The notes below the pieces were generated by a model that was not told the origin of the DNA, searched no databases, and saw only the letters and a program-made list of their open reading frames with translations. Shown piece by piece: positions 1 through 64,000 of a stretch of DNA of 64,000 nucleotides. Origin of the DNA: Rhizophagus irregularis (lineage: Eukaryota; Glomeromycota; Glomeromycetes; Glomerales; Glomeraceae); contig NC_089436.1 in assembly GCF_026210795.1 (NCBI RefSeq), positions 1,426,001 to 1,490,000 of the forward strand, read 5' to 3'. Position 1 is the first letter of the stretch; the number at the start of each line of letters is the position of its first letter. The translations under genes and the position numbers were made by a program.

Positions 1-49
1 ATAATAAAAAAGAAAAAAAATTTAAGATTCGTAATATAATACTACTTAT

Positions 50-460
50 GAATCTTCACTTTCATTTTCCCTTTCACTTTCGTTTTACCCTTCCCCTTTC
101 TTTTTCGTTTTACTCTTCTCCTTTCGTTTTACCTTTCCCCTTTCTTTTTCGTTTTACCTTCCCTTTCGTTTTACCTTTCCCCTTTCTTTTTCGTTTTACT
201 CTTCCCCTTTCGTTTTACCTTTCTCCTTTCTTTTTCGTTTTACTCTTCCCCTTTCATTTTACCTTTCCCCTTCAGTTTCGTTTTACCTTTCGTTTTCCCC
301 TTTCTTTTTTCCCCCTTTCTTTTTGTTTTCCTTTTCCTTTTCATTTTTATCCTATCCTTTTCGTTTTACCCTTTTCCTTTCATTTTACCCTTCCCTTTCA
401 GTTTCGTTTTACCCTTTCGTTTTTACTTCCCCTTTCATTTTCTCTTGCCCATTCATTTTC
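50..460. repeat. Polypyrimidine tandem repeat
   Basis: About 400 bases are almost pure C/T on the plus strand. They are built from irregular copies of a 20-25 base unit such as TTTCGTTTTACCTTTCCCC. The stretch is open in one frame only because the unit lacks stops, and its translation is a monotonous Phe/Pro/Leu/Ser string. I read it as a minisatellite and not a gene. The strand asymmetry (all purines on the other strand) could favour triplex formation, which is inference. Confidence 0.85.
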
Positions 461-905
461 CTGCGAAACCTATATGGAAAATATGAACAGTTAGTAAACC
501 GTTCATAATACTAAAATAAAATAAAAAAACTGACTTCCCCCTCCCATTTACCTTATTATCCCTGGTGCGTAGTTTTGACCAGCATTCTGGGAAGGGAAAG
601 ATGACACTAGAATTTTTAAAAAAAAATAATAAAAAAAAAATTTTTTTTTTTCTGCGCCTATAGAGCTAAAAGACGAATAAAAGTTTAAAAAAGAATGCAT
701 GATTCTTATTTAAACTTTTGATATGCGTAACGCATGACGTGACCATTTCACCAGCATGTTGGTTCGACCAATGTCTAATCGTAGATCATTGCTAATTGAG
801 GTCGAATTTTTTAATTTTAGTCGAATATAAGCCGAATTTTACTAAGGCTGAATATTCTTTTTTCGACTAGTGCTATGATAAGAAAGGGTAATGATTAATG
901 AGATT
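461..905. other. Gene-free AT-rich spacer
   Basis: No open frame of note. It has a few homopolymer runs and some CGA-rich words (GTCGAATTTT, GCCGAATTTT) near 800-850 that look like fragments of a dispersed repeat. Nothing else is supported. Confidence 0.5.
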
Positions 906-1740
906 ATTATACAGTTATCTCAATTTCACGCTGTTCACATTTAATAAAGTAAAATCTGAATTTATACCTACCTTCTATGCTTTTTTCATCATTATGATCT
1001 AACTTGCATAATGGGCATGATGTCTCGTCAGTAATGTCATAATAATCAAAATTTTTGCTACTAAATTCTTTATACAAAGTAGGATATTGATCTAATATCT
1101 TGTTGTAAAAATAAGAGTGGTTATAAGTTATAGTTACCTTAGCTGAAACATTAATCTAATCATCATAATTCATGATGAAAGTCACATGATTACAATTTGA
1201 TACCTCTGGTCAGTATTGTACATTTTTGATGTCCACAACTTTTTTTGGTTGTTCTGAACATGCTTACGCTCTGTCTATACTCTTCTGTAACTTAAAATTC
1301 TCTACAAAAATTATATATATTTAAGTATAATTGGATGCTAAACATTTTTGCTAAGTATTAAACAAGGTTATCATAGAAAAATTTTGAGAGGTTATCATTT
1401 CTTTTTTGTGTAATATATCCCGAACATTATCCTATGACAACACTGCCTCCAGTATTCTTTCTGCTGAAGCCACATTCTTGATAACACTTTGAATTTAATT
1501 AATAGTAAGGCTTGATATGTCATAAATACTGAAAGTAATTTGCTTAATTTTATCTATTTCCACTCCACCTTTCCTAAATAACATATGGATTTTTTTAGCT
1601 CATAGGGTTTTCATACGTAAGTTTCCCAATGTGATACCAGGTAGATGTTCTAGCATTTCTTTGTATATTTGTAATCTAGCTGTTTTATTTGAAGCTTCAG
1701 TGTCATGACAAATCTCATCAACTTTATTTTCAAAACTATT
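906..1740 (-). pseudogene. Decayed protein-coding remnant, unknown family
   Basis: Reading the minus strand gives clearly protein-like blocks broken by stops and frame changes. The last block, about 1143 down to 906, is open and holds a CPLC motif followed by KLDHNDEKSIEG and IKCEQREIEIT, ending at a stop. An upstream block near 1740-1520 reads KTARLQIYKEMLEHLPGITL and then VEIDKIKQITFSIYDISSLT. The block order and style resemble a multicopy hypothetical family I associate with Rhizophagus genomes, but I cannot name it. The CxxC followed by His and a later Cys could bind zinc. It may have come from a mobile element or a host family; it is not functional as it stands. Confidence 0.5.
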
Positions 1741-3887
1741 TGAATAATAGAGCCAAGATAAGATCACCTTATGTTCAGCTTATATTGCATTCTGGAATAA
1801 ATGAACTAAGTTTTGCATCATATCTAAAGATGATGATGAATGTAATATTAAAGGTATTTGTTCCATACACTGGTCAAAATCTATGCTATCAGGTATATAT
1901 CGGACACCTATATATTGGTAATAAATCAGATATATATAGGGCAGTTACATATATTACAGACACATCGTACACTAATATATCATATGGAATCTTGATAATT
2001 ATAATAGGGGTGGGCATATGTAAAATAAGTATAAAATTTTGTATTTTTAATGAGCAGGTTATATGAAAAAAATGTATATTTTAAGAAAATGTTATATGCA
2101 AAAATAGTATATTACAAAAATAGGTTATAGTAAAAAAAGTATAAAATTTCAAATAAAAATTTAAGGTCATATATAGATTTATTATAAAAATGTATATTTT
2201 AACAGTTAGTATTTTACTTTTTATCGTATTTGTGATAATATCACTTGTTACATTACAGGTTTTTATTGGTGGGCATCTTGATTTATGACGCATTTAAAAA
2301 AAAAAATTTTATTTTGAAATTTTTTTTTCCTCTTCTCCTCTCTTTAGAACAGTATTAATAGCATAAAGTCTAAAATCATAAATAGAAATAGTGGAAGTTT
2401 CATTATTTTTACGTTTGTTACTTGAAATATATAATATTCTTTTTTTCTTTTTTATGACAAAACATTCTGGATATTGGTACGGATTTTTGAAATTATAAGT
2501 ATGGAGAATGTATGAAGGTATTATTTCTCAATTTTTTTTTACTATTTTGTGTTTTTTTGTCTATAAATCTTACTAATGTTCTTTTTTTTTTAGAGTTAAC
2601 TTGAACTTCAAGAAACCTTAAAGTTACAAGTGAATTTGAGTTCTTTTCTCTTTTTTGTTTTAGCGTTATTTTTTATTTAAGGACATTATTAATGGATTTT
2701 CTTTCTTTTATTTAGGGATATTTTAACTTAAACTTTGGTATTGATTTTAAAATTGCAATAAATGTCTTTTATTTTAGCATTTTTTTGATTTTAAAACATT
2801 ATTAATTTACTTTGGTAATTACTTTTTTTTTGTTTTATTTTTTTTTGATTTTGAATAATTATTAATATTCCTTTCTTTCTTTTTTTTAGGAAAATCCAAG
2901 TTTCAGCTTGGAAAGTATTTAGATTTCATATCTTGGTAATAATTTTGTACTTCTTTGATGGTATAACTTTCATTCTTAATCTTTTAGCAAACTTATTTTT
3001 GATCTTTGATGACAATTTTTGCTTTTGATCTCTAGTAATAAATTTGGTAATTTTTATTTTAATCTTTGGAAATTTTGGGATTTTTACACATAGTTTTTTT
3101 GTTGTAAAATTGATGTTTATTTTGATCTTGTAAATAACATAGTTATCATAAAATTTTATCATACAGCATAAATTTTACCTGATAAAATTGTGTGTATTTT
3201 ATTGATTTGCTAGATTTTAAACATTATATAGAGGTGATATCTAAATTTACCCTATTTTAACATATATGATATTAATATACCATAAATAAAAAAATAAAAT
3301 TTTAACAAAAATATATATTAATGTCATATGATAAAAAAGTATATTTTAGTATTATATAAAGGTTATAGAATAAAAATGTATAATAAAATGACTAAATTTA
3401 TGTTGAATTTTTATTAGTATCACGGATATGATCTCTATTATAATTGTCTGGGGTTTTATATCACCGATAGTGATATCTGGCTAAACTCTTTTTGCCAAAA
3501 ATTTCGGTTTCGTCACCAACTAGTTTCAGTTTTGTCATTGATTAAACTATATAGTAATATTTTTTAAGTTTAAATTTTATTTATATAAAATTATAATTTT
3601 TTTTTTTTTTTTTTAAATGTTGAATTATGTATCATTTTATTAGAATATATTTGGATTACATAATAATCACAATTATTCTGTAAATGACACTCCCAGCACC
3701 TGGCCAGTCTGATCAAACATTAACTATTATATCACAAATAAATTAAGAATAAAATTAAATAGTAAAAGTAAACCAAAATAATTAAACCAACATACTATAT
3801 TATAAACCAAAATTAAACTAGAAAGAAAAATAAAAGAAAAATGAAAGTAAAGTAAAATAAAATAAAATTTTTTTTTTTTTTATATTA
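1741..3887. other. AT-rich repeat-derived spacer
   Basis: No gene is supported. A 50-base block at 1869-1918 recurs with few differences at 4659-4707. From about 2590 to 2900 there are loosely repeated T-rich segments with recurring words such as ATTATTAAT and TTTAG. A lysine-rich open frame on the minus strand at 2926-3162 has no recognisable feature. Confidence 0.5.
1869..1918 (+). repeat. Dispersed 50-base repeat, copy 1
   Basis: Shares an identical 24-base start (it contains GGTCAAAATCTATGCTATCA) and a closely similar remainder with the segment at 4659-4707, in the same orientation. Probably part of a decayed repeat family. Confidence 0.7.
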
Positions 3888-4172
3888 TTACTCCAATAAT
3901 TTTTTGCTTATGTATAATGTAACCTTATCAAACTTCTTCTTTATTGGGATCCAATCCTCACATATGTATTTCTTTATAAAGGTATCCATTGATTTCTTTA
4001 CCATAGGAATTGACTTTTGTACTCAATCTGCTTTTCTTGTTTGTATATCTTTTGCTTTATCTGAAAGTTGATTTAAGTTATTTTTTATTTTGGGTTCTGA
4101 AGTAATTTTATCTGTTCGAGTAATGCCTTTTTTTTTTTCCCATAAAATAACTTGTTCACATTTTGGTTTCAT
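3888..4172 (-). pseudogene. Short lysine-rich coding remnant with one in-frame stop
   Basis: From an ATG at 4172 the minus strand reads about 94 codons to a TAA at 3888, interrupted by a single in-frame TGA near the middle. The translation is coherent (KPKCEQVILWEKKKGITRTD, then later MDTFIKKYICEDWIPIKKKF) with mixed charge and aromatic residues, unlike random AT-rich sequence. I do not recognise the family. It may be a C-terminal piece of a larger repeated gene that has decayed, or an exon of a mobile element. Confidence 0.4.
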
Positions 4173-4956
4173 AATAATTATTTAAATGTTAAAATGAACC
4201 TTATTAAAATATTGGCACTAAGTATCTGCGCTCATTAAAAGTTATTTTAAAATCTTTTTGTAATTTTGTTGTTAAATAAGTTTCATCTTTCACTTCCAAT
4301 GCCAAGTATTGGAACTTTTGGAATTTTTCTGATTTTGCTGTAACTTCTAATATATCTTGTAATACATTATATAAAATTATAATTTTATTATAAAAAATAT
4401 ATTAAATTATATTATACATAAAATAGTTTTATAAATTCCTTTAAAAAATATTATATTTTAATATAAATTTATTGATTTTTTTTATAAGTAATTATTATAA
4501 TTAAAAATCTATGGAAATCTATAAAAAATCCATGGAAATACTACGGAATATTGAATTTTGGCATTTCGTCTTTTAATTTTAAATGTCTAAACTATTTTGG
4601 TTTAGTCAAATAACTAAATATTTCAGTTTCGCTCAGGATCTCTAATCACCGATATATACTGGTCAAAATCTATGCTATCAGTTATATATCGGGCATCTAT
4701 ATATCAGTGAAAAGTGAAATATTTTGGCATAGTATATCATATATATGACATACAGTACGGTATAGGTATGCCCTGAAATCCATCAATCTGGATATCCAGT
4801 CATCCATCCAAAAATTGGGATTGAATCCGTTTAATCCAATAATTTTTTATTATTATACTGAATTTTTTTTTTCAGATTTTAATTCAAGCCATAATATATT
4901 CATTAGTTTATAGTTTATTACACAGGTCGAAAAGTGAAAAATCAGGCATCAATCAG
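4173..4956. other. AT-rich spacer with repeat fragments
   Basis: No gene is supported. It contains the second copy of the 50-base dispersed repeat (4659-4707) followed by ATATATC-rich sequence. A CCATCAATCTGGATATCCAG block near 4775 looks like another short repeat fragment. Confidence 0.5.
4659..4707 (+). repeat. Dispersed 50-base repeat, copy 2
   Basis: Direct-orientation partner of the block at 1869-1918. Both run from ACTGGTCAAAATC into a TATATATCGG segment. Confidence 0.7.
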
Positions 4957-5410
4957 GCACCAATCGGTCACCAATCAGATACCTGATTGGTGACCGATTG
5001 GTGCCTGATTGGCATTTTCGCCAAATACCGTTACTAATCAGGCAGTTTACTAACTTTTGATCCAGTGATCAGAAAAGAATGAAATATAGCTCATTGGAAT
5101 TGTCTCAACAAGACGAATCTAATGGTAGTAAAATCGCATCTCTAGAATTAATAGTTAATAAAAAATTAAATAAAATATAAATGATACATTTTTATTTTTA
5201 TATTTTACTTAATTTCTCATCAAGTATTAATCCTAGAAATGCGATTTTACTACCATTAGATTCGTCTTGTTGAGACGATTCCAATGAGCTATATTTCATT
5301 CTTTTCTGATCACTGAATCAAAAGTTAGCAAACTGCCTGATTGGTGACGGTATTTGGCAAAAATGCCAATCAGTCACCAATTAGCTACCTGATTGGTGAC
5401 CGATTGGTGC
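4957..5410. mobile_element. Fold-back MITE-like element with about 190-base inverted arms
   Basis: The left arm (about 4957-5148) and right arm (about 5232-5410) are near-perfect reverse complements over roughly 180-190 bases. They are separated by only about 80 AT-rich bases. The outer ends are themselves made of short inverted words (CAATCGGTCACC / GGTGACCGATTG), so each tip can fold again. There is no coding capacity. Known fold-back and MITE elements have this form. I could not settle a target duplication; the element abuts the fossil gag-like sequence on its right side. Confidence 0.85.
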
Positions 5411-5587
5411 ATCTAAATCTTCTTGTATATTCTTCTACTTTTTCATTTATTTCCTATTTAGTTTTTCTCAATTCCAACATTTTTCTTCTTCTAATATCTT
5501 CTTTTGTGAATCTTTATTTAATTCTATGTTTTAAATCATTATTAACATCTACATTTGCCCAATTTACTAAATTACTGGTTAGAGTTC

Positions 5588-6436
5588 TGAATGGATCAGG
5601 TTGTCAGGTCAGGTTAATTGATAAACCTGACCTGAAATTTTTTTTCAGGTCAGGTCAGGTCAGGTTATATCAGATTATCTGTTTAACCGACCTGAACTGA
5701 AACCTGAAAATTTTTAGGATTTATATTAAAATATGAAAAAAAAATGGTGCAAAACATTTTTTTTGAAATATTGTTTATATTAAAATCGTATAAAAAGGTG
5801 AATCGCAATACTGCAACTAACTTTTTAAATATAAAATCAATATAAAAAAGTGAATACCGATACCGCAATTCACTTTTTATATATAAAATCAATATAAAAA
5901 AGTGAATACCGATACCGCAATTCATTGTTTATATATAAAATTGATATAAAAAAGTGAATACCGATACCGCAATTCATTTTTTATATATAAAATCGATATA
6001 AAAAAGTGAATCTGACACCGCAATTCACTTTTTATATATAAAATCGATATAAAAAGTGAATTCTGATACCGCAATTCACTTTTTATATATAAAATCGATA
6101 TAAAAAGTGAATTCTGATACCGCAATTCACTTTTTATATATAAAATTGATATAATAAAGTGAATTCTGATACCGCAATTCACTTTTTATATATAAAATCA
6201 ATATAAAAAAGTGAATCCCAATATCGCAATTCACTTTTATTATATAAAATCAATATAAAAAGTGAATTATAATACCATAACTTACTTATTATATAAAATC
6301 ATAGTTTCAGGTCAACAGGTCATTCAGGTTATACTGATGTTGCAACCTGAACTGATGCTGAATTGCAATTGCTAAACCTGACCTGAAAATTTCAGGTCAA
6401 CCTGTCAGGTTACCTGAATTTGATCAACCTGTTTGG
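5588..6436. mobile_element. Composite repeat: CAGGT-rich borders around a hairpin satellite
   Basis: The left border (about 5588-5720) and right border (about 6300-6436) are rich in CAGGT/ACCTG words. They are imperfect inverted copies of each other, sharing for example AAACCTGACCTGAAA. Between them lies a tandem array of 58-60 base units. The borders plus array seem to be one inserted unit, because gag-like fossil sequence flanks it on both sides. No transposase is present. The mechanism is unknown; a non-autonomous element that carries an amplified satellite is my inference. Confidence 0.6.
5790..6300. repeat. Tandem array of about 8 hairpin units (58-60 bases)
   Basis: Each unit contains AAAAAGTGAAT, then about 12 variable bases with GATACCGC, then ATTCACTTTTT, followed by TATATATAAAATC. 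Every unit is thus a small palindrome able to fold by itself. Unit-to-unit differences are few in the centre of the array and increase at both edges, the usual pattern when unequal exchange homogenises the middle of an array. Confidence 0.9.
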
Positions 6437-8379
6437 AACTCCATTACCGGTATTCAGTTCCTTCATTTCATTATACCATTATGCTGCTGCTCCTCTTAAA
6501 CATGTTACTGCATATACTACCTGTCTTGTACAATTCGCTTCTGGTGCTTTTCCTATTGCAGTAAATGCTACTTTAAATTGTCCAACCCAATCACTTACAT
6601 CTTTTTCTTCTTTTTCATAAAATAACGGTAAACTAATAGTTCCTCCTGCGATATTTCCTGTGTTTCTATTCTTGCTACTATATTAACTTCTGCTCCTAAC
6701 AGATTATTTAATGCATTGAGTGCTAATTCTAAAGCGTTTTTCATTAACTTTTTTACTTGACCTTCAGTTATTATATTTATTATATTTTTTTAAAATAATT
6801 CTTGTAAATTGTAATCAGATACTTCACTTTCATTATTAGAATCAGATTTTTCACTTTCACTATTAGAATCTTTTTCATTATTAGAGTCTTTAATATTTAA
6901 TAAATTATTCGAATCTGAATCTTGACTTAAGTTAAAACTTTCTGTATTTATAATATTTTCAATTTTGTTTTCAAGTTCATCTTCATCAATATCCTTGACA
7001 TCATTTTTATCCCACATTTCATATTCTCTTGAGCTTAATATTTCTCCAATCTTTTCTGAATCATCTGTATTATCCTCTTCTCCATCATTTTCTTCTATTT
7101 TCGTTTGTTTTCTTAAATATTCATCTAATATTTCTTTTATAACTCCTTCTAATTCATTTTTATTTTTCTGAAATAACTTTATAAATCCTCAACTTAAAAT
7201 TTCTTTATCTGTATATTTCATATTTAATATTCTTCTTCTGTTATTTTAATTTCTACTATTTTACATATTTTTTGTATTTTCTCTATTCTTGATTTTGTTT
7301 TACTATCGTTCCTTTCTTCTCTTTTAAAATAACTTTTACATACTGTTCCTTCAAATTCTTTATCATATTCTACTGCTTCTTTTGTTAAGGTTATTTTATT
7401 GCATAGTGGATATTCTATTACATTTCAACTATACCAAACTTTAAATTGTTCAATTATTTCTTCATTATTTTTTGATGGTCAAATATTTTTTCATAAAATC
7501 TTTAGTTTTCATTATTTCATATTCTACTCCAAGATTTGTTATTCATCTTATTTCTTCAGTATCAATTTCATAACCATTTTCCAACCAATAATTTATATAT
7601 ATTTTTTTTATGTGTTTATCTCCATCATTCGAACTTGATTCTTTTACATCATCTGAACTTTTCAGTTTTCCTATATCACTATATTTTTTAACAAAACCTT
7701 TTGTGTCAACAATTTTTTCTACTATTTTATTTGTTAAATCGTTATCTATCTATGGTTTTGAATATTTATTCTTATTCCACCATTTGTATGTTATACTTTT
7801 CTGAAATTTTCTAATTTTCTTTCTATTTTCCTCTTTTACTACACTTTTTTTTAAATGTAATATTTCTTTAAAATATCTCATAGTATTATATCTTTTCTTT
7901 TCAATAGTTACTGATTCTATTTTTTCTAACTATTCTTCAAATTTTGCAAACCTTATATCTTGTTCATCGTCTTCTATAATGTACTTGTACTCTAACAATT
8001 CTCTATTTCCTAGTAAATTCTCTTCTATTTTATTATTTAATATTAAATTATCATCCCAATCAAATATATAATGTTCACAAATTACTTTTATTTATTACAG
8101 TCTGGGATTTTACCATAAATGGAATCATTTTTAAGCATTTTGATTGGTAGCGATCTTACCATTTTTGTATATGCCGATCAAAGAATGTTGATCAGAATAT
8201 TCTATGACTGACGCAATTTTATTGATTAATTTTAGCATCGTATATTTGATACTTTGATCGTTCGAAATGATAAAACTTAAATAATTTTATTATTTTTTTC
8301 TAATTTATTTCTGTATTTGAAAAATATATTTTTTTCGCCTAAACTACATCTATATCATCTAATTCATACATTCTGCAAA

Positions 8380-8770
8380 TTTCGTACCTCTTGTAATATG
8401 GTTAGCAATTCACTTTTCTTTTTAAATCCTATTCCATTCACTCATTTGTTCTAAAAGAGATTCTACTTTACGCAAAATCTCTATTCGTGTCATGTTGGAT
8501 TCATCTGCCTGCACCATTGCTTCTTGTTGATTGGAATAGGCCGAAATGAAGGAACTGAACTTTTTGTAAAACACTTCAATAAATCAATAATATATTCTTG
8601 TCATGCCTTTTTTGCCAAATTACTAAAATTTTTCAACTGGTCACTCAATTTACTCTCTCCACCTATATTTTTAAAATCTGTTTTTGTCTTCATTGGATTA
8701 AGAAAATTAAGCTTTCTTAAATAACCCCAAAATCTTTCGACATTCTGTAATTGATTTAGGATGAGCTTCG
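8380..8770 (-). pseudogene. Decayed coding fragment, unknown
   Basis: The minus strand shows short coherent peptides in shifting frames, for example GYLRKLNFLNPMKTKTDFKN and EAMVQADESNMTRIEILRKV. They look like a broken coding region and not random sequence. I do not recognise the family. It lies between two retroelement-like fossils and may belong to one of them. Confidence 0.3.
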
Positions 8771-9480
8771 AGACTTCTTAATGTCATTATATCCAATTAC
8801 TTTAAAAAAATAATTTAATTATAATGTTTTTCACATAAAGAATATTATTCCAAAGATGTTTGAAGGTATAAGTTCTGAGATAAAAGTATGATGAAGAAGG
8901 AGACGGCTAACTACTGCCTTAGTATCAGCATGTCGATGGTTTTGTCTCACATATTTTCAAACCTTTTCACTCATATGTGATTACTAAATTGTGAAAAGAC
9001 AAGGCAGCTCTTTATCGTATGCTTTTTTGCACATTGTCACTACAATAAAATTAAGAAAAAAGTTAAAATAAAAAAAAAAAAAAAAATGGCAATGAAACTC
9101 AAAAAAAATTAATTTAAATTGAAAATATGTCATTTTATAGTCATTTTATGGTCTTCATACTTTTTTGAAAGAGAGTTGATTATGAAAAAATATTCACTGA
9201 TTATGAAAATACATACCTTTTATGACGTATTTTTATAATTACGTTTTGCAGTTTCAAAGAATATGTCGTGAGAAATTCTTTCACCAAATCATGTTAATAT
9301 GATGGAATTATAATTGCCGATCATTCTAGAATCATTCCAGAACGTGATCTGTTACACAATCCAATTTTGGAAATATCCCGGACTGTATTACTGATATAAT
9401 TCCTATTTTTCTATAATCTGATTTATTCCTATATCTGATTGATACTACAATTACGTCTAATAATTTTTCTCATTCCTTTT

Positions 9481-10548
9481 TTATTTTCTCAAACTCAGCT
9501 CTTTATTTCTTTTCTTTTTACTAAATGAATATTTCTCTTCTCTATCTTTTCTTATTAGTGTTATATACTTTAATAATTTTATATATGTATTTCGATTATA
9601 ACCCATTGCCTCCAATATTACTTTCTGGAAAATCTTCCAAAATTTCTTAAACCAATCATTTATCTCCATTTTATTAGTATTATAACACTTTAGATATGAA
9701 AGATCTATTTGATATTCTTCTCTTAGCTCATCATATTTTTCTATTTCATATCTATTTTTAACCTCTTCTAATTCATCATATATATCAGCCATTTTTAAAT
9801 TATTTTATTTATTTATTTTGCGAAAAATGGTCGCATTTTGTATTTTCACTTTATTTATATTTAATACTCATATTAATTTTTATTTATTAACACAATTTCA
9901 TAATTTTTTTTATTAATCCTTTTATTATATTATTTCTTTTTATTGCATCTCATTATGTTTTATAACATTCTATTATATCTTATTATTACATCCTACTATT
10001 ACATGATGTTTTATTATTTATAACTTAATATTCTTTAACTTCATTTATTCTTTTACGATTAGTTTAACATCTTTTCAGACAATTATTTGTCCTTTAATTC
10101 CTATTATTCAAACTTCTATATTCTATTCGTTTATATATTCTGATTATTTCTACATATGCTTATTCATATTCTCTTCACTTCGATTATCTGAATATTCTTC
10201 AATATAATAATGACCCTTTTTACCACAAACTTTGCATTTGTTATTTCTTTTTTTAATATCTTGTATAATTTCCATTAGTTGACTTAACGGTTCACAATCT
10301 TGATCCCTGATATTCATAAATTTTATCCCTAGTACATGCTTTGTGAATCCAAAATTTATTATTCTAATTATATCATTTTCTTTTATCACAATATTCAATT
10401 TATTTAATATCTTTCTTATCTTTTCTACTGTTTCTTTTATTTCATTTTCATCATCTTTAATTCCTTCTGTTAACAAATATTTTTCAATTATTTTATATTT
10501 TAACCTCAACTCTTTGATTTCATTTTTATTCCAATCTGCAATGCACAT
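9481..10548 (-). mobile_element. Fossil retroelement-like fragment with zinc-knuckle-type motif
   Basis: Two open stretches on the minus strand (10548-10150 and 9792-9481) encode lysine/glutamate/isoleucine-rich peptides. The first ends in a CCHC-like knuckle beginning CKVCGKKGHY, as found at the end of gag proteins. The second begins MADIYDELEEVKNRYEIEKY and has a coiled, charged character. I treat both as remains of one retroelement-like unit. Family uncertain, broken, no terminal repeats seen. A host zinc-knuckle protein remnant is the alternative. Confidence 0.35.
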
Positions 10549-10560
10549 TCCTTCATTCTC

Positions 10561-11155
10561 AAATCATTTTAACACATTTCCTAATAGGTGTGTTTTTGCA
10601 ATTTTAAATATTCTTTCATTAATCTTTAATATCTTTTAAATTAATTATTTGAAAATTTATATAGTATAATATAGTTAATTAATTTACTGATATTATTAAA
10701 GTAATAATTTTCAATGATTTTAATATATAATTATTATTAAAAATATTTAAATGGTTTTTAAAAAAAATCTAAATGGCTTACTTTTGAAAATTAATAAATT
10801 AATAAAAGAAATAAAGTTAAATAAATGTACATTGGATTTTAAAAAAATTACATTAGAAAATTTAATTTTCTGTCAAGATTAAATCCAAAATTTATTGTTC
10901 TATATATAACAGAAATACCATTACTATTTTAAATAAGACATTAAAATGTAAGTTAGTTGTTTATTTAATAGGACTATAGGAGTCAAAACAAAGTCATCTA
11001 AAGCATACCTGTGACATTTTTTTAATAAAAACTATAACATTTTAATCTTAGCTAAACTATTTCTGATTTATTCTGTCTTTAAGATATTTTTATTAATAAA
11101 GCATCAATCAGATGCAATAATTAATTTTCAATTTTCTCATTCCTTATTTATATTC
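10561..11155. other. AT-rich spacer
   Basis: Very AT-rich sequence between the fossil region and the 3' end of TGS1. No open frame or repeat is supported. Confidence 0.5.
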
Positions 11156-13109
<1,954 letters not shown>

Positions 13110-13442
13110 ATTTAACTAACAAATGCCCAATTTTGAGTGTATATGATAATACTGTAGTTCGTGTCATTATGATTATCAAGCGTCAACAACCAATGAAAAT
13201 TATTATATGCATTATATAAGTGAGAATTAATTTAATTTATTTAGAAAATATTAAATATAATAAATATCCATTTTTATTAACAATGAAAAGAAAGAATTTT
13301 ATTCATAATAATTTATTTATACTATATAAGAAGAAAAGAAGAAAAAAAAGATAAAACTATACCCGCATATTGCCGGTTTATACGGTTTATATAATCTTAA
13401 GATTAGTGCAAGATAATAAACATTTGTTGACTCTTGCAGAGT
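13110..13442. other. Spacer between TGS1 and makorin genes
   Basis: TGS1 starts here on the minus strand and the makorin gene, also on the minus strand, ends here. The stretch should therefore hold the TGS1 promoter and the makorin 3' end. No specific element is clear. Confidence 0.4.
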
Positions 13443-14525
13443 TCAATAAATGTTGCGCCAATCCGGTGGGCAATCTTCATCGTGTTCTATTACATTGTTT
13501 GTTTCAATCCCCCAACTCCACCCATTTGAATTTGAAGCCCAATCTGTTGAACCATGATGTTGGAAATAGATTTCCTCATCATCGTCGTCATCGTCCCAAG
13601 AACCTTCATCTTCATCGTCCCAATCAGCAATATTAAACTGAAATCCATCGATAATTTCAGAGATAGCGGATAAATCTAAATCTCCGTCAGCGGAAAAATA
13701 TCTAATAAATGATCTTGGCTTTTTTTTTTTAGGAGGTCCTAACTTACATCTTGATCCATCAGGATTAGCATGCTGGTAAAAACACTCATCAGCGAAAGGA
13801 CATTTTCCACTCCCTTCAAAATATTTACAAGGGATTTGAGATATTTTTTCCTTGTATGTTGAAATGATTTGCTCTTTTTGAGGCCCAGCTTTAGCAAAAC
13901 GACTAGATGGAACAACATATGGAGAATTTTTTCTGCATACGGGACATGTTTTAGTGGTATCAACATCTTGAAAAGGGCTTGAAACGTTGCTTGTTTTACG
14001 CCATACTTGTATACAATCTCGACAAAATATATGATCGCAATGTATAAGCAACCCAAACGTTTTAGGAGTATCATAACAAATAGCGCACGTATATTCGTCT
14101 TCGACAACAACCTCCTTTGCTTTTTGTTTGTCTTTTTGACTTTTTAAGTCATTTTCATTACTATCAACGGTATCAATTCCTTTAGTGTTATTAGATTTTT
14201 CATGTTTATACCAGCATGAATCTCCAAACATACAACGATCTTCCAAGAAATACTTGCAAACAAGTAAACTTTCGGGTGGAACTCTATTATTACTATTATT
14301 TGATCTACGATAGTTCGAATTAGAATTCGACTTGTGTAACGTCGAAGAAGAACTTCCTCCAGTATTATAGCTGTTTTGTTCATCGCCATCGCTATTTCTA
14401 TTGCGTGGACTGTTTCCTTCTCGTGTGTGCAAGTAATGGCAATTTGGCCCATTTCTACAATGTCCGTTAGCAAAAAACCTGCAAATCGTACGTGAGGAGC
14501 TCGCGTTCACTCTGTAAGAAGACAT
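13443..14525 (-). CDS. Makorin-type RING E3 ubiquitin ligase
   Basis: Single exon, 360 residues. Order of domains: a CCCH zinc finger (about 15-33, CRFFANGHCRNGPNCHYLH), a second CCCH finger (about 90-110, CKYFLEDRCMFGDSCWYKH), a C3HC4 RING (about 148-198, CAICYDT ... HCDHIFCRDC ... CPVCRK), and a third CCCH finger (about 232-255). This finger-finger-RING-finger layout is the makorin signature. Makorins transfer ubiquitin and bind RNA. The C-terminus is unusually acidic, with an Asp/Glu run around 310-325, and ends CPPDWRNIY. The human-type Cys-His makorin spacer before the RING is not obvious, so this is a reduced form. No start upstream of MSSYRV is plausible. Confidence 0.9.
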   Translation of the reverse strand: MSSYRVNASSSRTICRFFANGHCRNGPNCHYLHTREGNSPRNRNSDGDEQNSYNTGGSSSSTLHKSNSNSNYRRSNNSNNRVPPESLLVCKYFLEDRCMFGDSCWYKHEKSNNTKGIDTVDSNENDLKSQKDKQKAKEVVVEDEYTCAICYDTPKTFGLLIHCDHIFCRDCIQVWRKTSNVSSPFQDVDTTKTCPVCRKNSPYVVPSSRFAKAGPQKEQIISTYKEKISQIPCKYFEGSGKCPFADECFYQHANPDGSRCKLGPPKKKKPRSFIRYFSADGDLDLSAISEIIDGFQFNIADWDDEDEGSWDDDDDDEEIYFQHHGSTDWASNSNGWSWGIETNNVIEHDEDCPPDWRNIY

Positions 14526-14885
14526 GATTTAAAAAATCTAATTAAGAAAGAACAAGTTTTTTTAAAAAAGGAGATATATTGCTTTTTTAATTAAGAGACT
14601 CGAAAATCGTTATGTGAACAGTTTACAAAAAAACCGGCTCACAAAGAATGTGGCTTTCCAAGCAAAAGAAAGTTGCCTACGTAAATTCTAAATCAACTGT
14701 TTTAAATATCATTAATTTGAATTTACAGAGAAATTTTCCGAATTTACACTTAGTTGGTAAGGTTAATTTGAATTTTGTTCCACAACATTTACTCGGCAAA
14801 TAATCAGATGACGCAGAAGAAGTTAAATCATGAATGCTATTTAAAAGCTTCGGTTTTATTTTAGTGCTTAGACCAGCCTATTGCG
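14526..14885. promoter_or_regulatory. Shared upstream region of makorin and GT49 genes
   Basis: About 360 bases separate the divergent starts of the makorin gene (minus) and the GT49 gene (plus). It therefore probably contains both promoters. I see no clear TATA box at the right distance for either gene. Confidence 0.4.
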
Positions 14886-16662
14886 ATGTTGCCAATTTTT
14901 AGTTCAACCAACTCGCCAAGGCTTACACCGAAAACATTTTTATCATGGCTAATAACAACAAGGCTCGTCAGAATAATTGTGATATCTTTTATCACATTCT
15001 CTGCGATTTTCTCCTTCACACATTTATTTAGAGGATTTTATTTTGGAAGATCTAAAATTTTACATCCCATATCGAGAACATATGGTAAGTAGTTAAATAT
15101 TGAAATTATTGATGTGATCCAAATATCAAAATAACTAACTCTTTTCTCTAAATCGATAGACACAAATCAGATTTCTCCGTTATCTGAAATGAATAATTTA
15201 TATAGATTTTCTAAAATGCATTCTAAAACTTCAAAGTTATTTACCGATAGTCTATACCCTTATTATTATCGTGCAGAGCGTACACCTGAATTAGACGACA
15301 TAACTGTCACTACTTTTGTATCTCAACAAGGTTTTGACGATTTAATAAGACTAGCCGAAGCTTGGCAAGGTAATTATCTTCGATTGTAAATACAATTAGG
15401 GTGCTGTCAGATATTACCTAATATTTTAAGGGGAGGGGGGGTAACTAAAGATCTTAGGTTATATACAATACTATATGAGGAATTATATATATAACATATC
15501 TTACCTGGGGGGGGTAAGCTCTTATATTAATATTAGGTAATATCTGACAGTGCCCTTACCAATTATTCTTAAATTAATTAAATGATATATTTTATAGGTC
15601 CTGTGTCAGCGGTTCTTCATGTGCCAACGGAAACACTTGATGACAAGGATCCGAGAATTGTAAATATTCTCGCAACATATAACGATCTATATAAAAGAAA
15701 TGCAATTCTTAAACAAAATGTTGATATTCATCTTTTAGCGGGTCCAGTATCTATCAATAATGTTACAATATTACCACGGCCTACTAATTTTCATTTCAAT
15801 ATTGCAAGATTTTTTGCTCGTTCAGAATTTGTATTATTTTTAGATCAAGATACATGGCCAACACAACGTGCACGAAAAATACTTAGAAAGCATAAAGAAA
15901 TTCTTTTGCAAAATGATATTCTTGTTTTACCTACATTTGTTTTTACTGAGCTTTCCACAAGCCATACAAGTAATGATTTTCCGCGTTCAATTGAAGAATT
16001 AACAAAATTAGCTAAACGGAAATATATGGGATTAAAAGATAGTGGTTGGTCGCTTAATAAAGGTCCAACAAGTTATGAAAATTGGTTGAAAAAAAAGGTA
16101 TATAATGTATCCGATTACGAAATGCATTATCAACCGAATTTTGTTGTAAGGCGAGGAAGAGAGCTTCCATGGTAAATTTAGAAAATATTCATTTTTTGTA
16201 ACTTAATTATTAAATAATAACGGTGATCTCTTTTTAGGTGTACCGAAAGATTTGATAATTTTGAGAACAGCAAAGCGGCATGCTTGCTCCAAATGTATAT
16301 AAGTGGGTCAGAATTATGGGTAATACCTGAAGCGTTTTTAATAGAATATCATTATAATCGACATTCATATCTTCTTAAACCTATAGAATCTAAATGGGAG
16401 GTTCGTATATTAAATTTGTGATTATTATTTATATAGTTTTTGTGATTCATTATTTTGCCTTTTATAGAAAACCATTAAAGATCGAATGTATACTAAATTC
16501 TTTCGAGAGGCATGTATTCATTACGCAAAAATATTAGATTCAATGGGCGAATGGAATACACCCAAAGCAAATCATGTTAAACAACAATGTGCTAGAATAA
16601 TAACGAATTGGGGTCTAGGTATAATTGATGGTTTAACTGCAGATAGTATTACAGTTCTTTAA
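14886..16662 (+). CDS. Family GT49 glycosyltransferase (LARGE-C/B4GAT1-like)
   Basis: Five exons (14886-15084, 15160-15369, 15598-16171, 16238-16400, 16468-16662) give 446 residues. A single hydrophobic segment at about residues 28-47 after a short basic N-terminus marks a type II Golgi membrane protein. The catalytic part contains LFLDQDTWP (DxD at about 219-221, binding the metal and nucleotide sugar), HYQPNFVVRR and, after the next junction, WCTERFDNFENSKAACLLQM, the pattern of GT49 glucuronyl- or xylosyl-type transferases. Family members extend surface glycans; the substrate here cannot be read from sequence. The second intron (15370-15597) is mostly a MITE; without it the intron would be about 67 bases, the local norm. 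Confidence 0.88.
15398..15556. mobile_element. MITE of family A inside a GT49 intron
   Basis: Terminal inverted repeats of about 27 bases start AGGGTGCTGTCAGATATTAC and are mirrored at the right end. Inside are paired G-rich runs (GGGGAGGGGGGG and CTGGGGGGGG). TA dinucleotides lie at the borders, suggesting Tc1/mariner-type integration. A second copy lies at 46956-47123. Confidence 0.88.
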
Positions 16663-16895
16663 TATTTAATATAATTCATATTTTATTTGTTCGCCTTTGT
16701 TAGTTAATTTAATATAGAATAAAATCTTTATATTAATTATTGTATAAGAGAGATTTGTAAAAATTAGTTGTTTAATTAAAATTATAATTAATACTAGTAT
16801 TAATTAAATTAATACAAATTAAAATAATCAATCCTTGGTAAATAATTATAACATATATATATATTGATAAATTTTACAAGTTAACCAACTGAAAA

Positions 16896-18920
16896 TTACT
16901 CTTTTGTTTCGATATCTCGAGATACGGATGTACCGGACCCATCCTTTAATGCTGATGTACTAGGTACATCTGTTAATTGATCTGATTTAATTTTTTCAGA
17001 GTCCTCTCTATTTCTACGAAACTCGATTATTAATTCTACGTGTTTGGCATGTGGAAAGAGATCCACCCCAATAGCTTTAACAGGTTTAAATGGTACTCCA
17101 TGAAAATCCTTATTTATGGGGCGACAAATGTCTACAAAATTCTGAATAGCTGCGTTATGATCGCATGAAATATAAATAAAATGATCAATTGCACGACATT
17201 TACGAAGTGCTTTAATAACATTCTTGTGAACTCCCGCACGTGGAGGATCTATGATTGCTACAGCAGTTCCAGAAGTTTTGTTACTGAAATTATGTAATGC
17301 AAATAAATTCTTCTCAACAGGTCCAAGAATGTATTCGGCATTATTTATCTCATTCAGAGAGGCATTTATTTTAGCGTCCTCTACAGCCTCCTCACAAAGC
17401 TCTATTCCAACAACCTCTTTAATTGTAGTTCCAAGACTTTTTGATAGAGCAATTCCGATAGTTCCTGTTCCACAGCACACATCTATCAATGTTGGTGACT
17501 CCGAGAAATCTTTTGGATCATATATTTCTTTAATGATATCTCCACATTGTTGATATAACAACTCTGCTGCTGCAGTGTTCGTTTGAAAAAATGCTCTGGG
17601 AGAAATTCGAAATCTACAATTCATCATCTCTTCATGAATAAATGGCGTGCCAAATATGCAATCAAGTGGATCTTCTGACATACCATTGCTTACACCACTG
17701 TATATTTGTACTAACAAAGACGTTAAATCAAAATTTTCTTCTTTAGCAAACATTTTGAAATATTCAGCAAGAGCACTCTTTTCTTGGTCAATTTGTTCTT
17801 TACTTAAACCTTGAGGATGTATTTGTATTATAATCATTATATTGCCACAGTTTTGTGACCTAACAGTTATTTGGCGCCAATTGCCCTGTTTTGTCTTACG
17901 ATCATATACGTCATATAAAGATTGTCGTATATAATTTTGCATGGCTTTCGCGATCTTTTTTGCTATATCACTAACATGGATTGAATTATCTGGTTCAAGA
18001 ACAGAATTATGACCATCTTTATAGGCTCCTAATAAAAATCCGACTGTTTTTTCTCCTTTCAGATTTAATCCTGCGGTGAACTCACATTTATTTCTATACC
18101 CTTTCAATACTGGCGAATGTATCATTGGTTTAAGATCTAAAGGAAGCTTGAAATCAAACTCTTCTTGTAGCCATGAAGAATGATATTGACTTTTATTATA
18201 TAACTCATCCATTTTATCGCGGAATGTCTCAAGGGATTTTATAATCCCTCTTTGTTTAATTTCCAATTGAGCTTGATACTCATAAATATGTAAAGGTGTT
18301 ACTTGATCCGCTAGCATTTCTTCCGGTGATTTTTGTATACCAGATTGTTCGATATTTTGCTGTTTTTCATTTTTTCGTCTATCAAATAATGCCTGTCTAT
18401 CTTTTTCCGTAACATTATCTACTTGTATAGATAATTCTCTATTTTTGAATTTAATTCCTTTTAATTTATTCAATACATAATATTGTTGTTCTTCCGTTTT
18501 TAAAGTTGCAAAACAATAATCCCATTTTGGAGCTTTTTGTATTTTAACCTGTTCACATCCATTCTTCGCCAATAATTCTTTCATCATTTTAGATGATGCG
18601 AATTTCGGTACATTTTTAATTCGCAGCCTATACTGAGTTCCATCTTCAGGCTTTACTGATTCTGGAATTACACTGTCTAATGGTTTTTTTGATACGAGCG
18701 TAGTATCTTCTATAATATCGGAACTTTCCATAACTTCCGTAGGCGAGGTTCGATCCAGGTTAATATAAAAAAAGCTTCTTTTCTGGACACGCAATAACAA
18801 CAGACTAATTTTGCTATTGTCGAATGATAATTTAGCCACTAAGATTCGCTTTGTAAAGCGAATATTGTGAAAATACATCAAAAATTCGAAGATCAGAGCT
18901 AAATAATTGGTAAATAACAT
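16896..18920 (-). CDS. TRMT2A: tRNA (uracil-5-)-methyltransferase, TRMT2A/Trm2-like
   Basis: Makes m5U54 in the T-loop of tRNA from SAM. Intronless, 674 residues. An RRM-like domain lies at about 97-170 (YRLRIKNVPKF ... YCFATLK), as in animal TRMT2A. The RlmD/TrmA-type methyltransferase follows: KGYRNKCEFTAG (about 274-285), FRISPRAFFQTNTAAAELLY (about 437-456), the SAM loop DVCCGTGTIGIAL (480-492), DPPRAG (558-563) and the catalytic-cysteine motif ISCDHNA (about Cys585). The first 63 residues are hydrophobic and Arg/Lys-containing with no acidic cluster. A second ATG at 18731 (MESSDIIEDT) would give a shorter form starting just before the RRM. The long start might add a mitochondrial presequence, as fungal m5U54 enzymes can serve mitochondria; which start is used is open. 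Confidence 0.93.
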   Translation of the reverse strand: MLFTNYLALIFEFLMYFHNIRFTKRILVAKLSFDNSKISLLLLRVQKRSFFYINLDRTSPTEVMESSDIIEDTTLVSKKPLDSVIPESVKPEDGTQYRLRIKNVPKFASSKMMKELLAKNGCEQVKIQKAPKWDYCFATLKTEEQQYYVLNKLKGIKFKNRELSIQVDNVTEKDRQALFDRRKNEKQQNIEQSGIQKSPEEMLADQVTPLHIYEYQAQLEIKQRGIIKSLETFRDKMDELYNKSQYHSSWLQEEFDFKLPLDLKPMIHSPVLKGYRNKCEFTAGLNLKGEKTVGFLLGAYKDGHNSVLEPDNSIHVSDIAKKIAKAMQNYIRQSLYDVYDRKTKQGNWRQITVRSQNCGNIMIIIQIHPQGLSKEQIDQEKSALAEYFKMFAKEENFDLTSLLVQIYSGVSNGMSEDPLDCIFGTPFIHEEMMNCRFRISPRAFFQTNTAAAELLYQQCGDIIKEIYDPKDFSESPTLIDVCCGTGTIGIALSKSLGTTIKEVVGIELCEEAVEDAKINASLNEINNAEYILGPVEKNLFALHNFSNKTSGTAVAIIDPPRAGVHKNVIKALRKCRAIDHFIYISCDHNAAIQNFVDICRPINKDFHGVPFKPVKAIGVDLFPHAKHVELIIEFRRNREDSEKIKSDQLTDVPSTSALKDGSGTSVSRDIETKE

Positions 18921-19414
18921 CTGATTGATTTACGTACGATATAACTTTTTATTTTATTTATACTTGCTGTATTTTGTATTTGCTATTACAGAGCGCAATA
19001 ATAGAAATTAAACTCAATTTTCAAAGCAGAAAGAACAAACCACCTAGTGTTTTAATTTCGAATAAAAAAAGGCATCAGTTATCGATAGTACATTCAAATC
19101 TTCACTTATATTGAATCCAATTTATTTACAAGCCAAAATGACAATAAACTTTTACACCCTAACGAGCTTGCATTAAGTAAATTCCTTTGATACAATTATT
19201 GTAAATTTTTATTAGTCGCGGTTATGTTATTAATCAATTTAATATAACGAGTAAGATAGTGTTATAAATTTGGTTAAAAGTTTTTATTTCGTAAAAGTGA
19301 ATTATCCAATTTATACTCTTAAATCACGTGTCCACTAATCCATTATCCATTATTCAATAATTAGTATTTACAAAAAGTTTTTAACCGGAAAAAATCAAAA
19401 TGTAAATTGCTGGC
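18921..19414. promoter_or_regulatory. TRMT2A upstream region and RFC1 3' flank
   Basis: Lies upstream of TRMT2A (minus) and just downstream of RFC1 (minus). A CACGTG E-box-type palindrome sits at 19325-19330. Otherwise AT-rich with no gene. Confidence 0.4.
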
Positions 19415-22412
19415 TTATTTGCGGCCGCCGCGGCCACGACTTCTACGACTCGCACCACGTTCTCCACGATTACCTCCACGATTACCTCCACGATTACCTC
19501 CACGACCACCTCGACCACCTCCACGACCACCTCCACGACCTACGGAAGGTTGGATAATGAGGCGATCCTTTGCAAGATCATCATCATCATCAATTACGTC
19601 GTCGTCATCAGGAACTACTTCCTCTTCAATAAAATCATCCATATCAGCAGTTATAACAGGCCTGGACTTAGTTGTAATCACGCTCGATATATTTAAGAAG
19701 GGAAGAGGGTGTGAACTGGCATTATATCTGTTTTAACAAAAAAAAAAGGAGTATATCAATTATTAATATAGGATAAAATGTTTGAGATTTGTATAATAAT
19801 CCCAATACTTACTTCTTTGTAAAGGTAGACTTTAAGCCGCTGGCGATTTCAGAAGGTTTATAGTGTGTTTGATCATCCTTAAATTCCATGATAACATCGA
19901 ATTGTTCTTTGGTTATCATGTATTGATCCATAATTTTAATGGTATCATTCACACCTTCAGTTTTTTGGTCAACCAAAGGTTTAATGAGAGCTTTTCGAAG
20001 AGTAGGAATGTAACTTTCGCGAACTTCACTTCTATCAGCGGAAATTTTAGTTCGCATGTGACTTTGAATTTCTTTCAATTGACGGTGAATCTTGATTGCT
20101 TTAGAATTTTGTCCTAGCCAGCTTGGAAATTTATATTGACCAAATTGACCTCCTTTACTATAACCATGAACGTAATATGCAGGCGCAATAGTAGAAAAGA
20201 ATCCATGGATTGGCATAAGATTCCATTCTTGTTGTGGTCCATGAATTCTTTTATTAACCATATCTCCGCAAGACATGGCATCAGCGGCTTTTACAAAAGC
20301 TTCCAGAGATGCAAGTTTTTCTAAAGTATCTGGTTTTATATCTCCATTATCATATTCTTTAACAAACTTAGGAATAGTGTGAGGTTTCATTTTTATATAA
20401 TTTTCAAAAATCATTAAAGGAGCTAGATCGTGTTCTTGGAAATAAAGTTTCATTTTATCATTAAAAGTATTCTTACGAGATTTCCAGATATCATTGCCCA
20501 AAAAATCTTTAGCTATTTCAAAGATATTTTTTTTAAGATGTTTCTCATTATTTTTGTTTAAACCCTTTATTTCATCATAATTAATACTATCATGATTAAT
20601 CTTCCATGTGGATAGCAAGTTTAAAATTTGACGAATATCGGAATTAGCTCCTCTAATGAGTTCGTCTACGTCCGTTGATTGAATCTGTAAATTCTCCCTC
20701 GTTGCAATTGTCATAATTCTTGATCTGACTTGTTCAACCCGAGGTTTGCTGAACTTCAACTCATGACAATAAGGCCTTAATGATTTGAGTTTTTGAGCAT
20801 TAATGTCATTGCAGATGCAAATTATGGGTACTTTTGTTTTCTTGATTAATTGAATTAGTTCAGCGATACCACCCTTGTCACCAGCAGACATACCATCGAT
20901 TTCATCCATTAAGATAAGTGTTTTCTTTTTTTGTGCCTCATTTGCATGCTCCTTACTTGAAGATTTATCATTGAATGGTTGGAAAAAACCAGTAATAGAC
21001 GTATTTTTTGTTGCTACTTTGATAACAGTATCCAATTGTTTTTTGCTTCGAGTGTCACTAGCATTAAGCTCAATCACATCGTACCCTTGAGTATTTGCAA
21101 CAAGATGAACAGATGATGTCTTTCCGATTCCGGGAGAACCAGCAATTAACAATGCAGCCATCCATTCTTTGTTCTTAAATTTGAAACCTTTTTTATCCCA
21201 TACGCCAAGCCATTTTTCCATATCTTTTACGAGATTTTGATTACCACAAAAATCCCTGAAAAGTTTAGGTCGATACTTTTCTGTCCACAATTGTGCGACA
21301 GTTTCGGAGGCCTTAGATGAGGCAGGTGAAGCGACTGCAGTAATTGCATCAGAAATTTTTGTAATAGGAGCTTTGGACTTAGAAGTTTTTGATTTTTGAG
21401 ATTTATTTATATCAACATCAGATTTCCTGGGAGAAGTTCTAATCAACTCTAAAAGCTGATCCTCGTTTAAAGTTTTAATTTTAAATTGTTTAACTTTTTC
21501 CATTTTCTTCGGTCCTGGATCTTGTCCGACTATAACATATGAAGTTTTAGAACTAGGCTGTGAAGTAACACGCCCTCCATGACGTTTAACAAGATCTTGA
21601 GCTTCTTCACGGTCCATAGATAAATCGCCAGTAAAAACAAAGGTTTTACCATATAAGCACATTTCTTCACCTTGAGGTATTTCTTTTGATTCTGGAGTCG
21701 TTGGATCAGCTTTATTCAAATTAGACCGATCTACTATGATATCAGGTGAATCATTGTCTTCAACTTTTATCGATGTGGTACCGATCTCCGAGTTATCTTG
21801 AACGATACCCTTTTCATCATCTTCATCTTCCATATTCAATCTTTTTGATCGGGGCGTTTTAATAGCACGATTACTAGAAGGTTTATATGCTGCTTCTTTT
21901 TGTTCACGTTTCGTTTTCTTGGGGGGTGACTGTGATTTTGATTCTTCTTCTAATACAAAATCGTCATCATCATCAATCTTTTTTGAGCGTTTTTTGGTTA
22001 CTGCTTTTGGCGTTACTTCTGTGGTTTTTCTTGATCGCCTAGGAGTAGTAAATATTTCTGGGTTTTCTGAGGTGCTTTGAGGAGGAGATGTTTCATCGTC
22101 AATTTTCATCGTCACAAAATCATCTTCCTTATTAGATTTTGGTGTATCAGAACGCTCCCGTTCTTTCTTAGTTGTTGGCTCATCAACTTTGGTGTTTTTT
22201 CGGTTAAGCCGAGTTGATTGACGTGTTGGAGTAGAAGTATTAGATTTTGAAGCAGAATTTTCTTGTGAAGTAGAAGTTCTAGAGGCCTTATGATCACCGA
22301 GTTCGTCGTCAGAATCCTGGATCCTACGCTTGGAACTCCCCTTTTTTGTAGTAGTCTTTTTTCCTAGCTTTTTATTCGCGTTTGGTGCGGAGAAATAATT
22401 ACGGATATCCAT
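19415..22412 (-). CDS. RFC1: Replication factor C subunit 1 with an RGG tail
   Basis: Large subunit of the clamp loader that opens PCNA at primer ends. Two exons: 22412-19813 and 19727-19415, giving 970 residues. I start at MDIRNYF (22412), eight codons inside the longest open frame, because it matches the conserved RFC1 N-terminal PCNA-binding-like motif (MDIRKFF in animals). Next come a charged, disordered region, a BRCT domain (about 245-325; KTFVFTGDLSMDREEAQDLV), the AAA+ domain with Walker A GSPGIGKT (about 425-432) and Walker B LILMDEID (about 499-506), then the RFC1 C-terminal collar. The junction rebuilds FTKKYNASSHPLPF, a family word. The last exon adds an acidic stretch and a Gly-Arg repeat (GRGGGRGGGRGG...) unusual for RFC1. 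Confidence 0.93.
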
Positions 22413-23547
22413 TATGAAATTACAAACTATATTCAACTTTTAAAAAAGAAAAAGAAAATATGTAAAATCTTTTTTGCTCTCGTGAGAAATTTATAATTAA
22501 TTCGTGTTTCTGATTTAGATAAAATATTTTATCTGTTTCTAAATAAGGAATTGTAAAATTGCTCCTCACCGGAAAAGGAAATTTTTCCGTCAACTCCAAG
22601 CAACACGAGTCTTACACAATATTATCACGTGATTTTTTCGTTGTACATACCTAAATATCAAAAATCAAATACCTAATAATTATTAGAATTTATAACTGAC
22701 GTTAATTGTAGTAGCTAGATATGTTAATGATTGTACCCAAAATAGGCTTATCAATTGAATATCACAAAATTGGGCGGAATTGATAAATTATTAATTTAAA
22801 GTTTCACTGTATTATATTATTAAGGGTGATTTTTTTGCGGCGTAAAAAATTTATTTCTACTTTCTTATAATTTGCTGCGAGATGTAAATATACGCATTCA
22901 ACGCATGGTTTATTTTAATAGATGAAAATTTTTTTGCCACTTTTACTTAAATTGAGATACTCATTTATGTTTCGTCGGCAAACCCGCATTTAATCAAATA
23001 ATGAACAATTATTTTATTCTACTAAATTTGGACAAAAGTATCCTGGTTAACTCCGACAACTCCTTATTGAAAAAAAAAAGAAAAAGAAAATCAACGTTAT
23101 AAGAAAAAAATGGTTCTTTGTCCAACAATAGGTTAATGGTTATGACTTTACCGCAAATACTTTAGTTTAAAATTTAAATATTTATAGTTTTATTCGTATA
23201 AAGCTCTAAATGAAAAAACACTAATATAAGGTTAGAAAAATATCCAAAAATAAATGTTGTGAAATATATGAAATATTTGAATATGTATGGAAATATCCTG
23301 CTGTGAATCTTTCTCTATTTGGTATTTTGGCTAGTCTGAACCAAGTATAAATTGTCTATCTCAATTTAATGTTCCTTTCAATTATTTTTTTTTTGTAAAT
23401 TTCCCTTCATTAATGTTTCATTTTTATTATAATTCTTGTATTTAATCTGTTCGTTCCGCCTTTTCAAACGCTAGTAAGCCGGGCTAGCTCTTTAATAATA
23501 ATAAATATAAAGTTTATTTTTCCAATTATTGAAAATTGTTTGTTTAA
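22413..23547. promoter_or_regulatory. Divergent spacer between RFC1 and kinase-like gene
   Basis: About 1.1 kb with no gene. A TCACGTGA palindrome at 22625-22632 lies about 215 bases upstream of the RFC1 start. The side near the kinase-like gene is AT-rich with no clear TATA box. Confidence 0.45.
22625..22632. promoter_or_regulatory. TCACGTGA palindrome upstream of RFC1
   Basis: Eight-base palindrome containing the CACGTG core bound by bHLH regulators. The same octamer is in the NSA2/MAU2 promoter (35899-35906). Binding is inferred. Confidence 0.4.
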
Positions 23548-24954
23548 ATGGGTTGCCATTCCAGCAAACATTTACCCCGTGAATTAACAGAAATAGATCC
23601 TTTACCTACTAAAATTTGTCCAGCATGTAAACAACAACATACACAACGTGGATGGTGTCAGCCATGCGAAATAAAACGATTTAAAGAAGATTTTCATAAT
23701 TGGACAAGTGGAAACAATGACCTTGATAATATAATTAGACATTCTCAATTAAATACAACAGGTCCTCTAATGTTTTTAGAATGGATACCTTATGATAAAT
23801 TTGAAAATATCAAAGAAATAGATCGAGGTGGTTTCGGTGTTGTATACAAGGCAACTTGGGATCTTGGGCCTAAATTGTATTGGGATGATTCAAGACGTTA
23901 TTGGGTGCGTGAGGGTGAAAAACAGGTTGTTCTTAAACGTTTGCATAATTCTAATAATGCGAATGCAGAATTTTGGAATGAGGTATGTTAAATTATATCC
24001 TTAAATAATTTTGAATAAGAAAAAAATTATAAATATTTTTATTTTTAGCTCGACCGTCATCGATACAAACAAAATAAGTATATTCCTCGTTGTTATGGAT
24101 TTAGTAGATGCCCATCTACAAAAGATTATGTATTAGTGCTCGAATTAGTGGATGGAGATTTGAGGCATCATCTCAAGAAAAATTTCATAGATATTACATG
24201 GGAAAAAAAGCTGGGGATTGTTTATAACATTGCACACGGACTAATGACAATTCATAACGCTGGTTTAATTCATAGAAACTTTCACACCGGTAATATACTA
24301 AGACATTTTAATGGATCACAATTCTTAACTTATATTACAGATTTGGGACAATATAGACCTGCAAACAAACAAAATTACGATGACGTATATGGAGTTTTAG
24401 CTTATGTGGCCCCCGAAGTTTTACGTGGTGAAGAATATACTGAGGCCTCTGACGTATATAGTTTTAGTATAATTATGTGGGAAATTGCATCAGGGCAGAA
24501 GCCATTTTATGATCGTCCACATAATGCGGAACTCGCACGGGAAATATGTAATGGGCTTCGACCATCAATAATAATGGAAACTCCACAATGCTATGTCGAG
24601 CTTATGGAAAAATGCTGGAATGCAGACCCTAAAGAACGTCCAGATATTAGAGAGTTGGAAAAATCCTTGATGTCATGGGGCTGGCATATGGGAATGTCAC
24701 AGAAACATAGCGTATCTGATCAATTTATTTCTGCTGAGAAAGAAAGATTGCGATTATTAGAACACCTCGGTTCTCAGCTAGAACCCTTCAAGAAACCGCA
24801 TCCAGAATCTTTTTATAAAAGCCGTCTTTTGAACTTTCCCGATTTACCAAAACCTCGAAATCTTTACGATAGCACCAGTGATTCTAAAGATCAAATTCAT
24901 TCGATTTCTGGAATTTCTAGTGATGATGATAATACTGTAACTAAATATCAATGA
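23548..24954 (+). CDS. TKL-like kinase-fold protein, probable pseudokinase, lipid-anchored
   Basis: Two exons (23548-23982, 24049-24954), 446 residues. The N-terminus MGCHSS fits an N-myristoylation site (Gly2, Ser6) with a palmitoylatable Cys3, so membrane anchoring is likely. A small zinc ribbon follows (CPAC at 24-27, CQPC at 37-40), then a segment around NWTSGN typical, as I recall, of Rhizophagus TKL kinases. Kinase fold: glycine loop DRGGFGVVYKA (about 92-102), lysine in QVVLKRL (Lys130), APE-type AYVAPEVLRGEEY and DVYSFSIIMWEIASG. The HRD triad reads HRN (Asn at about 222), so the catalytic aspartate is missing, and DFG is DLG (Asp243 kept). This suggests a scaffold or an allosteric regulator and not an active kinase. 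The Ser/Thr-rich tail has an acidic SSDDDN end. Confidence 0.88.
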
Positions 24955-26282
24955 AACTTTGTTCAAGAAATGGCTTAAATACCTTCGAAAATTGCTCCTA
25001 ACAAATCCAACTTACAGTGAGGAAGACTTCAAAGAAGGCACAGATTAATTTCAAAGTTGTAGTTGGTTATAATTTATGAAACTGGACTAACCTGTAATTA
25101 CTGTGTATTATAACTTTTATCTTATAGTAAGTTTCATAATGATCAGGGGTGGGCTTTATTTGTGAATTATTGAACATTTGTTGAGTTAATTTCTTTTATT
25201 TAACTTTAATTTCTTTCTTTTGGAAAAAAAAAAAAAAATCTTACAAAAAGATAACAAATATGGAATTAATAAGGGAAGAACCAATTTAAAATACTAAAGT
25301 TTCGTATTTGATTAATTTATTTTCCTTGAACATTTCCGGACAATTTTATTTATAACTATTTTAGATTTATGAACATTTCATTTTCTCATTCATAATTAGA
25401 ATACTAATTACATTAATCTCTCAAATTTGTAAATTAGACATTAAAATTTTTTTTTTTAAATATTTTTTTTATTGTATTTTTAGAATAATGTTTAACTTTC
25501 TTAATTATTTTCACTTTTATTGAAAAAAATAGATATACAATGCACATAATTTCACATAAAAATAAATTATAATGAATAATTAATGGTTTATTATATTCAT
25601 TGAAATAAATGGATAATTCACATTTATCTAACAATATAATTAATTTCTAAGATATTTACCACTGGAATTTGATTAATAATAACATTAGTTAATAGCAATA
25701 TGTTTGTAATTTTAAAAAAATAAAAACGCTTTGCACAATATTTAGTAATATATACTATAGTAATTTAATAGATTAGAACCTAGAACTTTCAATTAAATTA
25801 GAATAAAAAAAAAATAAAGTTAAAAAGATTTGCAATTATTTGTTTAGCAATAAAGAGATAAAGAGATTATCGATATTTTACAATTATTTGAATATAAATA
25901 TTAGTGGTTAAAAAATGTATTAGTAAATTCAGCAGTTTTAATTAATAATTTAGTAGTTCATTTTAAAATTTTTATATTTTTTCTTTTGCATTACTGGTAA
26001 AGTTAACAAAAAGTATCATTTTTTATTATTCATTTCCTAAAAAATATATATATATTTTCTCTATAATACATGTGAAGTTGAATAATGAAATGGAAAAAGT
26101 CAGTAAATTATTTTATCTAACATTGTATTAATCACATAATACCATAATAATTGGAATTCTTAATTATAATGAGAAATTTATTTATATTATTACTGATACA
26201 ATAAAAAAATTGTTTTTTAATTATCTAATTTGACATGAAATTTTTTATATTATTTTTTTAAATGTATTTAATTATAAACTTT
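24955..26282. other. Gene-free AT-rich spacer
   Basis: About 1.3 kb of very AT-rich sequence between two gene 3' ends (kinase-like gene on plus, eIF1A on minus). No open frame with protein-like content and no inverted repeat found. Confidence 0.5.
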
Positions 26283-27071
26283 TCAGATCTAAAAAAAAAG
26301 AGAGATTCAAAAATTAGCAATTTAACAAAAAATGCGTAAATTTTAACTAAAAAAAGTTAAGGGAAATACCTCATCAATATCGAAATCGACATCACCATCT
26401 TCTTGACCAAAAGTGTCGGTTTCATTAATTTTAGCTAATAAAAACAAAAAAGGTTGTAAATAATTATATAAGTAAGAACTCAAAGATTCCGAAAAGATAA
26501 TCATTATACCATTTTCCGGTAATTCGCCATATGTTTTTAAATTTCTGGCTTCTTCAGTTGTATATTTTAAAATAACGTCGGCTTTGGCGTCTTGATAATC
26601 ACGAAGAGAAATCAAAATAATATCTCCTTGATTGATCCATACCTTGAGATAAAAGTATTAATAAAAAGATATTAGATAAAAAAAATATCATATTGGTAAA
26701 CTCCTTTACCTTTTTCCGTAGTTTTCCACGGATATGTGCTAAGCGTTTCTCGCCATCAAAGCATTGAGCTTCTAAACGACCATTACCTAACATTTTTACC
26801 ACTTGTGCATATTCTATTATTGAGATTAGAAAAATTGAAAGGTATTAAATTAGAAAAGTAATTAATTTCCTCCAAATAATAAAAATTACTAGTATTTAAA
26901 ATTACCTTGACCATCCTCCTTAAAGATCAATTCTCTTTTTTCAGATTCGTTTTCGTTCTTACCCCTTCGTCTATTTTTTCCTCCCTAAAAAGCGATCAAA
27001 TTTGTTAAATCAAGTTTTAATGGATATAATTTCCAAAGTTATTCACTCACTTTTCCTTTATTTTTGGGCAT
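26283..27071 (-). CDS. EIF1A: Translation initiation factor eIF1A
   Basis: Binds the 40S A-site and promotes scanning and start-codon choice. Six exons: 27071-27051, 26984-26906, 26813-26710, 26642-26510, 26434-26370 and 26288-26283, making 135 residues. The sequence is nearly identical to animal and fungal eIF1A: basic N-terminal tail [20 protein letters not shown], the OB fold ([42 protein letters not shown]) and the acidic C-terminal tail. The last coding exon is only ATCTGA (one Ile codon and the stop), giving the ending DFDIDEI, which matches the DDI-type ending of the family. Reading through the preceding intron would instead add FPLTFFS, which does not match. Confidence 0.93.
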
Positions 27072-28049
27072 GTTGACAAAAAATTTGTTTTTTCGCGCTT
27101 GCTTGCAAAAAAGTAGTACCTTTATGAAAGAAAGTTTTTTATTTTAGTTTTGTGGAATTTTGGGAGCCTTATATAGTAAAATGTCGGAATAATACAAAAT
27201 TTTTTAAAATCCGGTGTCTATTCATCACTATAATATGACAAATATGGTATAACTATGCCTTAATTTGATCTAACGTTATAACGCCCGCCCAAAATTAATT
27301 TGTAATTATCAACTTGATTGGATAATAGATTTTTCACGCAGCAACGCAGCAACGCAGCAATTCAATGACCAGCAAAGCACGTCATACCTTCGCTACGCTC
27401 CGAACTGTAAGAAAAAATTGAAGATTGAGATAGTTACGAAATTTACGTACAAATTCGTAAAGAAAGAAAGTATATTAAAAAACTTTTTTTTTTTCTTTTA
27501 TTTTTTTCTTTTTATTTTATTAATTGAATGATTTCGAAAATAAATATGGCATTAAAATATATTTATTAAGGAAATTGTTAAAATTGTTAAAAAGAAACCA
27601 ATCCTATATACATTCATTAATAATAATAAATAATTTTTGAAATATTATATAATACTATGGATTTTATATTTAATCAGCTAATAACTATTTAATATTAAAA
27701 TAAATCTTCATATTGTAAGCAGAGAAAAAATATCTCTTTGAATTAAAATTTTTTTTTGGGTTTTGTACAATTTGTCAAAAGGAAAGAAACTTGAATAGGT
27801 TATAAAGTTCTATGTGGTAATATAAAGAAATAGATATCAAGAGAGGAAGGTTCTATAGATAAATACTTAATGCTGAGATAAGTAAAGCGAACCAAATAAA
27901 ATAAAAATAAATTGTTAATAAAGTTCAAGTTTTTAAAATAAAATAAAGATAATGCAAATAAACAATAAAAAGTAAATAATGATATAATAATGATAATAAT
28001 AATGATAATAATAATAATAAAATAATAAGTATTCGATACCCTATTAGAA
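27072..28049. other. eIF1A promoter side and spacer
   Basis: About 1 kb. Near 27340-27360 the word GCAACGCA is repeated three times (GCAGCAACGCAGCAACGCAG), a short tandem repeat. The rest is AT-rich, including an AATAATAATGATAAT run near 27980-28020. No gene. Confidence 0.5.
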
Positions 28050-29228
28050 TCAAGGGGTTAGAACAACGCGTATGCGGTATTCATCTAATAATTTCATTAA
28101 TTCACTGTCAGCTCCAAGGTATACTTGTTCCTAAATATGATAACGAGAATTATTAATGATATGTTAAGGATGATTGAACATGCAAAAATAAAGATAAAAA
28201 ATTATTTCTTTCGTGAAATTATAATATTAAAATCAATAGCCAACCTCTTGTGAAAATGTCACTTGTGCATTGATAGGTGCACCATATTTGTCAAGATAAA
28301 ATCTTAAAAGAGTGACATCACCATAACGAATGTTTTGCATTATCAACATATTATATGTTTTTTTAAGTCTCACGTCAGTGATGAGCCATTCATTTCGACG
28401 ACTATTATTATGTGATCTTTCACCCGGTACAGATCTTCCAGAACGACCCGCAAATTTTGCATTCATTCTTGCAGCATATTTTTGAAGGAATTGCAATTTC
28501 GGATTTGGATTCGTCATTAACTCTGAACCTTGATATTGAGTTGAAGCACACTTATAACATGGCATGTTCTGATTTGGTTGAAAATAACATTCATTACAAC
28601 AAGAACCTATTCCTGAAGTATTAGTATTAATAACAGGTGGATCTATATTAGGTGCTTTATCAAGTGAATATAAAACTGACCAATATGTAGGCCATCGTGA
28701 GTTTGTTTGACGCGAAGTCGGTGAAACTTTATTATTATTAGGTCCAGAGTTTGGAGCATCATTAGCATCAACAAAAAACTCATCTAAAATTCGATCGAGT
28801 AATTTTGGTGCACGATATTGTAAATGAGCTCCATATGCATATAGAACTAAGGAGCCCGACTTAACAGAAAGCCCATAGACATATCTAAGAAATAAGATAA
28901 GTTCTTTTTGAAAATGATTGCCAAGGTATTTACATGTTCGTGAAAAACGTGAATATTCTGGTAAAGTAAGGTTATATGAAATTCGAGTAATTAATTCAGC
29001 TGGAAGAGATAATAAAGTTGTATTTTCTTTTTGTGATAAGGGAGTTAATTGTGATACTGAAGAACCTATTGGAGATAAAATGACATCAGTCGACGTGGAC
29101 AAGTCTCGTGAAATATTCCTACTACTATTACTATTGTTATTATTATGCTGTGAACGAGGTGTTCCTTGGAATTGACGTAGTCTGTAACGTTGTTTGCAAC
29201 GTTGTTTAATTGAAGAATCCGCTTTCAT
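28050..29228 (-). CDS. F-box-like protein of unknown target
   Basis: Two exons (29228-28245 and 28130-28050), 354 residues. I start at MKADSS (29228), since the upstream in-frame leader is low-complexity. An Asn/Ser-rich N-terminal tail is followed by an F-box-like motif at about 70-105 (LLSLPAELITRISYNLTLPE, then YSRFSRTCKYL), which would dock on Skp1 of an SCF ubiquitin ligase. The middle has a cysteine cluster (CCNECYF ... CYKCAS) that could bind a metal. The C-terminal third (WLITDVRLKKTYNMLIMQN ... YGDVTLLRFYLDKYG) resembles no family I can name. The final exon ends LLDEYRIRVVLTP. A substrate cannot be inferred. Confidence 0.75.
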
Positions 29229-30717
29229 TTTGATAAATAAACTGAGATGACTAAAGGAGATCCTTTTTTTTTTAATAAACAAAAACTTCAAAAATAAGCG
29301 ATGAGTGGTGAATTCAGAATTTTGTGTGTACCATGAAGGTTACTTAAACTCTTATGGTCTCACACGAAAAAAAAAAGCGAAATATGTAGTGAAAGAAGAT
29401 TAAAATATGTATGTGGCCATCAGGGCGCAAAATACTTTTTGGCGTATAGATAGATTTCCGGTGTCTAGTAAATCTTCCGGAATATTTTTTTTTTTGAAAT
29501 CGGAAAAATTTTCCGGCTATAAAATTTAATCTTTAATTTATATAGATTAAAACTTAAATTCTTTAACTGGTATATGTGAATGGTGTTAAGTTTTTTTTAA
29601 CCTTTTAATTATGATGAGTCAGGAGAATTCTATTTTGGTGGACTGGAATTTAATATAAATTAAAAATTAGTAGTTTTTTTTTTCAGTGAATTGCATTACA
29701 CAATCAAAATAAGATTCATTTTTGAAAAACCGTCAAACTAGTTAATCTTCGCGACACAATGCAACTTGATTGTTTCACAGACTTCTACAAAAAGAAAAAA
29801 AGAGATTGAAAACCAGTAAGAAATGGATTATTCGTGTACCTATTCGGAAATTTTCCAAACACGGTTTATTTTGATATAAATGATTTTTTTTTTTATAATC
29901 CTAAGCCATAATACATTACGGACGAGTTATTGGACATCGGGAAATAAAATTGGATTGACATCGGAATTAAGCTTGATTAATATATATTGTAGATAATGTA
30001 TATAATGTTAATTTATGCAAATACCTATCAATACGCAAAGCATTACCAAAAATACATCCAAAAAAGAAACTACAATTAGTTACAAAATATTGATATTTTA
30101 TAAATAAAAATGTCAAGTTAAAGCATCCCATTTGGAAATTATAAAAGGAAATATAAAAAAAAATCTTTTTCTTAAAAAAAAAAATTACTTTGATTTACCA
30201 TAAATATTTATTATAAACTTATAATCCTAAAATATAATATGCTAATAATGTTTGGAAAAAACTCGATTTTCCCCACTTTTCATTAAATATAAAAAGTTAA
30301 CGCCCAATCATACACGATTATCAATTATGTAAAATCTTAACTAAACAAATTCTAGAAAAGCACTAGCCTATTTAGTTGAGAATTCCCATAGCATTTTATT
30401 TCCCTAAAAATAATCCTCCGCACTGATAATTTCGCTGCGGATTTATTTATAAATAGATTTTACTTTATTTATATATATAATAAATATTTATGTTTACATT
30501 AAATCATTTACTAATAAGTGAAAGTGAAGAAAAAAAACATGGCAGACACGCAAGCACATGAATTAGTTAGACATGTGTCACGGCTTGATCACGGACTTTA
30601 ACTTTTTACATTGACCGAAATTTATATAAAAATCACTTGACATCTACGTGACACGATCTACGGATAAATTGATATAAAACGACTTTGATTTACTATATTG
30701 AAAAAAATAAGACTTCA
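29229..30717. other. Divergent spacer between F-box-like and RER1 genes
   Basis: About 1.5 kb and AT-rich. Near 29455-29515 there are repeated TTTCCGG/CCGGAA words, possibly GC-rich promoter sites of the F-box-like gene. Just before RER1, GACATCTACGTGACACGA-type sequence near 30640 resembles an ACGTG site. No gene. Confidence 0.45.
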
Positions 30718-31644
30718 ATGATGTCAACGTCAAGCTCTCTTGATTCAGCAGAATCAAATGGATCTAATGTTTGGGCTTATAAAGCAGCTTTTGATAAAGT
30801 ATGTATACTATGAATTTTCTTTTTAAAAATAAATTATTAATACTTATTTTAACTCTTTTTTTCCCTGAAATAGCGGTATCAAAAATTTTTAGATGAAGTA
30901 ACTCCATATTATGCGTATAGATGGATTGGCACTGTTGTCATATTGGGATTATTCATGCTACGCATTTTCATATTACAAGGTTTTTACATAGTAACTTATG
31001 TAAGTTTTACACTTTCATTGTGTTGCTCTTAAAGTGATCTTTTGATAAATGTAAATTTGAAACCGAATTATATTAAATCATTTTATTCAATTTATTAGGC
31101 GTTGGGGATTTATCTTCTTAATCTTTTCCTCGCTTTTCTACAACCTAAATTTGATCCGTCATTAGAAATGGATATTACAGAAAACGAGGGAGAAGAGGGA
31201 CCCTCACTACCCACTCAGGCTGACGAAGAATTTAAGCCTTTTATTCGAAGATTACCCGAATTCAAATTTTGGTATAAATTATTATTTTTATGATATGAAA
31301 TATTTATACGTGAGAAAATATTTTCAATTGTCTTAATTCCTTTTTAATTGAATTTTTATAGGTATTCCTCAACGAAAGCTATTGTTATATCTTTATTTTG
31401 CACCTTTTTCCCATTCTTTGACATACCAGTTTTTTGGCCGATTCTTCTTATATATTTCTGTATTCTTTTTGCTATTACAATGAAACGACAGATAAAGCAT
31501 ATGAGGAAATACAAGTAAGTTTTTTTTATTTAAGAGTTTACAAAGAGAAAATTTTATATTTTATTAACTTTTTTGTTTGTTTGTTTTCTAAATAGTTATG
31601 TTCCATTTGATATTGGTAAAAAGGCATATAATGGTAAAAAATAA
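30718..31644 (+). CDS. RER1: Golgi-to-ER retrieval receptor RER1
   Basis: Returns membrane proteins that escape to the Golgi back to the ER by COPI vesicles. Five exons (30718-30798, 30874-30999, 31099-31271, 31362-31514, 31596-31644), 193 residues. Conserved words are present: [16 protein letters not shown] at the first segment, [19 protein letters not shown] with the second and third segments, an acidic loop [20 protein letters not shown], and a fourth hydrophobic region before [20 protein letters not shown]. Four membrane spans in a W shape are expected. The sequence ends with a short basic tail KKAYNGKK. Start is at the first of two adjacent ATGs. Confidence 0.95.
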
Positions 31645-32219
31645 CCAAAAATGAGTGTTATAATTCAATGAATCAAATAAAACTTTGATTCATGTATTAA
31701 TACACCATTTATTTTATTTTATATATCACAATAATAGAGTATACATTATAATCAATATTCAAAACTAACTTTATTTTTTTTTTTTAAAAAAAATTGGGGT
31801 AACTTTTAAAAGAACAAAATAATGAATCATCTAACAATGTGAATGTTAGTTTGGGTGAGATATAAAACCTTTATGTTCTTTTTTATTTTCATATATTTGT
31901 ATACTTTATATTTCGTACTGTTGTGTATCAAATTAATTTTCCCGAATTGTTAAAATATTAGTATAATATAGAAATTATAGGTTTTTTTTTTAAAAAAAAA
32001 AAAAAATATCTATAAAACCAATTTTTTATATTAAAATCAGTACAATAATTTAATGTGGACCATTTATATAAATGAATTAATAATATGTGAAAGCTTGAAA
32101 GCTGTATAATAAATACTGTAATTAATTCTTCATATAAAAGTCATGTGATGGTTCGGAAATTTTATCATAATCACATGAGTATCTGTGATGCATCTTTTAT
32201 TCTTTATTTTATAACAAAA
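31645..32219. other. AT-rich spacer
   Basis: Between RER1 and the Fpg/Nei gene on the same strand. Long A/T runs, one near 31985-32005. A GTCATGTGATGG site at about 32140 lies just upstream of the Fpg/Nei start. No gene. Confidence 0.45.
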
Positions 32220-33510
32220 ATGCCTGAGCTTCCAGAAGTTCACCGTGCCGAGAGGGCTTGTAACGCAAATGTAGTTGGAAAAAAAATTGTTAAAGTTGAA
32301 GCGGTATGATCAAGTTTATTTTATTTATTTATTGATGTAACAAATATTTTCAAACTCTTTTTTTTAATACTTTTAAGCAAGAAGACAAGTTAATTTTTGG
32401 CAATATTTCGAAGGGTGAATTCGAACGTAGTTTATTAAATAAGTTTGTTGTAAATACTGGTCGCTGGGGAAAATATTTCTATTTTGGTAAGTAAAATTTG
32501 TTCGTTTTGATTAATGGCGCGTATCTTGATTTATATTTTGTCAATTATTAGAAATGAATGAAAGTCCAAACCCCGTCTTTCATTTCGGAATGACTGGAGA
32601 TATCTATGTATGTATTGTTTTATTTTTAATCATATTGGCCTAATTTATTTATTATAGTATAAATTTTCCTCATAGTTTAAGGATCAAGAGACATTTTCTT
32701 ATCGTAGTAAACGATCCAAAAATGATCCAAATGAATGGCCTCCTAAATTTTGGAAATTCATTCTTACATTCGAAGACTCGTCTAATGTATATACTGAAAA
32801 AATTATGATGGCATTTTCTGATGTACGTAGATTAGCAAGAGTATTTCTTACTATCAACTCACCATTACAAGATGTTCCTATATCAAAATTAGGATTTGAT
32901 CCTCTGCAGAGCATGCCTAATATTCAGAAATTCAGTGAATTGATTTTGAAGCGAAAATGCCCGATCAAAGCTTTATTGTTAGATCAACAATTTTCTGCAG
33001 GGGTTGGTAATTGGGTTGCGGACGAAGTATTGTTCCAATCACATATTCATCCCAATCAGCACGCAAATACTCTCAGCAAAGAACAAATTGAAACGCTGCA
33101 TGAGAAATTAGTTTATGTTTGTAAGACAGCTGTTGATGTAAATGCTGAAGCGCGATTATTTCCTAACAGTTGGCTATTTCATTATAGATGGAATAAGAGA
33201 AATAAGAATGGGGCATTTATGCCGAATGGAGAACAAATCATATTTGAAACCGTAGGTGGTAGAACTACCGCTATTGTATCGAGTGTACAAAAGTTACCTG
33301 AAGGTACAGCAAATTCGCGTTTACATGCTTCTACTAGTACAGTAAGTTTACTTTTATACTCATGTTTCAATTTATCATTTACTGATTACGTTACTTATGC
33401 ATAACATCTATTCCTTATTTGTTAACCCCAAAAAGCTAATACGTCAAAAACGCAAGATTATCACGGTTGGCGATAATAAGTCAACCGAAAAGCGGTCTCG
33501 AAAGACGTAA
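32220..33510 (+). CDS. Zincless Fpg/Nei-type DNA glycosylase
   Basis: Excises oxidised bases and nicks the abasic site. Five exons (32220-32303, 32378-32486, 32552-32607, 32676-33341, 33436-33510), 329 residues. The start MPELPEV is the family signature: after Met removal, Pro1 is the Schiff-base nucleophile and Glu2 assists. The helix-two-turn-helix lies in FSAGVGNWVADEVLFQSHIH. There is no four-cysteine zinc finger; instead VGGRTTAIVSSVQKLP resembles the zincless finger of plant and fungal Fpg and animal NEIL1, with Arg in GGRTTA as the base-flipping contact. FHFGMTGDIY carries the conserved core strand. A basic tail (RQKRKII, KRSRKT) suggests nuclear localisation. Known relatives act on guanine oxidation products. 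Confidence 0.93.
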
Positions 33511-33816
33511 ATGATCTGTAGAATTATGATTTGTGGAATTAGATTCGACGAAATTAAGTATCGAGACTTTGATATGACTAAGTAAATCAACAGATACGCA
33601 TAATTCGCATGTCAAAAGACAGTTTTCTATACTTCTTTTTTTTTTTATTATGAACCACTTTTAACATCGTACAATAAATATTAATGCAAATAAAGCTCAA
33701 ACCCTTTGGCCAATCAAATCATTGGAAATTCCATTGGTCAAAATGTGACACGAAACTATCACAAAGTAGTAACATTTGAGGCTAGCCAATCGAGCCCGAT
33801 AATTTCAATTTTAATA
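33511..33816. promoter_or_regulatory. Upstream region of the mitochondrial rescue factor with CCAAT boxes
   Basis: CCAAT at 33710-33714 and 33786-33790 and ATTGG at 33721-33725 and 33733-33737 form a cluster of four CCAAT-type boxes within 110 bases of the start at 33817. The longest open frame (from 33706) would run through these boxes, which favours the later start. Confidence 0.55.
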
Positions 33817-34534
33817 ATGTCATTAATAACGCGTTCTCTTCTTCACAATTTACAACTACGTCAACCCATTATTATTTATAATTTAAGATATAAAACTCAT
33901 ATATTTCGTTATAAATTATTTCAAGAATTTAATACAACAAAATTACAAAATCAATTAATTTTAAAAAAGAGTTTATTTACAAGTAATTCATTATTTTCTG
34001 ATGAATCAATTATTGATAATTCTATAGTAGAGCCAACAAATGTTATCAAAGAAAATAACAAAAGTAAAAAACAAAGAATTGAAATTGAATTAAACGAACA
34101 AGATTTGATAGAATCATTTGTAAAGGGTTCAGGTAATGGTGGTCAAAAAATAAATACTACTTCAAATTGTGTGGATTTAAAACATATTCCAACGGGAATA
34201 AGAGTTCAGGTTAAAAAAAATTTTTTTAATACTCCTTATATTTAGTTTATGTAGGTACTAATTTGATAATTGTTCTTTTGTACAGTGTCAAAAAACAAGA
34301 TCATTACAACAAAATAGAAATATAGCAAGAAAAATTTTAATAGAAAAATTAGATAATTATTTTAATGGTGAATTGAGTAAATATAATTTAAAAAAAGAAA
34401 AAGTTAGAAAAAAACAATCGAAAAAAAAGAAAAGAACTAAAGAAAAGTATGGTGATAAAAATAAATCTGTTAAAGAAAATGAAGATTTTGAAGAGGATAT
34501 AAATAATATAAATAATACGATTAGTACTGGATAA
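33817..34534 (+). CDS. Mitochondrial ribosome-rescue factor, MTRFR (C12orf65)-like
   Basis: Rescues stalled mitochondrial ribosomes by hydrolysing peptidyl-tRNA. Two exons (33817-34209, 34286-34534), 213 residues. I choose the ATG at 33817 over one 37 codons upstream: the protein then starts [20 protein letters not shown], Arg-rich with no acidic residues, as a mitochondrial presequence should. The catalytic loop is [20 protein letters not shown] (GGQ at about 108-110), followed after the junction by [18 protein letters not shown], almost the MTRFR pattern. There is no codon-recognition domain, so it is not a canonical release factor. The C-terminal tail is strongly basic ([19 protein letters not shown]), as in ribosome-tunnel-binding rescue factors, then acidic. 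Confidence 0.92.
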
Positions 34535-34634
34535 AAAATAAATGAATTATTATTTTGAGATTTAAACACATTAAAAAATTTATTTATTTATTATAATATT
34601 ATTGATTATATTCATAAATTTTTATTTCAAATTC

Positions 34635-35817
34635 TTAAACAAGCAAAACTGCATTAACACACCCATCATTTTCGGGATTATTTGTCACTTTTAATTAAGT
34701 AAAAAGTTAGTATAAATATAGGAAAAAATATATATATAATTTTTATATGCTACGTACCTTGTGCATATTTACCCCAAACAACTTTACCAGAAGTTGTAAC
34801 AAGACCTAATTCGGAAACATTAACTTCAATGACGGTACCTTTAGTAAGTACACCCAACTGAGTATAAAGAGGACTTTGAGGATTTTTCTTTACACCAATG
34901 ATTGGTAAACAAAAAGTGGCTCCCAGCTCTGGATGTGTAACATGAGCTTTTTTATAACGTAATGCCATGGGTCTAATAAATCTCTCATATTTTGGTGGTT
35001 TACGAGTAAAACCATCTCCAACAAAAGTCGCTTTTGTGATCATACGTTTCCATTGTTTGGCTATATGTCAATAAAACAAAATTTTAAATCAATAAAATAA
35101 TCTTATCTTAATTTAAACAATTTATAAAAAAAGAATAACTTACTTCTATTTTTTCCAGTTTTAACAACTTTAAACATTTCATCTTCAGCGATGCCCCTAA
35201 CTTTAGGTAAGGGTACATTCCATTTGCCAGCTTTTTCTTTACGTTTTTGTTTTATCATATTTGACAATATTTTGGCTCTTTTTTGTCCTTCACGATCTAA
35301 TAAATATGCTGGTATTGCTCCTTCAGGTACTGCTTGATCATCTTTTTGTTTAGTTGATTTCTCTTGATGTTGTTTTATCCTTAATTTATAATCAAAAAAA
35401 AAAAATTATTAAACGTAAATCTTTTAAATCTTAGATAAAAAATTAATTGATTACAAATAAACTTACTTCTTCTTCATTTCTATCTTTTCTGCATGTCGCT
35501 TCTTATTATATAATTTTGCTCTTATACCATGAACTTTTTGTGCAAAAGCTGAAGTGCTATGAGCTTCACGTGCCTCCCTCTTTCGCCTTAATTCATTAAA
35601 TATAATCAACCGTTTTATTACTTAAAAATTCAAAAATTCAAGAATTATCAAAAAAAAAAAAAATTACATTACTTGCGCTCTTCGTAATCCAATCTTCGTC
35701 CATGTTTTTTAATGGATTCTTCAATATATTCGTTTTGCGGCTAATTTAAAGCATTAAATAATCAAATTTAATTTGTTGTTTTACTTCAATATTTTTAAAT
35801 TCAGGAATAATTACCAT
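34635..35817 (-). CDS. NSA2: Ribosome biogenesis protein NSA2
   Basis: Needed for 27S rRNA processing and pre-60S assembly in the nucleolus. Six coding exons: 35817-35815, 35740-35673, 35586-35467, 35379-35144, 35060-34758 and 34687-34635, totalling 260 residues, the family length. The first coding exon is only the ATG; exon 2 begins [20 protein letters not shown]. Conserved words follow: basic helix [80 protein letters not shown], then the tail [19 protein letters not shown]. Every junction restores conserved text, so the small exons are credible. Convergent with the rescue-factor gene and divergent from MAU2. Confidence 0.94.
35815..35817 (-). other. NSA2: Start-codon-only first coding exon of NSA2
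   Basis: The ATG is followed at once by a GTAATT donor; the acceptor TTAG lies just before CCGCAAAACG at 35740. The translated start Met-Pro-Gln-Asn is what the family shows. Confidence 0.8.
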
Positions 35818-36172
35818 TTTTTAATGAATAAATCCTCTTAACGAATTATCAGTTATTTGAATCTATCACCTTTATTTTATTCTTGATCAACATGATCATC
35901 ACGTGAAATTGAGCCAATGAAATGGTCTCTCCTTAAAGAATTTAAGAAAACCTCGTTTCACATTTTTAAAATATATTTATATAATTTTTTATAATTACTA
36001 TAAGTATTTGCTTATTGCATCTGATACGCGCGATTTTTACGCGAGCATTTTAATGGTCAATCTTATTGGTTGAAATCTTTGTATGTGCTACACTTGCTAT
36101 ATAAATTTTAAAAGATTTTGAGTTAAATACAAAACAAAGAATTTAATAGTTACAAAGATAAAAAATTTTTTT
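35818..36172. promoter_or_regulatory. Bidirectional NSA2/MAU2 promoter
   Basis: Only 355 bases separate the divergent NSA2 and MAU2 starts. It holds a TCACGTGA palindrome (35899-35906), CCAAT-type sequences (near 35911 and 36066) and a TATATAAAT element at 36098-36106, about 70 bases before the MAU2 ATG. The arrangement suggests shared control. Confidence 0.6.
36098..36106 (+). promoter_or_regulatory. TATA-like element of MAU2
   Basis: TATATAAAT about 70 bases upstream of the MAU2 ATG in an otherwise mixed-composition promoter. Confidence 0.4.
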
Positions 36173-39100
36173 ATGTCACGAAATCATTATCCTTCAAATT
36201 ATCAGGCATGGCCTAATCAACAACCGCAATCGGCCCAATGGCAATACCAACAACAGCAACAGCAACAGCAGCAACCAGAGTATTTACAACAACAGTTCAT
36301 ATATCAAACTCAGCAACAAGCCCGAATTCACGGTCAGCAACAAAACTATTATCAACAACCGCAAGCTCAATATGGATATATGGAGTATTCTCCTTCACCT
36401 TATAACAGGAGTTACGAATCAATTCCTTTTGTGAGCCCCCAAAACTCAATGTCCGCTCCTTTGTCACAAAATTCTTATCATATGACTCAACAACTTCCTC
36501 CAGTAAATCAATACGCTCAACCTCAAATTTCACAACAACAAAGTCAACAGCAACTTTATCAACATCAATTACAACAACAATTTGCACAACAGCAATTGAT
36601 TCAGCAGTCTCAACAGCCAGTTCCTCAACAAATAACACTCTCAGAACATTTGGCTCCAGCACGTCAATTGTCGCAACCTATAGTACCTACTCAAGCTCTT
36701 CCACAAGCTCCTACACAAATTAATGTGTATCAACAAACACCATCGTCTCAATTTTCACAGAAGTCATTACAAGAACCTCAATTACTTCCATATCAATTGT
36801 TATGGTATCTAGCAGAACATTATTTAACAAAAGCATCCGCTTTGCCCACTTCATCACTAGCCAATTTTCCAACACTATCTCCACAACACCAACGGCAAAT
36901 ATTGGCAGCGATTAATTGTTTGGAGGCAGTTCTTAAAAGTATAACGAATGGGAAAAATTATATGACATTAATTGAGTTGAAAACGCGCTTTAGGTTAAGT
37001 CAAATTCTTTTTTGGTTTACTGATAATATTCGAGAAGCAGAAAATCATATACAGAAAGCGATTTTGCTTTCTCAAGAGGTAAATAAGATATGGATAACTA
37101 AATAGATTAATAAATTCATTCTTTAATGTATATACATTTTTTGTGTTTTGAACAGCTGGATAAAGTTACGGAGCTCAAGTTCAGAATGATTGATTTTCAA
37201 TGTAATATTCTCAAAAGCACAAAAAACTTTAAAGCAGCGAAAAATCTTATGAAATCATGTATAGTTGAAGCAATAGAGTGTGTGAATTGGTTTTTCTTTT
37301 TTCTTGTTATTTATATATAACTCATTCGTATAAAAATATATACTCACTTTAAAAATTCGAATATAGGAATAATACACCTAATTGGACATATCACTTTTTA
37401 TTGCAATGTGCAGAATTTCACTATATCGAAGGAGATTTTAATGGATGTTCGAAAATATTAAAGCAGGCAGAGTCAATGGCTGATCAGAAAGGAGATGTTG
37501 AAATGAAGGTATATATTAATATCAACACGAATTTAAAAAGTAAAATGAATTTGGAAATTAATTTTAGTTTATATTTTATAGGCTTGCCTTCTAATTTCAA
37601 TGGCTCAATATGCATTCTCAAGTCAAAATTATCCAGAAGCACAACATGCTCTTGCTGAGCTCTCAACGGTTTATTTTCCACCGCCTTCAAGTCGTCCTCC
37701 ACCAACATATCATATATTCCCAATATCCAATCAGCTCCTTTATTTACATTTTTCATTATTATTCATTACGTATCATATGCATACTGGAAATATGAAAGCA
37801 GCAACTGAAAAGTTAACAGAGGTGCATCAAATTTTAGATCAGAAACAGGATGAAGTTACATTGGATGAATTAAAAGGATACACCACGGTAAAAACGATTT
37901 ATTTCATCGAGCAACTTATAACTTATAATTCAATGATTATATGTAATTTATTAATTGTTATTTTAGATACATATATCAGCTGCACCAACGACCTCAATGA
38001 CCACATATGCGAATGCAACAACAGCAGCACAAAGTCTACCGGTCACAATCCGTTGGCTATCAAAAGCCGAGATTTATACTCTTACATTTTTGATATCAGG
38101 GATATGTAATCGTGGAGATACTTCAACAATAAAGTCTATTATATTCTTGACAGAAGGATTAAAGATTGTTGAGAGTAATTCATCCAAATAAATTAGTTCA
38201 TGATTTAGTTTAGTCTATTTAACTTACTAATCCTTTTTTAATTTACAGGGGAAATATATTCGAATGATGGTAAGCATTAATATGTTATCATTTATCTATC
38301 ATTATGGATGTATAACATATTTTAATTTTTATTAGACAACCAATTTCCGATCCATGATGTCATCAAATCTAAAAAATTTTACGTTACATTAAAGGCATAT
38401 ATGCTTCAGCATCTAGTTGACTCTTATTTGATGAGATCAGATTTCGATGATGCCGAAAAAGTGAGTTATATTTGTTTAAAAGAACCATGGTGATTTTATT
38501 GACATGAAAAATTGTATTATATAACTTACATCTCTATATTTTCTTAAAGACTATTGCACAATTGATAAATTGGATAACTGAATATAACTTATGGGCACAA
38601 TTCCATGTTTCAGTAACACTTGCATTAGGGATGATAAACCAATGCGTAGGTAAAACTTATGAAGCTATAGAACATTATAAACAAGTGGAAAAGGTAATTT
38701 TTTTTTAATCAGAATTATATTAAGTTGGTTTCACTAAATTATTTTGTTTCGATTAAGATTGCTGATAATAGAGAAATTAGAATATTATCTAAGGTTAACC
38801 GTGCATTAATAATGGTTGGAAGCGGTAACAATCACCATCAAGATGTAAGTATATTAAAGAAGTTTTTTTTAGATTAATTCAGCACTCAAATTATTCTTTA
38901 TTTGGTGATAGATTGGAACAATAATAAAGGAAATAAAACAAGAATTGGTATACCAAACACATAATATAGATAATTTAAGAGCAGCATTACACTTCTTGGA
39001 AGCGTTATCATATGGTGATTTCTCACGAACAAAGTAAGGACGAAAATATTCTTTTATTTTCTAGAAGTTTCGTATTTTATCATTAATTTTTTTAAAAATA

Positions 39101-39656
39101 TTTTCAGGGAACATTTGGCAGAAACTTTAAAATTGTCAACAACATTATTTAATAATCAGCTTAAATCTTTAACGCTTTCATATCTTGGTGAAATATTTTG
39201 TGCTGAACATAATGAACAAGCGGAAAAAATGTTAAGTGCCGCATATCAGTTATCAAAGGATGCCAATAATGACTTGGGATGTCTTGTTTCAGGTCGACTT
39301 TTAAAAGGTATATATAGTAAATAAGTCACAAAGGGAAAAAGTTCTTATATTATGTATTTTACACATTATATATATTAATTGAAATTTATTTATCATTAGA
39401 CATTTACAGATTTCAACATAATCAACTTAATTATACAAACCGAGCGGCGTTTAATGAACAACATGAATTGGCAGTACAGAAAACACTCGCAAATTGGAGC
39501 GAAAAAAGAAGAGTTGTATTGGATTTGATCGAAAATGATGGCAGTAAATCAAGTTCTACTCCCATAATACAACATAATGCTAGTGGTGAAAATAGTATGG
39601 GTTCTTCTAATACGAATATGATGCATAGTGTGCCAGGAGGTGGAGGATATGTATAG
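36173..39656 (+). CDS. MAU2: MAU2/SCC4 cohesin-loading factor with a Gln-rich N-terminus
   Basis: Partner of NIPBL/SCC2 in loading cohesin onto chromatin. Twelve exons (36173-37078, 37156-37277, 37367-37508, 37582-37887, 37967-38174, 38249-38269, 38336-38460, 38550-38693, 38758-38844, 38912-39033, 39108-39307, 39400-39656) join to 879 residues. The first about 200 residues are very rich in Gln, Pro, Tyr and Ser, prion-like in composition. The rest is a TPR-type helical solenoid: YLAEHYLTKA, INCLEAVLK, FRLSQILFWFTDNIREAENH, AAKNLMKSCIVEAIECNNTP, LQCAEFHYIEGDF, and IRWLSKAEIYTLTFLISGI, matching the MAU2 order. Exon 6 is only 21 bases. The C-terminus is Gly/Ser/Asn-rich. The TPR part would wrap the SCC2 N-terminus. 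Confidence 0.9.
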
Positions 39657-40612
39657 ACCGCGAGTCTTGTTAAATCTAATATATTTTTCTGTAATAGATT
39701 CTTGTATAGATCTTTAATTATATATCACCGAAATTTAATATAATAGTAAATTTATTAATTTATATTTCTAGGTACATTGTATATTATATTTAAGTTATAT
39801 AATTATTATATTTTAATAATTATTATATTTAAGTTACATAGTATATTTAAGTTATTTATTATGATGTAATTATTCACAAGATTAGAACCATTTGGGAGTA
39901 CCATTTGGGAGTACCATTTTTAGTCCAGAAGACTTGCTAAAACAAGTAAAAAACAAGTTTCATTTATTGTACGATAAATATAAATCTTGTCAAAATCTTG
40001 TATATTGTCGTGCATTATTTTATACGTAATATGGCATATTGTGTAAAGTCGCAAGAAATAAAAAAAATATTTCGTTACTTTCAGACTCTCAGAGGGTTGA
40101 TTGGTATACATATATTAATTAATTAAATGTTTATTTTCGTAAGTAGATGTGTACGAAGATCGAAGCATACTTTTTTTATTTTCGAACATTATAATAACTT
40201 ATACTAACACAAAAAACGCCCGCTTGAGAAGTTAAATTACATCATTGTCTAATTACATCATTGTTAATTAAATAAACAAAGTTTTAGGGGATCATTCTTA
40301 TGCGAAAAATTTGGAAATGGTATACTCAAATAAAAAGTCCTATGTATCTATCACACATTTATACAGCTATCGAGTTTAATTCAAGTTAGTATGGTTAGTA
40401 TGTCATTAGTAGTTACACTACATAATGCATAATGCAATCCATGTGCAGGCGAGAAAAATAAAATAGTAAACAAGAAGAAAATAGGTCAACATTTTTCATT
40501 TTTTTTTCCAAAAATTTTTTCTCGTTATTTTATTTTTTTTTTAAAAAAAAAATTGTTTTCTTTTTTCTTTTCTCATTATATAAAATTATATTACCAAGCG
40601 AATTATAGAAAA
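39657..40612. other. Spacer between MAU2 and BTB-SPRY gene
   Basis: AT-rich. Around 39885-39915 the word ACCATTTGGGAGT is tandemly repeated twice. A T-rich tract at 40500-40570 precedes the next start. No gene. Confidence 0.45.
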
Positions 40613-42607
40613 ATGGGAGCGTGTTTGTCTCGGAATAATAAAAGTAATGATAATAATAACATGAGGGAAATATTGCTCTATAGAGGAGAATTTTTGGGAG
40701 CAGATTTAAGAGCAATGTTTAATAATCCGGTGTATAGTGACATTATAATTACATGTAAAGATGGAGGAGTAGTATATGGGAGTAAATTATTATTAGCGGC
40801 AAGATCAGATGTATTTGCTCGATTGATATTAAATAACGAAGAAAATAACAATAGGAATAATAATAGAGAAAGTAGAAATACTTTCAGTAGTAATGATAAT
40901 CATATAACATTTACAGAATTTAGTTCATCAACATTATTAATAATATTAGAATTTTTATATATGGGAGATATAATGATAGAATCATTAACATTAAATAATA
41001 TAGTAGAAGCATATTTAGGAGCGGAATATTTTTTATTAGCAGGACTGGAAGAAATTATCATAACATTTTTGGATAACGCATTAAAATGTAGCGCAGATAA
41101 TAATTTAGCAGCCAAGTTATTAACACAGGCATCAGAATTCATGTTACCATCGTCAGATGACCTATTTTTTCGTACGTTACATAATAGTTTGGTTGTAACA
41201 CCTTTGGAAACTATTGAATATCATAATTTAACAGCTGAGGGGTTATCATTTATATTATCGCCCACTAATATGGATACAACTTATGAAGAATTTGTTACAC
41301 CAGAATATGGTGTATTTCGTTATATTGTTTTATGGGCAGCACATCATTGTAATAACAATAATTTAGTCGTATCATACTTTGAACCATTATTACCGCCATC
41401 GGATCATGCTGAACATTTAGATGCGAATGAGATAGAACAATTAAGAAAATCGCATGAAAAAAATAAAAAAAAATCAAAATCCAAAGAAATCAAAGATATG
41501 ATTATGGCATTATTAAATCCATTATTACCATTTGTAGATTTTAAATTAATTCATCCTTCAGTATTAGCGAATATAATTGAACCGTTGGATATTATAGTGC
41601 CAAATGATATGTTAAATGAAGCTTTTAAATATCAAGCTCAATTACCTGCAGGTTCAGGTCCAGGACGTAATCGTGGTACTATAGCAGCTAAACCCGAAAA
41701 TTTGAGATTTCAGTGGAGTCAACAAGCTCATGGTAAACAATGTGTTTTATTGGAAAACGATGTTGCATTAAAATCAAATACGAGAAAATACGAATGGGCT
41801 AGAGCGTCGCTACCTATTCGAGGCCACGAAATTTATGAATGGGATATTTATATTGAAGAATCTTGTAAACATCTTTGGATTGGCGTTTGTACCGAAAGAA
41901 GAGATAAAGTAAATTATTCTTCTTATTTGGGAGGGACCAATTACGGTTGGGTATTAGGTTCAAATGGATTACTTTATCATAATAATCAATTGAATCAGTC
42001 ATATTCTAAAGGATATGGTGTTAAATTTGGTAAGGGTGATAGAGTTACTGTACACCTTAATATGGGTAGTAGATCTTTAGCTTATTCTATTAATGGTATT
42101 AGACACGGTGAAGCTTGGAATACTTTACCTGCTGAACTTTATCCTGCAGTATCTCTTAAGAAACCTGCTAAAGTCAGAATTGAAATGCACAAAAAACCAA
42201 TTATAATTGATAATTCCAAATATATGATGCCTCAATTAGCTCATACATCCAACTTATCCAACTTATCCAACATGTCCAACATGTCCAACATGTCTCACTC
42301 ATCCAACTATTCTCACTCGGTCAATTTACCTCACTCAGCCAATTTACCTCGCTCAATTCACTCACCTCACTCACCTCACTCACCTCACGCACCTCACGCG
42401 CCTCTTACATCTCACACATCTCATTCACCTCATAGACCTCAGTCACCTCACAGATCTCAATCGCCTCATTCACCTCACAGACCTAACTCGCCTCATTCAC
42501 CTCATCCAAATATTCGAATAAATACTTCGATTATTTCTCCCATTATTTCTCCCATTAACACTCCTATTAACACTCCTAGACCTACATCGCAGGTGACGGC
42601 TGAATAA
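40613..42607 (+). CDS. BTB-BACK-SPRY protein with lipid-anchor N-terminus and Ser-Pro-His tail
   Basis: Single exon, 664 residues from MGACLS (20 codons inside the open frame; the earlier leader is Phe-rich noise). MGACLS fits N-myristoylation, with Cys4 as a possible palmitoyl site. BTB domain at about 35-140 (YSDIIITCKDGGVVYGSKLL ... YMGDIMIESLTLNNIVEAYL); BACK-type helices to about 300; a SPRY domain at about 385-530 (HEIYEWDIYIEESCKHLWIG, GWVLGSNGLLYHNN, DRVTVHLNMGSRSLAYSING). The last 110 residues are near-tandem SNLSNMSNMS, then SPHSPHSPHAPH and PHRPQSPHRSQ repeats. BTB-BACK proteins commonly adapt substrates to Cullin-3; the SPRY would bind the target. Membrane attachment is inferred from the N-terminus. 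Target unknown. Confidence 0.88.
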   Translation: MGACLSRNNKSNDNNNMREILLYRGEFLGADLRAMFNNPVYSDIIITCKDGGVVYGSKLLLAARSDVFARLILNNEENNNRNNNRESRNTFSSNDNHITFTEFSSSTLLIILEFLYMGDIMIESLTLNNIVEAYLGAEYFLLAGLEEIIITFLDNALKCSADNNLAAKLLTQASEFMLPSSDDLFFRTLHNSLVVTPLETIEYHNLTAEGLSFILSPTNMDTTYEEFVTPEYGVFRYIVLWAAHHCNNNNLVVSYFEPLLPPSDHAEHLDANEIEQLRKSHEKNKKKSKSKEIKDMIMALLNPLLPFVDFKLIHPSVLANIIEPLDIIVPNDMLNEAFKYQAQLPAGSGPGRNRGTIAAKPENLRFQWSQQAHGKQCVLLENDVALKSNTRKYEWARASLPIRGHEIYEWDIYIEESCKHLWIGVCTERRDKVNYSSYLGGTNYGWVLGSNGLLYHNNQLNQSYSKGYGVKFGKGDRVTVHLNMGSRSLAYSINGIRHGEAWNTLPAELYPAVSLKKPAKVRIEMHKKPIIIDNSKYMMPQLAHTSNLSNLSNMSNMSNMSHSSNYSHSVNLPHSANLPRSIHSPHSPHSPHAPHAPLTSHTSHSPHRPQSPHRSQSPHSPHRPNSPHSPHPNIRINTSIISPIISPINTPINTPRPTSQVTAE

Positions 42608-43174
42608 GAGAGGGAGGGAATAGTGTTAGGCGATCAAAATATATTTTATTAGCATATTCTTTGTATAATTTTTTATTTTATTTATTGTATTAATTAGAAA
42701 CAAAACTTTATATACAGTATACACTAGTACATAAACATATATATATTAATAAAAAAAAAATCATCTTTACTTATTGTTACATTACATGTTTTGAAAATAA
42801 ATTAATTTCTGATAATCATCTTATGATGATCGCCAAAAAACTCGACTGCCACGTCTCTTGTCAAAAATTTACCTACTACTTTCAGTAAAGATTTACCTTA
42901 AAGAAATTCCAATTATCAATAATAATTTGAGAAAATCCTTTACTTTATTTTATATTTACATTCATAAAGTAGAAGGAAAAAAATACTTTTCGGGGGATAT
43001 TTCTTAAATAGATTAAAGTTTTATTGTCTGTTATCTATTGGCTACTCGGCTGATCTACGTCTCGACTTGGTTACAATGGACAAAAAATTTTTTATATATA
43101 AAATCCACCATATTTTAACTTACCAATTTTACGATTTTTTTTTTTTTTAATTTAATATAAATATAAAATAAAAT
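42608..43174. other. Spacer and ERG1 upstream region
   Basis: AT-rich. A GATGATCGCCAAAAAAC sequence lies near 42828 and some GC-richer sequence near 43030-43070. No gene or clear TATA box. Confidence 0.4.
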
Positions 43175-43177
43175 ATG
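43175..43177 (+). other. ERG1: Start-codon-only first coding exon of ERG1
   Basis: ATG followed directly by a GTGAGG donor; without splicing the frame meets TAA after seven codons (ATGGTGAGGGATCTTATC...). The acceptor TTTAG ends at 43325 and exon 2 opens in the frame that leads into the FAD motif. An upstream start in another leader is possible, so support is moderate. Confidence 0.65.
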
Positions 43178-45132
43178 GTGAGGGATCTTATCATTTAATT
43201 TTTTTAAACTAAAAAAAAAAATTTTAAATTCAATATTAGGATATTTTTATGTAAACCTATCCAAAATAATCCTTTAAATAAATCCATTTAATTTTCTTTT
43301 AACACAATAAATACTTTTTTTTTAGAGTAATAAAACAACTCCCCTATTGAATGATGATCATGAATTAATTATCGTCGGAGCAGGAATCGCAGGAAGTGTT
43401 TGCGCAGCAACCTTTGGTAAACAAGGAAGAAAGGTTTTACTTATTGGTAATTATTTAATTAAATTATTATAATCACGTGGAATTTGACATGTCTAACATA
43501 AAAATTGTACTTAGAAAGAGATTTAAGTGAACCAGATAGGATAGTTGGAGAATTATTACAACCGGGTGGAGTAGCTGCACTAACTAAATTAGGTTTATCA
43601 AGTAAGTCAATAATGCTTATTTTAATTACAATTCTTATAATAAAAATTATTTTTATTTATATATTAGATTGTTTGGAAAATATCGATGCAATTCCATGCC
43701 ATGGTTATGGAATATTTTATAAAGGAGAAAATGTGCATGTTTTGTATCCACCTTCTGGTGGTAAACCTTCTATTGGTAAATCATTTCATCATGGTAGATT
43801 TATTATGAACCTAAGAAAAGCTGCTGCAGAGACTCCCAAGTAAATATGATTTGATGAGAAGTTTAAAAAGATTAATAAGTATAAGTAATTGATTGTTGTT
43901 AATACAGTGTTACGATATTTGAGGGAACGGCGAATGAGATCCTTAAATGTCCAATGACTGATCGTGTATTAGGAGTCATGTGCACTCCTAAAGGACAATC
44001 TGGCATTACAAAAATGGTATATCGCACATGTTGTTTTATACACTTCGAATTAAAGTTTTAATTTTTTCTTTTTTCTTCTTAGTTTTTTGCGTCATTGACA
44101 ATTATAGCAGATGGATGTTTTTCTAAATTTAGAAAAAACTTTATTTCGAAACAAGTTGCAGTAAAATCCAATTTTGTAGGATTTATATTGAAAGATGCTA
44201 AATTACCATTACCTAATCATGGACATGTCATATTAGGTAGATCCCCAATCTTAATGTATCAAATTGATACAAGAGAAACTCGCGTATTAATTGATATACC
44301 TGGCAAATTACCAAGCAACGGCAATGGGTCCTTAAAAAAATATATTGAAAATGAAGTGTTACCTATTATACCAAAAAGTGTACAATCTTCTTTTTATGAT
44401 GCTCTTCAAAGTGAAAGATTAAGAAGTATGCCAAATAACTTTTTACCTCCTTCCATTAATATTAATGAAGGTTTAATTCTTTTGGGTGATGCTATGAATA
44501 TGAGACATCCATTAACTGGAGGTAAGCAAATTTATTATCAATTGACTTGTATTTAATATATATCAATGACAAACTCTCATTAATGTGACAGGTGGCATGA
44601 CCGTGGCATTTAATGATGTAGCTATTTTATCAGATTTATTATCACGTGATAATGTTCCAGATTTTGATGATTCGAACTTAATTTTGGCTCAAATGCAAGT
44701 TTTTCATTGGAAAAGAAAATTTTATTCAAGTACCGTTATTAATATACTTGCTCAAGCTTTATATGCTTTATTTGCTGGTGATGGAGATGAGTATTTAAGA
44801 ATTTTGAGAGAAGCTACTTTCAATTATTTGAGATTAGGAGGAATTTGTGCTTCTGATCCATGTGGTTTATTAGGAGGGTGAGTAGCTAACTAAATACTTA
44901 ACTGAAATTTATTTATCAACTAATTACAATTTTAATCATTGTTTTTAGATTAATTCCAAATCCAACAGTTTTAGTTGGTCATTTTTTTGCTGTTGCTATT
45001 TATGGAACTTACAAATTATTTATTAATGGAAAATTAACAGATTTTCCTCAAAATATTCCAAAAAGTATTTTAATACTTTATACTGCTTGTTTGGTTATAT
45101 TTCCTTTTATATGGTCTGAAATGTTGGCTTAA
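43175..45132 (+). CDS. ERG1: Squalene epoxidase (ERG1)
   Basis: Oxidises squalene to 2,3-oxidosqualene in the ER, the first oxygen-dependent sterol step and the target of allylamines. Eight coding exons: 43175-43177, 43326-43446, 43515-43601, 43668-43839, 43908-44016, 44083-44521, 44592-44877, 44949-45132, giving 466 residues. The first coding exon is only ATG, spliced to AGTAATAAAACAAC. FAD-binding motifs: IIVGAGIAGSVCAATFGKQG (Rossmann GxGxxG), DRIVGELLQPGGVAALTKLG, TIIADGCFSKFRK and LILLGDAMNMRHPLTGGGMT (second FAD motif). The C-terminal hydrophobic segments (FFAVAIYGTYKLF, ILILYTACLVIFPFIWSEML) anchor it to the ER. The N-terminus is short and lacks the transmembrane helix of animal enzymes, like yeast Erg1. 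Confidence 0.92.
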
Positions 45133-45806
45133 AAAAAGTAGATTGAAAAAAATTTTAATAAATTAACTAATTAAATAATTTATTATTTTATATAATATAA
45201 ATATGTGAATAAAAAATTTATTAAGTTAAATTTTATTTATTAAATTATATAATGTATTGTTTTTTTTATTAAATTTAACAAAATATTTCTTAATAATAAT
45301 AAAATATTTAATAATAATTTATATTTTATAAAATAGTATATATTATACAAAATAAATATAAAAAATTTGATATTATATAATACTTTTATACTGATAGTAA
45401 GTTTTCTATTAATTAATATTCTATATTTTTTTTACTTTTAAATTCTTTATATTTTAATATTTTAATAAAAATAAAAAAAAAAATATTAATATATTTTCAT
45501 ATGAATTTTTCTAACTATCACCAAGAGGTGGTGACTGAAATTATGATGATCAACCAGCATTAAAAATATATAGTACCAATAAAAATTAATAATTCTGGCC
45601 AATGGTGATAATTACCTTCTGGTGATTTGAAGTGAAAAACTTTTCATATTTCTTTAATATAATTAAATTTTCCATTCCTTATTTTTAAATTCAATTTTAT
45701 TTAAAAAATTAAAAAAAACAAAATATATTTTTCTTTATTTTTTTTTTATAGAGTTTTTAATACTATAGATATGGAAAAAATTTAAAAATTACATTTGATT
45801 CATATT
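45133..45806. other. AT-rich spacer after ERG1
   Basis: No gene. A CACCAAGAGGTGGTGACTG palindromic block near 45520 and a TTCTGGCCAATGGTGA word near 45593 look like repeat fragments related to the TGGCCA elements further right. Confidence 0.4.
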
Positions 45807-45860
45807 ATGATAATTTGGGCTAGCATTATCACAATGCATGGAGTCAACCCAAATTATCAT
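45807..45860. repeat. Short perfect inverted repeat
   Basis: ATGATAATTTGGG (45807-45819) and its exact reverse complement CCCAAATTATCAT (45848-45860) enclose a 28-base loop. Too small to classify; it may be the tip of a decayed element. Confidence 0.6.
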
Positions 45861-45989
45861 AAGTTCTGGCCAACATATTTTGGGCTGATTATATGAAAAT
45901 CATGCAATTTCAAATGCTTATAACTTTTTACATAGACCTTCTTTGACCAGTAATTTGATAGAACTTATCTCAAAGGATAAAGTTAAAGA

Positions 45990-46188
45990 ATGGCCAGAAA
46001 TGACGTAATTTAAATTTTAGGATTTTTGATCCCTTCCCTATATCATCATTCATTTAGAAAATGTAAAATTAAAACACAATTCTGACTAAAATTATATTAA
46101 CTATAAGTGTCTAAAAATGGAGGCGTATAACATCATTATGGTCTTAACCCCCCTTCCCCCCTTAGGAAATGATGTCATTTCTGGCCAT
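45990..46188. mobile_element. Small MITE-like element with TGGCCAGAAATGAC ends
   Basis: The left end ATGGCCAGAAATGACGTAAT is mirrored at the right end (ATGATGTCATTTCTGGCCAT) with few mismatches, 199 bases overall. The interior has the C-rich run AACCCCCCTTCCCCCCTT. No coding capacity and no clear target duplication. Short TTCTGGCCA words near 45593 and 45874 may be fragments of the same family. Confidence 0.6.
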
Positions 46189-46524
46189 CCCCTTACCAGT
46201 AAATTATATTTTTTTTAAGAAATTGAAAGATTTTTAATTATTGCATTTTTATTGTCAAATATAAACTTTCAGCACCATACTTTACTAAAAATGGCCAATT
46301 TTTTGAAATGATTTTGTAATAATTTTAAAATACTACTAAAATACATTTAATATATTAAAATGTTTTTATTATACTTTAGTTATTATTTTGTAATTGTATT
46401 GTATCTAGGTCTATAAAAATATCTCAAAATAATATCACAATAATTTTTTAATGCTTTTATTATTATTTTATTATTATAATATAATTAACTTTGATATTAT
46501 TTTAATATTTTAATTTCAAAAATT

Positions 46525-46900
46525 AGTGCTCCAAAACGAGTCGAGTTGACGTGCGAGTTGGTCGAGTCGAGTCGAGTCGAGTTGAAAATTACAATCAAAT
46601 CGAATCGATTCGAGTCGAGTTAATGATTTAATAAAATCGAGTCGAGTTGAGTTAAGCCGAATTAAACATAATTCCGGCCAAATTTATGGAATTTCCTTTT
46701 TTGGAAATTATGTTACACAAAATCCGAGACGAAAAATTTTTGAAAATTACAAAAATGGAATTTTGTGGAACGGCTATCGCCAGAAAAGGAAATGATCGGC
46801 ATAGCCGAATTAAAATCACGTGATTTAATTCGACTCGATTTAACTCAAGTCGAATCGAGTTTACATATAACTCGACTCAACTCAACTCGTTCGGAGCTCT
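46525..46900. mobile_element. MITE-like element with GAGTC-rich inverted ends
   Basis: Ends AGTGCTCCAAAACGAGTCGA and (reverse complement of the right end) AGAGCTCCGAACGAGTTGAG are similar. Both subterminal parts are packed with GAGTC/GACTC words, and there is a TCACGTGA near the right inner part. AAATT flanks both sides (46520-46524, 46901-46905), a possible 5-base target duplication in an AT-rich context. No coding capacity. Confidence 0.7.
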
Positions 46901-46955
46901 AAATTCATATATAAAATTCTTTACAGATTCTATTATAAAAGGAAATTTTATATTA

Positions 46956-47123
46956 AGGCAATGACAGATATTACCTAATATTCTAGAAGGAGAGGAGGTA
47001 GTTGAAAATCTTAGGTTACATATATACTATATAAGAAAATTACATATATAATATATTTTACTTGGGGGAGGGGGAATAAGCTCTTATAATAAACTGATAT
47101 TAGGTAATATTTGTCATTGTCCT
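46956..47123. mobile_element. MITE of family A, intergenic copy
   Basis: 168 bases. The same ends and the same internal order of blocks (AATCTTAGGTTA, GGGGGAGGGGGAATAAGCTC) as the copy in the GT49 intron at 15398-15556. Flanked by TA on both sides (46954-46955 and 47124-47125). Confidence 0.88.
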
Positions 47124-47968
47124 TACATTATTATGATTTTTTTCTTTTTTAGCTAATTAACCAATAAAATTTAAAAAAAAAAGTAAGGTAAAAATTATTA
47201 GTAAAGAACCAATTTTCTATAATAACCTTTATTATAAGTAAGCAAAATTCTGTACTATCAGATAGGAAAACCTTCTAAAGAAGCAATTCAAATTCTTTGA
47301 TTTCATAGTTCTACTACCTATTTATTAAAATTGATTAATATAATAACTATTGTATTTTTTCTAATTCTTGATCTTTATAATAATCATATGATCCTATTTC
47401 TTAAGACATGAAAAAATGTTGAATTGGAACCAGATGAAAAGGATGTTGTATAAAGTTATTTTACAAACATTATCCTAAAATACTGGTTCATATTCAGTCA
47501 TAACTAATATGATTTATTTTGGTAAAGCATACTATTATTTTTTCTTAGTTAACTAAGTCTTATTATCTAATATCATATATTTATTTGTATTTAATTTTGT
47601 TCTACTATTGGAAGGAATTAAGGGAGTATTATAATTACTACTTATATTTAAATTTCTAAAGGCTATTTCTATAAAAGTAAAAATCTGTCTTTTTTCTTTT
47701 AGAATATAGAATATGGCTTTAGCATTTAATTTTGTGAAACTCTTAACAGAATTCTTTATTAAAGAAATCAGTTGCATATCATCTAATTGATATTTGTTAT
47801 TTTTAATAATTTTTATATTCATCAGTAAAATTTTATTTGATACTAGCATTCTGTTGATATTAACATTACAGCTTATTTTAGAATATCTGCTACTATATAA
47901 ATTAGATTTAATTTATAATTTTATAAATTATCATTATATATTTGACTTAATTTTAACTTATTATTTAA
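47124..47968. other. AT-rich spacer
   Basis: No gene is supported. A minus-strand open frame at 47553-47849 (MLVSNKILLMNIKIIKNNKY) may be a coding relic because its composition is not purely AT-driven, but no motif is recognised. Confidence 0.4.
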
Positions 47969-48728
47969 TTCGTGATCTGTCTCCGAACCAGTAAAAACTA
48001 CTAATAAATTTTGGGAAACTGGTTTTACAAATTAATTATCCCTTAAATGGCTTTTGAGCTGATTTGCCCAGAATTTTTTTTTTTTAAGTGTTATATAATA
48101 ATGTTCTGAGTATATTGAATGATAAATTTGCATCGTCAAATATTAATATTACAAGTTTGATCAACATATACTGCCATTTAAGGTTACGTTGTTATACAAA
48201 TTGGCGATATTGCCTAAAAAGTAACCAGCTAAATTTGTATTACAACCCAGCTGAAAAATAGTGTAACCAATTGCTTAAAACTGAGGGAATCAAAGATCCA
48301 TCAAAAATTTTTACATTGAACGATTAGTTAAAAAATTTTTTCTTTAGCGACGCTAGATTCCTGCCTTTAAAAATGCCATAATTATTCAATACAAGAGGTA
48401 GGACAATCACAAAATTAATATTTTTTTATTAAAATATTATTTATATGCTGGTAAATAATTTATTTAAAGGTTATAAACAAGAAAAAACAAAAAAAAGTAT
48501 TAAAATTATTTATTTCTATTAAACACAGGTTGTCGGTGTATCTAGTAATTTTGAATAGTTAATACTTTTGGAATGTCAGTTCTTCTACTCTAATAATTTG
48601 TAAGTTCATTTCACATTTTCTGCGTGCTATATCTATTACTCTTATCTGAATTTCTCACTAAATTAATTTGCAAAATAATTCCCCAAAATGTATTGGTAGA
48701 TTTCACTGGTTTGGAGACGGATCACGAA
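47969..48728. mobile_element. TTAA-flanked element with about 55-base inverted ends
   Basis: The left end TTCGTGATCTGTCTCCGAAC and the right end (reverse complement TTCGTGATCCGTCTCCAAAC) match with few differences for about 55 bases. Both sides are bordered by TTAA (47965-47968 and 48729-48732). This pattern recalls piggyBac-type targets, but piggyBac ends usually start CCC, so the assignment is weak. The 760-base interior has no coding capacity. Confidence 0.7.
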
Positions 48729-48989
48729 TTAATAGTTATAAACATAGTTATATTTAATTATAAAATAGATTAATAAGAAAAAATAATTGTTATTAATAAA
48801 AAAATTATTTAATTTTTCTTTATTAAAATAAGATTTAATTATTTAAATTTTCAAATCCTTTATTTATTTTTTTGCTTTATTATAAAATTTGCTTTATTTT
48901 TATAATTTTTAAATATTCTAATATATATAAAGTTCAAAATTTCTAATTTTAATTGGAAAAAAAATTCCTCTCTAGTCATATAATTAGTA

Positions 48990-50158
48990 AAGACCCTGGA
49001 TATCACATATATAACTCATAACTGATCTGCATAAATTTAGCATTTTTTGCTCCTGCTAAAATAAACCTAATTTACTAAAAATCAAATTATCACATTTTAA
49101 ATCTATACTAATTTTCTAAAACTCAAAATATGAGTTATAGTAAAATTCTAAATAATATAAGTTTAAATTTGCTTAATAAAATATAATTTTAGTTTATTAA
49201 AATTATTTGTAAATCAGTAAATTTAATTGTCAATTTAAACTTTCATTTGTTTTATCTTCAAGTAATGCAGTTGCAATAAGTCATGTATAATTACAATTAT
49301 TTATAATTGCAAAAAAATAAGTCATTATATTATATTTGTTAGTTTGAGATGTAATATCAAAAAATAGAATATCATAATAATACATTCATAAAAATTGTTG
49401 ATCTGATGTCATCTATAATAATCCACATAATTATCATTCAATTCCATTAAATTTAGTTTTTATAAACCAATATGAGTCATTTATTTGTTGTAAATATAAA
49501 ATTTTATTAAATTTGAAGTATCAAATTCAATTCTTGATAATAATTTCTTTTTTAAAATTTAGATGGCATTATATAAATTTTTCTATTAGATTTTTCTTTT
49601 AAGAAACTTTTCTCTTAAAAGCCAATTAATGGTTTATATGCCAATTATTTTATTTTGTATACAAAAATCTATAAATTGAATCATATCTTTACCAAGCTTA
49701 CGATATTTAGTAATATTAGTTGAAGAAAAAAGTATCATTTGATGATTGTATTTATCAACACAGTAATGAACAAAATTCTTAAAGAGTTTTTTAAAAGATT
49801 TCCATTAACTCTCCATTTATATTCTGTAACTTTAGACTGGTGATTTCTTTGATTATTTGTTTATAGTTACTTGCATAATAATATTTCTAATTAATTTTTC
49901 ATAGGATTTTATTATCATTATTTTCAGTTCTTTTCTGCTAAATACTAAAACCTTTCTTTAACATATAATCATTTAAAAATTTCTCTGCTTTATTCCAAAT
50001 TTGAAAAGTTTATTCTAAAGTTAAGTTTGAAATTGGATTTTCAATATCTTTTTAGATAAAAAATTGACAATTAGAAAATTTTGATGTTGTTTATCATGTA
50101 ATAATTCAACATTTGTTAAAGTTTCATTCAAAGAAAAATTAAAAATTTTTTCAGTCAT
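48990..50158 (-). pseudogene. MULE transposase remnant with FAR1-type N-terminus
   Basis: From an ATG at 50158 the minus strand carries, in order but in several frames with stops, the layout of FAR1/MULE transposases: MTEKIFNFSLNETLTNVELL, a FAR1-like block (IWNKAEKFLNDYMLKKGFSI), a short EYKWRVNGNLL-type zinc-cluster end, VDKYNHQMILFSSTNITKYR, then a DDE-core block with the first aspartate (DILFFDITSQTNKYNMTYFF) near 49340-49380. The third acidic residue region is not recognisable. It is strongly decayed, with many stops and frame changes, hence old. Plain cut-and-paste DNA transposon of the Mutator-like superfamily. Confidence 0.65.
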
Positions 50159-51570
50159 TTCTATAATGAGAAATTGTATAACAAGTAACAAAAAAAGTTT
50201 ACAATTGTAAAGTTTATTGTAATATGTAAAGCAAGCTTTTTATATGATTTATACAAATCATATGGAATCAGTATCATGTAAAAGAAGAAAATTTACCTCT
50301 GGTGAAATGTAATTATTTCCTATAAAGTTAATTTATAAATTAAAATTAATTATAATTTTTATTTTATATTTTTAAAGAATATAAAATAATTTTTTCAAAT
50401 ACATCTAAAAGGATTAATTACCATTAAAAACTTGCAATAATCTATATATTTTTAATGATAAGATTTGAAAAATTAAATTCAAATCTTCAAAATCTAATCA
50501 AAATATTTTTCCATAATTTTTTTCTTGACTTATAATTGGATTATCTTTTCTTTATATAAGCAAATATATGATTTTTAAATTTCAATATAGAATTGCAATT
50601 TTTTATATTATAAAATATCTTTTGCAACTTTATTTTTATATTTTCTGTAATAAAACTAAAAATATATCCTATTAATTTATATAATATATATTTAATATCT
50701 TTTTCATCATTAGTTATAAATGGAACTTTTAGTATAAGTAAATGAAGTAATATTTATTACAATTAAATTATTTACAAAGTTTTACAAAGTTATCAATTTG
50801 TTAATAATTCACTTTTAAAAAAAATCTTTTTATTATAAATTGAAGCTGGCAATTTATAAATAAAATATAATATTTTGTGTAAATTTTTACTAAATTTTAT
50901 AGTTTTATTATTATTTTTTTTATAATAATTTTCATATAATTTTTTATTTGATGATTTTTTTTCAAATTTTTTAAATTTAGATTTTTTTCTTTAAATAGTT
51001 TTTCAGATAATTTTAGATTTTTTTTTATCATAATAATCTCGGATTTTTTTATCAGGTAGCCCTTCAATTAGTTTTCAGATTAATTTTAAATTTTTTTCAT
51101 CAGATAGCCTCTCAAGCTGGTAATTTTTTATATAATCTCAAATTTTTTTTATCAAATACCTCTTTAGTTAGTTTCTTAGGTAATTTTAGATCTTTCCAAT
51201 AGATAATAATTCTAGATTTTCTTTATAAAAACTTCTCTTTAAATATTTTAAATATCTGATATTCTGACTTTTTATCAAGTTTATCTTTATTCTTTCTATA
51301 TAAGTTAATACTGTATCATTAATATTTATTTTCTTTATTTTTCTTTTTTTTTATCTTCATTATCATTATTTATATCATTACTGTTATTTTTATCAAAACT
51401 ATTATCTTTATTATCCTTAACATTTGTTTTAAAAGTTAATAATTAAGTAGAAAAAAAGATTATATTTTAATAAAACTTAACTAAAGTTTTAATATTAATA
51501 GAATTATCAGTAATAGTATTACAAGTACTTTCTATAAAATAAGAAAAACAATTACTTTCATACTTTTTTG
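50159..51570. other. AT-rich spacer with weak tandem repeats
   Basis: No gene. From about 50,960 to 51,250 an irregular 60-70 base unit recurs (TTTTCAGATAATTTTAGATT / TTATCAGGTAGCC / TCATCAGATAGCC), a decayed tandem repeat. Confidence 0.45.
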
Positions 51571-51873
51571 GGTATCCGATCAAAATCTCGACAGTCACTT
51601 GCACGACTAACACAAGATCGACAACAAAATCTCGACAATCCAAAATCTCGGCAATCCAAAATCCCTACAAGTCATTATATCGACAATTTTGTAATGTGTA
51701 TTCTAATAAAAAAATTTGTTGCAATATGTATAATATTTAGTTTAAATATGTTATAATTTTGTCGGGATTTTGACTTGTCAGGATTTTGACTTGTCAAAGA
51801 TATTGGATTGTCGAGATTTTGATGTCGGTCTTGTGTCAGTCGCTCAAATGATTTTCGAGATTTCGTACCAAAC
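51571..51873. mobile_element. MULE-like MITE of family B, copy 1
   Basis: 303 bases. Starts GGTATCCGATCAAAATCTCG and ends with imperfect inverted sequence ...GAGATTTCGTACCAAAC. CTTTTTTG lies on both sides (51563-51570 and 51874-51881), an 8-base target duplication. Almost the same sequence lies at 54364-54664. Repeated internal words ATCTCGACAATCC and their complements make it foldable. Confidence 0.88.
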
Positions 51874-52174
51874 CTTTTTTGTTATTAGTTAATTTCTGCA
51901 AAATTAAGGAAAGAATTCGGAATTATAAAGAATTGATTCTATTTTAAAAATAAACTTATGCACTTTATTTGAGAATGATGCAATAATTAATTAATTATGC
52001 AAAGAGAAAATTATAGCATTACAAAAGATTGATTGTTTTTTTTAGTATTTTGTAATAACGATGCTCATTAATGATTATTTATAAGTATACCTATTTGGTG
52101 AATGGTATAATAATGTATATTAATATATATTACCTATTATCTCAGCTGTAATTGTTATTGGGGTAAAAAACTAA
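51874..52174. other. Short spacer before secreted-protein gene
   Basis: AT-rich 3' flank of the secreted-protein gene. No gene or repeat other than the right target duplication of the preceding MITE. Confidence 0.4.
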
Positions 52175-52885
52175 TCATTTTTTTCCAACACTTTTTACAA
52201 CAACATTAGTTACAGCACTTTTTGAACCACTTGTATCAGCACTTTGACCACTTGTATCAGCACTTAGACCAGGTCCATCTCTTAGGAATCTACATTCTCC
52301 GTAACCTAATTCTTCAATTTCCCAAGAATTGTGGTCGGAACCAAAAAATACTATACACGTATCACTTGTATAATCGTGATCAATATAATACCAATAAGGA
52401 GTATCTTGTTGCGTACGAAAATTAATTCGATATGGTGTAGTACTATCTAAAGTTTGCAAAGTTATAATGTCATTTTTCGGAACTACTCCTGAATCACCAT
52501 TTTGGGGCATATGACCTCCACAATAGAAATTAATATATTCATCATGATGACTTAGACCACCAGGTATATAGGTTATGAAATTATGATTCGAATCTTCCAT
52601 CCAAAGACTACAAACATCATAGTCTGTAAAAAAAAAAAATAAGAATAATTAATATACAATTTTTTATAAATTTAATCATTAAATTTAAGACTTTCTTACT
52701 ATTTCCAAAGAGTGGCAAGACTAGAACCTCGAATGCTATTATATATCAAATAAATAAATTAAATTGTTATAAAGAATCGATTTAATATATATTTAAAAAA
52801 CATTACCTTCAGTGCCTGGTACAAAAGGTGTGATACCCATTAGACAGAAGATAATGGTAAGAATGAAAAAAGTTAGATGTTGCAT
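52175..52885 (-). CDS. Small secreted protein of unknown function
   Basis: Three exons (52885-52807, 52735-52700, 52623-52175), 187 residues. The N-terminus MQHLTFFILTIIFCLMGITP is a classical signal peptide. The mature part is rich in Tyr, Asp, His and Gly (YDVCSLWMEDSNHNF, YIPGGLSHHDEYINFYCGGH, TQQDTPYWYYIDHDYTSDTC) and has four cysteines that could pair in two bonds. The C-terminus has a short repeat SADTSGQSADTSG and a basic end. I recognise no family; the overall look suggests a beta-sandwich extracellular domain, which is only an impression. Exon 2 is 36 bases but keeps frame. An apoplastic or symbiotic-interface role is a guess based on secretion alone. Confidence 0.75.
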
Positions 52886-53703
52886 GATGGAAATTGCTAT
52901 TGATATATTAATGATGTTTTAATTTTCTTCAAGATGTAATAACAATTTATCTCAAGTTCCATTGAGAAAGGTATGTGCATATATATATAATTTTTTAGTG
53001 AAAAAGAAATCATAGTTATACTTTTTCATTTTCGTACTAAATCTATTAAATCTATTGAAATGAAAAATTGAAATATGCATGAATCTTTGCTTCATTCTTA
53101 GTGTGAAAATGGTATATCTCAATTAAATAACAATAACACCTCTATAAAAAATTTTATCCGTTATTTCTGTAATAACTCCGTAAAATGAATAACGATAAAT
53201 TCCGTTATTAATTCCGGAAATATGAGCCTTTTACGGAAAAAAGATTAAATATAAAAAACGGATCGACTTTTTTTACAGGGCACAAAAATGGAGTGTACTT
53301 CTTACCACAAATGAAAATAAACCTATTTTAGTAATTACAACGAATTCGCTATGCCGAAAATGTAGTACATTTGTTTATTTCATTATTTGACATTTTTGAC
53401 ATATTGTGAGATTGGAAAAAATTAGACCAATTAAATTATCGGCCCATTCTAATCAATGATGATTTAGGCCAGTGGAACATGGTTTGATTGAAAATTTACT
53501 CATTTTATAAAAGTAATTTGGGTATATCATGTGATAGATACTAATATAGATTTATAAATTACGTGATACAATTTTAATTTTTTTTCATAAATACTTTAGC
53601 AGAATAGCATTTATTAAGGTACGGAGTAAACCCGCGTGTCGTAACGCCATGATGATCGCATCAAATTACAGCTTATTCGAATGGTAAATTAAAATGGTGT
53701 TTA
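52886..53703. other. Upstream spacer of the secreted-protein gene
   Basis: AT-rich. Around 53150-53270 the words TCCGTTATT and TTTACGGAA recur, an inverted-repeat-like patch. No gene. Confidence 0.4.
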
Positions 53704-54179
53704 TCGCCGTTTTCAGAAATATGTGTATTTGTTATTTTGTAAAAGTAGTTCACGTGCAAAATTCGAAACTCGAAATTTTGTGTAACAATTAAAAATTATC
53801 CAATAATATTTATCCAGATTTCACGTGCTAACTATTAATAATTAATTATCACACCTTCGCGTACAAAAAACAATTACAATGAGTAATTGCGAAGTTGAAA
53901 AACCAGAAACCTTTAGTATAAATGTATAATATTAAATAGGAACCTGTTATATACATGTCAAAAGTGCCTTTACTGTAATACTATTAAACCAACAATGCAA
54001 CAAACTTTTCTTATCTTTTACAAGTGAATCTAAAATCTGTAATATCAAATGTTTAATCAATAAATAATTTATCAATTAATAAATTAAACATTAGTAATAG
54101 TTAGGGCGAACCATATTACTTTTAATTATTAATATTTATCTTAATCAATAAAGTAATTTTACAATAATAATAAATCAAA

Positions 54180-54464
54180 ATAAATACATTTAAAACAACA
54201 AGATTCAGTTTTTCTTCTTCCTTGACGACCTTTAAATGGATGAATTACACACAATCCCAATGATCATAAATTCTTCTGATCTCATACACAGTAGAAACGC
54301 CAATGTAAAGACTAAGAGCAGTTTCTATTGCTGAAAACCCATCAAGTTGATGGTAAATGATACGGTATCCGATCAAAATCTCGACAGTCACTTGCACGAC
54401 TAACACAAGATCGACAACAAAATCTCGACAATCCAAAATCTCGGCAATCCAAAATCCCGACAAG
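54180..54464 (-). pseudogene. Tc1/IS630-type transposase fragment (helix-turn-helix part)
   Basis: Minus-strand reading gives GFSAIETALSLYIGVSTVYE and RRIYDHWDC and then, after a one-frame shift, VIHPFKGRQGRRKT. The second piece matches the basic linker (R-G-R-P-R type) that follows the first helix-turn-helix of Tc1/mariner/IS630 transposases. No DDE residues can be found downstream. The family B MITE interrupts the coding region just upstream (higher coordinates). Non-functional. Confidence 0.6.
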
Positions 54465-54664
54465 TCATTATATCGACAATTTTGTGATGTGTGTTCTAAT
54501 AAAATAATTTTTGCAATATGTAATATTTAGTTTAAATGTGTTATAATTTTGTCGGGATTTTGACTTATCAGGATTTTGACTTGTCAAGATATTGGATTGT
54601 CGAGATTTTGTTGTCGGTCTTGTATCAGTCGCTCAAATGATTTTTGAGATTTCGTACCAAAACC
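54364..54664. mobile_element. MULE-like MITE of family B, copy 2, nested in a transposon relic
   Basis: 301 bases, about 93-95% like the copy at 51571-51873 by eye and in the same orientation. AAATGATAC stands exactly on both sides (54355-54363 and 54665-54673), a perfect 9-base target duplication as made by Mutator-like transposases. It interrupts the transposase region of the Tc1-like relic. No coding capacity. Confidence 0.92.
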
Positions 54665-55389
54665 AAATGATACACCATCTTATATCATTACTTAAAGTCT
54701 ACCATGTTAATGCTAAATATTTTAAAAGATGATAAATAAGTAAAATTTAAAACGAAATTAAATCACAATAAGAACCAGAATAGTCTATAATAGTTTTAAA
54801 TTTTCAAAAAAATGTTTCAGAAAAAAAAATCATGCAATATACCTCAGTAAGCAAGAATTATAAGAATCTCAACAAAGTACCGTGAGTTTCGTGATAAAGT
54901 AACTATCTATATATCATAAAATTTATATTAAAATCTTGTATAAAGTAATATATTTATATGGAAAGGAAAAAATCGCGTATTATTATAACAACTTACTGTC
55001 TTGTAATATATTCGTAAAGTTTTAACGCTATAAATTCGCAAAAAAATCGCAAAAATTCTCGTAAATATTAGCAAGTTTCGCGGCAAAAGAACTTTTCATA
55101 TATTATAAAACTTATGTCAAAGCTTTATATAGAGCAGTATGTTCATATGGAAAAAAAAAATCGCGGTTTGTCTTAGTAAAGTGTAAAAGTTTTATATTCG
55201 GGAAAATTAAAATGTAAGTGATCACCGTGTGGCTTGGATTACACATATTTCTGAAAACGGCGATAAAGCCGATCGGATCTGATATTTTAAGCCTGGTGTT
55301 ATTTAAGCCATAAACATAGTGATCATAAGCCTCAATTCATATTATAAGATATTTCTATCATCATACCGAACAACTTTGAGGAAAAAAAA

Positions 55390-57029
55390 ATGGAAGAATC
55401 CCTTTCAAAAGAATGGCAAGATAATAAATCTGATCCTTCATTATCCGAACGAGAAAATCCTCTAAAATTATTAAAGTCAATTAATAAAACACAATTTATA
55501 ACATTTTTCGTAACATATCTTAGTTGGACGTTTGTTTCATTTGACTATTTCATAGTAACATTTACTTTACCTTATATCGCTAAAGATTTTAAGTTGAAAC
55601 CATCTGACGTTGCTGTAAGGTAATTATAATATTCATACTTAATAAATACAAAAATTGCGGGAGCACGTAAATTAAAATTAAATTTTAATTGTTTTATATT
55701 AGCATTACTCTTATGTTAACGTTTCGTCCATTAGGTGCATTAATATTTGGTTTATTATCAGACAAATATGGTAGAAAGTATCCGTTAATGGCGAATATTT
55801 TCATATTTAGTGGATTACAATTAGCTTCTGGATTTGCACCAAATTTTTTAACGTATTCCATTACAAGAGCAATATTCGGAATGGCTATGGGAGGTGAATG
55901 GGGATTAGGAGCTGCTCTTGCGATGGAAGCTTTACCACTTGAAAGTCGTGGGTATTTATTTATTAATTTTTTGTCTATCATCGTTAAAAGTTAAAATTGG
56001 TTGTCAAATATCGATCTCTATTTCAGGTTATTATCGGGTATTTTACAAGAGGGTTATGCTCTTGGATTTCTCCTTGCAGCGGTAGTATATTATGCTGTTA
56101 TTACAAATTGGGGATGGCGCACTACATATTACATAGGATCGTTCCCAATTCTCCTAGTTTTAATAATATATTTTTTAGTACCAGAATCAGAAGAATGGAA
56201 AAGACTGCATGCAGAACGTAAAACAACTAAAATTAATCCACGTGAAAAAACTCGGTCAATCATAATAAATCATTGGAAAATATTTCTTTTCTCTATATTA
56301 CTAATGACGGCGTTAAATTTTATAGTTCATGGTATGATAATTTATAAATATATTGCAAAATGTATACAATTTGTAAATTAATAATATCTTTTTTTCTTTT
56401 TTTTTAAGGTTCGAAAGATTTGTACCCAACATTCTTAAATGTTCAACTTGATTTTACACCAGGTCAAATAACATTTATAACAATAATTGCAAATATAGGA
56501 TCAATAATAGGAGGATTTATAAATGGTTACATTTGCCATTTTCTTGGAAGAAAAAATGCGATGATAACCTTTACATTTTTGGCAGGATGTTTTTTACCTT
56601 TGTACGTTTTGCCAAGAAATTATATTGTGTTAACGATTGGTGCTTTTGCCGTATATCTTTGTATCGGTGTAAGTAAAAAATATACATATATTCATTTATT
56701 TGTGATATTACATCAGTGATCAGTAGTATAACAAGTATAACATTAAAAAAAAAATGATGTTAATGTATCTCTCACTTTACTAGGGTAGTTGGGGTTCTAT
56801 TCCAGCTTATTTGAACGAAATAGCACCAGTTGAATTACGCGGAACTTTTCCTGGATTAGTTTATCAAACTGGTACATTATTAGCTTCTTCTTCTGCGCAG
56901 ATTGAAGCATTTTTTGGTGAAATGATAAAAGAGGAAGGTAGTCCTGATTATGGGTTAACGATCGCTTTATTAACTTCTTTATTTGTTATAGTTATTATTA
57001 TTATTCTAAAATTCACTAATAACGTTTAG
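55390..57029 (+). CDS. JEN1-like carboxylate transporter (MFS, SHS family)
   Basis: Proton-coupled uptake of lactate/pyruvate-type monocarboxylates at the plasma membrane in characterised fungal members. Five exons (55390-55619, 55703-55951, 56027-56331, 56409-56668, 56784-57029), 429 residues with about 12 hydrophobic spans. MFS motif A appears as GLLSDKYGRKYPL between spans 2 and 3; span 4-5 has RAIFGMAMGGEWGLGAAL. The JEN signature N-x-x-[ST]-H-x-[ST]-Q-D-x-x-x-T is recognisable, with substitutions, as NFIVHGSKDLYPT at the span-7 junction, and ELRGTFPGLVYQTGTL fits span 11. The cytosolic loop after span 6 is short. The substrate cannot be fixed from sequence. It runs tail-to-tail with the 3D-domain gene. 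Confidence 0.85.
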
Positions 57030-57460
57030 ATGTGTAAATGATCATCGTGAATGTATTACGTACTACGTAAAAATCTTTGTTAACTATTTATGTTATAAAA
57101 TTTATTTCGCCATACAAATACAAAATTTATAAAAAAATCACGATTCCGGTGAAAAATGATATAATACTAATTATTTATTTATAAATAAAAAAAGTTAATA
57201 AAAGTTATCTCCTATCTTTATTATTGCCGATTTTATAATCGTACAATTTTAGCAGTGCATGCATACGACTGATTGAAAGGAATTTTTTTTCCGGAACCAA
57301 TAATATTTAGATTATTTCATTAAATTAAGATCATTTATTCGTTTATTCATTTAAAAAAAAAAGAAAAAATAATATCATTCGATACATTAATTAATAAAAG
57401 ACTATACATAAATAACAATCATTTATATTATATTGATTATCTAGTTCTAGATTTCTAAAA
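57030..57460. other. Convergent 3' spacer
   Basis: Between the carboxylate transporter (plus) and the 3D-domain gene (minus), so it should hold both polyadenylation regions. AT-rich, no gene. Confidence 0.4.
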
Positions 57461-58249
57461 TTATACAGTATAATTCTGAAGGGTGCATTTTTTTCCATCT
57501 GAAGCAGTTCCATCAAAAACTTGGACATTAGTAATACTTTTTTGTTTATCCAAAGTTTTGTAAGTGGATTCAGAAGCAACAAAAAAATCAATATGTTTTC
57601 CACCAAAACCGTGACCTCTATCTTCGACAATTACACATCCGTTATGACGTTTTCCACCGGGTAAGGCCAAATCTACAAGAGCTGGGATAAATAATAATTG
57701 GCCTGGACGAAGGTCATTAGCTGCTACAGTAATAAAAGGTCTGAGAGCATTTCCATTTGCTGCAAGACCGAACGGGAATTTTTTCTTGTCAAGTCTCACA
57801 AAACAGTTAAAAGAAGATCCACATGAACAATCTAATTAATTAATAAGTAAAGAAGAATTAATACTAAAATAATACAAGAATTTTTTTTTTTTATCCATAA
57901 ATTTATATTTACCATCAAAATTAAACACATCTCCAGATTTGCCACGGCCAGATCCTTCCGTTTTCATTTCGATAGCGAAGTCACGATTTACGGTCGCAAC
58001 CGTTCTTTTTTTACAATCTTTAAGTGTGACCACACTATTTGATTTGTGATCCACTTCATTTGCAACCCAATAATAAGTAAATACTGACTTATTTGAAATA
58101 AGTTTTGTAAAAGGAGAGGTGGCGCGTCTTTCAATTGTTGATGAAATCAACTCATCAGCAGAAAGTTGGGATGTTGGAAAAGAAAGAGATAAGGTTGCGA
58201 TCATCAAAGTGAAAGTAAGAATTAAGAGGAAGGCGAGGGATTTGAACAT
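57461..58249 (-). CDS. Secreted 3D-domain (double-psi beta-barrel) protein, paralogue 1
   Basis: Two exons (58249-57913, 57831-57461), 235 residues. Signal peptide MFKSLAFLLILTFTLMIATL. A lysine/serine-rich first half (VFTYYWVANEVDHKSNSVV, RDFAIEMKTEGSGRGKSGDV) is followed by a 3D-like domain whose three aspartates fall in VAANDLRPGQLLFI, HNGCVIVEDRGHGF and KHIDFFV, as in MltA/YabE/RlpA-type 3D folds. Cysteines in DCSCGSSFNC and NGC could form disulphides. Bacterial 3D domains cut or bind peptidoglycan and related barrels loosen walls; here a cell-wall or extracellular role is inferred. Its paralogue at 60137-60883 is arranged head-to-head with an intron in the same phase 1 position. Confidence 0.82.
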
Positions 58250-60136
58250 TTTGAAAATATATTGATATTATGTAAATTTACAGTAATTATGTTACAAGAA
58301 ATTGTTACAAGAAATTATTTACTATATAATAAAATGTACGTGAGAAATATTTTCAAAATGAAGGAGTTCTCTTTCTTCAAAGGAAATGAATGTAAAAAAA
58401 TTAAAAAAATTAGAAAAAAAAATATTTTTTTTTTACGTGAAGGACATGAAGTTGACCTAAGACATGAGCCTATGATTTTATATGTTTTTTTTTCGAGATA
58501 AAAAAATCGGAGAAATATGAAATATGAAAAAAAAAATATTAACACAAAAGTTTTCCGTGTATCCACATGTATTCTTTGATTTCGTGTTTACTTGGTACAA
58601 AAGAAAAACAAATTCCTCTTGTAAGATATTATATGCATTTTAAAATGATGGCTTTGTCAATTAAATTAAATTTATCCGACAAATTCGCATCATTATTCAA
58701 TTTATGATAATTGATAAAGTGATAAATTGATAATAATTGATAATGCATTATAATAATAACGGAAAGAATGGCTTAAGTAAGTTCAATTTATAAAATAACA
58801 GATGATAAAAAGAAATTTTATAATAATTAACTTCTCTCTCAAAATTTAATAAGTCACCTGACTTTAAGAAGATTTTTTAGAATCGTTATTATTATTAAAC
58901 AATTCAAAAATTTAATATAGTGATTATTATATTTGGTTAAAATATCTATTGAAAAACCCTCGCCACTTTATGTTGAAAAGAATTGATGAAATTGGTTACC
59001 GAATTATAGGTTCATATGTCAAATATTATGCATTATGCATCTAATTTAGCACTTAAACATATTTAGAAGTTTTTAGTTATAATACTTCTTATTTTTTCTG
59101 TACGCTAAAAATAAATTCTTACTCCGATTTGATTTCCTTAATATGAAAGAGGATTGTAATAAACTTTATTTTAATTATAACTTGCATTAAAGAATATCAT
59201 AAAAATTTGAAAGGGATTCAAATAAAGAAAAACAATAATAATAATAAATACAGTAAATAAAAATTTATATTTTTTTATTATGCAAATAAGATTGTTCCCG
59301 ACTATCCGTATCTTTAATGCAACTTGAATCAGCCAACCAAACTTAGATATATAACAATACAATTTGAATGAACCAACCACGGATCGGTTGTTATGAAATA
59401 CTAATATTATTAATTCTCCATTCAAATTATTCGAATTCAAACCATTTCAAAAACATGAAAAAAAGGGAAAACAAAGAAATTTAAAATTTCTACAAAAATA
59501 AAATATTTTTTGACCAAAATTACATGATTGACAGCTCCAAAAGGAGAAATTCCTAAATAAGGATATTAATATAAATGTTCAAAAAAAGATAAGATGTTAC
59601 GCAAATAAAACTTTCAATGAAAAGATTGATATTATTATAATAAAGGCTAAATTTTATTCTATTTTTCTTGAAACATTAAGTAGTGCATAAATACAGTTAG
59701 ATTAGGAAATTGAATCCAGAATTCAAAAATGTTCATACATAAGATTTTCACTTGATTGGTTACTTAATAAAATCGTAGTTATTAATAAAATCTAAGTTCA
59801 AATTTTTCTAAAAAAAAATTATATGAAACAAAAATCTTGTCGGCTACGACAAAAACGTTACGATATAATATTAAAATCTTTAACTATTTAAGTCTAATTA
59901 CATTTTTTTTTTTTGCCATTGTACACTTTTCATATTTTGATACATAGACGCAAAATGTCGTGTTTTCGTTGTGTTTATCATTTGATTTCTACGCGTAGGA
60001 ACAGATTTTTTACGATATCCTATCACTTTTCAACAAGTATAAAATGGAGGCATTCATAAGCCTAGAATTTTTTTCTTCAGGAAAAAAAAAATCAGAACAT
60101 TTCCTTTAAATTTTAGTAAATATACATCAGATAAAA
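58250..60136. promoter_or_regulatory. Shared upstream region of the 3D-domain gene pair
   Basis: About 1.9 kb between the divergent starts. A TATAAAA element lies at 60038-60044, about 95 bases before the second start. Around 58690-58760 the words GATAATTGATAAAGTGATAAATTGATAATAATTGATAATG form a simple repeat. Two open frames in this stretch (58262-58566 region, 59171-59440) have no coding character. The length leaves room for regulatory sequence. Confidence 0.5.
60038..60044 (+). promoter_or_regulatory. TATA-like element of 3D-domain paralogue 2
   Basis: TATAAAA in a less AT-rich setting, about 95 bases upstream of the ATG at 60137. Confidence 0.5.
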
Positions 60137-60883
60137 ATGAACAAACTCATTATCTTATTAACGGTTTTCACAATTTTTTTCACTTTTATTTCATCGTTTC
60201 CAACAACTTTTGATAAACGTCAATCATTTACCCCAGCTAAAAATATATCAAGTAAATCGGAATTCACTTATTACTGGGTTTCATTCGAAAATGATTTCAA
60301 AAGTACCAAAACAGCTGATGTTAAAACATGCAAAGGTAAATTAATTGCAACGGTAAATTTGGATTTTGCTATTGATATGAAAACGGAAGGAACTGGTATA
60401 ACTAAGTCCGGTAGAGTCATTAATCTTGGTGGTAAGTGAATCTTTTTTTTAATGAAAAATAAAGTAAACTTTCTTTCTTTCGTTAATAAATTCGTTTTTT
60501 ATTATAAAATAGATTGTAGCTGTGGTTCAAATTCATTTTCTTGTTTTGAAGAACTTGATAAAACAAAATTTCCTTTCGGCAGTTCATCGAATGAAACACC
60601 ATTGATTCCTTACATTACTGTAGCGGCCAATGATATTCGTGCAGGAACATTACTCTACATTAAAAAACTTGACGGAATGAAATTGCCGAACTCTAAAGTT
60701 CACAATGGTTGCGTTAAAGTTGATGATAATGGTCACGGATTCGGGGGAAAACATATTGATTGGTTTGTCGTTAAAGAATCTAATTATGAGTTCTTGGATA
60801 ATAGAGATCCATTCACTAGTGTTGTAGTATCCAATGGTACATTACCAAATGGACAAAAATGTGCTCTTTTAAATTATTCATAA
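60137..60883 (+). CDS. Secreted 3D-domain (double-psi beta-barrel) protein, paralogue 2
   Basis: Two exons (60137-60431, 60513-60883), 221 residues. Signal peptide MNKLIILLTVFTIFFTFISS. Same layout as paralogue 1: FTYYWVSFENDFKS, NLDFAIDMKTEGTG, then DCSCGSNSFSC, VAANDIRAGTLLYI, HNGCVKVDDNGHGFGGKHID. All three aspartates of the 3D motif are kept. Exon 2 has exactly the same length as in paralogue 1 (371 bases) and the intron lies at the matching glycine codon, so the pair arose by duplication after the intron was in place. The first halves have diverged more than the barrels, suggesting different partners or localisation. Function as in paralogue 1. Confidence 0.84.
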
Positions 60884-61820
60884 TATGTACAAATCTTTTC
60901 TTTTTTTAATTTTTAATAGCTTAGAAGATTTTAATTTTATAAATTACAACTATAGATATGTATTTACTTAATATATACTGTACAGTAATTGGTTCGGATC
61001 TGGAATTCGAATAATTGTTTTTGAATCACTTTTTGTAATAAATTTTGAATTAATAATATATTAACTGAAGTAAATAATATTATATATTGACAATATCGGT
61101 TGTTTATTTGTTCTCTCCTTTTCTCTATGGAATCGAACAAATATTTATTCTACTTTAATCTTCACATTCCTAATAACAATAATAAAAATAATAATATCAC
61201 GCAAACAAGATTTGAATCATGAATAAATTTGAAAAAAATTGACTGCGGTTTTAACAGCCTTCAACTACTTTTAACTACATACTTTTTAGGCTAATAGATA
61301 TTTAATCACATGATCACGGCTAAAATTCGTTGACTTTCGCTTTGTTAAATACTAAGCCTCATAAGTCACAATAATATAAAAAAAAAATCTACACACAGCC
61401 TCCTCTAAATCTTTCTATTTATCTTCAACATATTGCGGAATTGAATTGTTATAGTTATCAAGAGCCACGTTTACTTTACGGTTAACCCGTTAATGTGTTA
61501 GTAAATATCTGAGATGGTCCATTTTAAAAAGAAAAAAAAAATTATGTAGTATGATTTTATGAATTCGAAAGATTTCTTATTGATTAGAATAATAAAGAAC
61601 ATAAAAAAACCCCAATTTTGATCCCGTGAACATTTATGATTATAAAATTCTTTAAAATTTTGTAATTGAATTTAAAAAAACCATTTTTATTTTTATTTGA
61701 TATCAAAAAGTCACGTACCGTAAGATAGGATAAACGAAAAGTTCAAAGAAAAAGTCTTAATAAACATATAAAGCTTCTTTTTCCCTCGTACTTTCTCTTT
61801 TTAAAAAGATATCATTCATC
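60884..61820. promoter_or_regulatory. Spacer and NIPA upstream region
   Basis: AT-rich. TATAAA at 61767-61772 lies about 50 bases before the NIPA ATG, with a pyrimidine-rich tract after it (CTTCTTTTTCCCTCG). No gene. Confidence 0.5.
61767..61772 (+). promoter_or_regulatory. TATA-like element of NIPA gene
   Basis: TATAAA followed by a C/T-rich initiator-like stretch, about 50 bases from the start codon. Confidence 0.45.
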
Positions 61821-63854
61821 ATGCCTGATTCAAATGGAGAAACAACTACATTAGAATTCTTTATAGGATTCTTAGTATCAGTATTTGCTTCAATAATGTA
61901 CGCAGCAGGACTGAATTTATTAAAAGCGGATCATGTAGCAAACGAAAAATTACCCAAAGAAAACCAACGTGTTGATTGTAGTAGACCAAAATGGCATCTA
62001 GGTTTATACTTATATGTCGTTAGTCAGGCCGTTGGAAGTACAGTAGCATTAAGTAAGTTTTTTTTTTTACGATATTTTTTTTATGTCGACGAATTTGCTC
62101 CTTATATTTATCATACATTAACTTCAAAATAATAGATTATTTAAAGACTCAATGGGTAGCGCCACTTGGGTCTATATCATTGATATTTAATTTCATTTTC
62201 GCTAAATTACTTGTTGGAACAGAAATTACAAATAAGGATGTTATAGGAACATTTATTGTATTAATATCAGTATGCTGGATTGTTTTCTCTGGAGGTCAGA
62301 GTAACAGCCATGAGGGTAAGTCACAGTAAAGACCTAGCCAATTTAATTTTATGTTTAACAAATCCATCCCTTTCATATAGATACCAAAATAAATTTTTAT
62401 ATAAATAAGGTCTCCCATCCTTTTTTTTTGTTAAACATAATTTTTTAATTGGTACGGCCTAATATACAATTCTCACTTTTTTTTCATTTTTTTCTCACTA
62501 TTTTCTTTCTGTCTTAATAATGTATTAGAATCATCATTAACAATGAATTCTTTAAAGTCACTAATAATACGACCAGTATTCATTATATTTTTCTCAATAT
62601 TAAATTTTATAACATTGATATTGCTTTTTGGAGGAATATATTGTAAATGGATCCTATTAAATGAAAAACGTAAGGAACGCAGTGGATGTTTTAAAAACAT
62701 TGGAACACCAAACTTAAAGAAATTGACTGGTATCGATATAGCAATAGTTGCTGGATTATTTGCCAGTCAAACTCTTCTCTTGGCTAAATCTGGGTAATTA
62801 TCCAAAATATGAAAAAAAATTTCGTTATTACGAAAAACAATTTTTTTTTCTCAAATTAATATATATATATATATATATAAATACAGGGTGAAATTGGCTT
62901 ATGTTTCAATAAAAACTCAAGTCAATCAATTTACTGACCTGATTGGATGGTTTGTTCTTATATTTCTTATAATAACTGCGATTCTTCAGGTAAATTCTTT
63001 TGTGTTTCACGCGTAAAAAAAAGTATTTCGATTAAAAAATAATTATAATACTTCTTTAGATTGTCTGTTTAAATGAAGCGGTTAAACTTTGTGATTCAGT
63101 ACTAGTAATGCCAATATTCCTTGGCTTATATACTACAATGGGCTTGATAAATACCATGATTTACCTTGATGAATTTTCATCATATCCAGTATGGGCATTA
63201 GTATCAGTATTCGTTGGTATAATAGGTCTCACTTATGGAGTGGTATTATTATCTCATATAAAAGATGATGTATCGACTTCAGATATTGAAGATGAAGATT
63301 TAAATTCGATTCATAAAGATGATGATGATAAATCATTTAGTGGTCTTAGTTCAACATGGAGTAGTGATACCTTGTTTGATAAAAAGAAGAATGCGAAAAA
63401 TAAAAGATGGAGTGGTGGTATTAAAGATTTCTTTAAAAAAGATAATAATAATAATATATCAAAAATGAAAAATCATAAAGGAAGAAGAGGAAAATTTGAA
63501 AAACTAGAGTTAAATGATGATTATGAAGAAAAGAATTCTAGTAGTATATTTGTAGGATTTAAAGGGTTTAAAGGGTTTAAAGGATTTTATCATAATGGAT
63601 CCGTTAAAAGTGATGGTTATAATAGTGAATATAATAGTTATTATAGTAGTGAAAATAATAGTAACTTTAGTATTGGTGATAATAGTGATAATAATAGTGA
63701 TATAGATCTTAATATCAATAATCCAATTATGGTGAAAGAATGGAGTGGAGATTTAGGTAGTATAATTAATCTAGATAAACTTATTACTGAAAGTGCAATT
63801 GGAAAGAGAATTATCGCGGAAAATATGGAGAAAGAAGGTGGATTGGCTGTATAA
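61821..63854 (+). CDS. NIPA-type magnesium transporter with a long polar tail
   Basis: Membrane magnesium transporter of the NIPA (DUF803) group. Five exons (61821-62052, 62136-62315, 62529-62793, 62887-62989, 63060-63854), 524 residues. Conserved NIPA words: GFLVSVFASIMYAAGLNLLK (first span), VVSQAVGSTVALNYLKTQWV, APLGSISLIFNFIFAKLL, DVIGTFIVLISVCWIVF, LLAKSGVKLAYVSIKTQVNQ, VMPIFLGLYTTMGLINTMIY and VSVFVGIIGLTYGVVLLS. These give about nine spans with an extra hydrophilic loop between spans 4 and 5. The last about 190 residues are cytosolic, rich in Asp, Ser, Asn and Lys, with a tandem GFKGFKGFKGF block and Asn-Ser-Asp repeats, unlike the short tails of animal NIPAs. This tail may be regulatory or simply expanded low-complexity sequence. 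Confidence 0.85.
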
Positions 63855-64000
63855 AAACTCATAAAAATCATGTAAAAAAAGAACAGTTTAACTATATACT
63901 AAATTATCACATGCATATTATAAATAATACAATTTTTAAAACACAATCGTGAATCATAAATGCAATAAAATGTTCAATAATAGGTATAATAGTAATATTT

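Follow-up and report, generated by a model that had tools for sequence, protein, structure and literature searches.

A family of short hairpin elements in the genome of Rhizophagus irregularis, two copies of which lie in the 64,000-nucleotide stretch analysed here (the window, positions 1426001-1490000 of contig 8), is in all probability (roughly 0.9) a non-autonomous, foldback-like Mutator/MULE MITE, most likely moved by the FLYWCH/MULE transposase of a longer element (about 2.0 kb) that shares its termini, and leaving 9-base target-site duplications (TSDs). The MULE assignment follows from the ends that the copies have in common, the size of the family, the 9-base TSDs, the existence of filled and empty sites, and longer MULEs with the same termini. 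All genome searches covered 146,748,485 bases in 32 contigs.

The two copies and their hairpin structure

Copy 1 (W1, 304 bases) occupies positions 51571-51874 and copy 2 (W2, 301 bases) positions 54364-54664, both on the plus strand. The first-pass annotation had described two elements in the same orientation that match along their length, which is confirmed: the copies are 97.0% identical (291 of 300 aligned bases, with 5 gap positions). Direct repeats of 147, 91, and 76 bases link them, the longest of these starting or stopping no more than a few bases away from an end of the element, and the flanks reach 65-74% identity when force-aligned end to end, a value to be read without a computed background. 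Both copies start with GGTATCCGATC (at 51571 and 54364; in longer form, GGTATCCGATCAAAATCTCG). The 3′ end is CGTACCAAACC up to 51874 in copy 1 and CGTACCAAAACC up to 54664 in copy 2 (in longer form, TGAGATTTCGTACCAAAACC), copy 1 having one A fewer near this end. The longest frame among those of at least 50 aa over the two copies has 93 aa, extends outside the element, and has no Pfam match; no coding capacity was seen in the copies, which supports the earlier view of them as non-autonomous. Between the copies, on the minus strand (52175-52648), there is a 157-aa frame with no Pfam match that, judged by eye, may be an exon of a gene for a small secreted protein.

The terminal inverted sequences had been described as short and imperfect. 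They are imperfect, but they are not short. In copy 1, part of the left arm (51583-51648, plus strand) pairs with part of the right arm (51798-51863, minus strand) over 66 nt with 86% complementarity, and positions 51572-51878 fold into a single hairpin (single-stranded DNA energy of −72.9, versus −27.1 with a standard deviation of 3.5 for 100 shuffles; z = −13). In the consensus, 93 of 111 aligned positions are in agreement between the arms, gaps uncounted. A single imperfect hairpin takes up most of the element, with asymmetry confined to the outermost bases: the reverse complement of the usual 3′ end starts GGTTTTGGTACGAAATCTCG, the first three bases of which agree with the 5′ end while the next nine mostly differ, after which the arms match well. 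The arms are partly made of 16-base repeats, with a unit like CAAAATCTCGACAATC, which are putative transposase binding sites. Many arm deletions are found in the alignment of the copies, and these may come from slippage between the 16-base repeats. Long inverted repeats composed of short ones and folding over most of the element give the family a foldback-like structure.

Paired changes do not establish that the palindrome is maintained. Among 27 of the 31 near-full-length copies (one member of each of four same-site pairs being dropped), double-sided changes left 5 cells paired and 5 unpaired, whereas 160 cells were broken by a one-sided change; 18 one-sided changes created a pair, and 590 cells were gapped on one side. 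With partners shifted by 1-3 columns as a control, there were 0-3 paired double changes, and the margin between these and the 5 observed is too small to support maintenance.

Copies, target sites, and empty sites in the genome

A genome search with copy 1 gave at least 89 matches (with the best 40 of 101 candidates scored). When the terminal patterns were searched with up to 3 mismatches, using the reversed patterns as controls, the 5′ end was found at 94 sites (versus 3) and the 3′ end at 105 sites (versus 1), 100 of the latter being listed. Among the 194 sites listed, there are 49 inverted end pairs within 20 kb, of which 47 span 69-463 bases and two span 5.2 and 7.0 kb. The set of loci analysed consists of 55 fetched loci and the two window copies. 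Both ends are kept, within the set error limits, in 48 of these 57; in the other 9, one or both ends were not found within these limits. The 48 two-ended copies have lengths of 69-463 bases (median 278). Those of 240-335 bases, 31 in number, diverge by 0.4-16.7% from their own consensus (median 3.0%, read off the list), with copy 1 at 2.4% and copy 2 at 1.0%, and certain more diverged copies have in common an extra central sequence that is absent from the window copies. The family is therefore short, non-coding, and multicopy (48 copies) with inverted repeats, as befits a MITE. In a test for CpG decay, transitions affect 58 of 749 CpG cells and 103 of 2133 other C/G cells in the 31 copies (odds ratio 1.65), with a p value of 0.004 that is only indicative because the copies are related.

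Copy 2 is flanked on both sides by AAATGATAC (54355-54363 and 54665-54673; 9/9). Copy 1 has ACTTTTTTG on its left (51562-51570), the last 8 bases of which match exactly CTTTTTTG on its right (51874-51881), where the first C is also the last base of the element; alternatively, ACTTTTTTG can be set against CCTTTTTTG with 8/9 identical. The exact 8- and 9-base duplications reported at first are thus present, and the former reads best as a damaged 9-base duplication. When the k bases flanking each side of the 48 copies were compared for k from 5 to 14, the identity at k = 9 was 0.678, whereas the permuted values averaged 0.339 and did not exceed 0.396 (200 permutations). At k = 8 the identity was 0.443 (permuted maximum 0.388), and at all other lengths it fell inside the permuted range. 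At 9 bases, 21 of the 48 copies have 8 or 9 identical positions, 13 of them being perfect, whereas permutation gives a mean of 0.13 such copies and a maximum of 2 (2000 permutations). The genome-wide search for further copies with duplications of 8-10 bases has accordingly produced dozens of ends and 48 two-ended copies with a peak at 9.

At fixed register, 27 of the 48 copies fall below 8/9. Sorted by hand, 6 of these have 7/9, and 8, including copy 1, have 7-9 matching bases with a shifted end or length; no convincing duplication was found in the remaining 13 of 48. Copies lacking any duplication had been named at the outset as evidence against the proposal; that evidence is present in part, in these 13 copies, and age can explain it. 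The 48 copies also include five pairs with a common target site and flanks, which have therefore multiplied along with the host sequence, and when each site is counted once (by hand), 19 of 43 reach 8/9.

Five copies have only 136 (L068), 116 (L072), 108 (L075), 85 (L067), and 69 (L083) bases. The duplications are perfect over 9 bases in the first three and 7/9 in the last two. On the basis of those three, one may tentatively suggest, although we consider it rather doubtful, that a foldback MULE of the Phantom type works in a glomeromycete and can move elements slightly over 100 bases long that consist almost entirely of their ends, so that the transposase would need no more than some tens of bases on either side. 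Shrinkage after insertion is a possible alternative for the same three copies.

Empty sites were searched with the flanks of copy 2 joined through a single duplication (290 bases), which gave 13 matches in all. The repeat that hosts copy 2, taken as window positions 54180-54779, lacks the insertion at four places (89-99%) and carries one at the same position on C20. The joined flanks match C15, C10 (3893700), and C19 at 98-99% over 289-290 of the 290 bases, and C10:238218 at 89% without interruption. A single AAATGATAC is visible at the junction at three of these four places; the exact single-copy string is absent from the C19 locus, although the match there is continuous. Five more diverged matches (74-84%) likewise cross the junction, whereas the filled places (the window and C20) each match as two halves only. 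The flanks of the C20 copy are 99.4-100% identical to those of copy 2 (gaps uncounted), and the site is the same. Copy 2 and the C20 copy hence represent one insertion, duplicated later with its surroundings. Copy 2 and L023, its twin at the same site, show 5 differences over 275 bases of the element versus 2 over 696 bases of the flanks (p = 0.02, for this one pair only), and gaps of 10 and 16 bases in one arm. A perfect 28-base inverted repeat (53700-53727 and 55240-55267), with arms 1.5 kb apart, brackets copy 2 and possibly corresponds to the ends of the host repeat.

Longer MULEs with the same termini and competing explanations

Two longer elements have the termini of the MITE, and both are flanked by perfect 9-base duplications. 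The first (C16:2231879-2238890, L047) has 7,012 bases, the TSD CAAATAAAT (9/9), and a 403-aa frame combining a MULE domain (PF10551, 4.6e-19) with a FLYWCH zinc finger (PF04500, 1.1e-8), an association described for Phantom elements. The second (C17:88392-90358) has 1,967 bases, with GAAGTAAAG on both sides (9/9). Its transposase, assessed by its match to the C16 protein, shows 76-77% identity in two pieces, and the two elements match in four blocks at 86-92%. The C16 element has in addition two stretches of about 3.4 and 1.5 kb, the first with a hAT-like match (PF14372, 7e-8), that are best read as insertions swelling this version. Residues D216, D286, and E375, which we take to be the catalytic triad, are invariant in three related proteins. 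Local BLASTN alignments of the MITE give 82-84% identity over 100-115 bases with the C16 ends and 77-78% over 91-110 bases with the C17 ends; global alignment with the MULE ends gives 81-85% over 123-128 aligned bases, gaps uncounted. The MITE thus shares its inverted repeats with an element encoding PF10551, and the target duplication, which in MULEs has 8-11 bases and often 9, peaks at 9 in the MITE and is 9/9 on both longer elements. The earlier proposal of a MULE-type MITE is in this way supported both by the 9-base peak over the 48 copies and by the two longer elements, which carry MULE transposase sequence between termini like those of the MITE.

The C16 and C17 elements likely represent the helper lineage. 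A FLYWCH/MULE transposase from an element of about 2.0 kb with these termini would bind the ends of the MITE and, we infer, move it in trans; insertion would occur at cuts staggered by 9 bases, the repair of which would leave the 9-base duplication. The comparison of ends with MULEs of the same genome, initially advised for intact ones, did reveal common termini in these longer elements, although neither looks intact. No working transposase with the MITE termini was found: stop codons occur in the C17 copy, and the one on C16 is interrupted when set against C17. Because both transposase copies look broken, there is no sign of present mobility. In its centre the MITE resembles the MULEs only weakly and over short distances (16 and 39 bases; best E = 0.001), and an origin by simple internal deletion of the known MULE copies was rejected on this ground.

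The search for parents covered 20 loci around isolated or related ends. Pfam was applied to four frames of the C16 element (L047) and to six from six other loci, and at the other 13 loci the analysis was limited to ends and long frames. A matching end pair and a transposase domain occur together in 1 of the 20 (C16), and no transposase domain was found in the six frames of the six other loci scanned. The two ends that lie 5.2 kb apart on C4 (L048) enclose no frame of 120 aa, and one of them is that of a sister MITE. At C22 (L053), the exact 3′ end falls within a MITE copy of 138 bases, which lies near MULE fragments of 38-42% identity. A genome search with PF10551 gave 407 candidates, of which the best 150 were scored, and the genome therefore contains many other MULEs.

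The C16 protein itself has 58 matches in the genome, and ends were inspected at five loci and, in part, at C2. One FLYWCH/MULE-related locus (L089:90-2468; C16:625089-627467) has inverted repeats of 192 bases with 84% complementarity; its related GGG ends (C16:625000), with an 8-base matching flank seen by eye, resemble those of the sister MITE family, of which it is a possible helper. Another relative of the C16 protein, with an open frame (L088:469-2839; C10:3064468-3066838), has a different end built of another short repeat, TTTCACCGAAAATCA-like, and repeat-built ends therefore recur in the clade of this protein. At C14:2828100 (L087) the inverted repeats reported are AT-rich, and no tie was established between the terminus at C2:2261353 and the MULE at C2:2269379. 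A scan for paired TSDs and inverted repeats returned chance-like pairs only and missed the C17 element, the ends of which were read directly. The sister family consists of hairpin MITEs with ends GGGTTTGGTACGAAATCCCG / GGGATCCGTACAAAATACCG (L064:276-601, C7:347575; L065:263-576, C9:995562) and has at least 79 matches (with the best 40 of 71 candidates scored). TAAAATTC flanks L064 on either side, and no duplication is evident by eye at L065.

A source closer at hand had been suggested, namely a decayed MULE nearby; its distance from copy 1 is about 1.5 kb. The remnant (minus strand, about 49200-50040, with approximate coordinates set by eye from the translation) is plausibly a decayed MULE: with stops as X, the translation of about 49.2-49.5 kb weakly matches PF21056 (6.2e-5, 23.4 bits) and PF10551 (0.0047, 17.8 bits). 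Both scores are under the cut-offs (27.2 and 27.6 bits, respectively), and a second piece at about 49.8-50.0 kb and two short nearby frames have no MULE or transposase match in Pfam. The C16 FLYWCH/MULE protein, encoded by an element that does have the MITE ends, has no match at the remnant; its three matches in the window are at chance level (E of 0.9 to 9.3) and lie elsewhere. In spite of its proximity, the remnant more likely belongs to a lineage other than that of the MITE family, of which it is probably not the source; we give that origin little chance.

Only marginally better placed, and still very unlikely, is movement by another superfamily that also duplicates 8 or 9 bases (hAT, P, or Merlin), with the likeness to MULE ends being then secondary. 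The termini start with GG, as they do in Merlin, copy 1 taken alone has an 8-base duplication, and the 7-kb C16 element includes the hAT-like sequence. Across the family, however, the duplication peaks at 9 and not at 8 (0.678 versus 0.443), and the C17 element, with its shared termini, aligns with C16 to the left and right of the hAT-like stretch but does not contain it, so that a later insertion is the best reading of that stretch. The least credible explanation is that the window copies arose by local segmental duplication or are parts of a longer repeat. No direct repeat of at least 25 bases between the two places was found to extend past the element; the duplications of the two copies differ, and the repeat that hosts copy 2 also occurs without the MITE. 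The short distance (2.8 kb), the common orientation, and the five pairs elsewhere that multiplied with host sequence fit such an origin, which we nevertheless regard as highly improbable.

Comparison with known systems

The family is a tidy one of a known kind, a MULE-derived hairpin MITE. No description of it was found in the literature searched, the coverage of which is incomplete and leaves the curated repeat library outside the comparison. That library includes MULE families for R. irregularis, and the methods define a MITE class (PMC11075540, in the sections available); MULEs are described near expanded gene families (PMC8647823, likewise in part). In the accessible text of these two papers, as distinct from the repeat library, neither the family nor its termini and duplications are described. 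The present data connect a hairpin MITE with a defined lineage of longer MULEs in one genome, that of the model mycorrhizal fungus. The two form a concrete, testable pair, with ends, target duplication, and empty sites known, for asking about ongoing movement. Such a pair is useful because MULEs adjoin expanded genes (PMC8647823) and because two thirds of the transposable elements of R. irregularis are said to be unclassified (PMC11075540), according to the available portions of both sources.

Phantom elements, in the parts of PMC3169594 and PMC6446971 that were accessible, have an N-terminal FLYWCH zinc finger followed by a MULE domain and 8-10-base duplications. The hosts given in the accessible part of PMC6446971 are flatworms, crustaceans, arthropods, tunicates, and an ichnovirus, with a Phantom-Ca group in Ascomycota; FLYWCH also occurs in other MULE groups, in oomycetes and parabasalids. 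The C16 transposase resembles Phantom in its FLYWCH and MULE domains, that is, by domain content rather than by a tree, and the duplications fall in the same 8-10-base range.

The closest described system is that of the Tm1 Mutator/Foldback elements of root-knot nematodes. As far as the available part of PMC3169594 describes them, their duplications are mostly of 9 bases (8-10 bases in 45 of 53 elements), and they have composite long inverted repeats with asymmetric outermost motifs, inner repeats of 13-15 bases, MITE-like members, and a transposase-coding element of 2,593 bases that the authors assigned to the Phantom subclass. The Rhizophagus family is similar to Tm1, thus described, in its mostly 9-base duplications, composite long inverted repeats, asymmetric outer motifs, and MITE-like members, with inner repeats of 16 instead of 13-15 bases and a coding element of similar size (1,967 bases on C17 versus 2,593). 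It differs in its terminal sequence and in the kingdom of its host, and Tm1, in the same partial account, has members carrying histone hairpins.
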